From IMG/VR virus record IMGVR_UViG_3300044971_000858, positions 1 to 54,859 of that record: a stretch of DNA of 54,859 bases; one strand, written 5' to 3'. The notes beneath the pieces are model-generated. The model had not been told where the DNA came from. It did not search any database and worked only from the letters and a program-made list of their open reading frames with translations. Below, one piece after another: positions 1 through 54,859 of this stretch. Every line of letters starts with the position of its first letter. Within the stretch, counting starts at the first letter, position 1. This DNA is from a virus. The position numbers and the translations under genes are program-made.

Positions 1-86
1 GCATCGCCTGCCTAAGAGCAAGAACCTCTATGGTTCCTGCTGCCCAGTTCAGAGCTACATCGTTCCTGAGAACAATCAGGACTGCT
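1..86. repeat. Terminal overlap, left copy
   Basis: These 86 bases are identical to the last 86 bases of the window. The reading frame of the capsid gene continues without a break across the join, so the window is a circularly closed (or circularly permuted) genome cut inside the capsid gene. A short exact overlap of this size is typical of assembly closure and does not by itself show physical terminal repeats. Confidence 0.95.
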
Positions 87-127
87 ATAGCTGCGCTGGC
101 GTGGGTGACATCGTTGTGCCTTCCTAA
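2..127 (+). CDS. Major capsid protein, C-terminal end (partial)
   Basis: This is the last part of the capsid gene that starts at 53488. Joined across the circular closure it gives 470 residues and ends with a stop at 125-127. The tail end is cysteine-rich, with a CC pair, a YSC and a further C within about 30 residues. It is unusual for a capsid protein and could reflect metal binding or disulfides in the mature shell. Joining is certain from the exact 86-base overlap; the capsid assignment rests on gene order (portal, scaffold, this gene). Confidence 0.85.
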   Translation, partial: HRLPKSKNLYGSCCPVQSYIVPENNQDCYSCAGVGDIVVPS

Positions 128-135
128 GTTAAATA

Positions 136-162
136 GGGGAGGGGCTATTAAAGCCTCTCCCC
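136..162 (+). terminator. Hairpin after capsid gene (no U-tract)
   Basis: GGGGAGGGGC and GCCTCTCCCC form a 10-bp stem with one mismatch and a 7-base loop directly after the capsid stop. No T run follows, so it is more likely a partial terminator or an mRNA 3' stabiliser that sets the capsid message level above downstream genes. Confidence 0.55.
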
Positions 163-186
163 GTAACCTTAAATAAAATACAAAAT

Positions 187-801
187 ATGTCTAATAAACG
201 ACCACTCGCTTATGATCGCGTCAACCTTTTCGGCCCTGTCGCAATCAACCTTCTCGCTTCTGGAGACGCTGACCTCTTGGTTCTTAACGACCAAGACACC
301 AAGTTCTTTCCAACAAGCATCGTTCTGGAAACTGCCTACGCTCGCGGAACTACTGCCACCGATCCAGTTGTGATCGTTGATAACGGAACCACTGGCGAAA
401 ACGTCACTTCCTCGCTGACCATCACGGACGCTCTTGATAACCAAGGCCGCTTCAATCCTCTTGCGATTGCTGCTAATCCTTACGTCATCACTGGCTCTCG
501 CAAACTCCGCTTGCTGAAAAGCACAGTTGGTGCTGGTCAAGCTACCGCAACTGTTGCTCGCGCTTCGGGCGTTGCTACAATCGTTACTGCCGCCGCTCAT
601 GGTTTTGCCACGGGTGACGTCATCACGATTGCCAGCATGACCGATAGTTCGTTCAACGATGTGCAGGCTGAAGTTACTGTTGTTGACTCCACCACGTTCA
701 CCTATGCGAACGCTGGCGTTGATGTCGCATCTGGTGCTGACACTGCTGGACGTGTTGGCGCACTCTACGTGAATGCCTACATTGTCGGTATCTACTACTA
801 A
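187..801 (+). CDS. Putative head decoration / structural protein
   Basis: This 204-residue protein follows the capsid gene. Residues about 115-190 carry a small beta domain (a TAAAHGFATGD-type turn followed by VTVVDSTTFTYA) of a type that recurs in phage head and tail surface proteins. Placement immediately after the capsid, between two G/C-rich hairpins, suggests high expression, and a decoration or head-fibre role is likely. No Shine-Dalgarno is visible; the ATG follows an A-rich stretch. The structural role is inferred from position and the beta-repeat look, and the exact function is unknown. Confidence 0.65.
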   Translation: MSNKRPLAYDRVNLFGPVAINLLASGDADLLVLNDQDTKFFPTSIVLETAYARGTTATDPVVIVDNGTTGENVTSSLTITDALDNQGRFNPLAIAANPYVITGSRKLRLLKSTVGAGQATATVARASGVATIVTAAAHGFATGDVITIASMTDSSFNDVQAEVTVVDSTTFTYANAGVDVASGADTAGRVGALYVNAYIVGIYY

Positions 802-812
802 ACCTCAACCTT

Positions 813-840
813 GGGTGGGGAGGTCAATTCCTCCTCACCC
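813..840 (+). terminator. G/C-rich hairpin between structural genes
   Basis: GGGTGGGGAGG pairs with CCTCCTCACCC (one mismatch) around a 6-base loop, with CCCCTTTT just downstream. It is a second hairpin of the same build as the one after the capsid gene and probably a leaky terminator or processing site. Confidence 0.5.
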
Positions 841-857
841 TAACCCCTTTTCATTTT

Positions 858-1115
858 ATGGCTTGCTTCACATCTCTTCCTTACCGCGATAAAACTTATC
901 CTTTCGTTCAAACAATCGCCGCTGCCGCCGGCATTGATCCAACTTCTTTCGGTTGCTATGATGCAGCAAGTGATGCTGCCAAGCTCTACCAATTCTATGT
1001 TGGACTCGCAACAATTGGTGGTCTATCCCCAGTTACTGAAAACTGCTTTGTGCAAAAAACTGAAGACCAGCAATACTTCCTCACTAACGAAGCTCTTGCT
1101 TCGGCTCTTGCTTAA
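858..1115 (+). CDS. Small protein in structural block, unknown
   Basis: An 85-residue protein with no recognisable domain. It contains three cysteines and an alanine-rich C-terminus. It is the first of two small genes (with 1138-1404) of similar size and style, each starting with MA, ahead of the long fibre gene. Position suggests a minor virion or head-completion component, but I do not recognise it. Confidence 0.6.
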   Translation: MACFTSLPYRDKTYPFVQTIAAAAGIDPTSFGCYDAASDAAKLYQFYVGLATIGGLSPVTENCFVQKTEDQQYFLTNEALASALA

Positions 1116-1116
1116 T

Positions 1117-1130
1117 TATCGTAACCGATA
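1117..1130. repeat. Dispersed 14-bp palindrome (core TAAC)
   Basis: Perfect copy of TATCGKWWMCGATA lying between the stop at 1113-1115 and the ATG at 1138, where a ribosome binding site would normally be. Confidence 0.9.
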
Positions 1131-1137
1131 AAATCTT

Positions 1138-1404
1138 ATGGCACTCTCTCAACCCTGCTTTACCGATCTAACTCAAGATCAACAGAACTACAATATCTAC
1201 GAATCTTTGAAAGAAATCGCAGGATTTGAGATTCCTGCATACGATCAGATTGATATTAGTTACTATGGTTCGACTAACAATATTGCCACAGTGCAATATC
1301 TGAAAGACGGAACTCCAGTTGCAACACTAACTCTTACCTATGCTATTCAACCTCCAGTTGCCAACGACGCTAATCTGACAACTGTGTCTGTAGCTTACCC
1401 ATAA
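1138..1404 (+). CDS. Small protein in structural block, unknown
   Basis: An 88-residue protein. The middle (DISYYGSTNNIATVQY) alternates like a beta strand pair, followed by a threonine-rich segment. I do not recognise a family. It ends 3 bases before the fibre gene, so the two are probably translated from one message. The start follows a dispersed palindrome rather than a Shine-Dalgarno. Confidence 0.6.
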   Translation: MALSQPCFTDLTQDQQNYNIYESLKEIAGFEIPAYDQIDISYYGSTNNIATVQYLKDGTPVATLTLTYAIQPPVANDANLTTVSVAYP

Positions 1405-1407
1405 AAT

Positions 1408-3921
1408 ATGGCACTTACATTTAATCCTTTTACTGGTAAACTTGATTTTATCGGAAGTTCAGCAACCGCTGGAATTGGCGCAACAGGCGCGACAGGCCCC
1501 TCTGGCGGCCCTACAGGAGCTACGGGAGCAACGGGCGAAGCAGGCGCAACAGGCTCTGGAAGCACCGGGGCAACTGGTTTAGTTGGCGCGACAGGGGCTA
1601 CGGGATTAAGTGTAACAGGAGCAACAGGAGCAACAGGAGTTGGATCGACTGGTGCAACGGGCGTTGCGGGTGGGCAAGGCTCCACAGGTGCTACAGGAAT
1701 CGCTGGAACTGATGGCGCAACAGGTGCTACAGGAACCTCTGGTGGACAAGGTAGCACAGGAGCCACTGGTTTGTCTGGCAATGACGGAGCTACAGGAAGC
1801 ACAGGCGCGACTGGGTTAAGTGGAAACGATGGTGCGACTGGAGCCACGGGTATTGCTGGGGCAGATGGAGCGACTGGAGCTACAGGAACACAAGGTGATG
1901 TCGGGGCAACTGGAGCGACTGGAGTTGGTGAAGCAGGAGCTACAGGTGCTACGGGCGTTGATGGTGCTACTGGAGCTACTGGAATCCAAGGCTCCACAGG
2001 GTCTACTGGTGCGACTGGAACTGCTGGCGTTGATGGGGCGACAGGGGCAACGGGAGTTGACGGAGCCACAGGCGCGACTGGGGTAGCTGGAAACGATGGA
2101 GCCACAGGAGCAACTGGTATTACTGGCGCGGACGGCTCTACAGGAGCTACGGGCGTTCAAGGGGATGTTGGTTCTACTGGCGCAACTGGAATAGCAGGAG
2201 CAGACGGCTCGACAGGGGCAACAGGTCTGGAAGGCGCGACTGGAGCGACTGGTATCGGAGCTACAGGAGCCACTGGCCCTCAAGGAACTCCGGGACAATC
2301 GGCATCATTTTTCGACTATAAAGCAAAAACGACGATCACAACTAGCGACCCAACCCCAACGCATCTAATTTGGAATAATGCGACTCAAGTATCCGCTACG
2401 CAAATCAATGTCTCGCACATTGACAAAAACAATGTCGATGTCGATGTGTTTCTGGAACTCATAAAGCAAGGGGACACGCTCATTCTGCAAGACGCAACCA
2501 ATAGTAACAACTACCAAAAATGGACTGTTTCTGCACCCCCAGTTCCGCAAACTGGTTATGTTGAGTATCCAGTCACATTAGTTACCTCGGCTGGGACAGG
2601 CACAACTAATTTTGCGAACAACCATGACCTTGCATTCATTGTATTCTCGGCAGGTATCGCTGGGGCAACTGGAGCAACTGGTGTAGGCGCAACTGGCGCG
2701 ACAGGCGTTGCGGGAGCGGATGGTGCGACTGGCGCGACTGGTTTAGAAGGAGCGACTGGAGCCACGGGAATCGGAGCTACGGGTGCAACGGGCGTTGCTG
2801 GAAATGACGGGGCGACTGGCGCGACAGGTATTGCTGGTAACGATGGAGCCACAGGAAGCACAGGCGCAACCGGAATAGGCGCAAGCGGAGCAACTGGTGC
2901 AACGGGATCATCCGCAGCAATTACACCGGGAATAGTTGATAATGCAATAGTTCGTGCAGATGGAACTGGAAATAATGCAATTCAAGGTTCTGATATTAAC
3001 ATTGATGATGCTACAACTTCTACACAAGCGAATATTGCTCTCACGAACCAGCATAGTGGACAAACTAACTCCGCGCTTGTCATCACACCAAAAGGCACAG
3101 GGGCGTTGATCGTTGGCCCAAAACCAGATGGAACTGCAACTGGAGGAAATGCAAGGGGCGCAAATGCGGTTGATTTGCAAACGAAACGATTCGCTGCAAA
3201 CAATGTAGCGTCTGGAGCAAGTGCAGTTGCGATTGGGGAAAGCAATGTTTCGTCAGCAACAAATTCAGTTGCGATTGGCGTTGAGAATATAGCTTCTTCA
3301 AATTATGCAACTTGCTTTGGGATCGGAAATACAGCGTCTACAGGTGCGCAGTCATCTGTTTTAGGCGGTCGTTCAAATATTGCAAATGCGACTGGCAGCG
3401 TAGTAGTTGGAGGAGGGGCAACTAATTTCGGGAACCAAGCCTCAGGCGATTATAGCTTAACATTAGCTGGTCGGCGGGCACTGGCGGATAGGTCAGCAAT
3501 GTTGGCTCAGGCAAACGGTTCATTCAGCGCACTAGGTGATGCCCAACGCGCACGCTTCGTCCTTCGTTGCAAGACTACGACAAATACTGGAGTTGAAATG
3601 GCATTGGACGGAGCAGCGACATATCTTGGAATTCCATCTGGAAAGATCATTGCCTGCACAATTAACATTACTGGAAGCAAATCAGATGGAACTGCCGTTG
3701 CTCACTACTTGCGCCAATACTGCGTGAAAAATGTCGGTGGAACCTCTTCACAAGTTTACGCTCCAGTGACTATCGGAACCGATAACGCCGCAGGAACAAC
3801 GATTGCGCTTTCTGCAAATAACGCTGATGATACACTTCGCATCTTGGTTACTGGTATTACTTCTGAAACATGGCGTTGGGTAGCTTCTGTAGATGCAGTA
3901 GAAGTGGCTTACGGAACATAA
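1408..3921 (+). CDS. Collagen-like tail fibre with YadA-head-like repeats
   Basis: An 837-residue appendage protein. The N-terminus ([14 protein letters not shown]) matches the short leader peptide common on podovirus fibres. Residues about 25-295 and 420-505 are G-A-T/G-x-x collagen-like triplets, which predict a trimeric triple helix, split by a globular insert at about 297-415. Residues about 590-680 hold repeats of the form [19 protein letters not shown] and GAQSSVLGG, the signature of left-handed beta-roll heads seen in trimeric autotransporter adhesins. A C-terminal beta domain probably contacts the receptor. Role: host attachment. The architecture is directly visible; receptor and attachment point are unknown. 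Confidence 0.85.
3771..3784. repeat. Dispersed 14-bp palindrome (core GAAC), in frame
   Basis: Perfect copy inside the fibre reading frame, encoding T-I-G-T-D-N near the C-terminus. Confidence 0.85.
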
Positions 3922-3926
3922 TTACT

Positions 3927-4169
3927 ATGCTTAAAACATACGGACTCATATTTCCAAACGGAGAAAAATATCTCTCCAGTGTTGTGCTGGACGATGAAGG
4001 CAATCCACGGATTGACACCATTCGACCATATCCAGTGCCAGAAGATTGGGTTGATCCAACGCTTGTAGAACTAATCAAAGCTGATCCTCCCGGCCCAGAA
4101 ACGGAATGGGAAAGCTACCTTGAATGGTTCCCTGATAAGGTAGAAGTGCATTGGAAACAAATATCGTAA
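3927..4169 (+). CDS. Small acidic protein between fibre genes
   Basis: An 80-residue protein rich in Pro, Glu and Trp, with no recognised family. The ATG at 3927 is preferred over the in-frame start at 3870 because the latter would overlap the fibre gene by 52 bases. It lies between two collagen-like fibre genes and may be a fibre assembly factor or attachment adaptor. Its stop codon (TAA 4167-4169) is formed inside a dispersed palindrome. Confidence 0.6.
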   Translation: MLKTYGLIFPNGEKYLSSVVLDDEGNPRIDTIRPYPVPEDWVDPTLVELIKADPPGPETEWESYLEWFPDKVEVHWKQIS

Positions 4170-4175
4170 ACGATA
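4162..4175. repeat. Dispersed 14-bp palindrome (core TAAA)
   Basis: Perfect copy that contains the stop codon of the preceding gene and ends 6 bases before the ATG at 4182. Confidence 0.9.
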
Positions 4176-4181
4176 AATCCC

Positions 4182-5999
4182 ATGAGCAATTGCTGTAACG
4201 AAACAATCATTGTAGCTTCTTACGCGAGATCAGCAAAAGAAAGCGCAGCGAGTGCCGCGCATTCGGCTTGCTTGGCAATGCAGGCAATCGGAGCCAGCGG
4301 AGCAACTGGTGCTACTGGCGTTGGAGCTACGGGTGCGACTGGACTCACGGGCGCAACTGGGCCAAGCGGTGGGCCTACCGGAGCAACTGGAGCCACAGGC
4401 GAAGGTGCAACTGGAGCCACAGGATTATCGGGAATTAACGGAACTACAGGTGCTACAGGATTGCGCGGAGCTACTGGCAGCACAGGCGCGACAGGAAACC
4501 AAGGCGCAACTGGGCCGCAAGGTTCTACTGGCATCGGCGCAAGCGGAGCAACGGGAGCCACTGGTCAACAAGGGCCAATCGGCCCACAAGGTTCCACCGG
4601 AAGTATCGGCCCTCGCGGAGCAACTGGATTAGATGGGCCAATTGGAGCCACGGGGCCAAGTGGCGGCCCTACTGGTGCTACGGGATTAACTGGCTCAACT
4701 GGGGCTACTGGCATCGGCGCAACTGGACTTCAAGGTTCTACGGGCGCAACAGGTATTCAAGGAATTCAAGGTAATGTTGGTTCTACCGGAGCCACTGGAA
4801 TCCAAGGATCAACTGGTCTTACAGGAGCAACAGGATCAAGCGGGATTCAAGGAGCTACAGGATCGACTGGTGAGATTGGAAGCACGGGTGCTACAGGAAC
4901 CGCTGGCATTGATGGAGCAACTGGAGCCACCGGAATCCAAGGCGTTCAAGGCGCAACAGGAGCCACAGGAGTTGCAGGCGAACAAGGCAGCACAGGTGCA
5001 ACGGGCGTTGCTGGTTCTACAGGAGCGACAGGCGCGACTGGAATTCAAGGTTCTACAGGAGCAACAGGGTTGACTGGCTCTACAGGCGCAACTGGCGTTG
5101 CAGGAAGCAATGGTGCTACTGGTTCGACAGGCGCGACTGGAATTGCTGGTTTAGATGGAGCTACCGGAGCTACTGGTGTGGGTGCGACTGGTGCGACAGG
5201 AGCGACTGGCGGCATGGCGGTAGCAGATGTCCAAGTATTCTTGGCAAGCGGAACTTGGACTAAACCAGTTGGTGCAAAATCCGTTGAAGTTCAAGTTGTC
5301 GGCGGTGGTGGTGGCGGGGGCAGTGGACGCAAAGGAGCAGTTGCATCGGTGCGTGGCGGTGGCGGAGGGGGTGCAGGTGCTGGAACAAGCATTATTTCAT
5401 TCGACGCATCATCTTTAGGAGCAACTGTATCGGTTATAGTTGGCGCAGGTGGTGCAGGGGGAGCATCTGTAACCGCTGCTAGTGGAAACGGAAGCGCAGG
5501 AGCGGCAGGTGGCGATTCTCTTTTTGGAATTTTTCGAGGCCGTGGAGGTGGAGGCGGCTCTGGTGGATTCGTCGCCACGGCAAATGGTGGCACAGCAGGA
5601 TCGGGGCAGTTTAATGGAACGGCAGGCGGGGCAGGCGCGGCAACAACCGCCGCAGTAAATGCCGCCGGAGCAACATTTGTCTCTGGCGCGGGTGGTGGTG
5701 GGGGAATTGATTCTGCGAACACGCTATTCGCTGCTTCTAACGGTGGCGCAATCAACTCAACAAACCTCGCTGGCACAGGAGTCAACACATCGCCAACTCC
5801 GCACGGTCTTATCACCGCACTTGGGCAAGGAGGTGGCGGTGGCAGTGCTTCCGCTACTGGAAATGCAAACTCTGGAGGAAATGGTGGACTCTATGGAGGC
5901 GGGGGTGGAGGAGGAGGCGCATCCACTGAAGCTGTTGGAAACTCTGGTGCTGGCGGAACTGGTGGTCAAGGAATCGTCATCGTAACAACATACTTCTAA
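4182..5999 (+). CDS. Collagen-like fibre with polyglycine adhesin tip
   Basis: A 605-residue protein. A short N-terminal helical segment (residues 1-35, Ala/Ser rich with several Cys) is followed by about 300 residues of G-A-T/G-x-x triplets. The C-terminal 250 residues are glycine-rich, with at least six runs of 4-7 glycines separated by short beta-like segments, starting with a [16 protein letters not shown] motif. That motif and layout are typical of polyglycine-sandwich receptor-binding tips on phage fibres. The likely role is recognition of the host surface, with loops between glycine runs giving specificity. Confidence 0.8.
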
Positions 6000-6002
6000 T
6001 CT

Positions 6003-6416
6003 ATGGTTCAAAGATACGTCATTTTAGATAAAGTAGGTGGATGGTTGGATAATGTTATTCTGTGGGATGGGAACTTGCAGACATGGCAACCTCCAGTTGG
6101 AACGATTGTTAAACTTGAAAGCAAAATTGATTACGCAACGCTTCCTGTAAATCCAAATTCAATCGTGCTATATACCGCAGAGCAGTGGCTAACAAATCAA
6201 GGATATGACGCTACGCAACTCGTAACCTTTGCAGATGTTGAAAGACAACTTGTTCTCGCTGGTAAGGCATCATTCTTGATGGATGCGGTGCGAGCATGGG
6301 CAAATAGTATCCTTGCAGAATATGTGGCAACCCCAGTCAGTAAATCAGATTGGCCTGTTGCTCCATATACTTTCAACGAAGCAATCACAGATGGATTTAA
6401 CATTCTCAACTCATAA
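6003..6416 (+). CDS. Unknown protein after fibre gene (possible fibre chaperone)
   Basis: A 137-residue protein starting 4 bases after the fibre stop. The N-terminus (RYVILDKVGGWLDNVILWDG) is beta-like, and the C-terminal half is helical and tryptophan-containing. Genes of this size right after a fibre often encode fibre assembly proteins, but I see no diagnostic motif. Its stop overlaps the next start (TAATG), linking it to the lysis cassette. Confidence 0.55.
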   Translation: MVQRYVILDKVGGWLDNVILWDGNLQTWQPPVGTIVKLESKIDYATLPVNPNSIVLYTAEQWLTNQGYDATQLVTFADVERQLVLAGKASFLMDAVRAWANSILAEYVATPVSKSDWPVAPYTFNEAITDGFNILNS

Positions 6417-6595
6417 TGGACACGCACTCATTTAACGCAGGCATGGCAGGAGTTCTTGCTACGGCAACATCAGTTGGTATTTCATTGCTGCCAGAAGTTG
6501 AGGCATGGCTACGCATTGTATCTCTTCTTGTGGGTATCGCAGTAGGTATCGGGTCACTTATCGTTCTTGCTCGTAACTGGAATAAAAACAAATGA
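6416..6595 (+). CDS. Holin-like membrane protein
   Basis: A 59-residue protein with two hydrophobic segments (about residues 8-25 and 32-52) followed by a basic tail RNWNKNK, the topology of small class II holins. The start overlaps the previous stop (TAATG), and its own stop overlaps the next ATG (ATGA). It heads a four-gene lysis cassette (6416-7459). The holin role is inferred from topology and neighbours. Confidence 0.65.
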   Translation: MDTHSFNAGMAGVLATATSVGISLLPEVEAWLRIVSLLVGIAVGIGSLIVLARNWNKNK

Positions 6596-6750
6596 ACCCT
6601 AAACAAATCGCACTTGGTCTTATCATCATCTCGCTTGCATTTCTCGCAATGGCATTTTTGACGGGGTGCGAGACACTTGGAATTTCCCTACAGACACAAT
6701 ACGGAAGTTTTACTTATGAACTTCCAGAACCAAAAGGAACAAAGAAATGA
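6592..6750 (+). CDS. Small lipoprotein, possible outer spanin
   Basis: A 52-residue protein with an N-terminal hydrophobic signal and a lipobox LTGC that would place the lipidated cysteine at about residue 26, leaving a mature peptide of under 30 residues. Tiny lipoproteins inside lysis cassettes often act as Rz1-like outer spanins, which would imply a Gram-negative host with an outer membrane. No inner spanin partner with a coiled coil is evident, so the role is tentative. ATGA overlaps couple it to both neighbours. Confidence 0.65.
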   Translation: MNPKQIALGLIIISLAFLAMAFLTGCETLGISLQTQYGSFTYELPEPKGTKK

Positions 6751-6917
6751 AAATCGTAAATATACTACTTCAACGCTTGAGTGAAAATAGCACTTGGCGC
6801 GGATTGATTCTGATTGCTACGGCAGTCGGAGTGAAGATCGAACCAGAACTTCAAGAAGCTATTCTTGTCGCTGGACTCGGCCTCGTCGGACTAATCAATG
6901 TAATCCGTAAGGGCTAA
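6747..6917 (+). CDS. Holin-like protein
   Basis: A 56-residue protein. The pattern STWRGLILIATAVGVKIEPE followed by a second hydrophobic segment (ILVAGLGLVGLINVI) and a basic end is a familiar small phage holin layout, with the conserved S-T-W-R-G-L motif. It overlaps the lipoprotein gene by ATGA and ends 2 bases before the lysin gene. Two holin-like genes in one cassette suggest a holin plus antiholin or pinholin pair. Confidence 0.7.
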   Translation: MKIVNILLQRLSENSTWRGLILIATAVGVKIEPELQEAILVAGLGLVGLINVIRKG

Positions 6918-6919
6918 TC

Positions 6920-7459
6920 ATGGTTCCTAATTCCAGACCGCAACAAGCGAAAGAGAAGACCCTTGCTATGGTAATCAAAGCAGGAATTGAAGATCGCGTT
7001 GCGCTGGTAGGAATAAGGGGATATTACTCTGAAACATTCGCGCCATCTGGAAACCAAAGGGGCATCTACGACGATGCGATTATACTACTATCTCCTTCTG
7101 TTCATGCTACTTTCAACGCCAATACTGATCCATCAGTTTTTAAGAAAGGTATCGCGGTTCTTAAAACGGGCGTTCACAGGTATCGTAAGGGCAATCATGG
7201 TATCTCTAAACCCGGAGGCGGCTACCCAGCGTTGCGACCTGCTAACGGAAAAGAAGAACTCCCTGTTACGCGAGATGGCGAAGGTGATTCGATGGGAGTA
7301 GCAATCAACATCCATAAGGGCGGGTATAACACAACATCGTCATTGGGATGCCAAACGATCTATCCACCACAATGGGACGGGTTCATAAATCTAGTCTACT
7401 CGGAAATGAGTAGATATAACCAAAAGACAATTCCATATTTACTTGTGGAAAACGCTTGA
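6920..7459 (+). CDS. Putative endolysin, YkuD-like (L,D-transpeptidase fold)
   Basis: A 179-residue protein with no signal peptide. Features include a GIYDDAI segment, FNANTDPS, a TGVHRYRKG strand and a C-terminal INIHKGG...SSLGCQTI motif. The His and the Cys of SxGC resemble the catalytic pair of L,D-transpeptidase-fold enzymes, although the His-Cys spacing (12) is shorter than usual. Proteins of this type occur in phage lysis modules. Position directly after holin genes supports peptidoglycan hydrolysis. Family assignment and cleavage specificity are inferred. Confidence 0.6.
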   Translation: MVPNSRPQQAKEKTLAMVIKAGIEDRVALVGIRGYYSETFAPSGNQRGIYDDAIILLSPSVHATFNANTDPSVFKKGIAVLKTGVHRYRKGNHGISKPGGGYPALRPANGKEELPVTRDGEGDSMGVAINIHKGGYNTTSSLGCQTIYPPQWDGFINLVYSEMSRYNQKTIPYLLVENA

Positions 7460-7471
7460 CTTAACCTAAAC

Positions 7472-7485
7472 TATCGTTAACGATA
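7472..7485. repeat. Dispersed 14-bp palindrome (core TTAA)
   Basis: Perfect, fully self-complementary copy between the lysin stop and the tailspike ATG at 7492 (6 bases apart). Confidence 0.9.
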
Positions 7486-7491
7486 AAAACT

Positions 7492-9372
7492 ATGAGTTGC
7501 GGAAATTCCAGAAGTTCTAAATGCAATCCATGCGGCCCAAGTGAGGCTGCAATGAATGAGATTGCCAACAAGGCTGCATACTACGCAAGAATTGCTCAAT
7601 ATGCCTCAGATGGATTCAGCCAAGTTTATCTTGGCGCAAAAGAAACTGCGCCTACCACTGACAATAATGGGAATCCTCTAATTGAAGGAGCATTATATTT
7701 TAATACTACAGATAATCTATTGTATGTGTGGGATGGGTCTGTATGGTATGCTTCAGCTTTTGATGAAACAACACCATTCTTGTCCACATCATCAAATACA
7801 GGAATATCATTAGAAGATAGGTTTGCATATTTTTCAAATGTAAAAGATTTTGGAGCAGTTGGAGATGGTGTTGCAAATGATTCAGCCGCATTTGATGCCG
7901 CAATAGCAAGCCCAACATTAGGCCCAGTTTTTGTTCCAAAAGGAGATTACAATGCTGGATATAAAACATGGATTGAAAGAGGGGTTGTATCTTTAGCTGA
8001 CGGAAATAGCAAACAAGAGTGGCTTGTCAGTAGAAAAATGACTGGCAACCAAGGGGAAAGAGGAGGCGGAACATTTGGTGGATTTAGCCCCGGAGCATAT
8101 TTTGTTGACTTGACAGAAGATGTATCTGTTGGAACAGCAACTGGATTTGCAAGTTTTGTTGGAACAACATTTAGACATAGATACCTTGGAGGAAACACAA
8201 GTAATGGCAGCAGGGGGAATGTTTTAAGTTCACTTGAAGTTTTAGGAAAATCAACTCTTAATACTCAACCAGAATTTGTTGCTTTTGCTGCAAATACAAC
8301 TGGGAATACAGATCAAAATGGAATAGATACTACAATTGCTGGATCAAAAGGTTCATATTTTGGAGGAAATACAAATGTTTATTTGTCTGGTGATGCTAAA
8401 AATCTAAAAAATGTTTGCGGGCTTGAAGCGAACATTCAAGCTACTGGAGTTGGTCATTCTTCATGTTATCAAGCAGGTATTGATATTGCTTGCAACTATA
8501 AAAGTAGAGGAGCAGTAACGGATGCCGCGCTTGGAATTTCTGGATATGGGTCAGGTCACATTGGGTATGGTGCTGGAATTTTGTTTTCTTCAAAAAATGG
8601 AGGACAACCATTTGCATCTGATAGCACAATTATTAAAGTAATCGCAGGGCCAAATAATACAAGTGGTATAACTCCGTCTGTTTTTAGGGGAATTGATTTT
8701 TCTGAATACAACATAACAAACTCTATCATAAAAGGAGCGCAATCAAATCTAACAGAAAGCTCTTTAACTATTGGAGATGATTCTGGATTTGCACTTCTTC
8801 AGGGTGGATCACAATCAATAAATGCAACTCTTCGTATCAGGCCAAAAGGAACCGGAGTTGTTAGTATTCAGAGTTCAGATGGATCGCAAGATATAGCACG
8901 ATTTGATGCGAATATTAATGTTTGCACATTGCAAAACACAAGGCCAGATGCGGATGCTACAAGAGTATTAGGAGATGCATCGCGTAGGTGGTCACAAGTA
9001 TACGCCGCATCTGGAACAATCAATACTTCTGATGCAAGAGAGAAGACATTTTTTCAAATTGAGGATGTTGAAAAATTAGCTGCACTTGAAATAAAACAAA
9101 ATCTTCGTAAGTTTAAATTCAATTCATCTATTGAAGAAAAAGGTGATAATGCACGAATTCATTTTGGCGCATCCGCTCAACAAATTGGTGATATAATGAA
9201 GTCGCATGGCCTTGATCCTAATAAATATGGATTTTATTGCTACGATGAATGGAATGAAATTGAAGAACAAAAGGACAATGAAGGAAATGTTATTGAACCA
9301 TATCGTGCATCTGGTAATAGATATGGAGTAAGATATGAAGAACTTTTATCCTTTATTGTTTCAGCACTATGA
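7492..9372 (+). CDS. Tailspike with beta-helix and S74 autochaperone
   Basis: A 626-residue receptor-binding protein. Residues about 20-90 form a fibre-adaptor region ending in ALYFNTTDNLLYVWDGSVWY. VKDFGAVGDGVANDSAAFDAAI at about 117-138 is the entry motif of pectate-lyase-type beta-helices. The C-terminal 130 residues start at TSDAREK, the Ser/Lys signature of the peptidase S74 intramolecular chaperone, which trims itself after trimer folding. The gene is A/T-richer than the collagen fibre genes. The stop overlaps the next start. The target polysaccharide is unknown. Confidence 0.85.
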   Translation: MSCGNSRSSKCNPCGPSEAAMNEIANKAAYYARIAQYASDGFSQVYLGAKETAPTTDNNGNPLIEGALYFNTTDNLLYVWDGSVWYASAFDETTPFLSTSSNTGISLEDRFAYFSNVKDFGAVGDGVANDSAAFDAAIASPTLGPVFVPKGDYNAGYKTWIERGVVSLADGNSKQEWLVSRKMTGNQGERGGGTFGGFSPGAYFVDLTEDVSVGTATGFASFVGTTFRHRYLGGNTSNGSRGNVLSSLEVLGKSTLNTQPEFVAFAANTTGNTDQNGIDTTIAGSKGSYFGGNTNVYLSGDAKNLKNVCGLEANIQATGVGHSSCYQAGIDIACNYKSRGAVTDAALGISGYGSGHIGYGAGILFSSKNGGQPFASDSTIIKVIAGPNNTSGITPSVFRGIDFSEYNITNSIIKGAQSNLTESSLTIGDDSGFALLQGGSQSINATLRIRPKGTGVVSIQSSDGSQDIARFDANINVCTLQNTRPDADATRVLGDASRRWSQVYAASGTINTSDAREKTFFQIEDVEKLAALEIKQNLRKFKFNSSIEEKGDNARIHFGASAQQIGDIMKSHGLDPNKYGFYCYDEWNEIEEQKDNEGNVIEPYRASGNRYGVRYEELLSFIVSAL

Positions 9373-9536
9373 AAATTGAATTCAACGATCAACAATTGCA
9401 AGTATTGAGTGCGGCATTGGTAGAGTTGCCATACCGAGTATCTGCACCATTGATTAATCATATTAACCAACAAATCCAAGAGCAACGCGCTTTGGAGTTT
9501 GACGCTCGCAGAGAAAAAGCAGAAAATAATATATGA
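9369..9536 (+). CDS. Small helical protein downstream of tailspike
   Basis: A 55-residue protein, predominantly helical with charged C-terminal residues (REKAENN). It overlaps the tailspike stop by ATGA and the following start by ATGA, which argues for real translation. I do not recognise a family; a tailspike assembly role is possible from position. Confidence 0.65.
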   Translation: MKIEFNDQQLQVLSAALVELPYRVSAPLINHINQQIQEQRALEFDARREKAENNI

Positions 9537-10351
9537 GCCACTGCACACCATGCCCACCATGCGACACAAACTTTCCGTTGTTGTGTGAACCACTCGAAAC
9601 AACTGCCAATGGTAAACGATTGGTGGTAGAAGACTCCGCTGCTTGTCAGAAAACGATTCAGACTCCAACATCTAAACAAGTCGTCAATTCAAACAATGGA
9701 AATGTTGAGTTTGCTACGATCAATAGTGTTCTTCAATCTGGCCCAGTTGATCTTGGTAGCCAACCATTGACTACTACTGGATTAGTTAATTGCAAATCAA
9801 TTAATGTAAATGGCAATACAACAACTGGATTTATTGAAGTAAGTGGAACAAATAATGCTTACATTGATCTTAAAATACCAACATCAGACGACTTTGATTT
9901 AAGGATTTTAACATCTGGATCAGGTGGTTCTATTCAAACAGGTAATAATCAAAATATTATTTTAAATCCGGGAACTGGAAATGTTGGGGTTGGAACCGCA
10001 TCGCCAACTCAAAAACTTCACGTTGCAGGATCGTTTATTTGTGATAACAATATTAAAGGAAATTCACTTGATATAGAAAACACAACAGGACAAGGATCTA
10101 TTGAGTTAAGCGGAACAACTGGAGCGTTTATTGATTTAAAATCCCCAACATCAGATGACTATGATTTAAGGATTTTAACAAACGGAACTAATGCTGCTAT
10201 CCGATCAAATGCTATTTCATTAGAACCAACTACTGTGCTACAGATTAGTAATGTTCCTACTTATGCGGACAATACAGCGGCAGTAGCTGGAGGACTTGCA
10301 GCGAATACAGTTTACAAAACGGCAACTGGTGACCTTCGTATTGTTTACTAA
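9533..10351 (+). CDS. Fibre/tail structural protein with internal repeat
   Basis: A 272-residue beta-rich protein. Two internal repeats share the pattern SGT..A(Y/F)IDLK.PTSDD(F/Y)DLRIL, at about residues 103-126 and 195-218. The C-terminus (AGGLAANTVYKTATGDLRIVY) matches the short end motif shared by many phage fibre proteins. A Cys-Pro cluster (CTPCPPC) lies at residues 4-10. Probably a short fibre or baseplate-like appendage. TAATG couples it to the nozzle gene. Confidence 0.65.
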   Translation: MSHCTPCPPCDTNFPLLCEPLETTANGKRLVVEDSAACQKTIQTPTSKQVVNSNNGNVEFATINSVLQSGPVDLGSQPLTTTGLVNCKSINVNGNTTTGFIEVSGTNNAYIDLKIPTSDDFDLRILTSGSGGSIQTGNNQNIILNPGTGNVGVGTASPTQKLHVAGSFICDNNIKGNSLDIENTTGQGSIELSGTTGAFIDLKSPTSDDYDLRILTNGTNAAIRSNAISLEPTTVLQISNVPTYADNTAAVAGGLAANTVYKTATGDLRIVY

Positions 10352-12369
10352 TGCCAGCAGAAGGATCAGTCTTTGATGGATTCACAAGTATCATCGCGCA
10401 AGACGCAGATACTCATCCATCGTATTTACCAGAGTCTGTAGTATCAGAGTCGGTAAACAGGACATTCCGAGGTGGCATCAACCGAACAAGGCCGAGCATT
10501 CGGAACATCCCGATTATCGCTGGAGCAGACCAACCAGAGACTATCGTTAACGATATTCTTGGTGGTAGCTTCCAAGGTGCGTATCCATATCGTGCAACTA
10601 ACTTTAGAACAAGCGATGGTATTCTGCTATCTGTATCTGGGATTATCTACTTTCTCAAGATCGTAAACAACCGAGCATTTGCCTACAAGGTCATTGAAGG
10701 CAACGATCCGGGCATGATGCACACATGGTTCGTGCAAGCTGAAGATCGGGCATACATCCAAAATGGCTACCAAAATGCTATAGCATGGGATGGAGTATTA
10801 GGAACGCTGACTGCAAGTGAAATCCAGAATGGAGACTACTGCGAGATTGTTTCGCTTGGAGTTGGAACTACAACTACAAACTTCACTCTGATCGGCGCAC
10901 CATCCAATACGATTGGAGTTAAGTTCACAGCAGTCATTACAGATACTCAAAGGGGAACTGGGACAGGGACAGTTAAGCTACCTGCCTACCGACTAAATCC
11001 ATACTTGGCAAAGATGCCGATTGGAACGATCATGGAGTATGCCTTCGGGAGAGTATTCGTAGCTGATAAGTTCAACCAAATCTACGCTTCTGACATCATC
11101 TATGGTGGTGGATTTACCGACACCAAGAATACCGAGAACTTCACAGAGATAGGATACTGGGCAGAGGGCGGGGCGTTCTCAACTCCAGCCATGATGGGGA
11201 ATATCACAGGGATGAAAGTCATGCCACAGATTGGAACTAACCTTCGCGGTCAAGGTGAGCTTGTAGTCCTTACTGGCAATGGAGCATTCTCGATGGATGT
11301 GTCTATCCCAAGAAGCCAATGGAATACATCGAACATCCAACGCATCTCACTCCTTGGGCGCGGATGCACATCGCCATACCTTGGACTCGCCAACTCTGAG
11401 CTTTGGTTTAGATCACACGATGGTTGGGCATTCTATTCTAATAGCCAATCTGAGTTTGCCAGATACTTCTCACTTCGTAAACTATCGAGGGAAGTGAACA
11501 AGTGGGTCGAGAATGATACTCCTTGGCTGAAGCAATTCGCTTCTACGATGTTTTTTGATAACTACATCATCAGCACAGTATCTCCACAGACCTACCGAGC
11601 AGAAGGTGTAGAAGGACTGAATAGGTATCATAGGGGCATGGTAGTTCTCGACCTCGATCAATCTTCTTCACCTGCACCAGACGCACAACTTTCTTTCCGT
11701 TGGAATGGAATTTGGACAGGCATTAGACCAACTCAACTACTGACTGCATTGATCCAAGGTGAGAAGCGCGGATTCGGATTCTCATTCGACGCAGACAACA
11801 AGAACCGACTTTACGAGTTCACAATAGCCCAAGGCGACGACTACGGGCCTAATGGAAGCAGGCAGATTGAATCCTTCTTCACAACTGGCAGGTATGATTT
11901 CAACCGAAGCGGGGCTACCAACAAGTTCCTCCGTAAAAAAATCACTGGTGGAGAAATGTGGATGAGTGAGATTAAGGGACAAGTAGAAAGTGATGTTGAG
12001 TTCCGCGCCGACTCTAATCCTTGCTGGTCAGAACTGAAAGTGCCTACGACATTCGGGTGTGATCCATGCTCGCCTAAAGTAACTGAATGCTTCCCACAAC
12101 GAGGTGGTAATCGCTACAAACGCTACAAGTTTAACACGCCAGACCCAAGCGAGTGCAATGACTTGGCAGGCATCCCATCAGTAGAAGGAAGCGAGTTCCA
12201 GATCAAAGTAAACCTAACTGGAGCAGCTACAGTTGACCGAGTAAGGTTGATGGCAAATATCAAGAACAACGATGACTCTCCAGTAGGAGATTGCCCCGAA
12301 GAAAATCAAGAGTGTGAACCATTTTTGTGTTGCCAAGAGAAATATTGGGAATATAATATCGTAAATTAA
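10351..12369 (+). CDS. Tail nozzle / tubular protein B-like
   Basis: A 672-residue protein. The N-terminal region (FRGGINRTRPSIRN) and repeated blades with Y-W/F-D patterns (VFVADKFNQIYASDI, GELVVLTGNGAFSMDV, LANSELWFRSHDGWAFYS) indicate a beta-propeller-like tail hub as in podovirus nozzle proteins. A Cys-rich segment (residues about 560-610 and the final 35) is unusual. Size, order (fibres, nozzle, adaptor) and fold cues agree. It would form the distal tail tube through which DNA exits. Confidence 0.7.
   Translation: MPAEGSVFDGFTSIIAQDADTHPSYLPESVVSESVNRTFRGGINRTRPSIRNIPIIAGADQPETIVNDILGGSFQGAYPYRATNFRTSDGILLSVSGIIYFLKIVNNRAFAYKVIEGNDPGMMHTWFVQAEDRAYIQNGYQNAIAWDGVLGTLTASEIQNGDYCEIVSLGVGTTTTNFTLIGAPSNTIGVKFTAVITDTQRGTGTGTVKLPAYRLNPYLAKMPIGTIMEYAFGRVFVADKFNQIYASDIIYGGGFTDTKNTENFTEIGYWAEGGAFSTPAMMGNITGMKVMPQIGTNLRGQGELVVLTGNGAFSMDVSIPRSQWNTSNIQRISLLGRGCTSPYLGLANSELWFRSHDGWAFYSNSQSEFARYFSLRKLSREVNKWVENDTPWLKQFASTMFFDNYIISTVSPQTYRAEGVEGLNRYHRGMVVLDLDQSSSPAPDAQLSFRWNGIWTGIRPTQLLTALIQGEKRGFGFSFDADNKNRLYEFTIAQGDDYGPNGSRQIESFFTTGRYDFNRSGATNKFLRKKITGGEMWMSEIKGQVESDVEFRADSNPCWSELKVPTTFGCDPCSPKVTECFPQRGGNRYKRYKFNTPDPSECNDLAGIPSVEGSEFQIKVNLTGAATVDRVRLMANIKNNDDSPVGDCPEENQECEPFLCCQEKYWEYNIVN
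10542..10555. repeat. Dispersed 14-bp palindrome (core TTAA), in frame
   Basis: Perfect copy inside the nozzle gene, encoding T-I-V-N-D-I. Confidence 0.85.
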
Positions 12370-12374
12370 ACGCT

Positions 12375-12875
12375 ATGGACAATCAATCTTCGTCTCCAGC
12401 ACTTACATTCCCAAATGTTCCAGATGACTTCTGTCCAACTGGTAACTGGCAAAGTGTATTTCAGCAGTTCATTGATGAGGTTCTTACTAACGGAACTATC
12501 AATGTGCCGGGACTTGGCGATGTAACTCCAGCGCAAGTTGCTCAAATCAACGAAGACCTTGCTGACCAGCAAACGCAGATAACCGCACTTGATACGCGAG
12601 TCGATGCTTTAGAGCCAGCGGTAAAAGTAAGAAGAGGGGTAATACCCGGAGTTCCTCCAGATGACTCAATTCAGACAGTTTCTTTTACTGCACTTCCGGA
12701 TGCAAATTATGCAGTATCAATTACTCCAATCTGCGGAACAAATATTTCAACATCAGCTACTCCATTATTTTCTTTGAATTCTGGAAGCAAAACAACAGCG
12801 GGTTTTTCAATCCGTGTTGAAAACAACATTTCTCAAATAACAAGTATTGAATGGATGGCAGTTCATACTTCGTAA
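12375..12875 (+). CDS. Small virion protein with coiled coil
   Basis: A 166-residue protein. Residues about 55-80 (INEDLADQQTQITALDTRVDALE) predict a trimeric coiled coil, followed by a beta-rich C-terminal domain. This is the layout of a short fibre or a tail trimerisation plug. It lies 5 bases after the nozzle stop. Exact function unknown. Confidence 0.6.
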   Translation: MDNQSSSPALTFPNVPDDFCPTGNWQSVFQQFIDEVLTNGTINVPGLGDVTPAQVAQINEDLADQQTQITALDTRVDALEPAVKVRRGVIPGVPPDDSIQTVSFTALPDANYAVSITPICGTNISTSATPLFSLNSGSKTTAGFSIRVENNISQITSIEWMAVHTS

Positions 12876-12903
12876 TCAACAAAGCCATAAAGAAAATAAA
12901 CAT

Positions 12904-13068
12904 ATGACACCACTAAAAGGAACTGATCCGAAACTCGTTAGCGGCGGCGCACCTACTCGCGGCATGATCCGTGAAGGTATGGGAAACATGAATCCGCCTA
13001 ACACTGGTAAGAACCCATACTCCAGCGCACCGCTTCCTAAATCTGGAAAGCCCGTTGGCGGAAAATAA
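12904..13068 (+). CDS. Small Gly/Pro-rich protein
   Basis: A 54-residue, unstructured-looking protein (GGAPTRGMIREGMGN, then PNTGKNPYSSAPLPK). The ATG at 12904 is preferred to the one at 12847 because the latter overlaps the previous gene. The sequence AAAGAAAATAAACAT precedes it. Small proteins of this composition are common next to podovirus tail genes. Role unknown. Confidence 0.55.
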   Translation: MTPLKGTDPKLVSGGAPTRGMIREGMGNMNPPNTGKNPYSSAPLPKSGKPVGGK

Positions 13069-13069
13069 T

Positions 13070-13083
13070 TATCGGAAACGATA
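13070..13083. repeat. Dispersed 14-bp palindrome (core GAAA)
   Basis: Perfect copy directly after the stop at 13066-13068 and 6 bases before the HNH nuclease ATG. Confidence 0.9.
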
Positions 13084-13089
13084 ATCCCT

Positions 13090-13803
13090 ATGGTAGCTTT
13101 CAACGATAGTTGTTGCTCATCTTCTTTGGATCGCAAGCTCAAGCGCGGCGACACCAGAGAGGATGGCTATCGTTTTAGTAAATTTTATAGAAAGAAAACC
13201 AAATCTGGTGAAGTTAAAACTTACGAGAAATGGTTATCTCCTGCTGCTTGGAAAAAAGAAATAGATAATGTAAGCATTCGTTCTCGTGAGTATAAGTTAA
13301 AAAATAAAAATAACCCAGAATACAGGGCGAGAAAAAAAGCCACAGCTGCAAAATCAAGAAACAAGGAGTCAGCAAAGATTAAACAAGCTGAATACTTTAA
13401 AAGTTACTATCAAAATCCAGAAAAAATAGAGAATAGACGAAAGTATATGCGTAACTATCTTGATAGAAAGAAAAACTATCTAAATAGATTAAAGCATAAT
13501 ATTGGAACTCTAATAAGAATATCTATTAAAACAAAAGGCTTTAACAAGGATACCAAAACAGAAGAAATACTTGGATGTTCTTGGAGCTTTTTTAAATCAT
13601 ATATTGAAGCCAGATTCCAAGAAGGACAGGGTTGGCACAACAGGGACTTGTGGGATATTGACCACATCAAACCTATCAAGTCAGCAAAGACAAAAAAAGA
13701 AGTAATGGCATTAAATCATTATTCAAATCTTCGCCCTCTTTGGAGGAAGGAGAATAGAGCAAAATGGTATAATCCACTTGAGGAACAATTAAACTTAATC
13801 TAA
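13090..13803 (+). CDS. HNH endonuclease, probable homing type (paralog 1)
   Basis: A 237-residue, lysine-rich protein. The C-terminal WDIDHIKPI...LNHYSNLRPLW..EN segment (about residues 182-220) carries the D-H, central N-L and final N/K positions of an HNH nuclease. The N-terminal GDTREDGYRF motif is shared with the nuclease at 48540. The middle is a highly basic helical DNA-binding stretch. It is clearly A/T-richer than its neighbours and is wedged between virion genes, as expected of a free-standing homing nuclease acquired by transfer. A dispersed palindrome lies just upstream. Confidence 0.85.
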   Translation: MVAFNDSCCSSSLDRKLKRGDTREDGYRFSKFYRKKTKSGEVKTYEKWLSPAAWKKEIDNVSIRSREYKLKNKNNPEYRARKKATAAKSRNKESAKIKQAEYFKSYYQNPEKIENRRKYMRNYLDRKKNYLNRLKHNIGTLIRISIKTKGFNKDTKTEEILGCSWSFFKSYIEARFQEGQGWHNRDLWDIDHIKPIKSAKTKKEVMALNHYSNLRPLWRKENRAKWYNPLEEQLNLI

Positions 13804-13805
13804 AT

Positions 13806-14768
13806 ATGGCTGACACATTAGAAGAAATGGTTGAGATTGTTAAAGGATTTGTGGGTGATTCTGGTGTATGTTCTTATGATAGAGCTGTTAAGGCTGTTAA
13901 TCAAGCTCGTAGATTGTTGTGGAATAAGCGTGCTTGGTCAAGCCAAGAAGAGTATGTCCAGATTTGCTGCGTGAACGATTGCTTCACGCTTCCAGCCCGT
14001 TATGAGCAAATCAAACTTGCTTGGATCGGAAATGAATCTGCCAGTCTCGGGGATGAGTGGTTCAATGCGACCAACGCTTTTGCTCTCCATGCGGATCACT
14101 CATGCCATAGAGGGATCGTAGAAGTAGGAGGACTCCATGTCCTCTTCCGTGACTACACAACGCATCCCTACCAAATCGGAGTAATGGCCGAGGAAGCTGA
14201 AGACATCGGCGTAGAGTTGATGTTTGAAGCGCAAGACCAGTATGACACCTACCACAAGGTTAAGGTAGCCACTGCCAATCCTCCAACGCTGGCAAAGTCT
14301 GATCTCCTTGTGAAAGGAATTCGGTCAGTAACCAAGCCAGTAACTAAAGGTAGGATTCGGGTGTATGCCTACGATACCGCATTGGAAGCAAAGACGCTGA
14401 TAGCAATCTATCAACCGAACGATGCTAACCCAACCTTCCGTAGGTTCAAAGCACCCAAGACCTGCGAGTGTATTACGCTTTACGCATCGAAGAAATACTT
14501 TGATTTGACCGACCCGAAAGAGTTGGTTGAGTTCATCCCAGATGCAATGATCTATGCGGTTCTTGCATTGAACTCGCGTGAGAATCGTAAGGCGCAAGAG
14601 TTCTTGAGTAACCTTGCTTTGGCCGTGCAAGAACAAGAGAAGGAGATGGAAGGCTTAGAAATTCCAACTTGCGCTCCATTGCGGATAGCAAACTATAGTC
14701 GGGCAGACAACCTAATCGGTGCTGATATATTGTCACCAACGCCAAACGATTATTTCCTCTACCGATGA
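13806..14768 (+). CDS. Tail adaptor / head-tail connector (gp11-like)
   Basis: A 320-residue protein. The N-terminal helical part (SYDRAVKAVNQARRLLWNKRAW) followed by YVQICCVNDCFTLPARYEQI is the pattern of podovirus tubular protein A or head-completion adaptors, which join the portal to the nozzle. The position between nozzle and ejection proteins fits. It overlaps the next gene by ATGA. The assignment rests on size, order and this pattern. Confidence 0.65.
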   Translation: MADTLEEMVEIVKGFVGDSGVCSYDRAVKAVNQARRLLWNKRAWSSQEEYVQICCVNDCFTLPARYEQIKLAWIGNESASLGDEWFNATNAFALHADHSCHRGIVEVGGLHVLFRDYTTHPYQIGVMAEEAEDIGVELMFEAQDQYDTYHKVKVATANPPTLAKSDLLVKGIRSVTKPVTKGRIRVYAYDTALEAKTLIAIYQPNDANPTFRRFKAPKTCECITLYASKKYFDLTDPKELVEFIPDAMIYAVLALNSRENRKAQEFLSNLALAVQEQEKEMEGLEIPTCAPLRIANYSRADNLIGADILSPTPNDYFLYR

Positions 14769-15253
14769 CGCTGACAATTCCAGACAAGATTGAAGCAAAG
14801 AGCGTAATTGGATATGGCGATCCAAACTACGAGCTAAACTTGATGGACTTGGAGATTCTGAAACTACCTCCAAGAGAATGTCCGCTGGTGCATAGGTTCA
14901 CTCCGGGTATGTATATTCGGGAAATCTATATGCCGAAGGATACGATTCTCACAACTTTGCTCCATCTGACAACGCATCCATTCTTCATAATGAAGGGTGA
15001 TGTGACTGTCTGGTATCATGGCATCCCTGCCCACCGCTACAAAACAGGCTACAGCGGCATTACAGAAGCTGGAACAAGGCGTATGCTCTACACTCATAGA
15101 GACACAATCTGGACTACTTGCCATGTCACAGACTTGACTGATCCAGACGAAATTATTGACACGATCACTTCAAGAGACTTTAATCCTCACATCGCCAAGG
15201 AAGACCCAAGGGTGCAGAAGTGGCGGCATAACCGAACCGACTTAATCAAATGA
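14765..15253 (+). CDS. Cupin-like virion-associated protein
   Basis: A 162-residue protein. The core HRFTPGMYIREIYMPKDT, then FFIMKGDVTVWYHG, then MLYTHRDTIWTTCHVT has the strand order and His/Gly spacing of a single cupin barrel. Cupin-like proteins of this kind lie among tail and ejection genes in several podoviruses, but their role is undefined. It is coupled to both neighbours by 4-base overlaps. Confidence 0.6.
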   Translation: MTLTIPDKIEAKSVIGYGDPNYELNLMDLEILKLPPRECPLVHRFTPGMYIREIYMPKDTILTTLLHLTTHPFFIMKGDVTVWYHGIPAHRYKTGYSGITEAGTRRMLYTHRDTIWTTCHVTDLTDPDEIIDTITSRDFNPHIAKEDPRVQKWRHNRTDLIK

Positions 15254-16398
15254 GATTTCTTCTACCAAACCCATTAGGCAACGATAAACATTCTCAGATG
15301 TTTCACTCCAGCGGATTCGCTATTGCTGCTGGCGTGGTAGCTGTAGGTGCAGCAGCGGGTTCGGCGGCTATCTCAATGTCGGCAGCAGATAGGGCAAAGA
15401 AGGGTCAAGGCGCAGCGGCAGGAGCATTTAAGAAACAACAGAGAGAAGCCGTTGCTGGATACGAACAAGGCCAACAACAAGTCAGTAAAATGATTCAAGG
15501 TGTTCAAGCACCACAATATAATTTAGAAGATCAAGAAGTAGTTACTGAAAAAGTTAGATGGGTTGGTAAAGGCAAAAACAAAAGAAAAGTTGTTGATAAA
15601 ATTGTTACCAAAAAACCCGGCATGATTAGTCAAGCTGGCAAGATTTCAGATTACTATCTTCAACAACTTGAGCAATTCCAGCCCGGAGCAGCACAACAAC
15701 GTCAGCAAGCGCAAGCGCAAATCGGGCAAGCGATGGATGTTATTTCCAACTATCTTCGTGGCGATATACCACAAGATGTTAAGGAACAGATCACGCGTAA
15801 TGTTGCCGAGAGTGCAGGAGCGGGATTCAATCCAGCAACAGCAGGGCAAGCTGGAGGATTCCAAGCGGCACAAGGGCAAATGGCGCGTAACCTTGGTTTA
15901 ACTTCATTACAGATTCAACAGACTGGATTGGCAGCAATGCCATCAGTTCAAAACACGGCAATGAACTGGCAGCAGTTGGCGAGGGCATTCACAGCAGAAC
16001 CACTTGATGTAGGAAGACTGCAACTTGGCTACCAAACAGCAGCAGCAGAGGTTGGATTGCAGAAAGCTAAGATGACATCTGATATGTTCTCTAACATCTA
16101 CAATGCTCAGTCTGGTCTTGCTACGCAAATCTACGGAGCGAATAAAGAAAACATCGCCGCAAGTTATGCTGCACAGCAAGCAGTCGGTCAAGGTGTATCT
16201 GACATTGGCAAGGCTACTTCTGGCGCATTGTTTAGTGGGGCAAAGATTAGTGCAGCCAATCAAGGATTAGATATAGGAAGTAACCCTTATGGTGGACAAG
16301 CGGCAGCACAACTTGGTGGATACGGAAGTTTCCCAGAAGCGAAGAAAGTAGCATCAGCATATACACCAGAACGATCAATAGGAAGTATGATTTACTAA
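15250..16398 (+). CDS. Internal virion (DNA ejection) protein 1
   Basis: A 382-residue protein. Residues about 23-48 form an Ala/Gly-rich hydrophobic segment (AIAAGVVAVGAAAGSAAI) that could insert in a membrane, followed by long Gln/Ala-rich helices. This matches small ejection proteins that exit the capsid and build a channel across the host envelope. The genes to the right (572 and 2485 residues) complete an ejection set of rising size, as in T7- and P22-like phages. Confidence 0.6.
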   Translation: MRFLLPNPLGNDKHSQMFHSSGFAIAAGVVAVGAAAGSAAISMSAADRAKKGQGAAAGAFKKQQREAVAGYEQGQQQVSKMIQGVQAPQYNLEDQEVVTEKVRWVGKGKNKRKVVDKIVTKKPGMISQAGKISDYYLQQLEQFQPGAAQQRQQAQAQIGQAMDVISNYLRGDIPQDVKEQITRNVAESAGAGFNPATAGQAGGFQAAQGQMARNLGLTSLQIQQTGLAAMPSVQNTAMNWQQLARAFTAEPLDVGRLQLGYQTAAAEVGLQKAKMTSDMFSNIYNAQSGLATQIYGANKENIAASYAAQQAVGQGVSDIGKATSGALFSGAKISAANQGLDIGSNPYGGQAAAQLGGYGSFPEAKKVASAYTPERSIGSMIY

Positions 16399-16399
16399 T

Positions 16400-18118
16400 A
16401 TGTCTATCGCAGAACTCATAATGACAGGAACCAATCGCGCATCGGAATCTACCGCATGGGTTGGAGATTCTTTGGCTAAACTTGGTCAGAATGTGGGACA
16501 GGCTTTAGCTCAACGCGAGCAGCAGAAGCAAGCGCAGGAGATGCTACCATTCTTGCAGCAGAGTATGCAGGAGTCGATGACACTTGCTGGACAAGGACAG
16601 ACTGGTGAGGCGTATGCGAAGTTGATGCCGTTTATTACAAACCCATCGGTGATAAATAATCCAAATTTGTTGCTGCCAATAGAAACGGCACTAAAGTTAA
16701 ATGAAAAAGCAGCGAATGACTTCTTGAGGCAGAGACAAATTAACGCATATCAAAGTCGTTCTTCAAGAAAATCGGCAGGTGGATTTGAAGTTCCTTCATT
16801 TGAAGAAATGGATGATTCTACTTCATTGGTTGATGTGAATGCGCCAGTCGAAGTAGATACAACTGTTGGCGGCTCTTATGATATTTTAGATCAACAAAAT
16901 TCAGAAAATCTTCCTGTAAATAAACCTCAAAGATTTAGTGCTGGGTTATCAGATCAACAAACTCCATTTTCGTTTGGAATGGAAACTGGCAACGCATCAT
17001 TATATATTGCTGATGAGGAAACAAAAAATAAAGCTGTATCTGCAATTCAAGACTATAAAGCATATACACCAGATCAAAAATCTGAAGTTGTAGGAAAAAT
17101 TGTTGATACAAGTAATCAACCTCCAGCAGATAATATTAGGGTAGACATACCGGGATTCGGGCAAGGCTTTATTACTGGGCCATCAATGGCAAGAGCGCAA
17201 GAGGTTACTGGAGTTAAACGAACTCAAAAAGTTTCTCAAAAATCTGGGCTTGAAAGACAAGAAGAAAAAACATACGGCCAAAAAGAAAAGACTCAAGATC
17301 AACTTGCATTTGAAGGGTTTGCTCAAAACATTGGTGTAGCCTCATCAATGTTCAAACAAAATAAACAACTCCGTGATATTATGGAGATGGCTGGTGGTGA
17401 TATTACGCAAATCACAACTGACGATGATGTGGTTGAAGATGTAAATGGAAAACAAGTTGCAGTTAAAAGAATATTTGTTAAAGGTCAAGATGCTGGAATG
17501 CTTTCTATGGAAAGACCAATGGGTGCTGATGGCAAGCCAGACCCTCGTAGAATGAGTGAAGCACAAGCTGTTGAAACTATTATTGATGCGCCGGGATTGA
17601 TTGAGCGATTTGGATGGAAATTCTACCCACAACAAGGCGAAAAACCCGCCGCAACAGAAACTCCCTCGCAAACTCAAGGTGGACTGCCAGCAACTCAATT
17701 TACTACTACCGCTCCTCAAATCCCAGAAGAGGCGATGGCTCTACAAAAAATAGTTGAGCAAGGACAAGCCGCTAAAGCTGGAGAAACAGCCAAGAATGTT
17801 GAAGCGCGGATTAAGGATATTGACGCACAAATCAAGCGGTTGGGTTCTACAACTATTGAAAGAGGCGGTCGCCTTGCATCTGAAGGAAATATACCTGCAA
17901 GAAGTAAAACATCAGAAGAAGCTCAAGCTGATATTCAAAAGATTACAAATCTAAAAACTGAAAGAGAATTGCTATTTGCCAAAACAGAAAAAGCATATAA
18001 CGCTGCAAAATCTGAAGGTCGTGTATTTCAAAATGCTGACGAAGTGAAATCCAGCAAAAAGAAATTTCCTGCTGGAACGATTATTTATATTGGCAGAGAG
18101 CCAGCAAAAGTGAAATAA
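16400..18118 (+). CDS. Internal virion (DNA ejection) protein 2
   Basis: A 572-residue, mostly helical and low-complexity protein with many Gln, Glu and Lys. The first 100 residues are Gln-rich helices, and a C-terminal part (residues about 440-540) is charged coiled coil. No enzyme motif seen. Neighbours on both sides look like ejection proteins, so it is probably packaged inside the head. One base separates it from the previous stop. Confidence 0.55.
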   Translation: MSIAELIMTGTNRASESTAWVGDSLAKLGQNVGQALAQREQQKQAQEMLPFLQQSMQESMTLAGQGQTGEAYAKLMPFITNPSVINNPNLLLPIETALKLNEKAANDFLRQRQINAYQSRSSRKSAGGFEVPSFEEMDDSTSLVDVNAPVEVDTTVGGSYDILDQQNSENLPVNKPQRFSAGLSDQQTPFSFGMETGNASLYIADEETKNKAVSAIQDYKAYTPDQKSEVVGKIVDTSNQPPADNIRVDIPGFGQGFITGPSMARAQEVTGVKRTQKVSQKSGLERQEEKTYGQKEKTQDQLAFEGFAQNIGVASSMFKQNKQLRDIMEMAGGDITQITTDDDVVEDVNGKQVAVKRIFVKGQDAGMLSMERPMGADGKPDPRRMSEAQAVETIIDAPGLIERFGWKFYPQQGEKPAATETPSQTQGGLPATQFTTTAPQIPEEAMALQKIVEQGQAAKAGETAKNVEARIKDIDAQIKRLGSTTIERGGRLASEGNIPARSKTSEEAQADIQKITNLKTERELLFAKTEKAYNAAKSEGRVFQNADEVKSSKKKFPAGTIIYIGREPAKVK

Positions 18119-18125
18119 TCAACCT

Positions 18126-21100
18126 ATGGAATTTGAATTTCTTGGTGAAGTTAGTGGCAAGTCTGAAAAACCATCTACGACAAAACCGAATGATTCTGGA
18201 ATTGAGTTTGAATTTTTAGATGAAGTTACAGAGCAACCATCTGGACTCTTGCGTCAAGCGGCTGATATACCTATTCAGTTTGCCAAGGGTGTAGGTAGTG
18301 CGGTGAGGGGATACACGGATTTGTTTGGCGCGGATAATGAAGTATCCAAATCCATCGCTGGTTATGAGGACTACATGGATAGCATACTCTCTGCTGAATC
18401 AAAGAAAGATTCCAAGCGAGTATCAGAGCTTCTACAGAAGGCTAAAGATGGTGGATTCTTAGATAAGGTTGCGGCGGGATTTGAAGCATTCGCATCTGCA
18501 CCAGCAGAGATGACTGCAAATACTTTGGGGTATATGGTTCCTCAATTAGTGTTTGGTGTGGCAGGCAAGGCCGCGCAGTTGTCTAAAGCCGCGCAGGTTG
18601 GTCTTACTATAGGAACTGGATTTGCCCAAGGTGTAGGTATGGGTAAGGGGAATATCTACCAAGGCACGAAAGACTATCTTCGTGAGCAAGGTGTCCCAGA
18701 AGATCAGATTGAGCCTATCGCTTCACGGGCGCAAGCGTATAATGGCAAAAACTTGGATCAACTTCTTCTCAGCGGTGGACTAAACGCTCTCGCTGCATCT
18801 ACGGGTGCTGAAGCTATCTTGACTCGCGTTCTTTCCAAACAAGGCAAGGATGTTGGTGAAGATATTATCAAAGGCATCTTGAAGGGTGCTGGCGCGGAAG
18901 CTCCAATCGAAGGTGTCCAAAGCGCACAGGAAGCGATTGCTCCTAACATAGCACTACAAAGAGAAGGCTTTAATGTCCCGACATTCCAAGGCGCAATTGA
19001 AAGTGCTACAACTGGAATTGTTGCTGGTGGTCTTATCGGTGGCGCAGCGGGTGCTATCGAAGCTGCGAGTCCAGAGCAGAAGGCTCTTACCGATATTGAG
19101 AAGGAAGCTAACCGCAGGATGCGCGACTTGGAATCTGATAATCCAGCGGCGCAAGCACTCTCTACAGAGATTACAAGGCTGGAGCGGGGCATTGATAACA
19201 AACGACAAGACTTGGATGCACTTGAATCTACTTCACCAGAAGCAAATAGCTTGAGGTTGGACATTGCGGCAGACCAAAAGAAGTTGGCTACACTTAAAAC
19301 TGAAGCTGCCAAGTTTGGATTATCGGAAACGATAACTACGATAGAAGAACAACAGGCAGCGTTAGCAAAAACGATTACCGCACCCGCTGAACCAAAACCA
19401 CTACCGACTGATGTATTGCCCACCGAAACACTGGGCGCAACCTATGGCAGAGAAGAACAAGTCTATGATGTATTCGGAGAGATAACGCGCAAGCCAGTAT
19501 CTATACCTAAACCTGCTGAATTGCCCGCCGCGCCTACGATTGAAGAACAAACCGCAGAGGGAACCTACGGAGGACAGACTGGAGTGTTTGATGTATTCGC
19601 TGGAGCAAGAAGGAAGCCAGTAGTCACCGAGCAAGCTGCACCAGCAGAAGCTCCCGCGCCAGAGATTGCGCCAATTGCAGAACCTACTGTTAAAATTTCC
19701 CGTGGAGAAAATTTCTCTATGGATGGAGAATACAATGTGTCGATTGGGGATAAAAAATATAGGATTTTCAAAGATTCAGAAAGTGGATACTGGTATGATG
19801 CTGGCGTTCGAGAAGATGCTGTAACTCAAGGGAAGGCAATTCAAGGAATGCCTTGGTTGGGACTTCTATCAACGGAAACGCGCAAAGACGCTATCGCTGA
19901 ACTTGTAAATAAATACAAGAAAGAGCCAATCACCCCCGCAGTATCGGAAACGATAACGGAGCCAGTCTCAGTTGAAAATGTAGTCGGCAAGAAGGTGACT
20001 GATTCAATGGGTGCATTGCCTCAAAAGGCAACCAAAGCGAGGGAAGCATTGCAGGGATACACGCCTATTTTCAAGATAGGAGACTTCTATGAATTTATTG
20101 GTGAAGAAGCAGGGCTATCTGGATCAACTGTTGTTGGCACTGGAAAGTCGGCGAGGTCATCACTTCCATATCATCAAGTATCAAAGCTACAAGAAATAGC
20201 AAACAAGACGGGGAAACCTATCGCTATTATCGCAAATACAAAGGTAGCTGAAGTCATTACCCCCGCAGTATCGGAAACGATAACGGAACCAGTAACCCCA
20301 ACCGAAGTTAAGACAACTACAGAACCAACCAAGACATCTCCCGTGGCATCGACAAGTAAGGCTGCTGGTGATGTTGTGAATGAGATTGAAAGGGTAGTTG
20401 ACATCAAGGGTGTAAGAGCAGCAAAACAAATCTTTGATAAAGTAATCCAAACATTAGAGAGTTTAGTCGAGGAATCAAAAGCATCCGCTGGATTTCAAAC
20501 CGTTGAGTTTCGTCCATCCGCGCAAAAGAAATATGGTCTTGGCACAATATTTATTGACGGAGAATATGTAGCTTCAGTTGGAAAATATGGAGATGTTCGA
20601 CCTAATGAGGAATATGAACTAAAAAAAGAACTCCCATCAAGTTTTGATATTCGTGACTTATCTCCTGCGAAACTAAAGCAAAGCATTGAACTTGGGGTTG
20701 CTTCAAAAATAGCAAGAAGGAATAATAAGAATCAAAAGTATATTGTTCACATTCCGGGTGATGGAACTTTTAAGATTGAATCAAATCCAATTGCTGTGGC
20801 TGAAGTTGTTCGCAGAATCAAAACTAACGGGCCTTCAGCGTGGAAGGGAATTTATGAACCAAAACTCGGAGAAAAAGGCGGCGTTCTAATCCCCACCAAA
20901 GAAGACTTCATCCAAGCAGGACAGAACATCTACGAGGCTGGCATGGAGTTTGGTGCTTGGGCTAAACAGATGATCCAGCGATTCGGTGATGCGGTGAGAG
21001 AGTTTCTTGGGGAAGTATGGCAAGCAGTAAGTGGTGCGCCAGCGAAGTTGAATGAACTGATGGGGTATCTTCCAAAGAAGGGTGAGGCAGGTGCAGTCAA

Positions 21101-24100
21101 TGTAGGTAAGGGTAAGATAGGTGAGAAAGCTAAAGCCGCAGAAAAGCCAGCAGAACCTACTCCAGAACAACCAACGCCTACACCAGAAAAGCCAACTAAA
21201 CCTGTAACAGAAGCCCCATCAGCAGCCCGCAAAAAAATAATGGGCGAAGAGATTGGTGAGTTGAAAGACACACCAAAAAACATCATAGCTAAAACCAAGG
21301 CATTACTTCGTGAAAGAGTATTTGATCCTACCAAAGTAACCGAACAGAATACGATTGAAGCATTCCGTGCGCTTGGAAAGCTGACTGGCAACAAGCAAGA
21401 AAGAAGGGATTTTGCTGATGAACTCAATGATATTGCTGCGATTGTAGAAGATACTGGTGCGGCTTCTGAAGTAAGCATGGGTGCTGCATTGTTCGTCAAT
21501 GACCTCTTTGAGTATGCTGTAAGGCTGGCAGCGGAAGGGCAGAAGATGATGCTTGGCATAATGATGACCAATATCAATCGGTTGCCAACAGGAACAGAAG
21601 GCCGAAGTGATGCTGGTAGGGCATTGCGAGCAGCAAGGGAGATGAAAGATACCTTCCTTACTATGGCGCAAGCCGAGCAGGATGCCTTCATCAACTACGC
21701 TGCTGAGTTTGTTTACGGCCCAAACCCAACCAAAGAACAAGTTGACTCTATCCAGATCGGATACGATGCGGTAGAGAAAGTTGAAGAACCAACTGCTGAA
21801 GAATTGACTGATGAGCTTGATGAAGTAGGCAAGAAGACAGGCACAGATTTGGTAGCAAAGATTGAAGATGAGATTGCTCAGGCTACATCACCTACTAAAG
21901 ACCCAATTGTATCTACCATACTTACATTGCAGAAGCTCTATGGTGGAACTATTGAAACGAGATACCTTGAGGCGCGGGAGTCGGCGCAGAAGATTAAGGA
22001 AGGCGTAAAGAAAATCCTTACTGGCGGCATCACAAACTACCGAGGAAAAATGGTTGAGGGTGCGGCTTCTGGATTGGAGTCTGGATTCTGGAAGACACTT
22101 GCTAATACGGAGAATAAACCCGGCCCACTTGGAGAACTTGATAATGCACAGAACCGAGAGCTTGGGAGCATTGTAAAGAGTATGCTTATATCTCTTGGTT
22201 TAAAGGGAACTCCACCCAATACCAAGATGGACATCTATGAGCAAGTAGCCAGCATCCTTGGGGAGAAGCCACTTTCTAACGACAAAATCAAACTTGCTGA
22301 TGAAAAGATTAGGGATGAGATCAATCGCAAGCGGGAAAAAGAACTTTCAGAAACTGAAGATCAAGATGCTCAAGATGCCATCAATCTGAAGTATAATGGC
22401 ATAGAGAACGCTTGGGATCAGTCGATGGCGCGGCAGTTGGATATACCAATAAGTGATGCAATGCTTCGCCGCCTTATCTTCAATGAACTCAAAGAAGAAA
22501 AGACGAGTATTACTGATCTTGCTAAACTGATGAACGAAGAACCTGTTATTGGATCAAGCAGGCAGGATCGTTTGGTTAATTCTATCATCAGCAAGATTGC
22601 TGGAGTAACATTTGAAGGACAGAATCCTGCTGACTATTCTGCACTCAAAGAATACTTAGGTAATCAACTTGAATCATTGATCCAAGAGAAGCAGTTGAAG
22701 TCCAATGCCGCTAAAGCTAAAGCGCAATTAGCCAAAGATGCTAAAGGAAGCGTTGAGTTGCAGGCAGAAAAGGCAGAGAACGAAGCTCAATCGCAGATCG
22801 AAAGATTGGCTAAGATTCAATCAGATACTCCTTCATTCCCCGGAGAAGCGCAAATGAATCCTGTCCATGAGGCAGTAAAGAATGCCTTGAAGTTGAATCT
22901 GAATAGGATGTTTGATCCAAGTCAATCTGCTGAAATCATATCTAACTTCAAGAAATCATTCGTGAAAGAACTCATGGGATTTGGGGTGAAAGAACAGCCA
23001 GCAACTATTCTCGCTGATGTTGTAGGAAGGCAGATTGAAATCAACTCTTTAAACAACCAACTTAAATCCATTGATCGTGCGATTGAGAAAGGATCAATCT
23101 CGGAAATCGTCAAAGCAATCAAAGATACTCCGCTTGAAGAACAGCAGAAGCCAAATTGGAGATACGAAGTCATGCGCGACTACCTCCGCAAAGCAGGATT
23201 GAATGTCGCCCAGTCTGAAAGGATTGCGAAGTTGATGGACATCTCGCTCCAGAAACGCTTCACACAGGCTAAAGAGCAAGCGTTCACGGATGCCGTCAGC
23301 AAGACCGCGCCTTGGAAGGATGGCAATGTCCGTAGTAAACGAGCATTCCAGCAAGTTCTCCAAGCAATCCGTTCTGGTGCGCTTGATCCATCTCGCAACA
23401 TGGCAAGTGATATTGCCGCACTCAATGGATGGACTGGATTCACAGCAGACCAATACAAGAACCTACTCAAGAACGACACTATCCTTGCTGACCCAAAATC
23501 CAGTGATCTTGAAAAATCAGAAGCCTACAAAGCAATCCAAGACATCATTTCAAAATCCAAGTTGCCAATCAGAGCAAGGGATGTCATCGGACAATACTAC
23601 GATGCACAAGCATTGAGTGGTATCCCTACATTGACTGTGAACTCATTTTCACCAATCGCATTTGCTATGCGGAATGCTATCATTGAGATTGGATCGGGAA
23701 CACTCAAAGGTAATCCAAAGGCTATCACCAATGCGGCGACTGCCTTTGTGGATTCGATCAAATCGTGGGCGAATACAGTTGCCTTCTCTTTCAAGAACAA
23801 TGTCACAGTTTATTCAAATGTGGATTACATCGTGAACGATGACAATCTTCTTAGGCTTTATCGTCGCGGAGTAGATCAGTTCAAAGGTGGCAAGACACCA
23901 AGAGAACGAGCGGACGGAGTAAAGAACATGATGATTGGTATGATGGATTATGTTCGTCGTATCTTGAATGCTCTCGACTACGGCGCGATTGCCTCACTTC
24001 AGAACCAGAACATCAGCAAGTATGCGATGGCAGTAATGAAGAACAAGGGGATGAATAACAAGCAGGCTAATGAAGTCTTCGCTGCCATGATGAAAGAGAA

Positions 24101-25583
24101 GAATGATTTCTACCTTAATCAAATCGCTATCGGAACCGATAAAAACAAGGCGAGCATTCTCGCGGATGAGTATTACATTTCATCTTGGAAAAAATCTTTG
24201 GAGAAAGAAGGCGTTGGAGCAGGAGAAATCAAATCTGCAATGGATGCCGCTATCAACGATGCCTTGTCTTCAGTAGGTAGGAACAGGCAATCCCTCGACG
24301 CATTCAAAGAAGAAGCGACAAATTTAAAAGACGCTGGATTGGCATCCTCTCCTGCATTGTGGTTGTTGGAGTCTGTAGCTAACGCTGCTAATAGAAGCGA
24401 TAGCCAATTCATTAAGGTATTTAGCCGGGTGATCTATGGATTCGCCATCGTCCCTGCTCGCGTGATTCGTGAGACTGCATGGTTCTCGCCTTATGGATTC
24501 GTTCGCCTTGCGGTAGACAAAGCAATGCGTGGAAAAAATATGGACTCTCGTTATGCTCAATCCTTGGGAAGTGACTTCCAACGCCAGCAAAGATTCAATG
24601 AAGCGGTTGCTGGAACTGTAGCATTGATTGCGCTTGCCTCACTTCGCGGAAGTTCAACTGACGAACCAGAGGAAGATGAGTTCAAGATAGTATTTACTGG
24701 TAATGGGCCACAAAGGAAAGATGACGCTCAATTTTACGACTCTTGGTATAAGGCAGGCAATAAGCCAAACTCAATGATCGTGTCGTTTGGGAAAACCAAA
24801 TTTACTTTGAACATGATGAGGGGATTTGAGGCGTTCACTTGGCCTGCTATGATGCTTGGCGCGGTGGATGACCTTGAGATTCGCAAGAAGCAAAAGCGTG
24901 ATGCAAATACAGGAACTCAATTGGAAGATGCGAGCATCGTTGCAGGGTTTGTATTTGACGCAGCACTTCGCCGTGGGCCGTATGCCTTCACCACAAAATC
25001 ACTCTTCGGAACCTACGGAGACATCGGTGTAGAGGGCGTTGCCAAGGGGTTGACCTTCCCTGCAAAGACTCTGATTCCAGTATTAGGAACAAGTCTTGCA
25101 AGTAACCTATCGAACTTCATCAACGATCCGATTGATAGACGCACTCTGGATGGCGCGGTATGGTCAAACATCCCATTCATCGGGCCTGCCGTAGCACCGA
25201 AATCCTTAAATGCTTTTGGTGAACCATCGCTATCAACTGACTTCGCAAGCAAGATGTTTAAGCTCGGAGTTCCGATTGTCTATGACATCCCGACTGACAG
25301 AGAATCAATCATGCTTCATGAGTTAGTCTTGAGTAAGGGTGGCGGGCCAAGCATACCGACTCGGAATCAGCTTGCACAAAGGCTCGATAGGCAACCAACC
25401 AACAAGGAATACGAGATGTTCGTGAAGGAATATGGTGCGGTTCTCACGAAGTCCATGAAGAAGAATTACGAGAAACTTTCTGCGATGAAACCGGAGGCTT
25501 ACACCAAGGTTGTTGAGCGAATCGGTAATCGTGCAAGGGACATCGCAGAGAACAAAGTTAGGGTTGCTGCGAAAAAGCCTTGA
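18126..25583 (+). CDS. Giant polyvalent internal virion protein (2485 aa)
   Basis: The largest gene. Residues about 45-320 contain amphipathic and Gly/Ala-rich membrane-like segments (LGYMVPQLVFGVAGKAAQ, ATTGIVAGGLIGGAAGAI). Residues about 435-500 hold two copies of a TYG....V.DVF....RKPV repeat. A segment near 640-700 (FKIGDFYEFIGEEA) resembles the MutS N-terminal domain seen in phage polyvalent proteins. A Pro/Glu linker follows near 1000, then about 1400 residues of mostly helical sequence. Such mosaics are ejected with the DNA. No lytic transglycosylase motif was found. Three dispersed palindromes cluster in its first third, one more lies near 2000. Confidence 0.75.
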   Translation: MEFEFLGEVSGKSEKPSTTKPNDSGIEFEFLDEVTEQPSGLLRQAADIPIQFAKGVGSAVRGYTDLFGADNEVSKSIAGYEDYMDSILSAESKKDSKRVSELLQKAKDGGFLDKVAAGFEAFASAPAEMTANTLGYMVPQLVFGVAGKAAQLSKAAQVGLTIGTGFAQGVGMGKGNIYQGTKDYLREQGVPEDQIEPIASRAQAYNGKNLDQLLLSGGLNALAASTGAEAILTRVLSKQGKDVGEDIIKGILKGAGAEAPIEGVQSAQEAIAPNIALQREGFNVPTFQGAIESATTGIVAGGLIGGAAGAIEAASPEQKALTDIEKEANRRMRDLESDNPAAQALSTEITRLERGIDNKRQDLDALESTSPEANSLRLDIAADQKKLATLKTEAAKFGLSETITTIEEQQAALAKTITAPAEPKPLPTDVLPTETLGATYGREEQVYDVFGEITRKPVSIPKPAELPAAPTIEEQTAEGTYGGQTGVFDVFAGARRKPVVTEQAAPAEAPAPEIAPIAEPTVKISRGENFSMDGEYNVSIGDKKYRIFKDSESGYWYDAGVREDAVTQGKAIQGMPWLGLLSTETRKDAIAELVNKYKKEPITPAVSETITEPVSVENVVGKKVTDSMGALPQKATKAREALQGYTPIFKIGDFYEFIGEEAGLSGSTVVGTGKSARSSLPYHQVSKLQEIANKTGKPIAIIANTKVAEVITPAVSETITEPVTPTEVKTTTEPTKTSPVASTSKAAGDVVNEIERVVDIKGVRAAKQIFDKVIQTLESLVEESKASAGFQTVEFRPSAQKKYGLGTIFIDGEYVASVGKYGDVRPNEEYELKKELPSSFDIRDLSPAKLKQSIELGVASKIARRNNKNQKYIVHIPGDGTFKIESNPIAVAEVVRRIKTNGPSAWKGIYEPKLGEKGGVLIPTKEDFIQAGQNIYEAGMEFGAWAKQMIQRFGDAVREFLGEVWQAVSGAPAKLNELMGYLPKKGEAGAVNVGKGKIGEKAKAAEKPAEPTPEQPTPTPEKPTKPVTEAPSAARKKIMGEEIGELKDTPKNIIAKTKALLRERVFDPTKVTEQNTIEAFRALGKLTGNKQERRDFADELNDIAAIVEDTGAASEVSMGAALFVNDLFEYAVRLAAEGQKMMLGIMMTNINRLPTGTEGRSDAGRALRAAREMKDTFLTMAQAEQDAFINYAAEFVYGPNPTKEQVDSIQIGYDAVEKVEEPTAEELTDELDEVGKKTGTDLVAKIEDEIAQATSPTKDPIVSTILTLQKLYGGTIETRYLEARESAQKIKEGVKKILTGGITNYRGKMVEGAASGLESGFWKTLANTENKPGPLGELDNAQNRELGSIVKSMLISLGLKGTPPNTKMDIYEQVASILGEKPLSNDKIKLADEKIRDEINRKREKELSETEDQDAQDAINLKYNGIENAWDQSMARQLDIPISDAMLRRLIFNELKEEKTSITDLAKLMNEEPVIGSSRQDRLVNSIISKIAGVTFEGQNPADYSALKEYLGNQLESLIQEKQLKSNAAKAKAQLAKDAKGSVELQAEKAENEAQSQIERLAKIQSDTPSFPGEAQMNPVHEAVKNALKLNLNRMFDPSQSAEIISNFKKSFVKELMGFGVKEQPATILADVVGRQIEINSLNNQLKSIDRAIEKGSISEIVKAIKDTPLEEQQKPNWRYEVMRDYLRKAGLNVAQSERIAKLMDISLQKRFTQAKEQAFTDAVSKTAPWKDGNVRSKRAFQQVLQAIRSGALDPSRNMASDIAALNGWTGFTADQYKNLLKNDTILADPKSSDLEKSEAYKAIQDIISKSKLPIRARDVIGQYYDAQALSGIPTLTVNSFSPIAFAMRNAIIEIGSGTLKGNPKAITNAATAFVDSIKSWANTVAFSFKNNVTVYSNVDYIVNDDNLLRLYRRGVDQFKGGKTPRERADGVKNMMIGMMDYVRRILNALDYGAIASLQNQNISKYAMAVMKNKGMNNKQANEVFAAMMKEKNDFYLNQIAIGTDKNKASILADEYYISSWKKSLEKEGVGAGEIKSAMDAAINDALSSVGRNRQSLDAFKEEATNLKDAGLASSPALWLLESVANAANRSDSQFIKVFSRVIYGFAIVPARVIRETAWFSPYGFVRLAVDKAMRGKNMDSRYAQSLGSDFQRQQRFNEAVAGTVALIALASLRGSSTDEPEEDEFKIVFTGNGPQRKDDAQFYDSWYKAGNKPNSMIVSFGKTKFTLNMMRGFEAFTWPAMMLGAVDDLEIRKKQKRDANTGTQLEDASIVAGFVFDAALRRGPYAFTTKSLFGTYGDIGVEGVAKGLTFPAKTLIPVLGTSLASNLSNFINDPIDRRTLDGAVWSNIPFIGPAVAPKSLNAFGEPSLSTDFASKMFKLGVPIVYDIPTDRESIMLHELVLSKGGGPSIPTRNQLAQRLDRQPTNKEYEMFVKEYGAVLTKSMKKNYEKLSAMKPEAYTKVVERIGNRARDIAENKVRVAAKKP
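19321..19334. repeat. Dispersed 14-bp palindrome (core GAAA), in frame
   Basis: Perfect copy encoding L-S-E-T-I-T in the polyvalent protein; first of three within 960 bases. Confidence 0.88.
19942..19955. repeat. Dispersed 14-bp palindrome (core GAAA), in frame
   Basis: Perfect copy encoding V-S-E-T-I-T within the peptide ITPAVSETITEPV, which recurs at the next copy. Confidence 0.88.
20269..20282. repeat. Dispersed 14-bp palindrome (core GAAA), in frame
   Basis: Perfect copy encoding the same ITPAVSETITEPV peptide as the copy at 19942; the nucleotides around both are nearly identical, indicating local duplication. Confidence 0.88.
24128..24141. repeat. Dispersed 14-bp palindrome (core GAAC), in frame
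   Basis: Perfect copy encoding A-I-G-T-D-K in the last quarter of the polyvalent gene. Confidence 0.85.
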
Positions 25584-25653
25584 CACCCGCAGAGGCTGAT
25601 GTAGATTGGTTCTGCAAACTGCATTGGGTTTGTTTCATGTTATTCATTAGGGG

Positions 25654-25684
25654 ACGCACCTCGGAGAAATCTGGGGTGCGTTTT
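25654..25684 (+). terminator. Intrinsic terminator ending the virion operon
   Basis: ACGCACC pairs perfectly with GGTGCGT around a 17-base apical part that can extend the stem, followed by TTTT. It lies 70 bases after the giant gene stop and separates the virion transcript from the recombination block. Confidence 0.75.
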
Positions 25685-25688
25685 CTGT

Positions 25689-25702
25689 TATCGGAACCGA
25701 TA
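25689..25702. repeat. Dispersed 14-bp palindrome (core GAAC)
   Basis: Perfect intergenic copy, 31 bases upstream of a TTGACA promoter element and just after a terminator. Confidence 0.9.
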
Positions 25703-25733
25703 AAAATATTTTCTAAAAAGTATTAAAAAAATG

Positions 25734-25761
25734 TTGACACGATAATCGTAGTCTGTAGATT
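25734..25761 (+). promoter_or_regulatory. Sigma70-type promoter for recombination block
   Basis: TTGACA at 25734-25739, a 16-base spacer and TAGATT at 25756-25761. An A/T-rich tract precedes it. The predicted transcription start (about 25768) falls on a GTG that opens an in-frame extension of the next gene. Confidence 0.6.
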
Positions 25762-25800
25762 TGCCTTGTGAACGGCACAACCTCCGTCCATAAAAACCTA

Positions 25801-26010
25801 ATGAAAGACACACCAACAGTAAAAAAAGAAGTAGCAGAAAAACCAGCAGTGAACTCCGAACTCCAGCGTGACATCTATCTCCGCTTGGTATCATCGGCAG
25901 CAGCAGACGGACGATTCCTTCTCGGCAATCTTCCCAATGCACAGGCAGTAGTCAAGCAGGGCGACCACCTCAAAGGTGTGGCTGAAATTCTTGCCAAGTG
26001 CTACGAGTAA
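25801..26010 (+). CDS. Small protein at head of recombination operon
   Basis: A 69-residue protein from the ATG at 25801. An in-frame GTG at 25768 coincides with the predicted transcription start and would give an 80-residue leaderless product. The C-terminal part (RDIYLRLVSSAAADGRFLLGNLPNAQAVVKQGDHLKGVAEIL) is helical. No family recognised. It is coupled to the next gene by TAATG. Confidence 0.6.
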   Translation: MKDTPTVKKEVAEKPAVNSELQRDIYLRLVSSAAADGRFLLGNLPNAQAVVKQGDHLKGVAEILAKCYE

Positions 26011-26147
26011 TGGAAGACGATTACGACTTGAGCAGTGAGATTGAGGAGGAGCGGCAAGAAAGGCACGACCAAGAATGCGCTCGACTCGATTGGAAACAAG
26101 GAATCCGCCGACCATTTGACGAACCTGACGATGACGATCACGAATAA
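26010..26147 (+). CDS. Small acidic protein
   Basis: A 45-residue, strongly acidic protein (ends DEPDDDDHE). It begins at the TAATG overlap with the previous stop and overlaps the nuclease gene by 17 bases. Composition resembles small phage DNA mimics or inhibitors, but nothing specific can be said. Reality is supported mainly by the tight overlaps. Confidence 0.45.
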   Translation: MEDDYDLSSEIEEERQERHDQECARLDWKQGIRRPFDEPDDDDHE

Positions 26148-26994
26148 CTTTTTTCTCCCAGCACCCATGTATCGGGCGTTGGCACATGATGGTTATATGG
26201 CAGGTCAAAGGAAGGCTGACATCTCAGTGACTACCTTGATCGGGCCACCGAAGATCAACCAACTCAAGAAACGCTACTCTGACCAGATCGTAGAAGACGC
26301 ATCCGATAGGGTGTGGGCATTGCTTGGTCAGTCAGTGCATAAGGTTCTTGAGTTGGCAGGAGGAGAAGATGAGATGACTGAGAAGCGTCTTTACAAAGAG
26401 ATCAATGGATGGACGCTGACCGGACAGACTGACTTGTATGAAGTAGAGAAGGGAATCCTTTCTGACTTCAAGGTAACTTCAGTCTTCTCATTTCTTCTCG
26501 GACAAAAATCTGAGTGGGTAGCCCAACTCAACTGCAACGCCCTACTTTGGAGAGAGTATGGGTATTCCCCAAAGAAACTCCAGATCGTCGCCATCCTCCG
26601 TGACTGGCAGGCAAGTAAGGCAGAGTTTGATAAAGAGTATCCTCAGTGTGCAGTTCACATTGTTGACATACCTCTTTGGGATAACGAAGAGTGCATCGCC
26701 TACGCAGCAGAGCGGATCAAACTCCACCAAGCGGCGGCAGCAATGCCAGACGATACCATCCCTGCTTGTGATCCAAAGGAACGCTGGGCTAAACCAGATA
26801 CATTTGCCATTAAAAAAGATGGCAATAAGAGAGCAGCTAAAGTGTGCGAGACATTGGAGGAGGCGCAAAACTTACTTCCTACCTATGGAGCGAAACACTC
26901 AATCGAAAAACGAAGCGGAGGGGATATGCGTTGCGAGCGTTACTGCTCAGTAGCCCCCTTCTGCCACTACTACAAAACAACCTATAAAGAATAA
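26131..26994 (+). CDS. PD-(D/E)XK nuclease, RecB/Cas4-like
   Basis: A 287-residue nuclease. Visible family motifs: GQSVHKVLE (His70), GQTDLY (Asp101), SDFKVTS (Asp112, Lys114) and QLNCNALL (Gln132), which is the H-D-DxK-Q set of the RecB nuclease family. Three Cys at the C-terminus (CERYCSVAPFC) recall the Cas4/AddB iron-sulfur cluster, but no matching N-terminal Cys is present, so the cluster is doubtful. The ATG at 26131 is chosen because upstream in-frame starts lie inside the preceding gene. Likely role: DNA end processing for phage recombination, alongside the RecA relative and SSB. Confidence 0.8.
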   Translation: MTITNNFFLPAPMYRALAHDGYMAGQRKADISVTTLIGPPKINQLKKRYSDQIVEDASDRVWALLGQSVHKVLELAGGEDEMTEKRLYKEINGWTLTGQTDLYEVEKGILSDFKVTSVFSFLLGQKSEWVAQLNCNALLWREYGYSPKKLQIVAILRDWQASKAEFDKEYPQCAVHIVDIPLWDNEECIAYAAERIKLHQAAAAMPDDTIPACDPKERWAKPDTFAIKKDGNKRAAKVCETLEEAQNLLPTYGAKHSIEKRSGGDMRCERYCSVAPFCHYYKTTYKE

Positions 26995-27001
26995 CAAATA
27001 T

Positions 27002-27391
27002 ATGAATAACCTAATAGTTGAAAATATCACAAAAATTGATCCAAATATTGGATGTCACGAAACCCATTACGCAGCAATTGCACACATCCAAGAAGCAGGC
27101 GGGTTGTGCGCGTTGATAGACTTGACCAACGGACTTGACGTGGAAAGAGCCAAAGAGTTTGGCGTAAACTTCGATGAGTTACTGGTATCAAAAGCGGATA
27201 CAGCATATGAAGCATCAATGGTAGTCCGAACCCTAATTGCAGGAGGAGTTGATTTGATTGAGATTAACACCTGTAAATTCGTTTATGATCCAGAGAAGGA
27301 GGCGGCAGCAAAAGTTAAATCAGACAAATTCCACGCTGAACTCAGAGAGCATTTGTTGAAACGAAAAGAAGGAGTGAAATCAAATGAATAA
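27002..27391 (+). CDS. RecA-like core fragment lacking ATPase motifs
   Basis: A 129-residue protein. Residues about 12-90 align with RecA from the P-loop through Walker B: AGGLCALIDLTNGLDVERAK matches the RecA pattern AGG.AAFIDAEHALD..YAK, and GVNFDELLVSKADT matches GVD.DNLL.SQPDT. The P-loop GPESSGKT position reads DPNIGCHET, with the catalytic Lys and Thr gone. The RecA Glu96 position is Thr, and the Walker B Asp is Asn (VDLIEIN). The rest of RecA, including DNA-binding loops, is absent, replaced by a charged helix. ATP hydrolysis looks impossible, so a regulatory or binding role is inferred. Confidence 0.75.
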   Translation: MNNLIVENITKIDPNIGCHETHYAAIAHIQEAGGLCALIDLTNGLDVERAKEFGVNFDELLVSKADTAYEASMVVRTLIAGGVDLIEINTCKFVYDPEKEAAAKVKSDKFHAELREHLLKRKEGVKSNE

Positions 27392-27644
27392 CTTTAGAGC
27401 AGAATTAAAGCCCAGTGAACAAGTTGAAATCGGGGCATCTGATGCAGCTTATTTTTGGGAAAAAGCAACACACATATTGCAATGGGAAGTAAATAAAGAA
27501 TTCCATAAAGATCATCCTATGGTTGTTGCTAAATTAGCTGAAATTCAAGCAAGTTTATACACAAATAAAGCGATCACTACAGCTATTCAAGACTTGGCAA
27601 GTTCAATTAACTTTTTAGCTGAAGTAGTTAAATGCCGCGAATAA
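27384..27644 (+). CDS. Small helical protein, unknown
   Basis: An 86-residue helical protein overlapping the RecA-like gene by 8 bases. An AAGGAG stretch lies about 10 bases upstream, one of few Shine-Dalgarno-like sites in this genome. No domain recognised. Membership in the recombination operon is the only clue. Confidence 0.6.
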   Translation: MNNFRAELKPSEQVEIGASDAAYFWEKATHILQWEVNKEFHKDHPMVVAKLAEIQASLYTNKAITTAIQDLASSINFLAEVVKCRE

Positions 27645-27652
27645 TAAACCAA

Positions 27653-27889
27653 ATGAATAGTAAGCTGCTACCACCTATCGAAAGACTGGCGATGCTGCCA
27701 GAAGAGAATAGGCAAGAGGCATTAGACTGGATGGCAAACCAACCTCCAGCAAGGATAGATGATACTGTTGATCCAATCAGCCGATGGGAAATCCGCATTA
27801 GCTTGGGAGGATTAGGAGACTTCTATCGTATCTACGACAAAGCAACCAAAGAAATCAAAGAACTGGAAGTAAACGAAGACAACTGGTAA
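27653..27889 (+). CDS. Small protein, unknown
   Basis: A 78-residue protein. The ATG at 27653 is preferred; an ATG at 27632 in the same frame would overlap the previous gene and add seven residues. It contains a helical N-terminal part (PPIERLAMLPEENRQEALDW) and a beta-like C-terminal part. It ends 7 bases before the SSB gene. Family not recognised. Confidence 0.55.
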   Translation: MNSKLLPPIERLAMLPEENRQEALDWMANQPPARIDDTVDPISRWEIRISLGGLGDFYRIYDKATKEIKELEVNEDNW

Positions 27890-27896
27890 ATAAATT

Positions 27897-28721
27897 ATGA
27901 GTAACCAATTAGAAGGAATCGAACAGAAAGACATCATCAAACGGGTGACTGGCAAGGTCACTAAATTGTGGGAACCTAAGACATTCAACGGCCCGAAAGG
28001 TGAGTTTGTCATCCAAGGTGGAGACATTGAGATCGACGGGCAGACCTACGGCCTCAAGTTCTTTAACAATACACAGGAGCAAAGCATCAAAGGTAATGTA
28101 GTCACACTCTCATCAGTCCGTGGCAAGCATGGTTTGACTGGAGTATCCTTGGAGCATGAATCCTACGAAGGTAAGAACGGCAAGGTAGATCGTGACATCA
28201 TCAAGGTCACAGCTACTGGCAAGGTTGAGTTTGACCGACCAAGCGAAGAGCCTGCCCGTGTTACATCAGCACCCAAGGTTATCGTAACCGATAATCCAGA
28301 GAAGGCACTCGATGAGATCGTGGAGATGCACCAATACATCGACTCCTTGGTTCGCATGGCATACCTTGGCAAGATCACAGACGAAGAGACTCTTCGCTCT
28401 TATGTCTCCTCGGTCTTCATCGAAGCTAACCGCAAGGGTATCCACTACTCGACCAAGACCGAAGCACCAAAGAAGGAAGAACCAAAGGAAGAGCTTAATC
28501 CCGACGACTGGGGTTCAGCAATCGTTCCAGAAGGACATCCTAAGTTCAAAGAACTTGGCGGCAAGAAGCTGGCTGAGATCGGCAAGCCTGCCCTCACTAA
28601 ACTCTACGAGTATTTCTTGGAGAAAGGATTCACAACTCCATTCGCTAAGTGCGTAGAGAAAGCAGCAGAAGACCTCAACCTCGATGCTCCAGTAGAAGAA
28701 GCAGACGAAATCCCTTGGTAA
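27897..28721 (+). CDS. ssb: Single-stranded DNA-binding protein
   Basis: A 274-residue protein. The N-terminal 120 residues are beta-rich in an OB-like pattern (VTGKVTKLWEPKTF, FVIQGGDIEIDGQTYGLKFF, GNVVTLSSVRGKHG). A Lys/Glu linker and a second helical region follow. The protein ends in VEEADEIPW, an acidic tail with a hydrophobic-Pro-aromatic tip like the DDDIPF partner-docking tail of bacterial SSB. It would coat ssDNA during replication and recruit partners. It is longer than typical SSBs, so extra functions are possible. Confidence 0.7.
   Translation: MSNQLEGIEQKDIIKRVTGKVTKLWEPKTFNGPKGEFVIQGGDIEIDGQTYGLKFFNNTQEQSIKGNVVTLSSVRGKHGLTGVSLEHESYEGKNGKVDRDIIKVTATGKVEFDRPSEEPARVTSAPKVIVTDNPEKALDEIVEMHQYIDSLVRMAYLGKITDEETLRSYVSSVFIEANRKGIHYSTKTEAPKKEEPKEELNPDDWGSAIVPEGHPKFKELGGKKLAEIGKPALTKLYEYFLEKGFTTPFAKCVEKAAEDLNLDAPVEEADEIPW
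28280..28293. repeat. Dispersed 14-bp palindrome (core TAAC), in frame
   Basis: Perfect copy inside the SSB-like gene, encoding V-I-V-T-D-N. Confidence 0.85.
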
Positions 28722-28763
28722 TCCTGTTCTCCCCAGAACACCTAACCTAAACCTAAACACAAC

Positions 28764-29741
28764 ATGAAAAAGAAAGAATTAGAATTGTTCAGCCCAACTC
28801 AAGAGGGAATCATCGTTCCTCTGTCAAAGTATCTCAAGCAAATGGTCGAGTTTGCTAAATCGGAATGGCCCGGAGTAGCGATTACAGACTCCAAGGTGAA
28901 AGAAGTGTGGAAACTGGTAGCCTCCAACAGCTACATTGATGATGACCAACCAAATGAGGTTGCCGAAATGTTTGAGAAGATGTCCGCTGACTTGGATATG
29001 GCCGAGGAAATGGAAGAGGAACGCCTTGCCATGCCAGCAGTAGCAGAAGAAGTTGAGGTCGAACTTACCGAAGATGAACCAGTCAATGAATCCCTCGCTC
29101 TTGTGCAGAGTGTGAAGGATGGATTGGAACTTTCTTCGTTCACTCAGAAGTTCGACATTGGATCGGGGATGACTCAGTGCGTTCCCAAAGGTAAGGTAGA
29201 GATGAAGGATTGGGTAGCAGCATTTGCATTCGGTCTGACTCTGGAGTCGGGCGCACAATGGATCATCGGTGATTCGGTTGTAGCCTTGGAGAACGCAGGG
29301 CATGAGGATGTAGTCAACCAACTCTGCTCTAACTTCAAGAAGTCTTATCCAACTGTCTCCGGTTATGCCCGTGCTTGCCGTGCATTCCCTGCCGATAAGC
29401 GCGATCCAGCCCTTCCATTCACAGTCTATCGTGAGATTGGCAATGCTAACTTTGGTGACAACAGCACCAAGAAACAGCAGGAACTTCTTGAAGCAGCGAA
29501 GACTGAGAAGCTATCTTCAACTGAAGTAAGGAACCGAGTGCGGCATGAGCAGGGTAAAGAAGTAGATAAACCATCCGGTCATCGTTTTCTTCTTCTCAAT
29601 GTAGGTAACTTCTCCAACTCTGAAGTCCTCCGCTCAATGCCCGAAGAAGTGCAAGAACACCAACTCCTAATTGATTTAGGTGACAAGTCATGGTTTGATC
29701 CAGCCGAAGGAGAATGGTTGAAATTCTTGAAAGAACAATAA
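28764..29741 (+). CDS. Putative DNA-binding protein (LmbU/ParB-like HTH)
   Basis: A 325-residue protein. The N-terminal 110 residues are acidic and helical. Residues about 160-265 (WIIGDSVVALENAG.., then SYPTVSGYARACRAFPADKR, then LSSTEVRNRVRHEQG) resemble a helical DNA-binding domain found in LmbU-type regulators and reminiscent of KorB/ParB HTH domains. A C-terminal 55-residue domain follows. The leader CCTAAACCTAAACACAAC precedes the ATG without Shine-Dalgarno. It is one of two candidates (with the XRE protein at 45009) to bind the dispersed palindromes. Family call is tentative. Confidence 0.45.
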   Translation: MKKKELELFSPTQEGIIVPLSKYLKQMVEFAKSEWPGVAITDSKVKEVWKLVASNSYIDDDQPNEVAEMFEKMSADLDMAEEMEEERLAMPAVAEEVEVELTEDEPVNESLALVQSVKDGLELSSFTQKFDIGSGMTQCVPKGKVEMKDWVAAFAFGLTLESGAQWIIGDSVVALENAGHEDVVNQLCSNFKKSYPTVSGYARACRAFPADKRDPALPFTVYREIGNANFGDNSTKKQQELLEAAKTEKLSSTEVRNRVRHEQGKEVDKPSGHRFLLLNVGNFSNSEVLRSMPEEVQEHQLLIDLGDKSWFDPAEGEWLKFLKEQ

Positions 29742-29744
29742 TTT

Positions 29745-30023
29745 ATGTCAGAACCAACACAACAAAACGAAACCTCGAAAGCAGTCCTTGAAGCGTTCAC
29801 GTTCATCAAGTCAGCCGACGAGACACTAAACGAACGAGTTCATGCAATGGCCAGCCTGTTGCATACAGCAGCGATGATGGTCATCAAATCTGAATCCCGC
29901 AAGGGTGAAGGGTTTGAAGCTATCAAGTATCTGGAACTTGCATTCATGTATTATCAAAACTCTCAGTTCCGCAAACGCTTCGATAAGGAAGAGGAAGAGG
30001 AAGCCCCTCGGATTATCAGCTAA
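29745..30023 (+). CDS. Small helical protein, unknown
   Basis: A 92-residue helical protein ending in an acidic patch (KEEEEEAPRIIS). It is the last gene of the + strand recombination block, 3 bases after the previous stop. No family recognised. Confidence 0.6.
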   Translation: MSEPTQQNETSKAVLEAFTFIKSADETLNERVHAMASLLHTAAMMVIKSESRKGEGFEAIKYLELAFMYYQNSQFRKRFDKEEEEEAPRIIS

Positions 30024-30025
30024 AG

Positions 30026-30039
30026 TATCGTAACCGATA
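30026..30039. repeat. Dispersed 14-bp palindrome (core TAAC)
   Basis: Perfect copy ending 9 bases before a TTGACA element, so a bound protein would abut or block the promoter of the non-coding RNA. Confidence 0.9.
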
Positions 30040-30048
30040 AAAAAGTAT

Positions 30049-30076
30049 TTGACATTAGCTTTCGATTCGCTAGAGT
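30049..30076 (+). promoter_or_regulatory. Promoter of the candidate non-coding RNA
   Basis: TTGACA at 30049-30054, 16-base spacer, TAGAGT at 30071-30076. This is the same layout as the promoter at 25734 (palindrome upstream, 16-base spacer, TAGxxT). Predicted start is about 30083. Confidence 0.55.
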
Positions 30077-30127
30077 GCTTGTATCCAATCAAGTTCTAGC
30101 CGACTTGGGAGACTAATTTTCAAATTG

Positions 30128-30177
30128 AAAAAATGGGTCTGTTGTAGTCGGCTAGCTACGACAGGCCCAATTTTTTT
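30128..30177 (+). terminator. Terminator hairpin with upstream anti-loop
   Basis: TGGGTCTGTTGTAG (30134-30147) and CTACGACAGGCCCA (30156-30169) form a 14-bp stem with two G:U pairs, followed by AATTTTTTT. The 8-base loop TCGGCTAG (30148-30155) is complementary to CTAGCCGA at 30096-30103, extendable to 10 bp (30096-30105 with 30146-30155) by opening two stem pairs. The RNA can thus form a pseudoknot or an antiterminator. Confidence 0.8.
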
Positions 30178-30550
30178 GCCACCATTGGATCGTGTAGCCA
30201 GCGGGGATGCGTGTAGGACGCACCGAGAGTAGTCTGCTAAATACTGGTGAAGGAGTGGAGTTGGAATGGCTGCTGAGACTGTTATCCTGCCAACTTAATG
30301 CTGTCCTTCGGGACGACTTGCAATTAGTCAACGAGATTAGACTAGCCTAGGTAAAGGAAGACCGCTGGGCGTGGATTGTTAAGCGAAAGGTGACAACACC
30401 CATACTGAAACGTATGATTCATTCGGCAAGTTTTCCCAAATTCCTTGGGAGACTTGTCGCTCTGGTTCTGCCCCGCCAGAAACGCAGGAGATTCATTGAT
30501 CTCCGAGTAGAATATATTCTGAATAGTTTCAGAAATAGTTTAGAAAACAA

Positions 30551-30586
30551 AAAAACCAGAAAGGAATTTTTTCCAATCTGGTTTTT
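30551..30586. terminator. Bidirectional intrinsic terminator
   Basis: AAAAACCAGA pairs perfectly with TCTGGTTTTT, with an inner GGAA/TTCC stem. A tract on one side and T tract on the other allow termination of the + strand RNA and of the - strand helicase transcript, whose stop is at 30607. Confidence 0.85.
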
Positions 30587-30606
30587 AAGTTTAAGTGAAA
30601 CTGGTT

Positions 30607-32238
30607 TTAAATCAGATTCTCTTCTTCTTCTTTTGGTGCGAGTGAGATGGTAGGGTCGATGGCCCCGTCATTCAAAAGATCGAGACGCTTTAACTTCTCG
30701 TCTAACTTCTCGCAAATGGATTCTTCGATTGGAACACCCGCTGCGTAAACCAAAAACTGGATACTTTTGGATTTCCCACCTGCTCTATGCACCCGACCCA
30801 ACACTTGGCGGGTGTCGAAAATCGAAGGGCATGGCATGATTAGCGCGACTCTCGGATGATTGCCGTTGAGATCGTGGAGGTTTAGACCCTCGCGGCAGGC
30901 TTGTATCACTCCAATGATGACTCTCGACTTATCATTCTGGAACGAATCAATCTTGCCTCTTCGGTCAATCTCGTTCTGACCTCCGAATATGGCGCAATCG
31001 GTCTTGAGTTCTTCCATGAGCCATTCACGGGTTTCAGTGTAGTTGACTGCGATGAAGATAGAATTACCTTCTTCGATCAAGTCGCGCGCCATTGCTGCCA
31101 CCGCTGGAGCTTTGAGCATTTCGATCCTTTGTCTTGCTCTGGTCTGTTCTGCCAGAACATTAGCGGAGAAGTTTTCCTGCATCCGTAGTTCCTCAATACG
31201 ATTACAGAGATCATCATACTCACCAGCAATCTTCTTTGCGTTGTCCATGTCGAAGGCTTTAGCTTTGATAAGCGTCTCAGGAAATGCGTCACCCAAGTCT
31301 GAGTGGCGCAACCGATTCCCCTTCTCTGGATAGATTCGGCTATGCAATCTCTTTAGGACAGAATTGCCTCCGGTGAACTGCATTCCGAAGCGGGTTTTCC
31401 TGCATCCGTTCTGACTAAGAAACCGGAAGTAGTCTTTGCCGCCTTGGTGCAGTCCGAGGAACTGACCGATTGCCCAGAGCTTCGTCGGGTCGTCGGCGAT
31501 GGTTGCAGACAATGCAATTGCAGGGATATTCTGGACTACTGAATCCCGAACGAGGAAAGAGTTCTGAGAACTTCCTTCAGCCTTTCCACGATGGACTTCA
31601 TCTATTATAAGTATAACATCATCAGGCAAATAATAACGGAACTCTTTCTTTTTATCATCTGTCCAGCGTCCCATTTTAGATTTACCAGTTCTGACCCATT
31701 CCCAATTTGTGACTTCAAATGTTTCCACTTTCATCATCTTAGCGGCACGATGCCAATCAGTTAAGATTGCTTTTGGAGCCATGACCGCAATGCGTTTACC
31801 TAACTCTCTGGCAATACCCAAGGCGCAAAAGGTTTTTCCTACGCCTGTGGAGTGTCCGAGAAGCACGCGATTGTATTTGTTCATTGAGGCAACGCCCATC
31901 TGAACGCTCGTTTGCTGATACTCAAACAAGCCTTCGGGGTGGAGTAGCGGAATCAGATCAAGCTCTGGCACTGCCTCAACAGAATTATCGGAAACGATTA
32001 TCTGCTTAAACTTGAGTTGATCGTCTGACCAATGGGTGAGCTGCCATTCCTCGCGGAACTTGCCAAGCTGGATGCCAGCATCGGCCATCTGCTTTTTGAA
32101 TAGCTCTTTGTCTTCTCCGTAAACCTTCCAGAATTGCTGAGTGATTGGAGCTTTCTTGAGGAGTCTGACCCCTCGCTTTGTATTGAGTTGAATGGGGTGC
32201 GACCACTCAACTGTTGCCATCAAGTCATGGATGTTCAT
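30607..32238 (-). CDS. SF2 helicase (SNF2/RAD54-like)
   Basis: A 543-residue helicase. Motifs: FEYQQTSVQMG (Q-like), Walker A GHSTGVGKT at 128-136, DEVH at 213-216, SAT at 244-246, and motif VI QVLGRVHRAGG near 485. Both RecA-like domains are present, with a helical insert between. The C-terminus is highly acidic (EEEENLI). Likely roles are branch migration, recombination or displacing bound proteins from phage DNA. The start overlaps the upstream stop by ATGA, so it is the last gene of a - strand operon beginning near 32849. Confidence 0.85.
   Translation of the reverse strand: MNIHDLMATVEWSHPIQLNTKRGVRLLKKAPITQQFWKVYGEDKELFKKQMADAGIQLGKFREEWQLTHWSDDQLKFKQIIVSDNSVEAVPELDLIPLLHPEGLFEYQQTSVQMGVASMNKYNRVLLGHSTGVGKTFCALGIARELGKRIAVMAPKAILTDWHRAAKMMKVETFEVTNWEWVRTGKSKMGRWTDDKKKEFRYYLPDDVILIIDEVHRGKAEGSSQNSFLVRDSVVQNIPAIALSATIADDPTKLWAIGQFLGLHQGGKDYFRFLSQNGCRKTRFGMQFTGGNSVLKRLHSRIYPEKGNRLRHSDLGDAFPETLIKAKAFDMDNAKKIAGEYDDLCNRIEELRMQENFSANVLAEQTRARQRIEMLKAPAVAAMARDLIEEGNSIFIAVNYTETREWLMEELKTDCAIFGGQNEIDRRGKIDSFQNDKSRVIIGVIQACREGLNLHDLNGNHPRVALIMPCPSIFDTRQVLGRVHRAGGKSKSIQFLVYAAGVPIEESICEKLDEKLKRLDLLNDGAIDPTISLAPKEEEENLI
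31986..31999. repeat. Near-perfect dispersed palindrome, in frame
   Basis: TATCGGAAACGATT differs from the consensus only at the last base. On the - strand it encodes I-I-V-S-D-N in the helicase. Confidence 0.7.
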
Positions 32239-32426
32239 CGGCCATTCCTCCTCGCGTTATCCAAGGCGCGGCGGCACTGCATCATTAAGAGCGTGTCACC
32301 ATCACCATAAGCATCCAGAACGGCTTCCAAGGCTTCCATCATTTCCCTCTTCACTGACTCCCCACTAAGTGGAGAGTCTTTGTAACGGAACAAGGGCTTC
32401 TGTTTGTGCATGGTAAAGGTTCTCAT
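32235..32426 (-). CDS. Small protein, unknown
   Basis: A 63-residue protein. The ATG at 32426 overlaps the stop of the upstream small gene (ATGA), and its own stop overlaps the helicase start. Helical C-terminal half (EMMEALEAVLDAYGDGDTLL). Longer in-frame starts upstream overlap the neighbouring gene and are not favoured. Confidence 0.6.
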   Translation of the reverse strand: MRTFTMHKQKPLFRYKDSPLSGESVKREMMEALEAVLDAYGDGDTLLMMQCRRALDNARRNGR

Positions 32427-32563
32427 TTTGTCTTTTTGGTTGGTTGAGGTTTTGGGTAAACCGAAGAACGAAACTTCGGCACATTGTTTTCGCAATGGCG
32501 AATGATGCGGATGTATGCCTCCGGTGGAAGACAAGTTGGTTGGTTTTTCTCTGTTGCACTCAT
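32423..32563 (-). CDS. Small protein, unknown
   Basis: A 46-residue protein (starts MSATEKNQPTCLPPEAYIRI) that fills the gap between two - strand genes with a 4-base overlap downstream and a 1-base gap upstream. The ordered overlaps are the main evidence; no family recognised. Confidence 0.5.
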   Translation of the reverse strand: MSATEKNQPTCLPPEAYIRIIRHCENNVPKFRSSVYPKPQPTKKTK

Positions 32564-32564
32564 T

Positions 32565-32849
32565 TTAGTATTTAACCTCGGTTAAGATTATTGTTTCGTT
32601 GAGTTCGTCTATCCATTCGCCTGATATTCTCCCTTCGTCGTCAGGCGGGAGATATTTGTCGATTTTTCTTAAAAGCGCACGGACTCCCTTTAAATCTTCA
32701 AGCATTCGCTTCATTAAAGCAACGGCATCTTCACAGGTTTTGGCGGCTATACCTTCCCCGTTGTGTTCGTCATCGTTGTATTGCGCGTGTTCGTGCATGA
32801 TGTTTACGGCATCTTTCAGATGTTCGATTATGTTTTGTTGTGTGTTCAT
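32565..32849 (-). CDS. Small acidic helical protein
   Basis: A 94-residue helical protein. The leader CAAACAAAACCTAAAATACACAAC precedes the ATG in pieces typical of this phage (A/C-rich, no Shine-Dalgarno). First gene of the - strand operon that ends with the SF2 helicase. Function unknown. Confidence 0.6.
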   Translation of the reverse strand: MNTQQNIIEHLKDAVNIMHEHAQYNDDEHNGEGIAAKTCEDAVALMKRMLEDLKGVRALLRKIDKYLPPDDEGRISGEWIDELNETIILTEVKY

Positions 32850-32884
32850 GTTGTGTATTTTAGGTTTTGTTTGTTGTGTTGTGT

Positions 32885-32893
32885 TGTGGAGGG
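32885..32893 (+). repeat. TGTGGAGGG cluster, first of seven copies
   Basis: First of seven exact copies at 32885, 33460, 33569, 33742, 34310, 34327 and 34588, all in the same orientation within 1.7 kb. It sits just upstream of the A/C-rich leader of the 32849 gene (reading CCCTCCACA on that strand). Confidence 0.6.
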
Positions 32894-32900
32894 AAATTTA

Positions 32901-32929
32901 TTGACAAGCAAAATGGTATGGAATAAGTA
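32901..32929 (+). promoter_or_regulatory. Promoter giving a leaderless message
   Basis: TTGACA at 32901-32906, 17-base spacer, TAAGTA at 32924-32929. The predicted start, 7 bases after the -10 box, is the ATG at 32936 itself. Confidence 0.55.
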
Positions 32930-32935
32930 ACCTGC

Positions 32936-33499
32936 ATGAAGCAGGAATACAACGCCGAGACACTCGGAACGAGAAGGCGCAAATGGGATGTTGCGAAGAT
33001 AGAGCAATTATACATGGCAGGCGCGGAGTTGGGTGACATTCTCAAAACACCGGAGTTTTCCAAGTTGTCGAAGAACTATCTCAAAAATTTGATGGTGCAA
33101 GGGAAGTGGATCGCAAAGCGAATCAAGTTGCGTGAAGAGGTTGCCAATACGCTTGCGCCAAAAATGGAAGATGTGATGCGGAGGGAAACGGAAAACCATT
33201 ACAACTTCATGCTCACTCAAATTGCGGAGGAGAGAAAGCAGATTGAGATTAGGAACAAAAGCGGGAACATTAAAGACCAGTCCGCTCGCCTCGATGTATT
33301 GGCGCAATACGAGAAAATGGCAACCAGAGCGTTGGGACTGGATGAAAATAACCTTCACGATAGGAAGGGTTTAAATATAAATGCCATGATCTCGCTCCAT
33401 GTGGAAGGCCCAAAGAAGGCAGTCGATATTGATGTTGTTCCTGTGGAATGTTCCGCCCCTGTGGAGGGTAACTTTGAACCCGTGGAGCGGCAACAATAG
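32936..33499 (+). CDS. Putative small terminase subunit
   Basis: A 187-residue protein. The N-terminal region (KWDVAKIEQLYMAGAELGDI, then LSKNYLKNLMVQGKWIAKR) looks like a small HTH for DNA recognition followed by a long oligomerisation helix (residues about 60-140), the plan of small terminases. The C-terminus has three PVE repeats. It is alone on the + strand, 13 kb from the large subunit and on the opposite strand. The ATG is at the predicted transcription start. The terminase call is based on layout, not on a conserved catalytic motif. Confidence 0.55.
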   Translation: MKQEYNAETLGTRRRKWDVAKIEQLYMAGAELGDILKTPEFSKLSKNYLKNLMVQGKWIAKRIKLREEVANTLAPKMEDVMRRETENHYNFMLTQIAEERKQIEIRNKSGNIKDQSARLDVLAQYEKMATRALGLDENNLHDRKGLNINAMISLHVEGPKKAVDIDVVPVECSAPVEGNFEPVERQQ

Positions 33500-33538
33500 G
33501 TTAGTGAAAAGTATGTCACAAAAATCTGTGGACAAAGA

Positions 33539-33564
33539 GCAGAATAGGAATTGACCTATTCTGC
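33539..33564. terminator. Perfect hairpin between convergent genes
   Basis: GCAGAATAGG and CCTATTCTGC form a perfect 10-bp stem with a 6-base loop, placed between the converging terminase candidate and the - strand gene ending at 33578. No T tract follows on either side. Confidence 0.6.
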
Positions 33565-33577
33565 CCCTTGTGGAGGG

Positions 33578-33808
33578 TTATTTATAGACCGGGCCGAGGC
33601 TTTCCAGATAGCGATACATGGGAGTTCCGATAGGTATGCGGCGGTGAACACCGTCCCGGCGAACCCATTCGCAATCGTAGATTTTTCCTTCACCCGTGAA
33701 CCACGCCGAGCAATGGCCCGTGAAGTATGGGGAGGTTACTTTGTGGAGGGCGAAACTACCCTTGGCGAATATCCCGCCAGCGGGGAAGGTTACTTTTTGG
33801 ATTTTCAT
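33578..33808 (-). CDS. Small protein, unknown
   Basis: A 76-residue basic, beta-rich protein with several aromatic residues. Start overlaps the upstream stop by ATGA. Final gene of a run of small - strand genes. No family recognised. Confidence 0.55.
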   Translation of the reverse strand: MKIQKVTFPAGGIFAKGSFALHKVTSPYFTGHCSAWFTGEGKIYDCEWVRRDGVHRRIPIGTPMYRYLESLGPVYK

Positions 33809-34053
33809 GCTTCCCCCTTTGCTTTGCGGAGGGCAGCGCGGGCAGCATCAGGAACCGCCCCAACATAATCGTGCAAGTCACAGAGTAGAACATAATCCGC
33901 TACTACTTGGAGTAAATCCGGTGCGGAGGCTATAAGGTGTGCGTTGGCAATGTTTCCGCTGTGGAGAGCGCAAATCTCAGTTTTGCCATATTTGATTATG
34001 CCCCATGTGGAATCATGTTTCCAAGGGGCAGGTGTGTGGAGTGTATTATTCAT
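33805..34053 (-). CDS. Conserved small phage protein (HTPAPW...NAHLIASAPDLL)
   Basis: An 82-residue protein with the layout of a widespread uncharacterised phage/prophage family: HTPAPW near the N-terminus, a short beta stretch, then NAHLIASAPDLLQVV and a helical end. The family is common in early regions of temperate and lytic phages. Function unknown. Confidence 0.7.
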   Translation of the reverse strand: MNNTLHTPAPWKHDSTWGIIKYGKTEICALHSGNIANAHLIASAPDLLQVVADYVLLCDLHDYVGAVPDAARAALRKAKGEA

Positions 34054-34069
34054 TTTTGTGTTGAGTGTT

Positions 34070-34273
34070 TTATTTTACTTTTCCGCCATTTTTGCCACAT
34101 TTTCCATCAATATAATCAAGCCAGCGTTCCCGATTAAAAGCGGGATTCTGATTCGCGCAAAAATCCGCAAGCTCAAGAATTGCGGAGCGTGAAAACGTCC
34201 CTTGTGAGGAACGGTCTTGTGGAGCGGAGGCAATGATAATATCAGCCAATGCGATTAGGGTTTTTTTAGTCAT
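34070..34273 (-). CDS. Conserved small phage protein (NRERWLDYIDGKCGKNGGKVK)
   Basis: A 67-residue protein. The C-terminal motif FNRERWLDYI followed by CGKNGGKVK is typical of a small early-gene family in many phages. The leader carries AAACCAAAAACCTAATAAATAAT before the ATG in the usual A/C-rich style. Function unknown. Confidence 0.65.
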   Translation of the reverse strand: MTKKTLIALADIIIASAPQDRSSQGTFSRSAILELADFCANQNPAFNRERWLDYIDGKCGKNGGKVK

Positions 34274-34337
34274 ATTATTTATTAGGTTTTTGGTTTTTGT
34301 TTGGTGTTCTGTGGAGGGGAAAATCTTGTGGAGGGAT

Positions 34338-34351
34338 TATCGGAAACGATC
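34338..34351. repeat. Near-perfect dispersed palindrome
   Basis: TATCGGAAACGATC differs only at the last base. It lies upstream of the 34273 gene, next to two TGTGGAGGG copies. Confidence 0.65.
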
Positions 34352-34480
34352 ACTCCCCAAGGAATGCGCGAAAGAAAAGAGGAATGGCATAGTAGCGGAG
34401 AGACAGGAAAAACGCGAATACGGGGCGAATAGAGCAAAGCGGGATCGGATCGGACGAAGCCCGCATAGTGTGGGAGGGGA

Positions 34481-34717
34481 TTAAAACAAAATGAAGGAAT
34501 AATTCACTTCACTTTCAACGGGATTCATTTTCTCCCATGTTTTCTTGCCACAAGTAAGAGTTTTCGCCTTTTCGTTGAAAACTACAGTGTGGAGGGAAAT
34601 CAATCCCCCATTTGAAGCGGGGACTGTTTCGCATTTTTTAACGAACCCACGCCGATTGCCAACGCGAACCGGAGTTTTTGGCGAAAGAATATCACTTGAA
34701 CCAATTTTCCTATTCAT
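34481..34717 (-). CDS. Small basic protein, unknown
   Basis: A 78-residue basic, beta-rich protein (RVGNRRGFVKKCETV, then LISLHTVVFNEKAKTLTCGK). Start overlaps the stop of the small membrane peptide upstream. No family recognised. Confidence 0.6.
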   Translation of the reverse strand: MNRKIGSSDILSPKTPVRVGNRRGFVKKCETVPASNGGLISLHTVVFNEKAKTLTCGKKTWEKMNPVESEVNYSFILF

Positions 34718-34824
34718 AGAATGGTGAAGATTAAAATTGCGCCGATTGTGGAAAGGACAAGCAAAAGACCGAAAAAGCGGGACTTTGCGCGGTTGTATTG
34801 AAGGGTGGAATGAATTTTTGACAT
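34714..34824 (-). CDS. Single-pass membrane peptide
   Basis: A 36-residue peptide with a basic N-terminal half and one hydrophobic helix (FFGLLLVLSTIGAILIFTIL). Its stop overlaps the next ATG (ATGA), which supports translation. Possible host-membrane effector; function unknown. Confidence 0.5.
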   Translation of the reverse strand: MSKIHSTLQYNRAKSRFFGLLLVLSTIGAILIFTIL

Positions 34825-34873
34825 AAGATGAGAAAAGAAAAGCGGGAGGGATCGAACATCCCGCATGGTTTAA

Positions 34874-35224
34874 TCAGAATGAGGAAACGATCACGCCGCC
34901 TTCAAATTCGATGAGTTGCCCGTGGTCTTGAATATATTCGCGTATTTTGTCGTCAGTCTCTTCATCTTCGCAATCTTCGCATCCAATGATTGATCGCCAA
35001 TCAGCATCAGTGCCAAAATAATCTCCTGCCCATTCTACAAGGGAATCCCATTCGGAGAAGTCGCAACGAATGGCGACATAATCAAATTCAAGCTCTTCTC
35101 CTGTGCTTTCCTCATACTCTTCCAGATATTCAGCCAAGGCACGCGCTCCAGCGTAAGACCAATTAGCGTTTTTATCGTTGAATAGGATGTCCGCCGCTTC
35201 TGAAGTGGATAATGTTGTTTTCAT
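34874..35224 (-). CDS. Conserved acidic early protein (antirestriction-like look)
   Basis: A 116-residue, very acidic protein (ALAEYLEEYEESTGEELEFD, then VAIRCDFSEWDSLVEWAGDYFG). The pattern LxxYLxxxEEETGEExEFDxVAIRCDFSEY is shared by a widespread phage/plasmid family of unknown function whose acidity suggests DNA mimicry. The leader holds CCTAAACCTAAACCTAAAAC repeats ahead of the ATG. Function inferred only loosely. Confidence 0.65.
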   Translation of the reverse strand: MKTTLSTSEAADILFNDKNANWSYAGARALAEYLEEYEESTGEELEFDYVAIRCDFSEWDSLVEWAGDYFGTDADWRSIIGCEDCEDEETDDKIREYIQDHGQLIEFEGGVIVSSF

Positions 35225-35280
35225 GTTGTTAGGTTTTTCTATTGTGTTTTAGGTTTAGGTTTAGGTTATAGGGGGAAATC

Positions 35281-35550
35281 TCAGCCAGCGTATGCAGATT
35301 CGATGCGTTTGCCAGAATGATCGCAAGTAAGCTCGCCGTCTTCCCAGTTCGCGTCACAGCCGACAACCCGCCAGCCGTCATTGACTTCGTTTTTAATAGA
35401 CCAAAGGACGGAGCGAAAATTCTCCTTCACGCTATCAAAAGAAAGCGCGGCCCCGTCTGAAGTGATAAAGAATAAGGGATAGCAACCGGGGAAGCTATAA
35501 GCTCCCGAACGAATCGCGTTTTTCAAGTCTGTAGTATTTGTGATATTCAT
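35281..35550 (-). CDS. Small protein, unknown
   Basis: An 89-residue protein with a beta-rich body and a WRVVGCDANW segment. It follows two tightly overlapping small genes. No family recognised with confidence. Confidence 0.6.
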   Translation of the reverse strand: MNITNTTDLKNAIRSGAYSFPGCYPLFFITSDGAALSFDSVKENFRSVLWSIKNEVNDGWRVVGCDANWEDGELTCDHSGKRIESAYAG

Positions 35551-35657
35551 TTTTTCTTTTGTTCGAGTTGTTGGATTTTTAGTCTGAGCGCATGGATTTT
35601 TTTTGCGTCCGTCATAGAAGCAAGTTTGATCCTTAACGCATAGGTTTGTTTATTCAC
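35547..35657 (-). CDS. Very small basic protein, unknown
   Basis: A 36-residue peptide from a GTG at 35657, or 22 residues from an ATG at 35615. Both ends overlap neighbours in the manner of the other genes in this run (stop in ATGA with the 35550 gene). Lys/Gln-rich helix. Low confidence because of size. Confidence 0.35.
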   Translation of the reverse strand: MNKQTYALRIKLASMTDAKKIHALRLKIQQLEQKKK

Positions 35658-35868
35658 AAGATTCAATGTCTGCATTCACGCACGCTTCACAGTATCCGCC
35701 TTCATTCAAAAGGCGCACTGGATACTTTACTCGGCATTCCGTGCATTTAATCTCAAAGCCGCTGATGCGACGGTCAACGCACATGGCAGCGATTCCGATT
35801 GGAATGATTCCGCCATCCACAGAAAGGAAGCGTTCACCGTCTTTGTTTTTCATTGGTATAATTGTCAT
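35650..35868 (-). CDS. Zinc-ribbon-like small protein
   Basis: A 72-residue protein. CTEC near residue 43 and CEAC near residue 62 form a likely zinc-binding pair. The ATG at 35868 is preferred to the one at 35919 because it is preceded by AATAGAAAAACCCTAT, nearly the same leader as that of the gene at 35224. Possible nucleic-acid binder. Confidence 0.6.
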   Translation of the reverse strand: MTIIPMKNKDGERFLSVDGGIIPIGIAAMCVDRRISGFEIKCTECRVKYPVRLLNEGGYCEACVNADIESCE

Positions 35869-36029
35869 ATAGGGTTTTTCTATTTGTAGCGGCATGATAG
35901 CCGCCAAGTTTATTTGCATGATTCCGACGCTGGCAGTACCAGCACGAAAAGTTTTTTTGTTTCAAAGAGCGTTTGTGCATTTACTCGCTCAGCCTCATTC
36001 AGAGCCACTGAGCAGGTAGCACGGGAAAC

Positions 36030-36057
36030 AAGATACTACATTGTGCGAATATGTCAA
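36030..36057 (-). promoter_or_regulatory. Promoter for the - strand small-gene run
   Basis: On the - strand, TTGACA (36057-36052), 16-base spacer, TATCTT (36035-36030). It would transcribe the genes from 35868 leftward with a leader of about 155 nt. Confidence 0.5.
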
Positions 36058-36765
36058 CACCTGATTATTGATTTTTTTTACATAGGGAAAACACGGCGAT
36101 TATTTCAAGAGAATATCGGTGTATCGTTATATCGCTATATAGCGATGAAAGAATATTGCCAGCAACTCTCATTCCACGGATTGCATTTCATGAATAATTA
36201 TTCCTGACACATTATTCATGACAAATTTGTCAGGTATTTTCTGTCATGACAAAATCACTCTTCCGGCCATCACTCGAAAATGCGATTGCTCCCAAAATCC
36301 GGCAATGTCATCATATCACCCCGCCAATAAAAACACGATAGCGGCCAACGTCGCGCAAAGATTATTGCAAGTTGGTTGCATTATGTCATCCTGCTAATGA
36401 GACTGGTAGCTTCTGATAATATCAGTAATAAGTCCCGACGCTTTTTGAGTCTCAATAAGCCAGACATCATTGGCAATCGGCTCGGCTTGTCATCACTCAT
36501 CATATATACTATGCACCACGCTGCACGCTGCCACGCTGTGAGACTGTACTAAGCAGGGGCGCTGTGAGCATAGGCGGGCCGCGGGACTCCAAGGAATCTC
36601 TTTTCTTATGGAGGCGCGACGCCCTTACCCCTCTACCCCATGCACCCCGTGCGCGTAGCTCCCAACGCGGAAACCCCTCTCCTTAGAAAAACTGGATTTT
36701 TGCCCTATGCTGCCTCTCCCCATAAAAACTGCCTTTTTGTATGTCAATATAGTCTATTGATAGAG

Positions 36766-36824
36766 CAAGCTAAGTTCAAGCTAAAATCCAAGCTAAACTA
36801 AGCTAATGTCGTATGGTTAGCTTG
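36766..36824. repeat. Iteron set A: (C/T)AAGCTAA
   Basis: Four direct copies begin at 36766, 36777, 36789 and 36799, spaced 11, 12 and 10 bases (one helical turn each), plus an inverted copy TTAGCTTG at 36817-36824. The phasing places all direct copies on one face of the helix. Confidence 0.75.
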
Positions 36825-36904
36825 GTTCTTATGCAATGTCTTATAATAATGTCCCATGCTATTGTCTTATGCTTTGCTCTAATGTCGTATGCTAATGTCG
36901 TATG
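36805..36904. repeat. Iteron set B: AATGTCnTATG
   Basis: Six copies, some with one or two mismatches, start at 36805, 36835, 36848, 36861, 36881 and 36894; three intervals are exactly 13 bases. The set overlaps the end of iteron set A and stops just before a dispersed palindrome. Confidence 0.75.
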
Positions 36905-36907
36905 TAT

Positions 36908-36921
36908 TATCGTTACCGATA
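36908..36921. repeat. Dispersed 14-bp palindrome (core TTAC)
   Basis: Perfect copy between the iteron array and the end of the - strand gene at 36930. Confidence 0.9.
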
Positions 36922-36929
36922 ACCATCCT

Positions 36930-37475
36930 TTAGTTTTCGCAGGAGTAGATGGTATCTTGGAGTTTGAGTTTTGGGAGGGTGGGTAGGGTGTAGGAGTTAT
37001 CTTGGAAGGTTATTCTATTGGTTGGTTGGATGGTTAGTCTTCCGTTGGTGAGTTCTATGAAGATGAATTCTTTGTCTTGGTCTGGGCTATCTGACCAGCC
37101 GTCGTTTAGGTGGGTGGTGGAGAAGAGGTAGGTTCCCTTTAGTATGTTTGGGCCTATCTTGGTTGTTACTGGCATTCCTCTTAGGATTGGGTTTTGGAGT
37201 ATGGTGAAGTTGTATGAGTAGCAGTCCCAGAGTTGGCTTTCTTCTATACGCCAGTTTTCGAGTGCTTGTTCTTTGAATCTTACTGCGTTTGGTGGGATGT
37301 TTCTGTAGAGTGCGCCGCCTTCTCTGAGTATTACATTTATTCCCCATGCTCTGCTTGGTATACTTGTTAGTCCTATCCACATAGCTTCTACTGGCCCGAT
37401 TGGGTTTTCGTGGGTATATTCGCTATCTATCCAGATGTAGCGATGGGTTGGTAGTGCGCCGATTTTTGTATTCAT
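36930..37475 (-). CDS. Unknown protein near putative origin
   Basis: A 181-residue protein, beta-rich with many aromatic residues (RYIWIDSEYTHENPIGPVEA, then LWDCYSYNFTIL). I do not recognise a family. It has its own dispersed palindrome just upstream of the ATG and another just past the stop, so it is bracketed by two copies 572 bases apart. Confidence 0.6.
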   Translation of the reverse strand: MNTKIGALPTHRYIWIDSEYTHENPIGPVEAMWIGLTSIPSRAWGINVILREGGALYRNIPPNAVRFKEQALENWRIEESQLWDCYSYNFTILQNPILRGMPVTTKIGPNILKGTYLFSTTHLNDGWSDSPDQDKEFIFIELTNGRLTIQPTNRITFQDNSYTLPTLPKLKLQDTIYSCEN

Positions 37476-37479
37476 TGGT

Positions 37480-37493
37480 TATCGTTACCGATA
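37480..37493. repeat. Dispersed 14-bp palindrome (core TTAC)
   Basis: Perfect copy 4 bases upstream of the - strand ATG at 37475. Confidence 0.9.
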
Positions 37494-37601
37494 GTGAGAG
37501 TCCCAGTTTTATGTGATTACTGGAATGGTATGGAATCCTAACCAGAGGTAGACCCGCCAAGGTTTATCCCCCGCCACAATACCACGTTATTGCTCTCGTA
37601 A

Positions 37602-37685
37602 TTACCTTCTGGTTGTTGTTTCTATGATGAAGCAGGCTACTACTATGCTCCATGCTAAGATTATTGCTGCTATCTGGTCATTCAT
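37602..37685 (-). CDS. Single-pass membrane micropeptide
   Basis: A 27-residue peptide dominated by one hydrophobic helix (IAAIILAWSIVVACFII) ending TTTRR. The start overlaps the stop of the dCMP deaminase gene by ATGA, as in other coupled pairs here. Function unknown. Confidence 0.45.
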   Translation of the reverse strand: MNDQIAAIILAWSIVVACFIIETTTRR

Positions 37686-38194
37686 AGTCCGAGTATCTTT
37701 GCCCCGTTTGGGTAGGTTCCGCGATAGATTTCCGTCTGTGCTTTCCTTACCACAAATACAGATGGTTTTCCGCTATGATCCCAGTAGGAGGTTAGTGGTT
37801 CTTTCTTAAATTGGACTACTGTGACTCCCATTTTTTCTGCTATCTCTAAGGCTATTGGGTCGGATTTGTAGATTTCTTTGTAGAGGACTCTCTTTATTTT
37901 ATATGCGGCTATGGTCTTTAGGCAGTCTCTACATGGGAGTAGGGTGGATACCAGTGTCTTTCCTTCGCCGGGTTGTGTATACCTCAAGGCATTCTGTTCT
38001 GCGTGGATTACGAACTTTGATCTCTCTTCTCTTGATGACCAGTCTTCTTCTACACCTTGAGGGAATCCGTTATACCCTACTGATGCTATGGAGTTGTCTT
38101 CTCTTAGGATCACCGCGCCAACTTTATGCCACGGGTCTTTTGACTTCTTGGCTACTACTTCAGCTATACTCATTGCATATTCGTCCCAGTTCAT
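37682..38194 (-). CDS. dCMP deaminase-like enzyme
   Basis: A 170-residue zinc deaminase. HAE at 64-66 and PCRDC at 87-91 are the zinc-binding and proton-shuttle motifs of the cytidine/deoxycytidylate deaminase fold. The N-terminus MNWDEYAMSIAEVVAKKSKD matches ComEB-type dCMP deaminases, which supply dUMP for dTMP synthesis. The ATG at 38194 is chosen because it overlaps the upstream stop (ATGA). No thymidylate synthase is present, so it feeds host pathways or a modified-base route. Confidence 0.85.
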   Translation of the reverse strand: MNWDEYAMSIAEVVAKKSKDPWHKVGAVILREDNSIASVGYNGFPQGVEEDWSSREERSKFVIHAEQNALRYTQPGEGKTLVSTLLPCRDCLKTIAAYKIKRVLYKEIYKSDPIALEIAEKMGVTVVQFKKEPLTSYWDHSGKPSVFVVRKAQTEIYRGTYPNGAKILGL

Positions 38195-39318
38195 GGATAG
38201 TATCTGTTCATTGCTTCGATGTCGTTTCCTTTGGCATACCATCCGTCTCCGGTGTAAACATCCATAACATCTGCGAAGTATTTCTCATACATGGGTGCTA
38301 CCCGCTCTAAGGTGAAGTTCTTTCCAAATCGGTGGCAGTCGTATGGGCAGATTCGGTCGATGTTCTTAATCGCATCTACGTAGTCACCCATAGTCCGGCA
38401 GCGGAATCCTGTATAACCATGTAGGTTATTTTCGGTGAAGCTACCCCAGTCGGAGGTAATTGTTGGAGTGCCAGAGAGTAGGTTTTCGATTTGGACTCCA
38501 CCGAATGGTTCTACATACTGACTTGGCAGGAATGATGCTTTAGCCCTCGACATGAGCCTCTTTCTGGTAGGAACATCAGCGTATCCTACATAGTGAACAT
38601 GGTCTGGTAGCTTGTAACCTTCCTCTTTTTGGCCTGCGATAACCAATTTTACCCCTGCTCGGTAGGTAGCTTCAATGGCAATATCTACACCTTTCCCAGA
38701 GTATACCCTACCCAGATACAGAAAGTAATCTTCTTTCTGGCCACAGAAGTCGAAGTCTTCTTTATCGAAGTAGTTTGGGATTACCACCGCATAGTTATCT
38801 TGCTGGCATTGTCCTACTGCCTGCATTCCGCAAAACGCATGGTAGATTGCGTAGGATTCAAATACCTTCCACCTCGCCCAGTGTCCACCTGCATATCCAA
38901 TACCCGGCTCAACTGTGATTAGGTCTGGATGCGCGTCACAGATTGGACGAACGCCACTTCCCCAAAATGGGAGAATGAAGTCATTCTTCTTCTTGCGCTG
39001 CCCAATTGCCTTAATAGCGTTTCGATAGAAGGTTTGATAGGCATGGTCATTCGTATCAAACTTGAAGAATGTTTTCCTCCAGTCATGTGATCCATAGCTT
39101 TTATTGAAGTCATCGTTGGTTAGGACAGGCACGTGTTCTGTGCAGATTAAGTCTGAATCTTCGTGTCCGTAGTGGATTACTTCATGGCCGCGCTGGGTCA
39201 TCATCTTCCCGAACTTCACTACCTTTTGGGTATAAGCGCAGGCGTTGAACTCTTTGGAGCTAACTGTGTGAGGTAAGCCAAGGCAATGGAATCTAAATTT
39301 ATCGTTTACGATACTCAT
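38191..39318 (-). CDS. Glycosyltransferase, family 4-like (GT-B)
   Basis: A 375-residue protein. The N-terminal Rossmann half has GHEVIHYG. The C-terminal half has YLGRVYSGKGVDIAIEA and the E-x7-E-like stretch EPFGGVQIENLLSGTPTI, typical nucleotide-sugar binding of GT4 enzymes. Substrate is unknown: phage DNA bases, virion proteins or host glycans are all possible. Its coupling to a dCMP deaminase makes base modification worth considering. Codons 2-7 contain a dispersed palindrome. Confidence 0.8.
   Translation of the reverse strand: MSIVNDKFRFHCLGLPHTVSSKEFNACAYTQKVVKFGKMMTQRGHEVIHYGHEDSDLICTEHVPVLTNDDFNKSYGSHDWRKTFFKFDTNDHAYQTFYRNAIKAIGQRKKKNDFILPFWGSGVRPICDAHPDLITVEPGIGYAGGHWARWKVFESYAIYHAFCGMQAVGQCQQDNYAVVIPNYFDKEDFDFCGQKEDYFLYLGRVYSGKGVDIAIEATYRAGVKLVIAGQKEEGYKLPDHVHYVGYADVPTRKRLMSRAKASFLPSQYVEPFGGVQIENLLSGTPTITSDWGSFTENNLHGYTGFRCRTMGDYVDAIKNIDRICPYDCHRFGKNFTLERVAPMYEKYFADVMDVYTGDGWYAKGNDIEAMNRYYP
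39300..39313. repeat. Dispersed 14-bp palindrome (core TTTA), at gene start
   Basis: Perfect copy covering codons 2-7 of the glycosyltransferase (S-I-V-N-D-K on the - strand). Confidence 0.88.
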
Positions 39319-39521
39319 GGTTTTTTGAACTGAATTTCATCTAACATATCTGATGGGTCTTGATCGCCATTTGCTATAGCTTCAATCCATGTCGCGGGGT
39401 TGATGGTTGCGGTGTGCGCCCATCCTTCACTTGTTAATTTTTCTCCGTGCGCTTCATCTACTGTTAAACATTTTATCTTACCTTCTTTAGCATAGATAAA
39501 AAGGAATTGTGGGATATTCAT
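39315..39521 (-). CDS. Small protein, unknown
   Basis: A 68-residue protein. The ATG at 39521 overlaps the stop of the upstream gene (ATGA), which fixes the start, and its own stop overlaps the glycosyltransferase start. The region LTVDEAHGEKLTSEGWAHTATINPATWIEAI is typical of small phage proteins that accompany metabolic genes. Function unknown. Confidence 0.65.
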   Translation of the reverse strand: MNIPQFLFIYAKEGKIKCLTVDEAHGEKLTSEGWAHTATINPATWIEAIANGDQDPSDMLDEIQFKKP

Positions 39522-39775
39522 AGGTCTAATAATATCTTTCTCGCCCATGCAGGCGTGTTGTCATCTACTGATATTGTCCAGTTACCATTTGCAGATTGGC
39601 TCATAGACAGAGGTTGAATAAACTTTCTTTCGTAAACTCCTTTTTTAAGTTGAACGATTACTTCGTTGGTAGTGAATCTTTCTCCACACTCACAAGCTCT
39701 TCTCCTCCTTACTCCTGCCTCTTTCTTCCTACTGTCTATTACTGATGTTGCTTTATTGCACTTAGGACAATTCAT
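39518..39775 (-). CDS. NrdR-like zinc ribbon protein
   Basis: An 85-residue protein. MNCPKCNKATSVIDSRKKEA, then VRRRRACECGERFTTNEVI is very like the N-terminal zinc ribbon of the ribonucleotide reductase repressor NrdR (two Cys pairs, RRRR DNA-contact patch, RFTT). The ATP-cone domain of NrdR is missing, leaving only DNA binding. It could interfere with host nrd control or regulate phage genes. No reductase gene is present here. Confidence 0.75.
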   Translation of the reverse strand: MNCPKCNKATSVIDSRKKEAGVRRRRACECGERFTTNEVIVQLKKGVYERKFIQPLSMSQSANGNWTISVDDNTPAWARKILLDL

Positions 39776-39936
39776 TTCTTTTCTTGTCCAGTAAGCGTAA
39801 ACCGCTTCATTCCGCGCTTCTTGAAGAAGTCTTCACAGGCTTTAGCAATCTGCTTGGAGTTGAGTGGATACTTCCACCCTACTCTGGCATCATCTTGGTC
39901 AACATTACCCTCTGTATCTTTGCCGTTGATCTTCAT
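39772..39936 (-). CDS. Small protein, unknown
   Basis: A 54-residue protein ending in KRFTLTGQEKK. Overlaps both neighbours by four bases. N-terminal half is charged and the C-terminal half helical. Function unknown. Confidence 0.55.
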   Translation of the reverse strand: MKINGKDTEGNVDQDDARVGWKYPLNSKQIAKACEDFFKKRGMKRFTLTGQEKK

Positions 39937-40175
39937 TTCATTGACTTACTTCCTCGGCACTTCCACTTCTTGCGCGAGAGATTATTCGGGGAGTTAGGAT
40001 CAGATTTCCAATCGCCTTTAATTTTGGCTGAACGGGCGCAATAGGCATCACCTTTGGCCGTGCCGGGGCGAATACGATCACCACCATCTTTAGCCTTACC
40101 AGCTTGACCATACTTCACAGTCTTAGTCCTGCCAGTCTTTGGGTTCTTAACTACTTTAGTAAATCGCTTTTCCAT
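39933..40175 (-). CDS. Conserved small basic protein (DUF6321-like)
   Basis: An 80-residue basic protein. GQAGKAKDGGDRIRPGTAKG, then DAYCARSAKIKG and SPNNLSRKKWKCRG match the pattern of a conserved phage and bacterial small-protein family of unknown role. Its basicity suggests nucleic-acid binding. Coupled by ATGA and TAATG overlaps. Confidence 0.65.
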   Translation of the reverse strand: MEKRFTKVVKNPKTGRTKTVKYGQAGKAKDGGDRIRPGTAKGDAYCARSAKIKGDWKSDPNSPNNLSRKKWKCRGSKSMK

Positions 40176-40330
40176 TACTTTTTCTTTGCAGTTTTTGCTG
40201 ATTGTTTGAATGCCTTTGCAGTTGGTGCGCCTTTGCTTCCAACCTTCCGCATCTTCTCGCCACTACCAGCGGCGATGCGTTTGCGTTTAGCGTTGATGTT
40301 AGCGTAGAGTCCCTTTGGTTTTTTGTTCAT
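40175..40330 (-). CDS. Small Lys/Arg-rich protein
   Basis: A 51-residue, very basic protein (LYANINAKRKRIAAGSGEKM). It overlaps the next start by TAATG. Similar in style to the neighbouring 61-residue protein at 40875; together they look like a cluster of small DNA-binding or virion-packaged proteins. It is separated from that gene by the antisense HNH insertion. Confidence 0.6.
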   Translation of the reverse strand: MNKKPKGLYANINAKRKRIAAGSGEKMRKVGSKGAPTAKAFKQSAKTAKKK

Positions 40331-40372
40331 ATTTGTATTGCTTTGTTAAAAACGATGGCTATGATTGATTAC

Positions 40373-40915
40373 ATGAAAAATAAAAACTGCTCACACTGCG
40401 AAAAAGAATTTACTCCTCGTCGCAATTCCCAAAAATTTTGTTCTCATAGATGCGCTGCATTTGATGTTGCAAAACGTTTTAGCAAACAAAGAGGAGAGAA
40501 AAAAAGAAATGGAATAACAAAAATTTGCAAGATTTGCTCCACATCTTTTTATGTTCCTAAATATAGAATTCCTACAGCCCTTTATTGCTCTCGCAGATGC
40601 ACATCTATTGCCAATCCTGAAAATACAAAAAAAGCAAGAGATGTCAGTCCACTTATGGCAAGGGCTGGCAAGTGCGCTCCAAGAATATACAATTACATCA
40701 CCATTAATGGCGAAAGAATTAGAGAACACAGGCATATCATGCAATGTTATCTTGGAAGAAAACTTGAAACATGGGAACACGTGCATCATATAAATGGAAA
40801 CGGACTTGATAATAGAATAGAAAATCTACAAGTTTTGAGTAATTCTGAACATCAAAAATTAGAATTAAGTTTAGTTACTTCTTCTTTGGAACTCCAGAAG
40901 AGCGAAGAGCAATAG
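40373..40915 (+). CDS. HNH endonuclease with zinc fingers, antisense insertion
   Basis: A 180-residue protein (starts at 40355 or 40361 also possible). Two zinc-finger-like modules (CSHCEKEF..CSHRC and CKICSTSFYVPKYR..CSRRC) precede an HNH core: REHRHIMQCYLGRKL, then WEHVHHINGNGLDNRIENLQVL. This is the HNH_3/NUMOD-type layout of free-standing homing nucleases. It is A/T-rich, on the opposite strand to the small-gene operon it interrupts, and its 3' end overlaps the 40875 gene by 41 bases. A recent homing insertion is the simplest reading. Confidence 0.85.
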   Translation: MKNKNCSHCEKEFTPRRNSQKFCSHRCAAFDVAKRFSKQRGEKKRNGITKICKICSTSFYVPKYRIPTALYCSRRCTSIANPENTKKARDVSPLMARAGKCAPRIYNYITINGERIREHRHIMQCYLGRKLETWEHVHHINGNGLDNRIENLQVLSNSEHQKLELSLVTSSLELQKSEEQ

Positions 40916-41060
40916 CCAATGCTTGTTTGCGGCTCTTAGCCATAGGTGCTTTCTTTGGGCCTTTAGGGTTCACGCCAGCCTTAAGAGTTCCACGCTTGTA
41001 TTCACCCATTGTTTTTGCCACTTTCGCGGCCTTACCTGCTTTTGTTGTTGGTTTTTTCAT
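40875..41060 (-). CDS. Small basic protein (DUF6496-like)
   Basis: A 61-residue basic protein. GEYKRGTLKAG, then SRKQALAIALRSSGVPKKK is the recognisable pattern of a conserved small protein family. Its 3' end is overlapped by the antisense HNH gene. Role unknown; basicity suggests nucleic-acid binding. Confidence 0.7.
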   Translation of the reverse strand: MKKPTTKAGKAAKVAKTMGEYKRGTLKAGVNPKGPKKAPMAKSRKQALAIALRSSGVPKKK

Positions 41061-41386
41061 AATGATTCCATTCCATCCCTAAGTAGTTTGAAGAACAGGT
41101 CGGCAGGGATTGTTACCTTCCAGTTCTTATTATTTTTCTTGTGAGCTACTGCCCACGCAATGCCTTTAGCATCCCGCTCGGCCTGCTCGCAAGCCTTATC
41201 TAAATTCAAGTTCTGAACGTGCTTCACTTCAAAGTGGAGTTTACCTTTCAGTTCTTCGCAGATAACATCCGGCGAGTCTTGACCTCCCGCGAATTGCTGC
41301 CCTCGTTTAGCAGTGAATCCTTGGGCGCGGAGTTCATCCCGCCATTGGCGTTCGGCTCTTGCTCCTTTAGCTCTGGAGTTTATCAT
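41057..41386 (-). CDS. PD-(D/E)XK endonuclease, Hjc-like resolvase
   Basis: A 109-residue nuclease. GARAERQWRDELRAQGFTAKRG, then GGQDSPDVI and LHFEVKHVQNLNL give the E, D and E-x-K active-site residues of the Hjc-type Holliday-junction resolvase fold. The ATG at 41386 overlaps the upstream stop (ATGA). It probably resolves branched DNA before packaging. Close family is common in phage replication regions. Confidence 0.75.
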   Translation of the reverse strand: MINSRAKGARAERQWRDELRAQGFTAKRGQQFAGGQDSPDVICEELKGKLHFEVKHVQNLNLDKACEQAERDAKGIAWAVAHKKNNKNWKVTIPADLFFKLLRDGMESL

Positions 41387-41787
41387 TTCACGCCCTCCAT
41401 CAGTTGGTCGAGTTCGGCACGCAGTTTGGCATTTTGCTCCATCGCCTCGTCTCGCTCGCGCAAAGCTCTTGTAAGCGGAGTTCCACACGCATGGTTGGTT
41501 GCGCCTTCTAACACGCAAATGCGTTCTGCTTGGTTTTTAATTTTCTCCCGCGCATCAATGAGCTGTTGCGCGAACTTTTGATTTATGTGCGCGTTTATTT
41601 CTGCGCCTCTATTTGCATCGCGCAAATGTTTCCTCGCCTCGTCGCGCTCGCGTTCCAGTTTGCGGGCTACCTCTGCATGAACAAATGGGCCGCTTCGATC
41701 CATTTGCAGATAGCTCCCTTCAATCCGTCCATAATGACTAGACAGAGCATAGCCACGACTTGCATCCGTTTCAGGTGTGTCACTCAT
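41383..41787 (-). CDS. Conserved phage coiled-coil protein (TPETDA...)
   Basis: A 134-residue protein. The N-terminus MSDTPETDAS followed by FVHAEVARKLERERDEAR is the pattern of a widespread small phage protein. The rest is coiled coil. Function unknown. Overlaps both neighbours by 4 bases. Confidence 0.7.
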   Translation of the reverse strand: MSDTPETDASRGYALSSHYGRIEGSYLQMDRSGPFVHAEVARKLERERDEARKHLRDANRGAEINAHINQKFAQQLIDAREKIKNQAERICVLEGATNHACGTPLTRALRERDEAMEQNAKLRAELDQLMEGVK

Positions 41788-41978
41788 GGCAGCATACTAT
41801 CTACATCTTGTGGTTCTATCAATACTTTTGTTTCAGAAAAGTATTGGTTCATGATCTTGAGTCCTTCGTTGTGATAGTTCTCTGCGATACAATATCTTTC
41901 CTTGTCTTGAGCTTCCCAGATTGCGTTTGCCGCCTCCAGATACTTCAACGCTTTTCCGTATGCTTGGTCGATTGTCAT
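41784..41978 (-). CDS. Small helical protein, unknown
   Basis: A 64-residue helical protein. The start overlaps the stop of the DnaB gene. No family recognised. Confidence 0.55.
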   Translation of the reverse strand: MTIDQAYGKALKYLEAANAIWEAQDKERYCIAENYHNEGLKIMNQYFSETKVLIEPQDVDSMLP

Positions 41979-43210
41979 TAGTATACCTCCTCAAGTCTTG
42001 AGATGTCACCACGCATGATGATTTCCGTAGAATAGTTCCTCTGACCACGGCGGTTTTTCTTGATCGTCAACCTACTCTTGTCCCCCTTGTGTTCGATATA
42101 CACAACTTGGTCAGAGTGCATTCCGATTGCCCGTGATTCGCGCAGTCTTCCTTCGTCGTTTAACTGAGAAGCTGTAAGCATGATCGAGTTATTCTTGAGC
42201 GCAGCTACCTTTAAGCGTCTTGCTATCTCGGAAATCTGGCTTTCCCTGCCTTCTGCACCATCAAATGCGATGATTTGGAGGTAATCTACCACGATAATAT
42301 CTGCCCGATTTTCCAATGTATACCGATTTATATGGCACTCTATCTCGTCAATTTCGGCTATTCCATCCACGATTTCGATGGGTAACTGGTGTAATTTCAA
42401 CAATGCGCCACTGATTGCTTGTAGTTCATTCTTGTTTGCTGTCTTGTAATCCTCTGGTTCACGCACGGGATAGCCTGCGATGTTACAAGCCATACGAGTT
42501 AGGATGTCTTTTGCTTTCATTTCGAGACTGAAGAACAAAACTGACTTTCCTTCCAAGAGATTTGCGAGTGCCGCTTGGACGAGGTAGATAGATTTTCCTC
42601 CACCTGTCTCTGATGCTACTGTCATCATCTCGCCTTTGTGCATTCCACCCTTGAGCGCACGATCTACTTTCAGTAATCCAGTAGGAAAGAAATCCTTTAC
42701 TGCTTTTCCTTCCATCTCATCAATGATTTCGATGATGAGGTCTTTGACTGGTTTTACTTTCGTCGTCCGATCTTCGGCCAAACTCATTATCGTTTCCGAT
42801 AATTCCTTCAGATTTGCTTTGCCTGTCCGTAGGTTTGGTTCCTCCTTCTCCATAAGGATCAGAACATCGCGGTATGCCTTCGTGCGGTGTAGGTGCTTCC
42901 GGTAGTCATCTGCCATGTCTTGGCAAACCTTTCCAGAAGCTACCTTCATCGTAGCGAACATTTCGTGAATTGCATCCTCGCCACCCGCTGCTTCTAACTG
43001 ACCAGTTGCCTCAAGCTCTGCAATGGCAGAAAATGGGCAGCAAGAGCCTGTCCGCTGGTGAACCCCTTGGAGTGCATTAAAAACGATTCTGTGAGCTGGT
43101 ATGGCGAAATAATCGCTATCCCATGTTTGTTGGGAAAGGATATTTCTGTCGATTGCGATGAGCGACAACACTGCCACTTCACTCTTTCGTGCTATTGGGA
43201 CTTTTTTCAT
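41978..43210 (-). CDS. dnaB: Replicative DNA helicase, DnaB family
   Basis: A 410-residue helicase. An N-terminal helical DnaB domain (residues 1-110, EVAVLSLIAIDRNILS) is followed by a RecA-like ATPase with Walker A ASETGGGKS at 199-207, Walker B IIVVDYLQ at 305-312 and a TASQLN sensor near 346-351. It would unwind the fork and recruit host primase and polymerase, since no phage polymerase is seen. The ATG follows an AACCTAAC leader. A dispersed palindrome lies within the linker region. Confidence 0.9.
   Translation of the reverse strand: MKKVPIARKSEVAVLSLIAIDRNILSQQTWDSDYFAIPAHRIVFNALQGVHQRTGSCCPFSAIAELEATGQLEAAGGEDAIHEMFATMKVASGKVCQDMADDYRKHLHRTKAYRDVLILMEKEEPNLRTGKANLKELSETIMSLAEDRTTKVKPVKDLIIEIIDEMEGKAVKDFFPTGLLKVDRALKGGMHKGEMMTVASETGGGKSIYLVQAALANLLEGKSVLFFSLEMKAKDILTRMACNIAGYPVREPEDYKTANKNELQAISGALLKLHQLPIEIVDGIAEIDEIECHINRYTLENRADIIVVDYLQIIAFDGAEGRESQISEIARRLKVAALKNNSIMLTASQLNDEGRLRESRAIGMHSDQVVYIEHKGDKSRLTIKKNRRGQRNYSTEIIMRGDISRLEEVY
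42788..42801. repeat. Dispersed 14-bp palindrome (core TTTC), in frame
   Basis: Perfect copy inside dnaB, encoding L-S-E-T-I-M on the - strand, nearly the same peptide as in the polyvalent protein. Confidence 0.85.
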
Positions 43211-43216
43211 GTTAGG

Positions 43217-44059
43217 TTAAAGTGTCGTTGGTTTCCAGTCTTCTTCTGGCGGTAGCTTGTCCACTACTCGGTTGATCCAGTTACTCACAAATGCGCGGCT
43301 CTTTTCGCGGCCCTTGTTTGCGAGAAGCCAGTTGTCCATCTTCCGTAGTTCAGTATCGAAATCAACTCTTGGGTTTGCTTTCCTAAGCAGGTCGATGAAC
43401 GCATCGTCGGCAAGTTTGGTTGCTCGCGGTTTTTTAGTTCGTGGGGGGGCGAGCGGCATTGGGGGGGTCGTTCCTCTGCCATCGGCAGATTTCAGTTCGG
43501 CGGTAGCTGAACCCGAAGCGTGAGCTTCATTTGGGTTAGTCGAGAATAGATTAGTTTGATTCAATTCAACTGAGGAATGCGAGGCCATTGCCGAGCTTTC
43601 CCTTGATGGTTCTATTTTCGGTTCCTTATGATGGTTCATTATAGGGAGACTAACTTTAGTTACCCCCACTACCATCTGCACTGGGTTAACCTCCCCCACA
43701 TTAACCGCAGTTACCCCCTTGAATGTTTTCAATCGGCTTGGTGAAGTAACTTGGTTAATGACATCTTGCGTTATTTCATCATCACCGATCTTATCAACAA
43801 TGATCGTGTAAAGGTTCGATGTTTGTCTTCCAGAAAAGTCTTCGCGTTCATCTCGCGTGATAACTCCAATCTGGATTAAAGCATTCAGATACTTTTTCGT
43901 GATAGGTTCTGAGATGTTTGCTTTCTCTGCAATCTTACGGATGGACGGCCAGCAACTGGCATCGTCGTTGCATGAGTCTGCTAAAGACAAAAGAACCAAC
44001 CTCGCGTTACCTTGAGTCTTACTACGCTCAAAAACCTCTGACATTATTCGGACGCTCAT
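43217..44059 (-). CDS. Replication initiator / helicase-loader-like protein
   Basis: A 280-residue protein. The N-terminal winged HTH (NARLVLLSLADSCNDDASCW, then PSIRKIAEKANISEPITKKY, then LNALIQIGVI) is typical of lambda-O-like phage initiators. A Ser/Pro-rich linker of about 110 residues follows, then a C-terminal helical domain (DTELRKMDNWLLANKGREKS, AFVSNWINRV) typical of helicase partner modules. It lies 6 bases upstream of dnaB in the same operon. Likely binds the origin and loads DnaB. Confidence 0.7.
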   Translation of the reverse strand: MSVRIMSEVFERSKTQGNARLVLLSLADSCNDDASCWPSIRKIAEKANISEPITKKYLNALIQIGVITRDEREDFSGRQTSNLYTIIVDKIGDDEITQDVINQVTSPSRLKTFKGVTAVNVGEVNPVQMVVGVTKVSLPIMNHHKEPKIEPSRESSAMASHSSVELNQTNLFSTNPNEAHASGSATAELKSADGRGTTPPMPLAPPRTKKPRATKLADDAFIDLLRKANPRVDFDTELRKMDNWLLANKGREKSRAFVSNWINRVVDKLPPEEDWKPTTL

Positions 44060-44337
44060 CTTGATCCTTCCTGCCAGTTTGCATCTTCATTCAATACCCA
44101 CTTTATGGCGTTATTCAGTTTTAAGAACCGAAGTCCAACCAATGTCATAAAAGCGTTGTGAGCTTGCGTCTCTGTAATGCCAATTATGTCGGCGACAGAT
44201 TTGATGTCTTTTGCGTCAAAGCCGCCATCGTAATTATCAATGACTGCGAATACTTGCTTCTTCTTATCGTCGATAATCGACAATCTGATTATTTCCTTAC
44301 GAACGAAGATGCCTCCGTTCTTTTCTAATGGGTTCAT
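44056..44337 (-). CDS. Small wHTH-like protein
   Basis: A 93-residue protein. FDAKDIKSVADIIGITETQA, then HNAFMTLVGLRFLKL suggests a small winged-helix fold. First gene of the replication operon, overlapping the initiator start by ATGA. May assist initiator function or regulate the operon. Confidence 0.55.
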   Translation of the reverse strand: MNPLEKNGGIFVRKEIIRLSIIDDKKKQVFAVIDNYDGGFDAKDIKSVADIIGITETQAHNAFMTLVGLRFLKLNNAIKWVLNEDANWQEGSR

Positions 44338-44502
44338 TTTATAAAAGGCGGCTGCTTGCAGTGGCAGAATAAACTGGCGAACTGACAGATGAGAGTGGTT
44401 AGACCACTACAAGCAACCATATATTTATTGTTCAATTTATTTTTATTCTTTTCCTATTTACTTCGGCTCTCACCCCGAAGGCACGATTTCTCGCACGACT
44501 GA

Positions 44503-44531
44503 AAACTACTATAGGTTGTGTTCGATGTCAA
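44503..44531 (-). promoter_or_regulatory. Promoter of replication operon
   Basis: On the - strand TTGACA (44531-44526), 17-base spacer, TAGTTT (44508-44503). The leader to the ATG at 44337 is about 160 nt and contains a CTTCGG/CCGAAG hairpin (44461-44480). A dispersed palindrome lies about 30 bases upstream. Confidence 0.5.
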
Positions 44532-44561
44532 GCACCATTTTCGTGACGCTACGAAATTGGT

Positions 44562-44575
44562 TATCGGTTACGATA
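44562..44575. repeat. Dispersed 14-bp palindrome (core GTTA)
   Basis: Perfect copy with extended symmetry (GGTTATCG/CGATAACC), overlapping the stop codon of the 44568 gene and lying upstream of the replication promoter. Confidence 0.9.
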
Positions 44576-44945
44576 ACCAGTCCATTTCAACCTGCTCAAC
44601 TTCACCTTTTGACCACTCATACATTTTGTCGTTGAGTAGTTCCCAGATTTGATCGGCATCTTCTGGAGTTTCGCACTGGAAGATGGAGCGGCGTTCACCG
44701 ATACCTTCGTTTGTTATGATAATATCTGCCTTGATGACAGTATTACTGTTATTGCCAGTTGCCGCAAGAATAGCTGTGTTGTTAGCTCTCAGTGCCATGA
44801 CGAGAATGCCGTCATCATTTTCGTAGGTAGCCATGAACGGGGTCTCCAGCGCGGCGGCTAAAGACATATTCGTAACCATGACAGTTTGCCTTACTCCAGC
44901 AAGTAATTTTTCTGCGTTGTCTTTGATTTTGTTAGTGTTATCCAT
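44568..44945 (-). CDS. Unknown protein divergent from XRE regulator
   Basis: A 125-residue protein from the ATG at 44945 (an in-frame start 18 bases upstream would overlap the promoter -10 box). N-terminal helical part, then a beta-rich body (GILVMALRANNTAILAATGN). Predicted transcription start lies about 2 bases before the ATG, so the message is leaderless. It is divergently paired with the XRE regulator, which likely controls it. Function unknown. Confidence 0.6.
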   Translation of the reverse strand: MDNTNKIKDNAEKLLAGVRQTVMVTNMSLAAALETPFMATYENDDGILVMALRANNTAILAATGNNSNTVIKADIIITNEGIGERRSIFQCETPEDADQIWELLNDKMYEWSKGEVEQVEMDWLS

Positions 44946-44953
44946 AAGCAACC

Positions 44954-44982
44954 ATAGTAACAAAAAAGTATTGACTTGTCAA
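44954..44982 (-). promoter_or_regulatory. Strong leaderless promoter, leftward
   Basis: On the - strand TTGACA (44982-44977), exact 17-base spacer, TACTAT (44959-44954). Best promoter match in the window. Its -35 box overlaps that of the rightward promoter in a TTGAC/GTCAA dyad. Confidence 0.75.
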
Positions 44983-44999
44983 TAGTTCTGGTTTATTTT
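44971..44999 (+). promoter_or_regulatory. Rightward promoter of XRE regulator
   Basis: TTGACT at 44971-44976, 17-base spacer, TATTTT at 44994-44999. The predicted start is within about 3 bases of the ATG at 45009. A regulator bound at the shared TTGAC/GTCAA dyad (44971-44982) would block both directions. Confidence 0.6.
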
Positions 45000-45008
45000 T
45001 TCTCTGAA

Positions 45009-45365
45009 ATGAAACATCCATTAGAAACTGCCTATGAAACTTGCATGAGTGCCTACGAGCAATCACGCACAGTTCGTTCTCTTGGACGCAAGACTTTCGC
45101 TAACCAACTCCGCGAGACACGGCGAGCATTGAAATTGACTGTCCGTGAACTTGGTGACAAGATCGGCGTTACTGGATCACTCATCAACCAGATCGAAGTA
45201 AACTCCAAAAGCATTTTAAAGAAAGAACAAGTAGATAAGGTCATCGAATTATGCACGTCTTCATTGAAGCCGAAGAGGGCTTATACGTTCTCAAAGTCAG
45301 TCCCTACGCAGCAGGAAGACCAACTGCCATGCACGAACGAGGAAAACCTTTCCCCGTCAAATTAG
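45009..45365 (+). CDS. XRE-family HTH transcriptional regulator
   Basis: A 118-residue protein. Residues about 30-85 form the HTH (FANQLRETRRALKLTVRELG, DKIGVTGSLINQIE) of Cro/CI-type regulators. There is no protease or dimerisation domain as in lambda CI. The last 38 residues are read from DNA that also encodes the next gene. The ATG at 45009 is preferred over an upstream TTG inside the promoter. Likely controls the divergent promoter pair; a candidate also for dispersed-site binding. Its presence without an integrase leaves the lifestyle open. Confidence 0.8.
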   Translation: MKHPLETAYETCMSAYEQSRTVRSLGRKTFANQLRETRRALKLTVRELGDKIGVTGSLINQIEVNSKSILKKEQVDKVIELCTSSLKPKRAYTFSKSVPTQQEDQLPCTNEENLSPSN

Positions 45366-45487
45366 AATACGACAATCCGATTGACGCTGCCAAAGGGTTA
45401 AAAGAGCTAACTGAATACTTTCGATGCTACGAAGAAAAACGCCACTTAAAGCCAAAACGGGGTTCAAAAAACGAGGAGGCAAGTTAA
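45251..45487 (+). CDS. Small protein overlapping XRE gene
   Basis: A 78-residue protein with a convincing beta-rich body (MHVFIEAEEGLYVLKVSPYA, then PFPVKLEYDNPIDAAKGLKE). It overlaps the XRE gene by 115 bases and the next HNH gene by 64 bases in other frames. Function unknown. Confidence 0.6.
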   Translation: MHVFIEAEEGLYVLKVSPYAAGRPTAMHERGKPFPVKLEYDNPIDAAKGLKELTEYFRCYEEKRHLKPKRGSKNEEAS

Positions 45488-45741
45488 AAGCAGTATCAGG
45501 TTCAAGGAAGGTTAAGAATGCAGACTACGAAAAAGCTAAGGCAGAATACTTCCAAGAGAAGAACTACCAATGTGAAATATGCAACCAAGCCGCAAGCGAC
45601 CTGCATCACAAAAAAGGGAGGGGTAAATTCCTGTGTGATAAGTCCTCTTTCATGGCTCTTTGCCGTCCGTGCCACAACCGCTGCCACCAAGAAGTAGGGT
45701 GGGCAAGAGAGAATGGATACATAATTTATGACTACAAATAA
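45424..45741 (+). CDS. HNH nuclease with zinc-binding core
   Basis: A 105-residue protein. The N-terminus LRRKTPLKAKTGFKKRG is the familiar start of NinG/HNH-type phage proteins. The core CEICNQAASDLHHKKGRG, then LCRPCHNRCHQEVG carries two Cys pairs (CEIC, CRPC), the His-His of ββα-metal nucleases and a terminal CH. It may process DNA ends or act in packaging. It overlaps the upstream gene by 64 bases. Confidence 0.8.
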   Translation: MLRRKTPLKAKTGFKKRGGKLKAVSGSRKVKNADYEKAKAEYFQEKNYQCEICNQAASDLHHKKGRGKFLCDKSSFMALCRPCHNRCHQEVGWARENGYIIYDYK

Positions 45742-45955
45742 CACGTTTGAATCCCGCATCATCTGCGAGGGAACTGAAGTAACCAACACACCGGAGAAGA
45801 TTCTGTTTCGTCAGAAGTTCAATCAATGCTGGGTTAAGAAGAAAGACATCCGACTTAACGAGCAGCTTGGTTATCTTGACGGAGAGAAAGTAATCCGTAT
45901 TGTAGTTCCAGAAGAGGTAGCAAATACTTTGGAACTTGAAGGAATGTTGGATTGA
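45728..45955 (+). CDS. Small protein, unknown
   Basis: A 75-residue protein, beta-rich (KILFRQKFNQCWVKKKDIRL), overlapping the HNH gene end by 14 bases. Last gene of the rightward regulator operon, directly before the two-copy RNA candidate. Function unknown. Confidence 0.6.
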   Translation: MTTNNTFESRIICEGTEVTNTPEKILFRQKFNQCWVKKKDIRLNEQLGYLDGEKVIRIVVPEEVANTLELEGMLD

Positions 45956-46037
45956 TTTATATGGTCGGCGGGTGAGATAAAAACTATATCTGGGTTTTCC
46001 CTCGGAGTAGTTTCAATAATACCGAGTTAACCCGGCC
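45956..46037. repeat. RNA element copy 1 (82 nt)
   Basis: Shares with copy 2 the 5' block TTTATATGGTCGGCGG plus R-TGAGAT and the 3' block TCAATAAT plus GAGTTAACCCGGCC. The outer blocks can pair as GGUCGG/CCGGCC. The non-conserved middle closes with AAACTA/TAGTTT. Confidence 0.75.
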
Positions 46038-46183
46038 TCCATTTTACTGGGAAGCATGGAGTCATGCAGCTAAGTTGCGAGCTTTGAAGCAACCTTGCTT
46101 GAGTGGCAAAAAGAGCCAAACGGCAATACATGGGGCCGTCACTAAAACCATGACCAAGAGTAACGCCTTGGCCCAGTATTAAT

Positions 46184-46261
46184 TTTATATGGTCGGCGGA
46201 TGAGATGCAAGCGACAGAAACGATCACCTGTGGGCATCAATAATGCTGAGTTAACCCGGCC
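46184..46261. repeat. RNA element copy 2 (78 nt)
   Basis: Same outer blocks as copy 1, but the inner stem is GATGC/GCATC instead of AAACTA/TAGTTT. Both copies have the same orientation. Confidence 0.75.
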
Positions 46262-46266
46262 ACCCT

Positions 46267-48117
46267 TTACCAATCTCCATTATCGTCTGATCCGTAGTCA
46301 TCGTCTGGAGTGGTATCAATTGATACTTCATCCCGCGCCCAAAATCGGTTAGTTGGAACTGGTTTATCGTTTCCGATAAAAACGAGTCCATTACGTCGCG
46401 CCATTTCTAAAGCATAAACTAAACTATCACTCAAGTCAGGAGAATAACCTGTTCTACCTTTAAGTTCATCTTTAGTCTCAATTGCGATCTTTTTTGATTT
46501 GATTGTGTAGCGGCGAAGGCAAAGCTCCCTCGCTAAATCAGAGGCTGGATCAACGCCAAAAATAACGCGACTTTTGAATGCGTGATAAAGGCTATAATAG
46601 TATTCAGAAACAAGTCTATCGTAAACATCCTTACACGGGCGTTTATCAACCTCTGCCGCGATTCGGTCAGTAGGTTTACCCATAGATGAGATAAGAGCGA
46701 TTGCCGCGCCTCCAGCATCAAAGCGTAGCCACTCACGAATAATAGCCTGCCCGACTCGCCCACCATCACCGGACACGTCCATACCAAACTTAGATGGCTG
46801 AACGCCAGCAGCCCTACAGAATCCAACAACTTCAGTAGCCAGTTGTATTTCAAACTCAGCGGCAGCGTTAGCGGATAACTGGATTACCTTCTGATCTTCC
46901 AACCACATTACACGATTACGAGTTCCGCGCACATACCCCAACTTAGCAATAGTCAGAACGCACCTATCCCCACCAACTGTAAACGCGGTATCAAATCCAG
47001 CGACCTTGGTAAATCCTTCTGAATCCCATAGTGGTTCCTCGTTGGTATCAGCGTTGCGAATCAAATCAGCGGTAAGAATAGTCTGAGCAAATCCAGATTT
47101 CGGCCACCAACCAATAGCGTTACGCACATAGTCGATAGCATTCTCGTCTCCATAGCACAACTTGAGCATTTCCTGCTGCTTTTCCCGATCCATAAGGAAT
47201 GGAAATGGAGATGGTTCATTGGCAGGCGCGGCGAAGTTAGGGCTACGCATACCATTGTAAAACAAACAAACGCCAGTTTCAGTTTCCCACTTATCCATGT
47301 CTGGAGAAACAGAATCAAAGTTAGAACAACCTTTAGGCATAGCCCAACGGGTGTGTGGATTGTCACCAGCGGATGGGTTGCCGATACCTATGAATGTCTT
47401 GTCATTGTTTGATGCTAAATTTGTTCTTGCAGTAATCGCGCCCAGTTCCATTTCGGGCAACTCATCAAGTGCAAGTCGAACTCGTTCATTCTTACGACCA
47501 CGGGTGGTATCAATAGCCTTCTGACCTTCATTACCAGATTGGAAAGCGAGAGCTTTTATCGCATTACGATAATCTTTATCCTCATCGTTAGACGCGCCAC
47601 CCCAAACAATCATATGGCGATAGTCAACAAGTTTACCTATTTGAACGCGAGCGCACTTCCATAGTTTAGATATGATACCCCAGATACGATCTTCGGACGC
47701 GCCCAATGTAGTAGTAGCAACCCAAGACGAAGTGCAATGCGGGGCAGCGCACCAATCAAGGTAAATCCAAAGACCAACAGGAAACGACTTACCCATCGAA
47801 GCGGCTCCGGCTAAGCAAATGTCAGTATTGTTGCAGAGTTCTTCAAGAGTCCTCAACAATTGGGTATTGGTATAACCACGATTAACAATAGAAACTTCAG
47901 TCGGCCATTGAAGTTTGACGGCATTGATGAAGTGTTCGTGTGGTGAGAGTAACTTAAAATCAGAAAGATTTATGTTATGTCTAATGCAATAAGTTCTACC
48001 ATATTTGCCGCGAGTTATTGCATAGCAAAATAATTCAATACCAAGATCGTCCATGTTTTCTGAAAACTGCATTCCATAACGACGAATACCTTTGTTTGAA
48101 GAAAAAACTCTTGACAT
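46267..48117 (-). CDS. terL: Terminase large subunit
   Basis: A 616-residue packaging motor. Walker A GAASMGKS at 104-111, Walker B VRLALDE at 213-219, coupling motif FIGIGNPSA near 242-250. The nuclease domain acidic residues are visible: AGFDTAF (Asp376), GMDVSGDG (Asp447) and SPDLSDSLVYAL (561-564). Length is a little above the usual 450-550. It is on the - strand while portal and scaffold are on the +, and its start codons lie over the + strand promoter at 48111. A dispersed palindrome lies in the last 120 bases. Confidence 0.9.
   Translation of the reverse strand: MSRVFSSNKGIRRYGMQFSENMDDLGIELFCYAITRGKYGRTYCIRHNINLSDFKLLSPHEHFINAVKLQWPTEVSIVNRGYTNTQLLRTLEELCNNTDICLAGAASMGKSFPVGLWIYLDWCAAPHCTSSWVATTTLGASEDRIWGIISKLWKCARVQIGKLVDYRHMIVWGGASNDEDKDYRNAIKALAFQSGNEGQKAIDTTRGRKNERVRLALDELPEMELGAITARTNLASNNDKTFIGIGNPSAGDNPHTRWAMPKGCSNFDSVSPDMDKWETETGVCLFYNGMRSPNFAAPANEPSPFPFLMDREKQQEMLKLCYGDENAIDYVRNAIGWWPKSGFAQTILTADLIRNADTNEEPLWDSEGFTKVAGFDTAFTVGGDRCVLTIAKLGYVRGTRNRVMWLEDQKVIQLSANAAAEFEIQLATEVVGFCRAAGVQPSKFGMDVSGDGGRVGQAIIREWLRFDAGGAAIALISSMGKPTDRIAAEVDKRPCKDVYDRLVSEYYYSLYHAFKSRVIFGVDPASDLARELCLRRYTIKSKKIAIETKDELKGRTGYSPDLSDSLVYALEMARRNGLVFIGNDKPVPTNRFWARDEVSIDTTPDDDYGSDDNGDW
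46365..46378. repeat. Dispersed 14-bp palindrome (core TTTC), in frame
   Basis: Perfect copy near the C-terminal end of the terminase, encoding F-I-G-N-D-K on the - strand. Confidence 0.85.
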
Positions 48118-48138
48118 ATCAATAAGAAAATATATTTT
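48111..48138 (+). promoter_or_regulatory. Promoter of portal/scaffold operon
   Basis: TTGACA at 48111-48116, 16-base spacer, TATTTT at 48133-48138. The -35 region (AAAAAACTCTTGACATA, 48102-48118) is repeated exactly ahead of the capsid gene (53212-53228) and overlaps the first codons of the divergent terminase gene. Confidence 0.6.
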
Positions 48139-48153
48139 CCGACGAAAGGCAAG

Positions 48154-48531
48154 ATGAAACTGAAAAACAAAAACCTCGCACCAGTCGGTGGCTTTTACTG
48201 GAAGTATGAGATCAAGCGCGATAAACTCACATTTCCTGCGATTGTTTACGGAAGCACATGGAGCGGGTTGATGCAGAACATCCAGAAAGACTATCGCTCA
48301 AACGGAGTTGAGCTTCCTGCTAACATTGAGCAGATGGTCGAAGATCAAATCTGCCAACGCCAACCAAGTGATCGTTGTTGGTATAGCGATGGACTCGGAG
48401 ATAAGATTGCACAGGTTATTCACACAGTAGCCAAGACTACTGACAAAGTTTTGGGAACTAAACTTGAGCATAAAGCTCGCGGATGTTCTTCTTGCAATAA
48501 GCGCAGGAACATTTTGAATAAATTATCGTAA
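48154..48531 (+). CDS. Small protein with C-terminal Cys motif
   Basis: A 125-residue protein. The C-terminus ARGCSSCNKRRNILNKL is a short CxxC motif seen at the end of small phage proteins near terminase or portal genes. An AAAGG stretch 5-9 bases before the ATG is a rare Shine-Dalgarno-like site. Function unknown; packaging accessory is possible from position. Its stop lies inside a dispersed palindrome. Confidence 0.65.
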   Translation: MKLKNKNLAPVGGFYWKYEIKRDKLTFPAIVYGSTWSGLMQNIQKDYRSNGVELPANIEQMVEDQICQRQPSDRCWYSDGLGDKIAQVIHTVAKTTDKVLGTKLEHKARGCSSCNKRRNILNKLS

Positions 48532-48537
48532 ACGATA
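48524..48537. repeat. Dispersed 14-bp palindrome (core TAAA)
   Basis: Perfect copy that supplies the stop codon of the preceding gene (48529-48531) and ends 2 bases before the HNH ATG. Confidence 0.9.
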
Positions 48538-48539
48538 AA

Positions 48540-49106
48540 ATGGAAACTGTTCAAAAATACAAGATGGGCGATGTCCGCGAGGACGGGATGGTATTTATTG
48601 AATACAAGTGGAAGCGCAAGAATCCAGAGTATTGGTCAACTCCAGAGCAATATGCAAAAAGACTTGAGAAGGCTAAAATCAAAAGACTTGCTTGGGTGAA
48701 GGCAAATAAAGAAAAAGATAAAGAACTTCAAAAATCTTATAGAAGTAAAAATAAAGATAAAATAAATAAATATTATAGAGATCGAAGAAAAACTGATTCG
48801 ATTTACAAGAGCAAACAAGATGTTAGAAACTTTATTGGGGCTTCATTTAAAAGAAGGAAGTTTTCCAAAAAAAATAAAACAGAAAACATTTTAGGTTGCA
48901 CATACTCTGAATTCTTTACTCACATTGAATCTCAATTCAAAGATGGGATGTCTTGGGACAATCGTTCAAAATGGGAAATTGATCACATTATTCCATTAGC
49001 AACAGCTAACACGGAAGAAGAAATTTTACGCTTGAATCATTATACCAATCTGCGACCATTGTGGATGATAGAAAACAGAACAAAAGGAAGCAAAATATTA
49101 TGTTAA
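48540..49106 (+). CDS. HNH endonuclease, probable homing type (paralog 2)
   Basis: A 188-residue protein. It shares with the nuclease at 13090 the N-terminal GDxREDGxxF motif, the TEnILGCtysEF segment, and the C-terminal HNH core WEIDHIIPL...LNHYTNLRPLW.IEN. The middle is a very Lys-rich helix. A/T-rich against its neighbours. It sits between a small gene and the portal, overlapping the portal start by 7 bases. Confidence 0.85.
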   Translation: METVQKYKMGDVREDGMVFIEYKWKRKNPEYWSTPEQYAKRLEKAKIKRLAWVKANKEKDKELQKSYRSKNKDKINKYYRDRRKTDSIYKSKQDVRNFIGASFKRRKFSKKNKTENILGCTYSEFFTHIESQFKDGMSWDNRSKWEIDHIIPLATANTEEEILRLNHYTNLRPLWMIENRTKGSKILC

Positions 49107-51610
49107 GTATCGGGAATGATAATTTCAGTTTAGCCACACTTGATCAAGATGGTAATCCTCCAGCCACAAGAATAAGCAATGCAAACCATTGCTGGAATAT
49201 AGCAAACCATTTAAGGTTAGCTAATATTGGTAGGGAAAATAAGAGGTTGAGAATTTACAAAGCCTATAAAAACTTCCCACCTACAGGATACAGCAAGCTC
49301 GCGGAGAAACGCCTTCCTTGGCAATCTGATGTAAACTACGGACAGCTTGGGTTCATCGTAGATAACCAGAAGTCCAGCTACTACGATGTAATTACGGAGC
49401 GTCAGGCTTGTTGCACAATCAAGACCAAATATGGAAACGAAAAAGAACGACTCGTTAACTCCGAAAACATTTCCATCGCATTCGATCAAGCAATCCGCGA
49501 ATGGCCCGGATACCTCTACAATACAGAGCAAGACCTTGAGGAAATGTTGTTGTATGGAAAAGGAATCGGAATGTGGGACTCGCCTATGGGATGGATGCCG
49601 GAACACGTATTCCTATCCGACCTTCTCTTTCCAGACGACATTAGGATCGACTTCTGCAACCTTGAGGAATTTGTTCGCCGTGTCCGTTTGACACCATACG
49701 AACTCTACAAGAAGATTGAGAATCGTGCGGCGGCAGAAGCAATGGGCTGGAATGTGGATGCAGCAATTGACGCTATCCGATTCCACCGTGCATTCAGCAA
49801 CCACCGCAAGACCCGCGAAGACTTCTTTCGCACGATCAGCGAGGCAGGATTCAACTGGTCATTGTCCGTAAACCAAAAGATCGACCTATACGAAGTATAC
49901 TGGAGGGAGTTTGACGGCAAGATCAGTAAGGCAATCATACTCCAAGACTACCAACCAATCTCCGACTACATTAACTCCAATATCAAAGGAGCAGGCAAGA
50001 TCAGCGAAGATGACATCAGAACTCAACATGGGTTTATGATGCTTAAGGTAGGACTCTTTAACTCATGGGATGAGATCATGTATATGCTCACCGATTCGGT
50101 GGGAAGCGGACTCTTTCAAGACATCAAGAGCCAAGCGGAATCGGCGTTCGTCGCCTGCCGCCAGTATGACTTCACAATGAACTCGCTGGTTGATGCCGTG
50201 CGCCTCAACTCTATGCTGATGATCGAAGGTCAAGGCCCAGACGCAACCAAGATGTTGAAGCAGATGGAATGGTTGCCAATCAGCGTGATGCCAGATGGAG
50301 CGAAGTTCATTCAGAACCGCTTCCAACTCCCAGTAGCAGAGAGCATGAGCTTCATGCAGTTTTTCATGGGAGATATGTATAGGGGCATGGGTCAGTATCG
50401 CATCAACGCACCTACCGCTGGAGGCAAACAACGCACGAAAGGTGAAGCAGAATTGGATGCCGCTGAGTCTGCTAAACTATCTGGGACTCAGATTCGTCGA
50501 TTCAACGAGTGTCAAACTCTCTACTTCAAGCAACTCTACAAACGCTTCGTAAACGCAAAGTCCAGCGATGATGGATACGAGTATGTTAAGAAGTTCTATG
50601 AGGTTCTGGAAGAACTCGGAACTCCTAAGGAAGCTGCTGCTTGGAAGAATGTCACCAGCATCCGTTCCAACCTCATCAATGGCGCAGGTAGCCCATCGTT
50701 CAAGCTCATCACAGCAGAGAAGTTGCTGAACATCACGGCAATCACTCCAGCCAACGAAGGACAAGAGAACGCAGTTAAGGACGCAATTGCGGCACTCTCT
50801 GGACGAGACAACGTAGCTCGTTACCGGAATACTAAAGTCAGCAAGATTGACGATACTGCCCGTATCATTGGATTTGAGAATGCTGGTATGACTGATGCGT
50901 TCGTCAACCCTGCAAACTTCCCTGTGCTGCCAACCGATCCGCACATCGAACACGCGCAAGGTCACTTCCAAGATTTGGTCATGCAGTTGCAGATGAATAT
51001 GCAGTCCGTGCAGCAAGGCCAACCAGAGTTTGCTGAAATCTCGAAAGCGGTTCGTGCAATCAAATTCAAGGGTGGTCACATCATGGCGCACGTTGAGTAT
51101 ATCAGCAAAGACCAATCCAAGCAGGACTTCTTGAAACAATTCATGCAGGGAATGAACGAGGCTCAGAAGATGGCCGACGAACTTCAGCAAGTTTACGTCC
51201 AGATGGCAGAAGCCGAAGCTCAGAAATCTGGTCAGCCAAACTCCGAGGAAGACATCAAACTTCAATACCTCGCCGCTAAGTCTGGCATCGAAATCGACAC
51301 CAAGAAGAAACTCGCCGACATCTCAATTGGAAAGGCTTCTATCAGTCACGCTCAACGCACAGAGCAGCGCAAAGAACAAGGCATCACTCAACTCGCGCTT
51401 CAGAAAGCAAAGGCTCGCGCCGAGATTCAGAAGGAGAAAGCAAAGCAAGCAGCAATGCAAAGCAAGCAAGCTCCAGAGATGGAACAGCCAGAAATGGAAG
51501 AAGAGGAGCCAGAGGAAATGGAGGAAGAAGAAACCGAAGAGGTTGAGACTCCAGAAGGAACTGAAGAAGTTGAGATGGAGAATAATATCACACCAATGAC
51601 ACCACAATGA
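49100..51610 (+). CDS. Portal protein
   Basis: An 836-residue protein from the ATG at 49100 (an in-frame start at 49061 lies inside the HNH gene). Pattern: DLEEMLLYGKGIGMWDSPMG, an acidic surface (DLLFPDDIRIDF), MQFFMGDMYRGMGQYRINAP, then a long helical crown and a Glu-rich tail (residues about 790-825). The size and the KGEAELDAAESAKLSG segment resemble the long portals of podoviruses. It would form the dodecameric DNA gate. Position before a scaffold and capsid agrees. Confidence 0.8.
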   Translation: MLSIGNDNFSLATLDQDGNPPATRISNANHCWNIANHLRLANIGRENKRLRIYKAYKNFPPTGYSKLAEKRLPWQSDVNYGQLGFIVDNQKSSYYDVITERQACCTIKTKYGNEKERLVNSENISIAFDQAIREWPGYLYNTEQDLEEMLLYGKGIGMWDSPMGWMPEHVFLSDLLFPDDIRIDFCNLEEFVRRVRLTPYELYKKIENRAAAEAMGWNVDAAIDAIRFHRAFSNHRKTREDFFRTISEAGFNWSLSVNQKIDLYEVYWREFDGKISKAIILQDYQPISDYINSNIKGAGKISEDDIRTQHGFMMLKVGLFNSWDEIMYMLTDSVGSGLFQDIKSQAESAFVACRQYDFTMNSLVDAVRLNSMLMIEGQGPDATKMLKQMEWLPISVMPDGAKFIQNRFQLPVAESMSFMQFFMGDMYRGMGQYRINAPTAGGKQRTKGEAELDAAESAKLSGTQIRRFNECQTLYFKQLYKRFVNAKSSDDGYEYVKKFYEVLEELGTPKEAAAWKNVTSIRSNLINGAGSPSFKLITAEKLLNITAITPANEGQENAVKDAIAALSGRDNVARYRNTKVSKIDDTARIIGFENAGMTDAFVNPANFPVLPTDPHIEHAQGHFQDLVMQLQMNMQSVQQGQPEFAEISKAVRAIKFKGGHIMAHVEYISKDQSKQDFLKQFMQGMNEAQKMADELQQVYVQMAEAEAQKSGQPNSEEDIKLQYLAAKSGIEIDTKKKLADISIGKASISHAQRTEQRKEQGITQLALQKAKARAEIQKEKAKQAAMQSKQAPEMEQPEMEEEEPEEMEEEETEEVETPEGTEEVEMENNITPMTPQ
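49108..49121. repeat. Near-perfect dispersed palindrome at portal start
   Basis: TATCGGGAATGATA deviates in core and one half-site base; it encodes S-I-G-N-D-N at portal codons 3-8. Confidence 0.6.
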
Positions 51611-51852
51611 CAACCGAAAAAATAAAATCCCTATGCGCGGCAATAACCTCACACGAAGACTGGAACAAACTACAGGCGTATTTACTACTTAATGTAAACC
51701 CACCAGAAGGAGTAACCACACTTATCCATGCAATCAAAGCTATTGATGCTATTGGAACGGAAGAGCAAGGAGCATTCAAAAAAACAAAAGCTACTGCAAA
51801 GCATAAAGAGCCTGCGGATAGCGCGGTTGATCCAGACCTCGACGAAATCTAA
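51607..51852 (+). CDS. Small protein between portal and scaffold
   Basis: An 81-residue protein with a helical N-terminal half (KIKSLCAAITSHEDWNKLQA) and an acidic C-terminus. Overlaps the portal stop by ATGA. Possibly a head morphogenesis factor; no family recognised. Confidence 0.6.
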   Translation: MTTEKIKSLCAAITSHEDWNKLQAYLLLNVNPPEGVTTLIHAIKAIDAIGTEEQGAFKKTKATAKHKEPADSAVDPDLDEI

Positions 51853-51855
51853 TTT

Positions 51856-53139
51856 ATGGCAGACACAAACGACACAGCAGACGTAATCGCGGAACTGAAA
51901 TCCAAACCTCAAGTCCCGATTAAAGGTAACACATCTGACTTCCTCAAGAAGTTCAGCAAACAACAAGCCGACGAAGGTAAGCCAAGTGCAACGAATGTTG
52001 GTGATCCTAACCTTGGAATAGCAAAATACAATGAAGAAGAACCGCCAGAAGAAGTGGAGAGAATTACCGAAGCTGAAATCACATCTGACCGAACAGGAAA
52101 AAAGAAAGGTTTCGTTGAGCGACAGATCGAAGAGAACCGAAAGCTCAAAGAAGAGTTGGAAAAATACAAGAAAGATGAAATCCCCAAGTTTGAAACAAAA
52201 ATCCAAGAACTTGAGCGATTGGTATCCGAGTCAAAATCGACGGCAGAAACCAACCACTACCAAGAGCAACTCAACAAAGCCAACCAAGAGAAGCTGGAAG
52301 TTGAGCAACAACTATCAGAGCAAATCAAGGAACTCCGAGGTAAACTGGACTTCCATGACATTACAAGTAATCCAGACTTCAAAAAGAATTACCTCGATCC
52401 TATCAAAAGCACCTACGATACTGCGAGACAGTTGTTATCGAATGATCCAACGCTTCTTTCAACCTTCTCTCGTGCTGTCAATGCAAATGCCTCCATCTTC
52501 AATGCGGCATCCGAAGAGGATCGTCGAGCGGCGGAAGCCGACCGCGACCAAGCGTTCGAGGAAATCACGAACTCGCTTTCGCAATTCAAGCAGTATCAAT
52601 TCGCAGAGCAAGTCAACAGCTTCATCAAAGCAACTCAAAACCACCATTCAGCCCTCGTCAACTTTGAGGAAACCAAGCAGAACATCCTTCAAACAGCAAA
52701 ACAACGGGAGCAAGAAGGTAGGAACAAGTATCTGAATCAGTGGCGTGAAGGCTACAAGAATACTCAGCAGGAGATTGATCGGGCTACTGAAATCCCAGAT
52801 ACGATTGCTGATTACATGAAGGAGAAGGGAATCAAGTATGACATCTCCCGTGACGAGGCTATTGCTCTGGCAGCTACACAGCAGACCAACGAGCAGGCAT
52901 CAGTTGAAGACATGAACCGACTGATCCACCAAGGCCGCGCCTATCAGAAGATTCAAGCACAACTGAAAGCATACCAAGAGATGGTAAAAGAAAAAGATGA
53001 GTATATCGCGCAACTGAAAGGTTCGTCGCGCATCTCGTCATCATCAAGTGCATCGGATTCCCAGAAACCAAGAATGAGCATTACGGAAGGACTGGCTGCT
53101 AAACTTGCGAAATTCTCGCCGCAAGCACGAACAGCATAA
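51856..53139 (+). CDS. Scaffolding protein
   Basis: A 427-residue, highly charged coiled-coil protein. Residues about 85-165 are heptad-like (LKEELEKYKKDEIPKFETKI, QELERLVSESK). The C-terminal 45 residues contain a Ser run followed by a basic helix (ITEGLAAKLAKFSPQARTA), which resembles the capsid-binding end of scaffolds. Lies between portal and capsid genes. No protease motif is visible. Confidence 0.75.
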   Translation: MADTNDTADVIAELKSKPQVPIKGNTSDFLKKFSKQQADEGKPSATNVGDPNLGIAKYNEEEPPEEVERITEAEITSDRTGKKKGFVERQIEENRKLKEELEKYKKDEIPKFETKIQELERLVSESKSTAETNHYQEQLNKANQEKLEVEQQLSEQIKELRGKLDFHDITSNPDFKKNYLDPIKSTYDTARQLLSNDPTLLSTFSRAVNANASIFNAASEEDRRAAEADRDQAFEEITNSLSQFKQYQFAEQVNSFIKATQNHHSALVNFEETKQNILQTAKQREQEGRNKYLNQWREGYKNTQQEIDRATEIPDTIADYMKEKGIKYDISRDEAIALAATQQTNEQASVEDMNRLIHQGRAYQKIQAQLKAYQEMVKEKDEYIAQLKGSSRISSSSSASDSQKPRMSITEGLAAKLAKFSPQARTA

Positions 53140-53169
53140 GCCTTACATTCTGAAAGTCTGGTCATAGAC

Positions 53170-53210
53170 GGGGGAGGTAGTTAGCGTTCTACCTCCCCCA
53201 ATTTTTTTTT
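53170..53210 (+). terminator. Strong intrinsic terminator after scaffold
   Basis: GGGGGAGGTAG and CTACCTCCCCC form a perfect 11-bp stem with an 8-base loop, followed by AA and nine T. It separates portal/scaffold from capsid, allowing separate control of capsid copy number. Confidence 0.92.
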
Positions 53211-53220
53211 AAAAAAACTC

Positions 53221-53226
53221 TTGACA
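53221..53226 (+). promoter_or_regulatory. Probable capsid promoter -35 box
   Basis: TTGACA follows AAAAAACTC, the same 17-base block as the promoter at 48111. A convincing -10 box is not seen at 16-18 bases (CAATGT), so the promoter may need an activator or phage-altered sigma factor. The leader to the capsid ATG would be over 200 nt. Confidence 0.4.
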
Positions 53227-53273
53227 TAGTAAATAGGTGATTGCAATGTCCCTCGCAACGGGATAGACGAAAT

Positions 53274-53287
53274 TATCGGAAACGATA
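53274..53287. repeat. Dispersed 14-bp palindrome (core GAAA)
   Basis: Perfect copy about 20 bases downstream of the likely capsid transcription start, where bound protein would act as a roadblock. Confidence 0.9.
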
Positions 53288-53384
53288 AAATTAGTGCGTG
53301 GGCGAACCCGGCCTTGGAGTTATAGGTCTCCAATTAAAAACTATTCCGGACTGGTCTTGCAAAAGACACCGAGGGTTGAACTCC

Positions 53385-53424
53385 GGCTCGAAAACAACAA
53401 GCATTCGCTTGGGGCTTTCGAGCC
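53385..53424 (+). other. Long hairpin in capsid 5' leader
   Basis: GGCTCGAAA (53385-53393) pairs perfectly with TTTCGAGCC (53416-53424), enclosing an inner CAAGC/GCTTG hairpin (53398-53411) with an ATTC loop. Another hairpin TTGGAG/CTCCAA lies upstream near 53314-53333. An unstructured A/C-rich stretch (53437-53487) follows up to the ATG. Confidence 0.7.
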
Positions 53425-53487
53425 TTTTGCGTTTGCGAACCAAACTAAAACCAAAACCAAAAATCAAACTCAAACAAACTAAATATT

Positions 53488-54859
53488 ATGGCATCAGATC
53501 AGCTATATTTCAATTCGTGTGCTGAGATTGACAGTTTCTTCCGCGAGGGCCGCGAGTATTTCAACGACCTCTATGTGAAGAAGCTCGTCACCAACTCTGC
53601 ATATTTCACCCGTTTCGAGGAGCAAGCATGGCCCTTGAACCACACAACCGAACAGAAAGCCTTCCGCTTTGGCCGTGGATTCCACGATCCTTGCGCTCCT
53701 TTCCGTCAGATCACTGACACCTACTGCGAGACTGATTCTTGCGATAGCAAACCCGAAGTCATTCAGCGTCCCGGAACTGAGAGCTACACTTTCGAGCTTC
53801 TCCGTAAAGAGATGACCACTGACTGGATTTGCGTTGAGAGCCTTCTTTATCGCCTCTTCCCTGCTGAAGAGATTCTCCAGTTTGAAGAGTCGAATGCCCG
53901 TATCACCAAGAACGTCCACGAAGAGTTCCTTCGCAGCAACTACATCGGTGGTTCTGGACACAAATGGATGGGTGTTACCACTGATGACGGAACCTACTGC
54001 GGACTGGTCGACGACCAATCTTGGTTCGTTCCCGAACACACTCTCAACAACGAAGCTGGCTATGACCTCTGCGCTCTTCGCGTCAAGATGGCTCCCGCCG
54101 ACCTCAACAAGATCGCTTATCTCTCGCTGGATATGCTCGACGATGCTCTCGTTGACCTCCAAGACGAAGATGACGCTTTCCGCCTTGATCTTCAAGACGC
54201 GACTGGTCAGCCTCTGCTCGACATCGTTATCCCTGATCCTCAAGTTGGCCGTGCGCTTTACTTCCAAGCCAAGCGCAATAATGGCTACTGGGATGCTAAC
54301 ACGGACTTCGATGAGCGTCTCACCCGTCTGAAGCTCGGCATCAATCGTATCATCGGCGACTACGCTTTCGGTTACGACATCAACGCCGCTCGCTTCAACG
54401 CTGACACTGCCTTCAACGCAAGCCTCGCTCCATTCAATGAAGCTGACCCTGCGACATGGGCGCGTCTCGTCCGCGTTCCTCGCTACATCAAAGTGGTGAT
54501 GGAAAACGGCTGCTCGTATGTTCCTAACAAAGCCTACCGCAATGCCGACTTCGGTATCTCGGTTGCTATGGTCAACAAAGCAATGTGCAAATGGACAATG
54601 CCATCCTCGACTGGATACGGCCAAGCCCAACAGATGACCCAGAACTACGCTGGTGATTGGGAATGGAAGAACCCAGATTGGGAGTGCAACCGCTGGCGCA
54701 AATCGGGCTTCTATCAAGCCCAGTTCCGTCTCGCCGCACAGGTCAAAGACCCAACCATCATGCACTCGTTCCTGCATCGCCTGCCTAAGAGCAAGAACCT
54801 CTATGGTTCCTGCTGCCCAGTTCAGAGCTACATCGTTCCTGAGAACAATCAGGACTGCT
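53488..54859 (+). CDS. Major capsid protein, N-terminal part (continues at 2-127)
   Basis: The first 457 codons of a 470-residue protein. The N-terminal part (ASDQLYFNSCAEIDSFFREG, then FTRFEEQAWPLNHTTEQKAF) is helical and acidic, and the body is alpha/beta with many Trp and Cys (at least 12 Cys overall). It follows the scaffold with its own strong upstream terminator, probable promoter, structured leader and A/C-rich SD-less start, as expected for the most expressed virion gene. No maturation protease is seen. Capsid identity rests on order, size and expression signals. Confidence 0.8.
   Translation, partial: MASDQLYFNSCAEIDSFFREGREYFNDLYVKKLVTNSAYFTRFEEQAWPLNHTTEQKAFRFGRGFHDPCAPFRQITDTYCETDSCDSKPEVIQRPGTESYTFELLRKEMTTDWICVESLLYRLFPAEEILQFEESNARITKNVHEEFLRSNYIGGSGHKWMGVTTDDGTYCGLVDDQSWFVPEHTLNNEAGYDLCALRVKMAPADLNKIAYLSLDMLDDALVDLQDEDDAFRLDLQDATGQPLLDIVIPDPQVGRALYFQAKRNNGYWDANTDFDERLTRLKLGINRIIGDYAFGYDINAARFNADTAFNASLAPFNEADPATWARLVRVPRYIKVVMENGCSYVPNKAYRNADFGISVAMVNKAMCKWTMPSSTGYGQAQQMTQNYAGDWEWKNPDWECNRWRKSGFYQAQFRLAAQVKDPTIMHSFLHRLPKSKNLYGSCCPVQSYIVPENNQDC
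54774..54859. repeat. Terminal overlap, right copy
   Basis: Exact repeat of bases 1-86; counting it once gives a circular unit of 54,773 bp. Confidence 0.95.

Follow-up and report, generated by a model that had tools for sequence, protein, structure and literature searches.

A phage-borne relative of RecA that lacks the ATPase site and appears to keep a subunit interface

What does a phage retain when it carries only part of a RecA gene, and what could such a part do? The question is raised by an open reading frame (positions 27002-27391, plus strand) in a 54,859-base virus record, the whole of which we call the window. The gene, here named pseudo-RecA, had been described in an initial annotation as a RecA relative with an intact open frame. 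Both statements are borne out: the frame is uninterrupted over 129 amino acids, and Pfam, TIGR02012, hhalign and phmmer searches against solved RecAs in the PDB all lead to the same family.

RecA homology and the missing ATPase site

Residues 23-107 of pseudo-RecA align to positions 70-154 of the 262-position Pfam RecA profile (Pfam: PF00154) with an E-value of 2.4e-12 and a score of 47.3 bits, the cut-off being 27, and TIGR02012 is matched with an E-value of 3e-11. RecA was the sole family matched in Pfam up to an E-value of 10, where the SulA model stayed unmatched, and a search of the protein against defence families gave no match. A phmmer search against the PDB at an E-value of 0.01 found 22 distinct solved RecA sequences and nothing else. 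When the three-member pseudo-RecA family was compared with six RecAs, hhalign gave a probability of 98.6 and an E-value of 5.6e-16 over residues 22-120 (99 columns, 35% identity, nearly ungapped). A match this far beyond chance indicates that the open reading frame is a genuine RecA relative. The homology is secure from residue 23 to about 93 and marginal past RecA position ~148; the C terminus of the protein lies at RecA position ~175-180, and the hhalign extension to residue 120 is weak. Within the secure core the elements follow each other as the end of helix C, a strand, helix D, a strand, helix E and the strand equivalent to Walker B (Table 1).

AlphaFold with the three family sequences reached a pLDDT of 50 and gave nothing usable. 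In a second run 48 viral RecA segments were added to the alignment, and the pLDDT was 84 overall and about 85-97 in the core blocks. The model begins with a low-confidence N-terminal helix, followed by a helix, strand, helix, strand, helix, strand and a long helix, and it shows a RecA half-core with only one half of the core sheet. Among the 50 PDB matches listed by Foldseek there were RecA structures throughout, aligned over 64-88 columns with an RMSD of 1.1-2.7 Å for most. Structure prediction had been proposed as a check that might reveal a different fold: the RecA-informed model gives the RecA half-core and no different fold, and the model built without RecA sequences was too poor to serve. 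The RecA-informed model is consistent with the RecA homology and not independent of it, and such a predicted half-core may not be stable on its own.

Table 1. Features of the pseudo-RecA gene and its operon in the window, with the evidence for each.
Feature	Position	Strand	Evidence
Promoter-like TTGACA-N16-TAGATT upstream of the operon, second copy at 25580	25734..25761	+	Weak evidence
Gene for a PD-(D/E)XK-type exonuclease, forms the conserved left edge of the slot	26131..26994	+	phrog_2139, E 6.9e-50
Pseudo-RecA ORF (P0001), 129 aa	27002..27391	+	Intact frame; Pfam RecA E 2.4e-12; hhalign E 5.6e-16
First 21 residues, without detectable similarity to RecA or a recognisable P-loop	27002..27064	+	Shuffle test; low pLDDT
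RecA-homologous core, residues 23-93 = RecA ~77-148 (E. coli numbering)	27068..27280	+	Pfam, hhalign, AlphaFold, Foldseek
Putative retained acceptor surface, residues 55-84 = RecA 109-139	27164..27253	+	Conservation count; interface according to PMC4457935, PMC4374754, PMC6511836
C-terminal predicted helix and tail	27281..27391	+	AlphaFold; weak hhalign to residue 120
86-aa accessory ORF, 8-base overlap with pseudo-RecA gene	27384..27644	+	ORF list; loci of relatives
85-aa accessory ORF, often present at this place in related phages	27632..27889	+	Loci of relatives
Conserved 274-aa gene, right slot border, SSB/OB-like	27897..28721	+	Appearance and neighbourhood only; in 41 loci
Terminator-like stem-loop, 15 pairs and T run, operon end	30134..30169	+	Sequence scan

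Walker A (GPESSGKT), loop L2 and the C-terminal half of RecA are absent from pseudo-RecA. At the other ATPase positions E96 is replaced by Thr, Y103 by Arg and D144 by Asn, with S145 replaced by Thr or Val; Thr at E96 and Asn at D144 occur in every pseudo-RecA copy. D94 and D100 are retained, the latter being an adenine-side residue present in 97% of RecAs. The initial annotation had named Thr at the Glu96 position and Asn for the Walker B Asp, and the alignment with RecA agrees on both. Its wider statement that all ATPase residues are lost is nearly right: Y103R joins these two substitutions, but D100 is kept. The described absence of the DNA-binding loops and the C-terminal half holds for L2 and for the C-terminal half.

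The P-loop had been read as DPNIGCHET, and this reading fails, as the homology starts at residue 22-23, past Walker A. We aligned residues 1-21 by profile and scored them against their own shuffles, with the core as a control (p < 0.001). Neither the comparison with the Walker A strand (p 0.13) nor that with the RecA N-terminal (oligomerisation) motif (p 0.72) set them apart from shuffles, and little of their sequence is conserved in the relative with 71% identity. Because the homology begins after Walker A and residues 1-21 score like shuffles, the Walker A motif is missing, rather than visibly mutated in place. Of the original observation as a whole the RecA identity therefore stands and the P-loop does not. 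The N terminus was also considered as the RecA oligomerisation motif itself, following a MAFFT placement and the low-confidence AlphaFold helix, but this candidate was rejected on the shuffle result.

The retained acceptor face

To locate what is kept, positions conserved in at least 70% of 77 RecAs were mapped ungapped onto pseudo-RecA. Pseudo-RecA keeps 8 of 11 such positions in RecA 79-94 and 9 of 16 in RecA 108-140; in RecA 95-107, with E96 and the adenine region, 3 of 9 are kept, and in RecA 141-175 none of 25. The equivalents of D112, L114, S117 and D139 are D58, L60, S63 and D84, which match the RecA consensus exactly in every copy, and position 113 is Glu, a common RecA variant. Strongly conserved RecA residues are changed within 108-140 as well, namely P119A, G122A, E123Y and L126S.

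The kept stretch, RecA ~79-140, corresponds to the face on which, in a RecA filament, the next subunit docks its N-terminal helix and strand (RecA-NT). A mutagenesis study selected RecA 79-137 since an extensive subunit-subunit interface (111-140) is found there (PMC4457935), and residues 112-117 lie at or near the subunit interface, close to UmuC (PMC4374754). K6 of one RecA subunit forms a salt bridge with D139 of its neighbour (PMC6511836; PMC2672939), and a RecA-NT-like motif in UmuC and many Y-family polymerases was proposed to dock at that face (PMC6511836). Judged by its sequence, pseudo-RecA is a RecA-derived pseudoenzyme cut down to one half of the core, about E. coli residues 79-140 with the strand that follows. 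Acceptor residues that are kept while the ATPase site is gone would be the pattern expected of a decoy acceptor for RecA-NT; 108-140 may also be kept for the remaining fold, not for binding.

Selection, distribution and cassette exchange

The pseudo-RecA gene was found in four of about 53 related IMG/VR records (L002, L003, L004 and L005), where related records are those that have the exonuclease gene in common, with the SSB-like gene beside it. The genes of L002, L003 and L004 are mutually identical, and the protein of L005 has 71% amino acid identity to that of the window. This makes three haplotypes in all, the window included, with the frame intact in every copy. A search for further relatives with other conserved peptides returned the same four records only.

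Between the window and L005, dN/dS is 0.21 in the core (residues 25-90, p 2e-5) and 0.33 over the whole gene (p 2e-5), values which rest mainly on this one pair of the three known haplotypes; the N terminus (0.50) and the C terminus (0.44) are not significant. The core is thus under purifying selection, and dN/dS, which had been suggested as a check, is not near 1. In a tree of core segments (73 columns) both pseudo-RecA versions form one clade (100/100) with a stem of 2.48 changes per site and tips of 0.15 and 0.27. The long stem together with the short tips suggests fast change early and constraint afterwards. The best RecA identities are about 42-45% over 67-77 residues and are shared by several unrelated RecAs. 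These identities and the long stem in the 73-column tree single out no donor lineage.

In all copies the gene is located in a variable slot between the exonuclease gene and the OB/SSB-like gene. The two border genes abut, with a gap of at most 8 bases, in about half of the related records, and the remaining records have small ORFs in the slot, the majority of 36-86 amino acids. The slot thus takes up several cargo genes, and pseudo-RecA is one of them. A RecB/Cas4-like nuclease and an SSB had been named as operon partners. The nuclease is recovered as the phrog_2139 exonuclease upstream, present in all related loci except L091; the product of the SSB-like gene had no match in Pfam, PHROGs or PDB sequences. 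Across the related loci of uncultured phages (L010-L099) the exonuclease/SSB-like junction (26131-27897 in the window) is a hotspot of small accessory genes with overlapping ATGA junctions, and it is a good place to seek host-takeover or anti-defence genes. Beyond the right border lies a conserved gene of 325 amino acids (28764-29741, plus strand) with weak matches to an LmbU-type regulator (8e-7) and to the PADLOC candidate family PDC-S02 (9e-4).

Of the 390 positions of the pseudo-RecA gene, 7 distinguish the window from L003, and 5 of these 7 fall at the 3' end, while the exonuclease genes of the two share 80% DNA identity. A near-identical gene between flanks that are about 20% different points to a recent exchange of the pseudo-RecA cassette between phages. 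Compared with L005, the 86 amino acid ORF of the window has 96% DNA identity (97% at the protein level) and the pseudo-RecA gene 75%, and therefore the slot genes move singly; in L002-L004 another ORF stands in the place of the 86 amino acid ORF. Pseudo-RecA is thus a maintained, mobile gene, and the description of it as a maintained pseudo-ATPase is supported by the dN/dS of the core, the intact frame in three haplotypes and the recent spread.

An AAGGAG motif and the 8-base overlap (ATGAATAA, ATGA) with the next start both lie at the 3' end of the gene, which may explain the conserved KRKEG-KSNE tail. The promoter-like pattern listed in Table 1 was found 8 times, compared to 6.0 expected by chance.

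In the 46 related records without pseudo-RecA, many of which are fragments, a search for RecA found none; two weak RecA matches lay in frames of 427-439 amino acids, which were taken as DnaB-like. With RecA absent from these relatives, the likely partner of pseudo-RecA would be the host RecA. Decay of an ancestral phage RecA on site is disfavoured, as the 46 relatives (some of them fragments) are RecA-less and the border genes abut in about half of the records. One genome scan for a cellular copy of pseudo-RecA gave only an ordinary Paludibacter RecA.

Possible functions of pseudo-RecA

Our preferred reading, favoured tentatively and with somewhat less than even confidence, is that pseudo-RecA serves as a decoy acceptor. 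It would block assembly by capturing the RecA-NT helix, either that of host RecA or that of Y-family polymerases. The soluble protein would bind the RecA-NT of host RecA monomers, or alternatively the exposed RecA-NT of a subunit at a filament end. Bound RecA subunits would be unable to add to the growing filament, and the outcome in infection would be less RecA-ssDNA filament growth, less SOS induction and less recombination. Alternatively, the acceptor face could have the RecA-NT-like tails of the host's Y-family polymerases as its partners. Slightly less likely still is the broader proposal of a counter-repair or counter-defence gene derived from a bacterial-type recombinase, in which the interface half is spread by cassette as a decoy against RecA assembly or RecA-dependent polymerase activation. 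The initial annotation had suggested that the protein could cap or poison host RecA filaments or block SOS induction. The capping or poisoning of RecA gains some support because the part that is retained is the subunit interface of RecA, acceptor residues included. That interpretation can be followed in part, for the maintained pseudo-ATPase and not for a P-loop degenerate in place.

Pseudo-RecA might also behave like ImuA and replace RecA in a host complex of a Y-family polymerase or ImuB, which would block or alter translesion synthesis and leave RecA filaments untouched. ImuA is described as a homologue of RecA that lacks Walker A/B and apparently does not self-associate (PMC6511836), RecA 112-117 contacts or adjoins UmuC (PMC4374754), and there is a weak match to the NCBIfam ImuA' model (E-value 0.0084; 15.9 bits, below the cut-off of 65). 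We regard this as unlikely, as the RecA match is far stronger (3e-11 compared to 0.0084) and a search for imuB or dnaE2 among the operon neighbours with Pfam and PHROGs identified no polymerase gene, though most small operon proteins are without a library match. The position of the gene directly between the exonuclease and SSB-like genes, in the same operon, would suit an accessory subunit of this recombination module, such as a structural clamp joining both products. This is rather unlikely: the gene occurs in 4 of about 53 related records and the border genes abut in about half, therefore the module works without it, and unrelated small genes occupy the slot too.

A RecA-derived scaffold could have been redirected against some unrelated target in the host, for instance FtsZ or a different protein that forms filaments. 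SulA, an inhibitor of cell division, blocks FtsZ with a short RecA-like fold that lacks a P-loop, and small genes in variable slots are presumably often host-takeover genes. Matches in Pfam up to an E-value of 10 are to RecA only, however, and another target would not require the kept acceptor residues, so we find this proposal distinctly improbable. Finally, the gene might be a functionless recA fragment decaying in the slot, with a tail conserved merely as the ribosome-binding site and start of the next gene. The very divergent stem (2.48 changes per site) and the AAGGAG and ATGA overlap in the last codons fit such a fragment, but the intact frame in all copies, the recent spread between phages and the dN/dS values (core 0.21, p 2e-5; whole gene 0.33) already disfavour it, and we consider it very unlikely.

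For the decoy acceptor, the nearest precedents would be ImuA and SulA, RecA-derived pseudoenzymes already known in cells. Like pseudo-RecA, ImuA and ImuA' are RecA homologues without the ATPase site (Walker A/B) and the C-terminal subdomain (PMC6511836); unlike ImuA', pseudo-RecA is phage-borne and much closer to RecA in sequence. Set against RecA itself, it shares the homology over core segment 77-148 (E-value 2.4e-12), the RecA-informed half-core model, the acceptors D112, L114, S117 and D139, and D100. It differs in its length (129 amino acids versus about 350), in the loss of Walker A, L2, the C-terminal half and a detectable N-terminal motif, and in E96T, Y103R and D144N.

RecX, a regulator of the RecA filament, is not known to be a RecA relative. 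It caps the 3' end of the RecA filament (PMC4374754). The proposed outcome is the same, a limit on filament extension, whereas pseudo-RecA would be a piece of RecA itself and would act on the RecA-NT side. Sak4 and UvsX are likewise phage-encoded RecA-superfamily proteins near recombination genes and are taken as working recombinases or annealers (Sak4: PMC5928155); the PHROGs UvsX match of pseudo-RecA is weak (E-value 0.01). Among phage proteins, GIL01 gp7 acts on LexA (PMC4551915) and P1 Ref (PMC4713147) and phiNM1 Gp16 (PMC12817073) act on the RecA/LexA system; none of the effectors found is a piece of RecA. In the literature searched there was no phage-borne RecA-derived pseudoenzyme keeping essentially the subunit interface alone.

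If RecA is indeed blocked, pseudo-RecA would be a natural, minimal, genetically encoded inhibitor of RecA assembly, a tool with which filament nucleation, SOS control and contacts between RecA and polymerases could be dissected. It would also hint that a host defence or repair pathway depends on RecA in infection.

Elsewhere in the window, the terminase of this phage had no match in the phage collection searched, and a glycosyltransferase (38194-39318, minus strand) is 72% identical to the one of Synechococcus phage S-CAM7 (phrog_3408, E-value 9e-188). A single ORF of 2,485 amino acids (18126-25583, plus strand) possibly encodes a large virion or ejection protein. Two collagen-like/tail-fibre genes lie close together at 1408-5999 (plus strand), with repeated matches to the same tail families.
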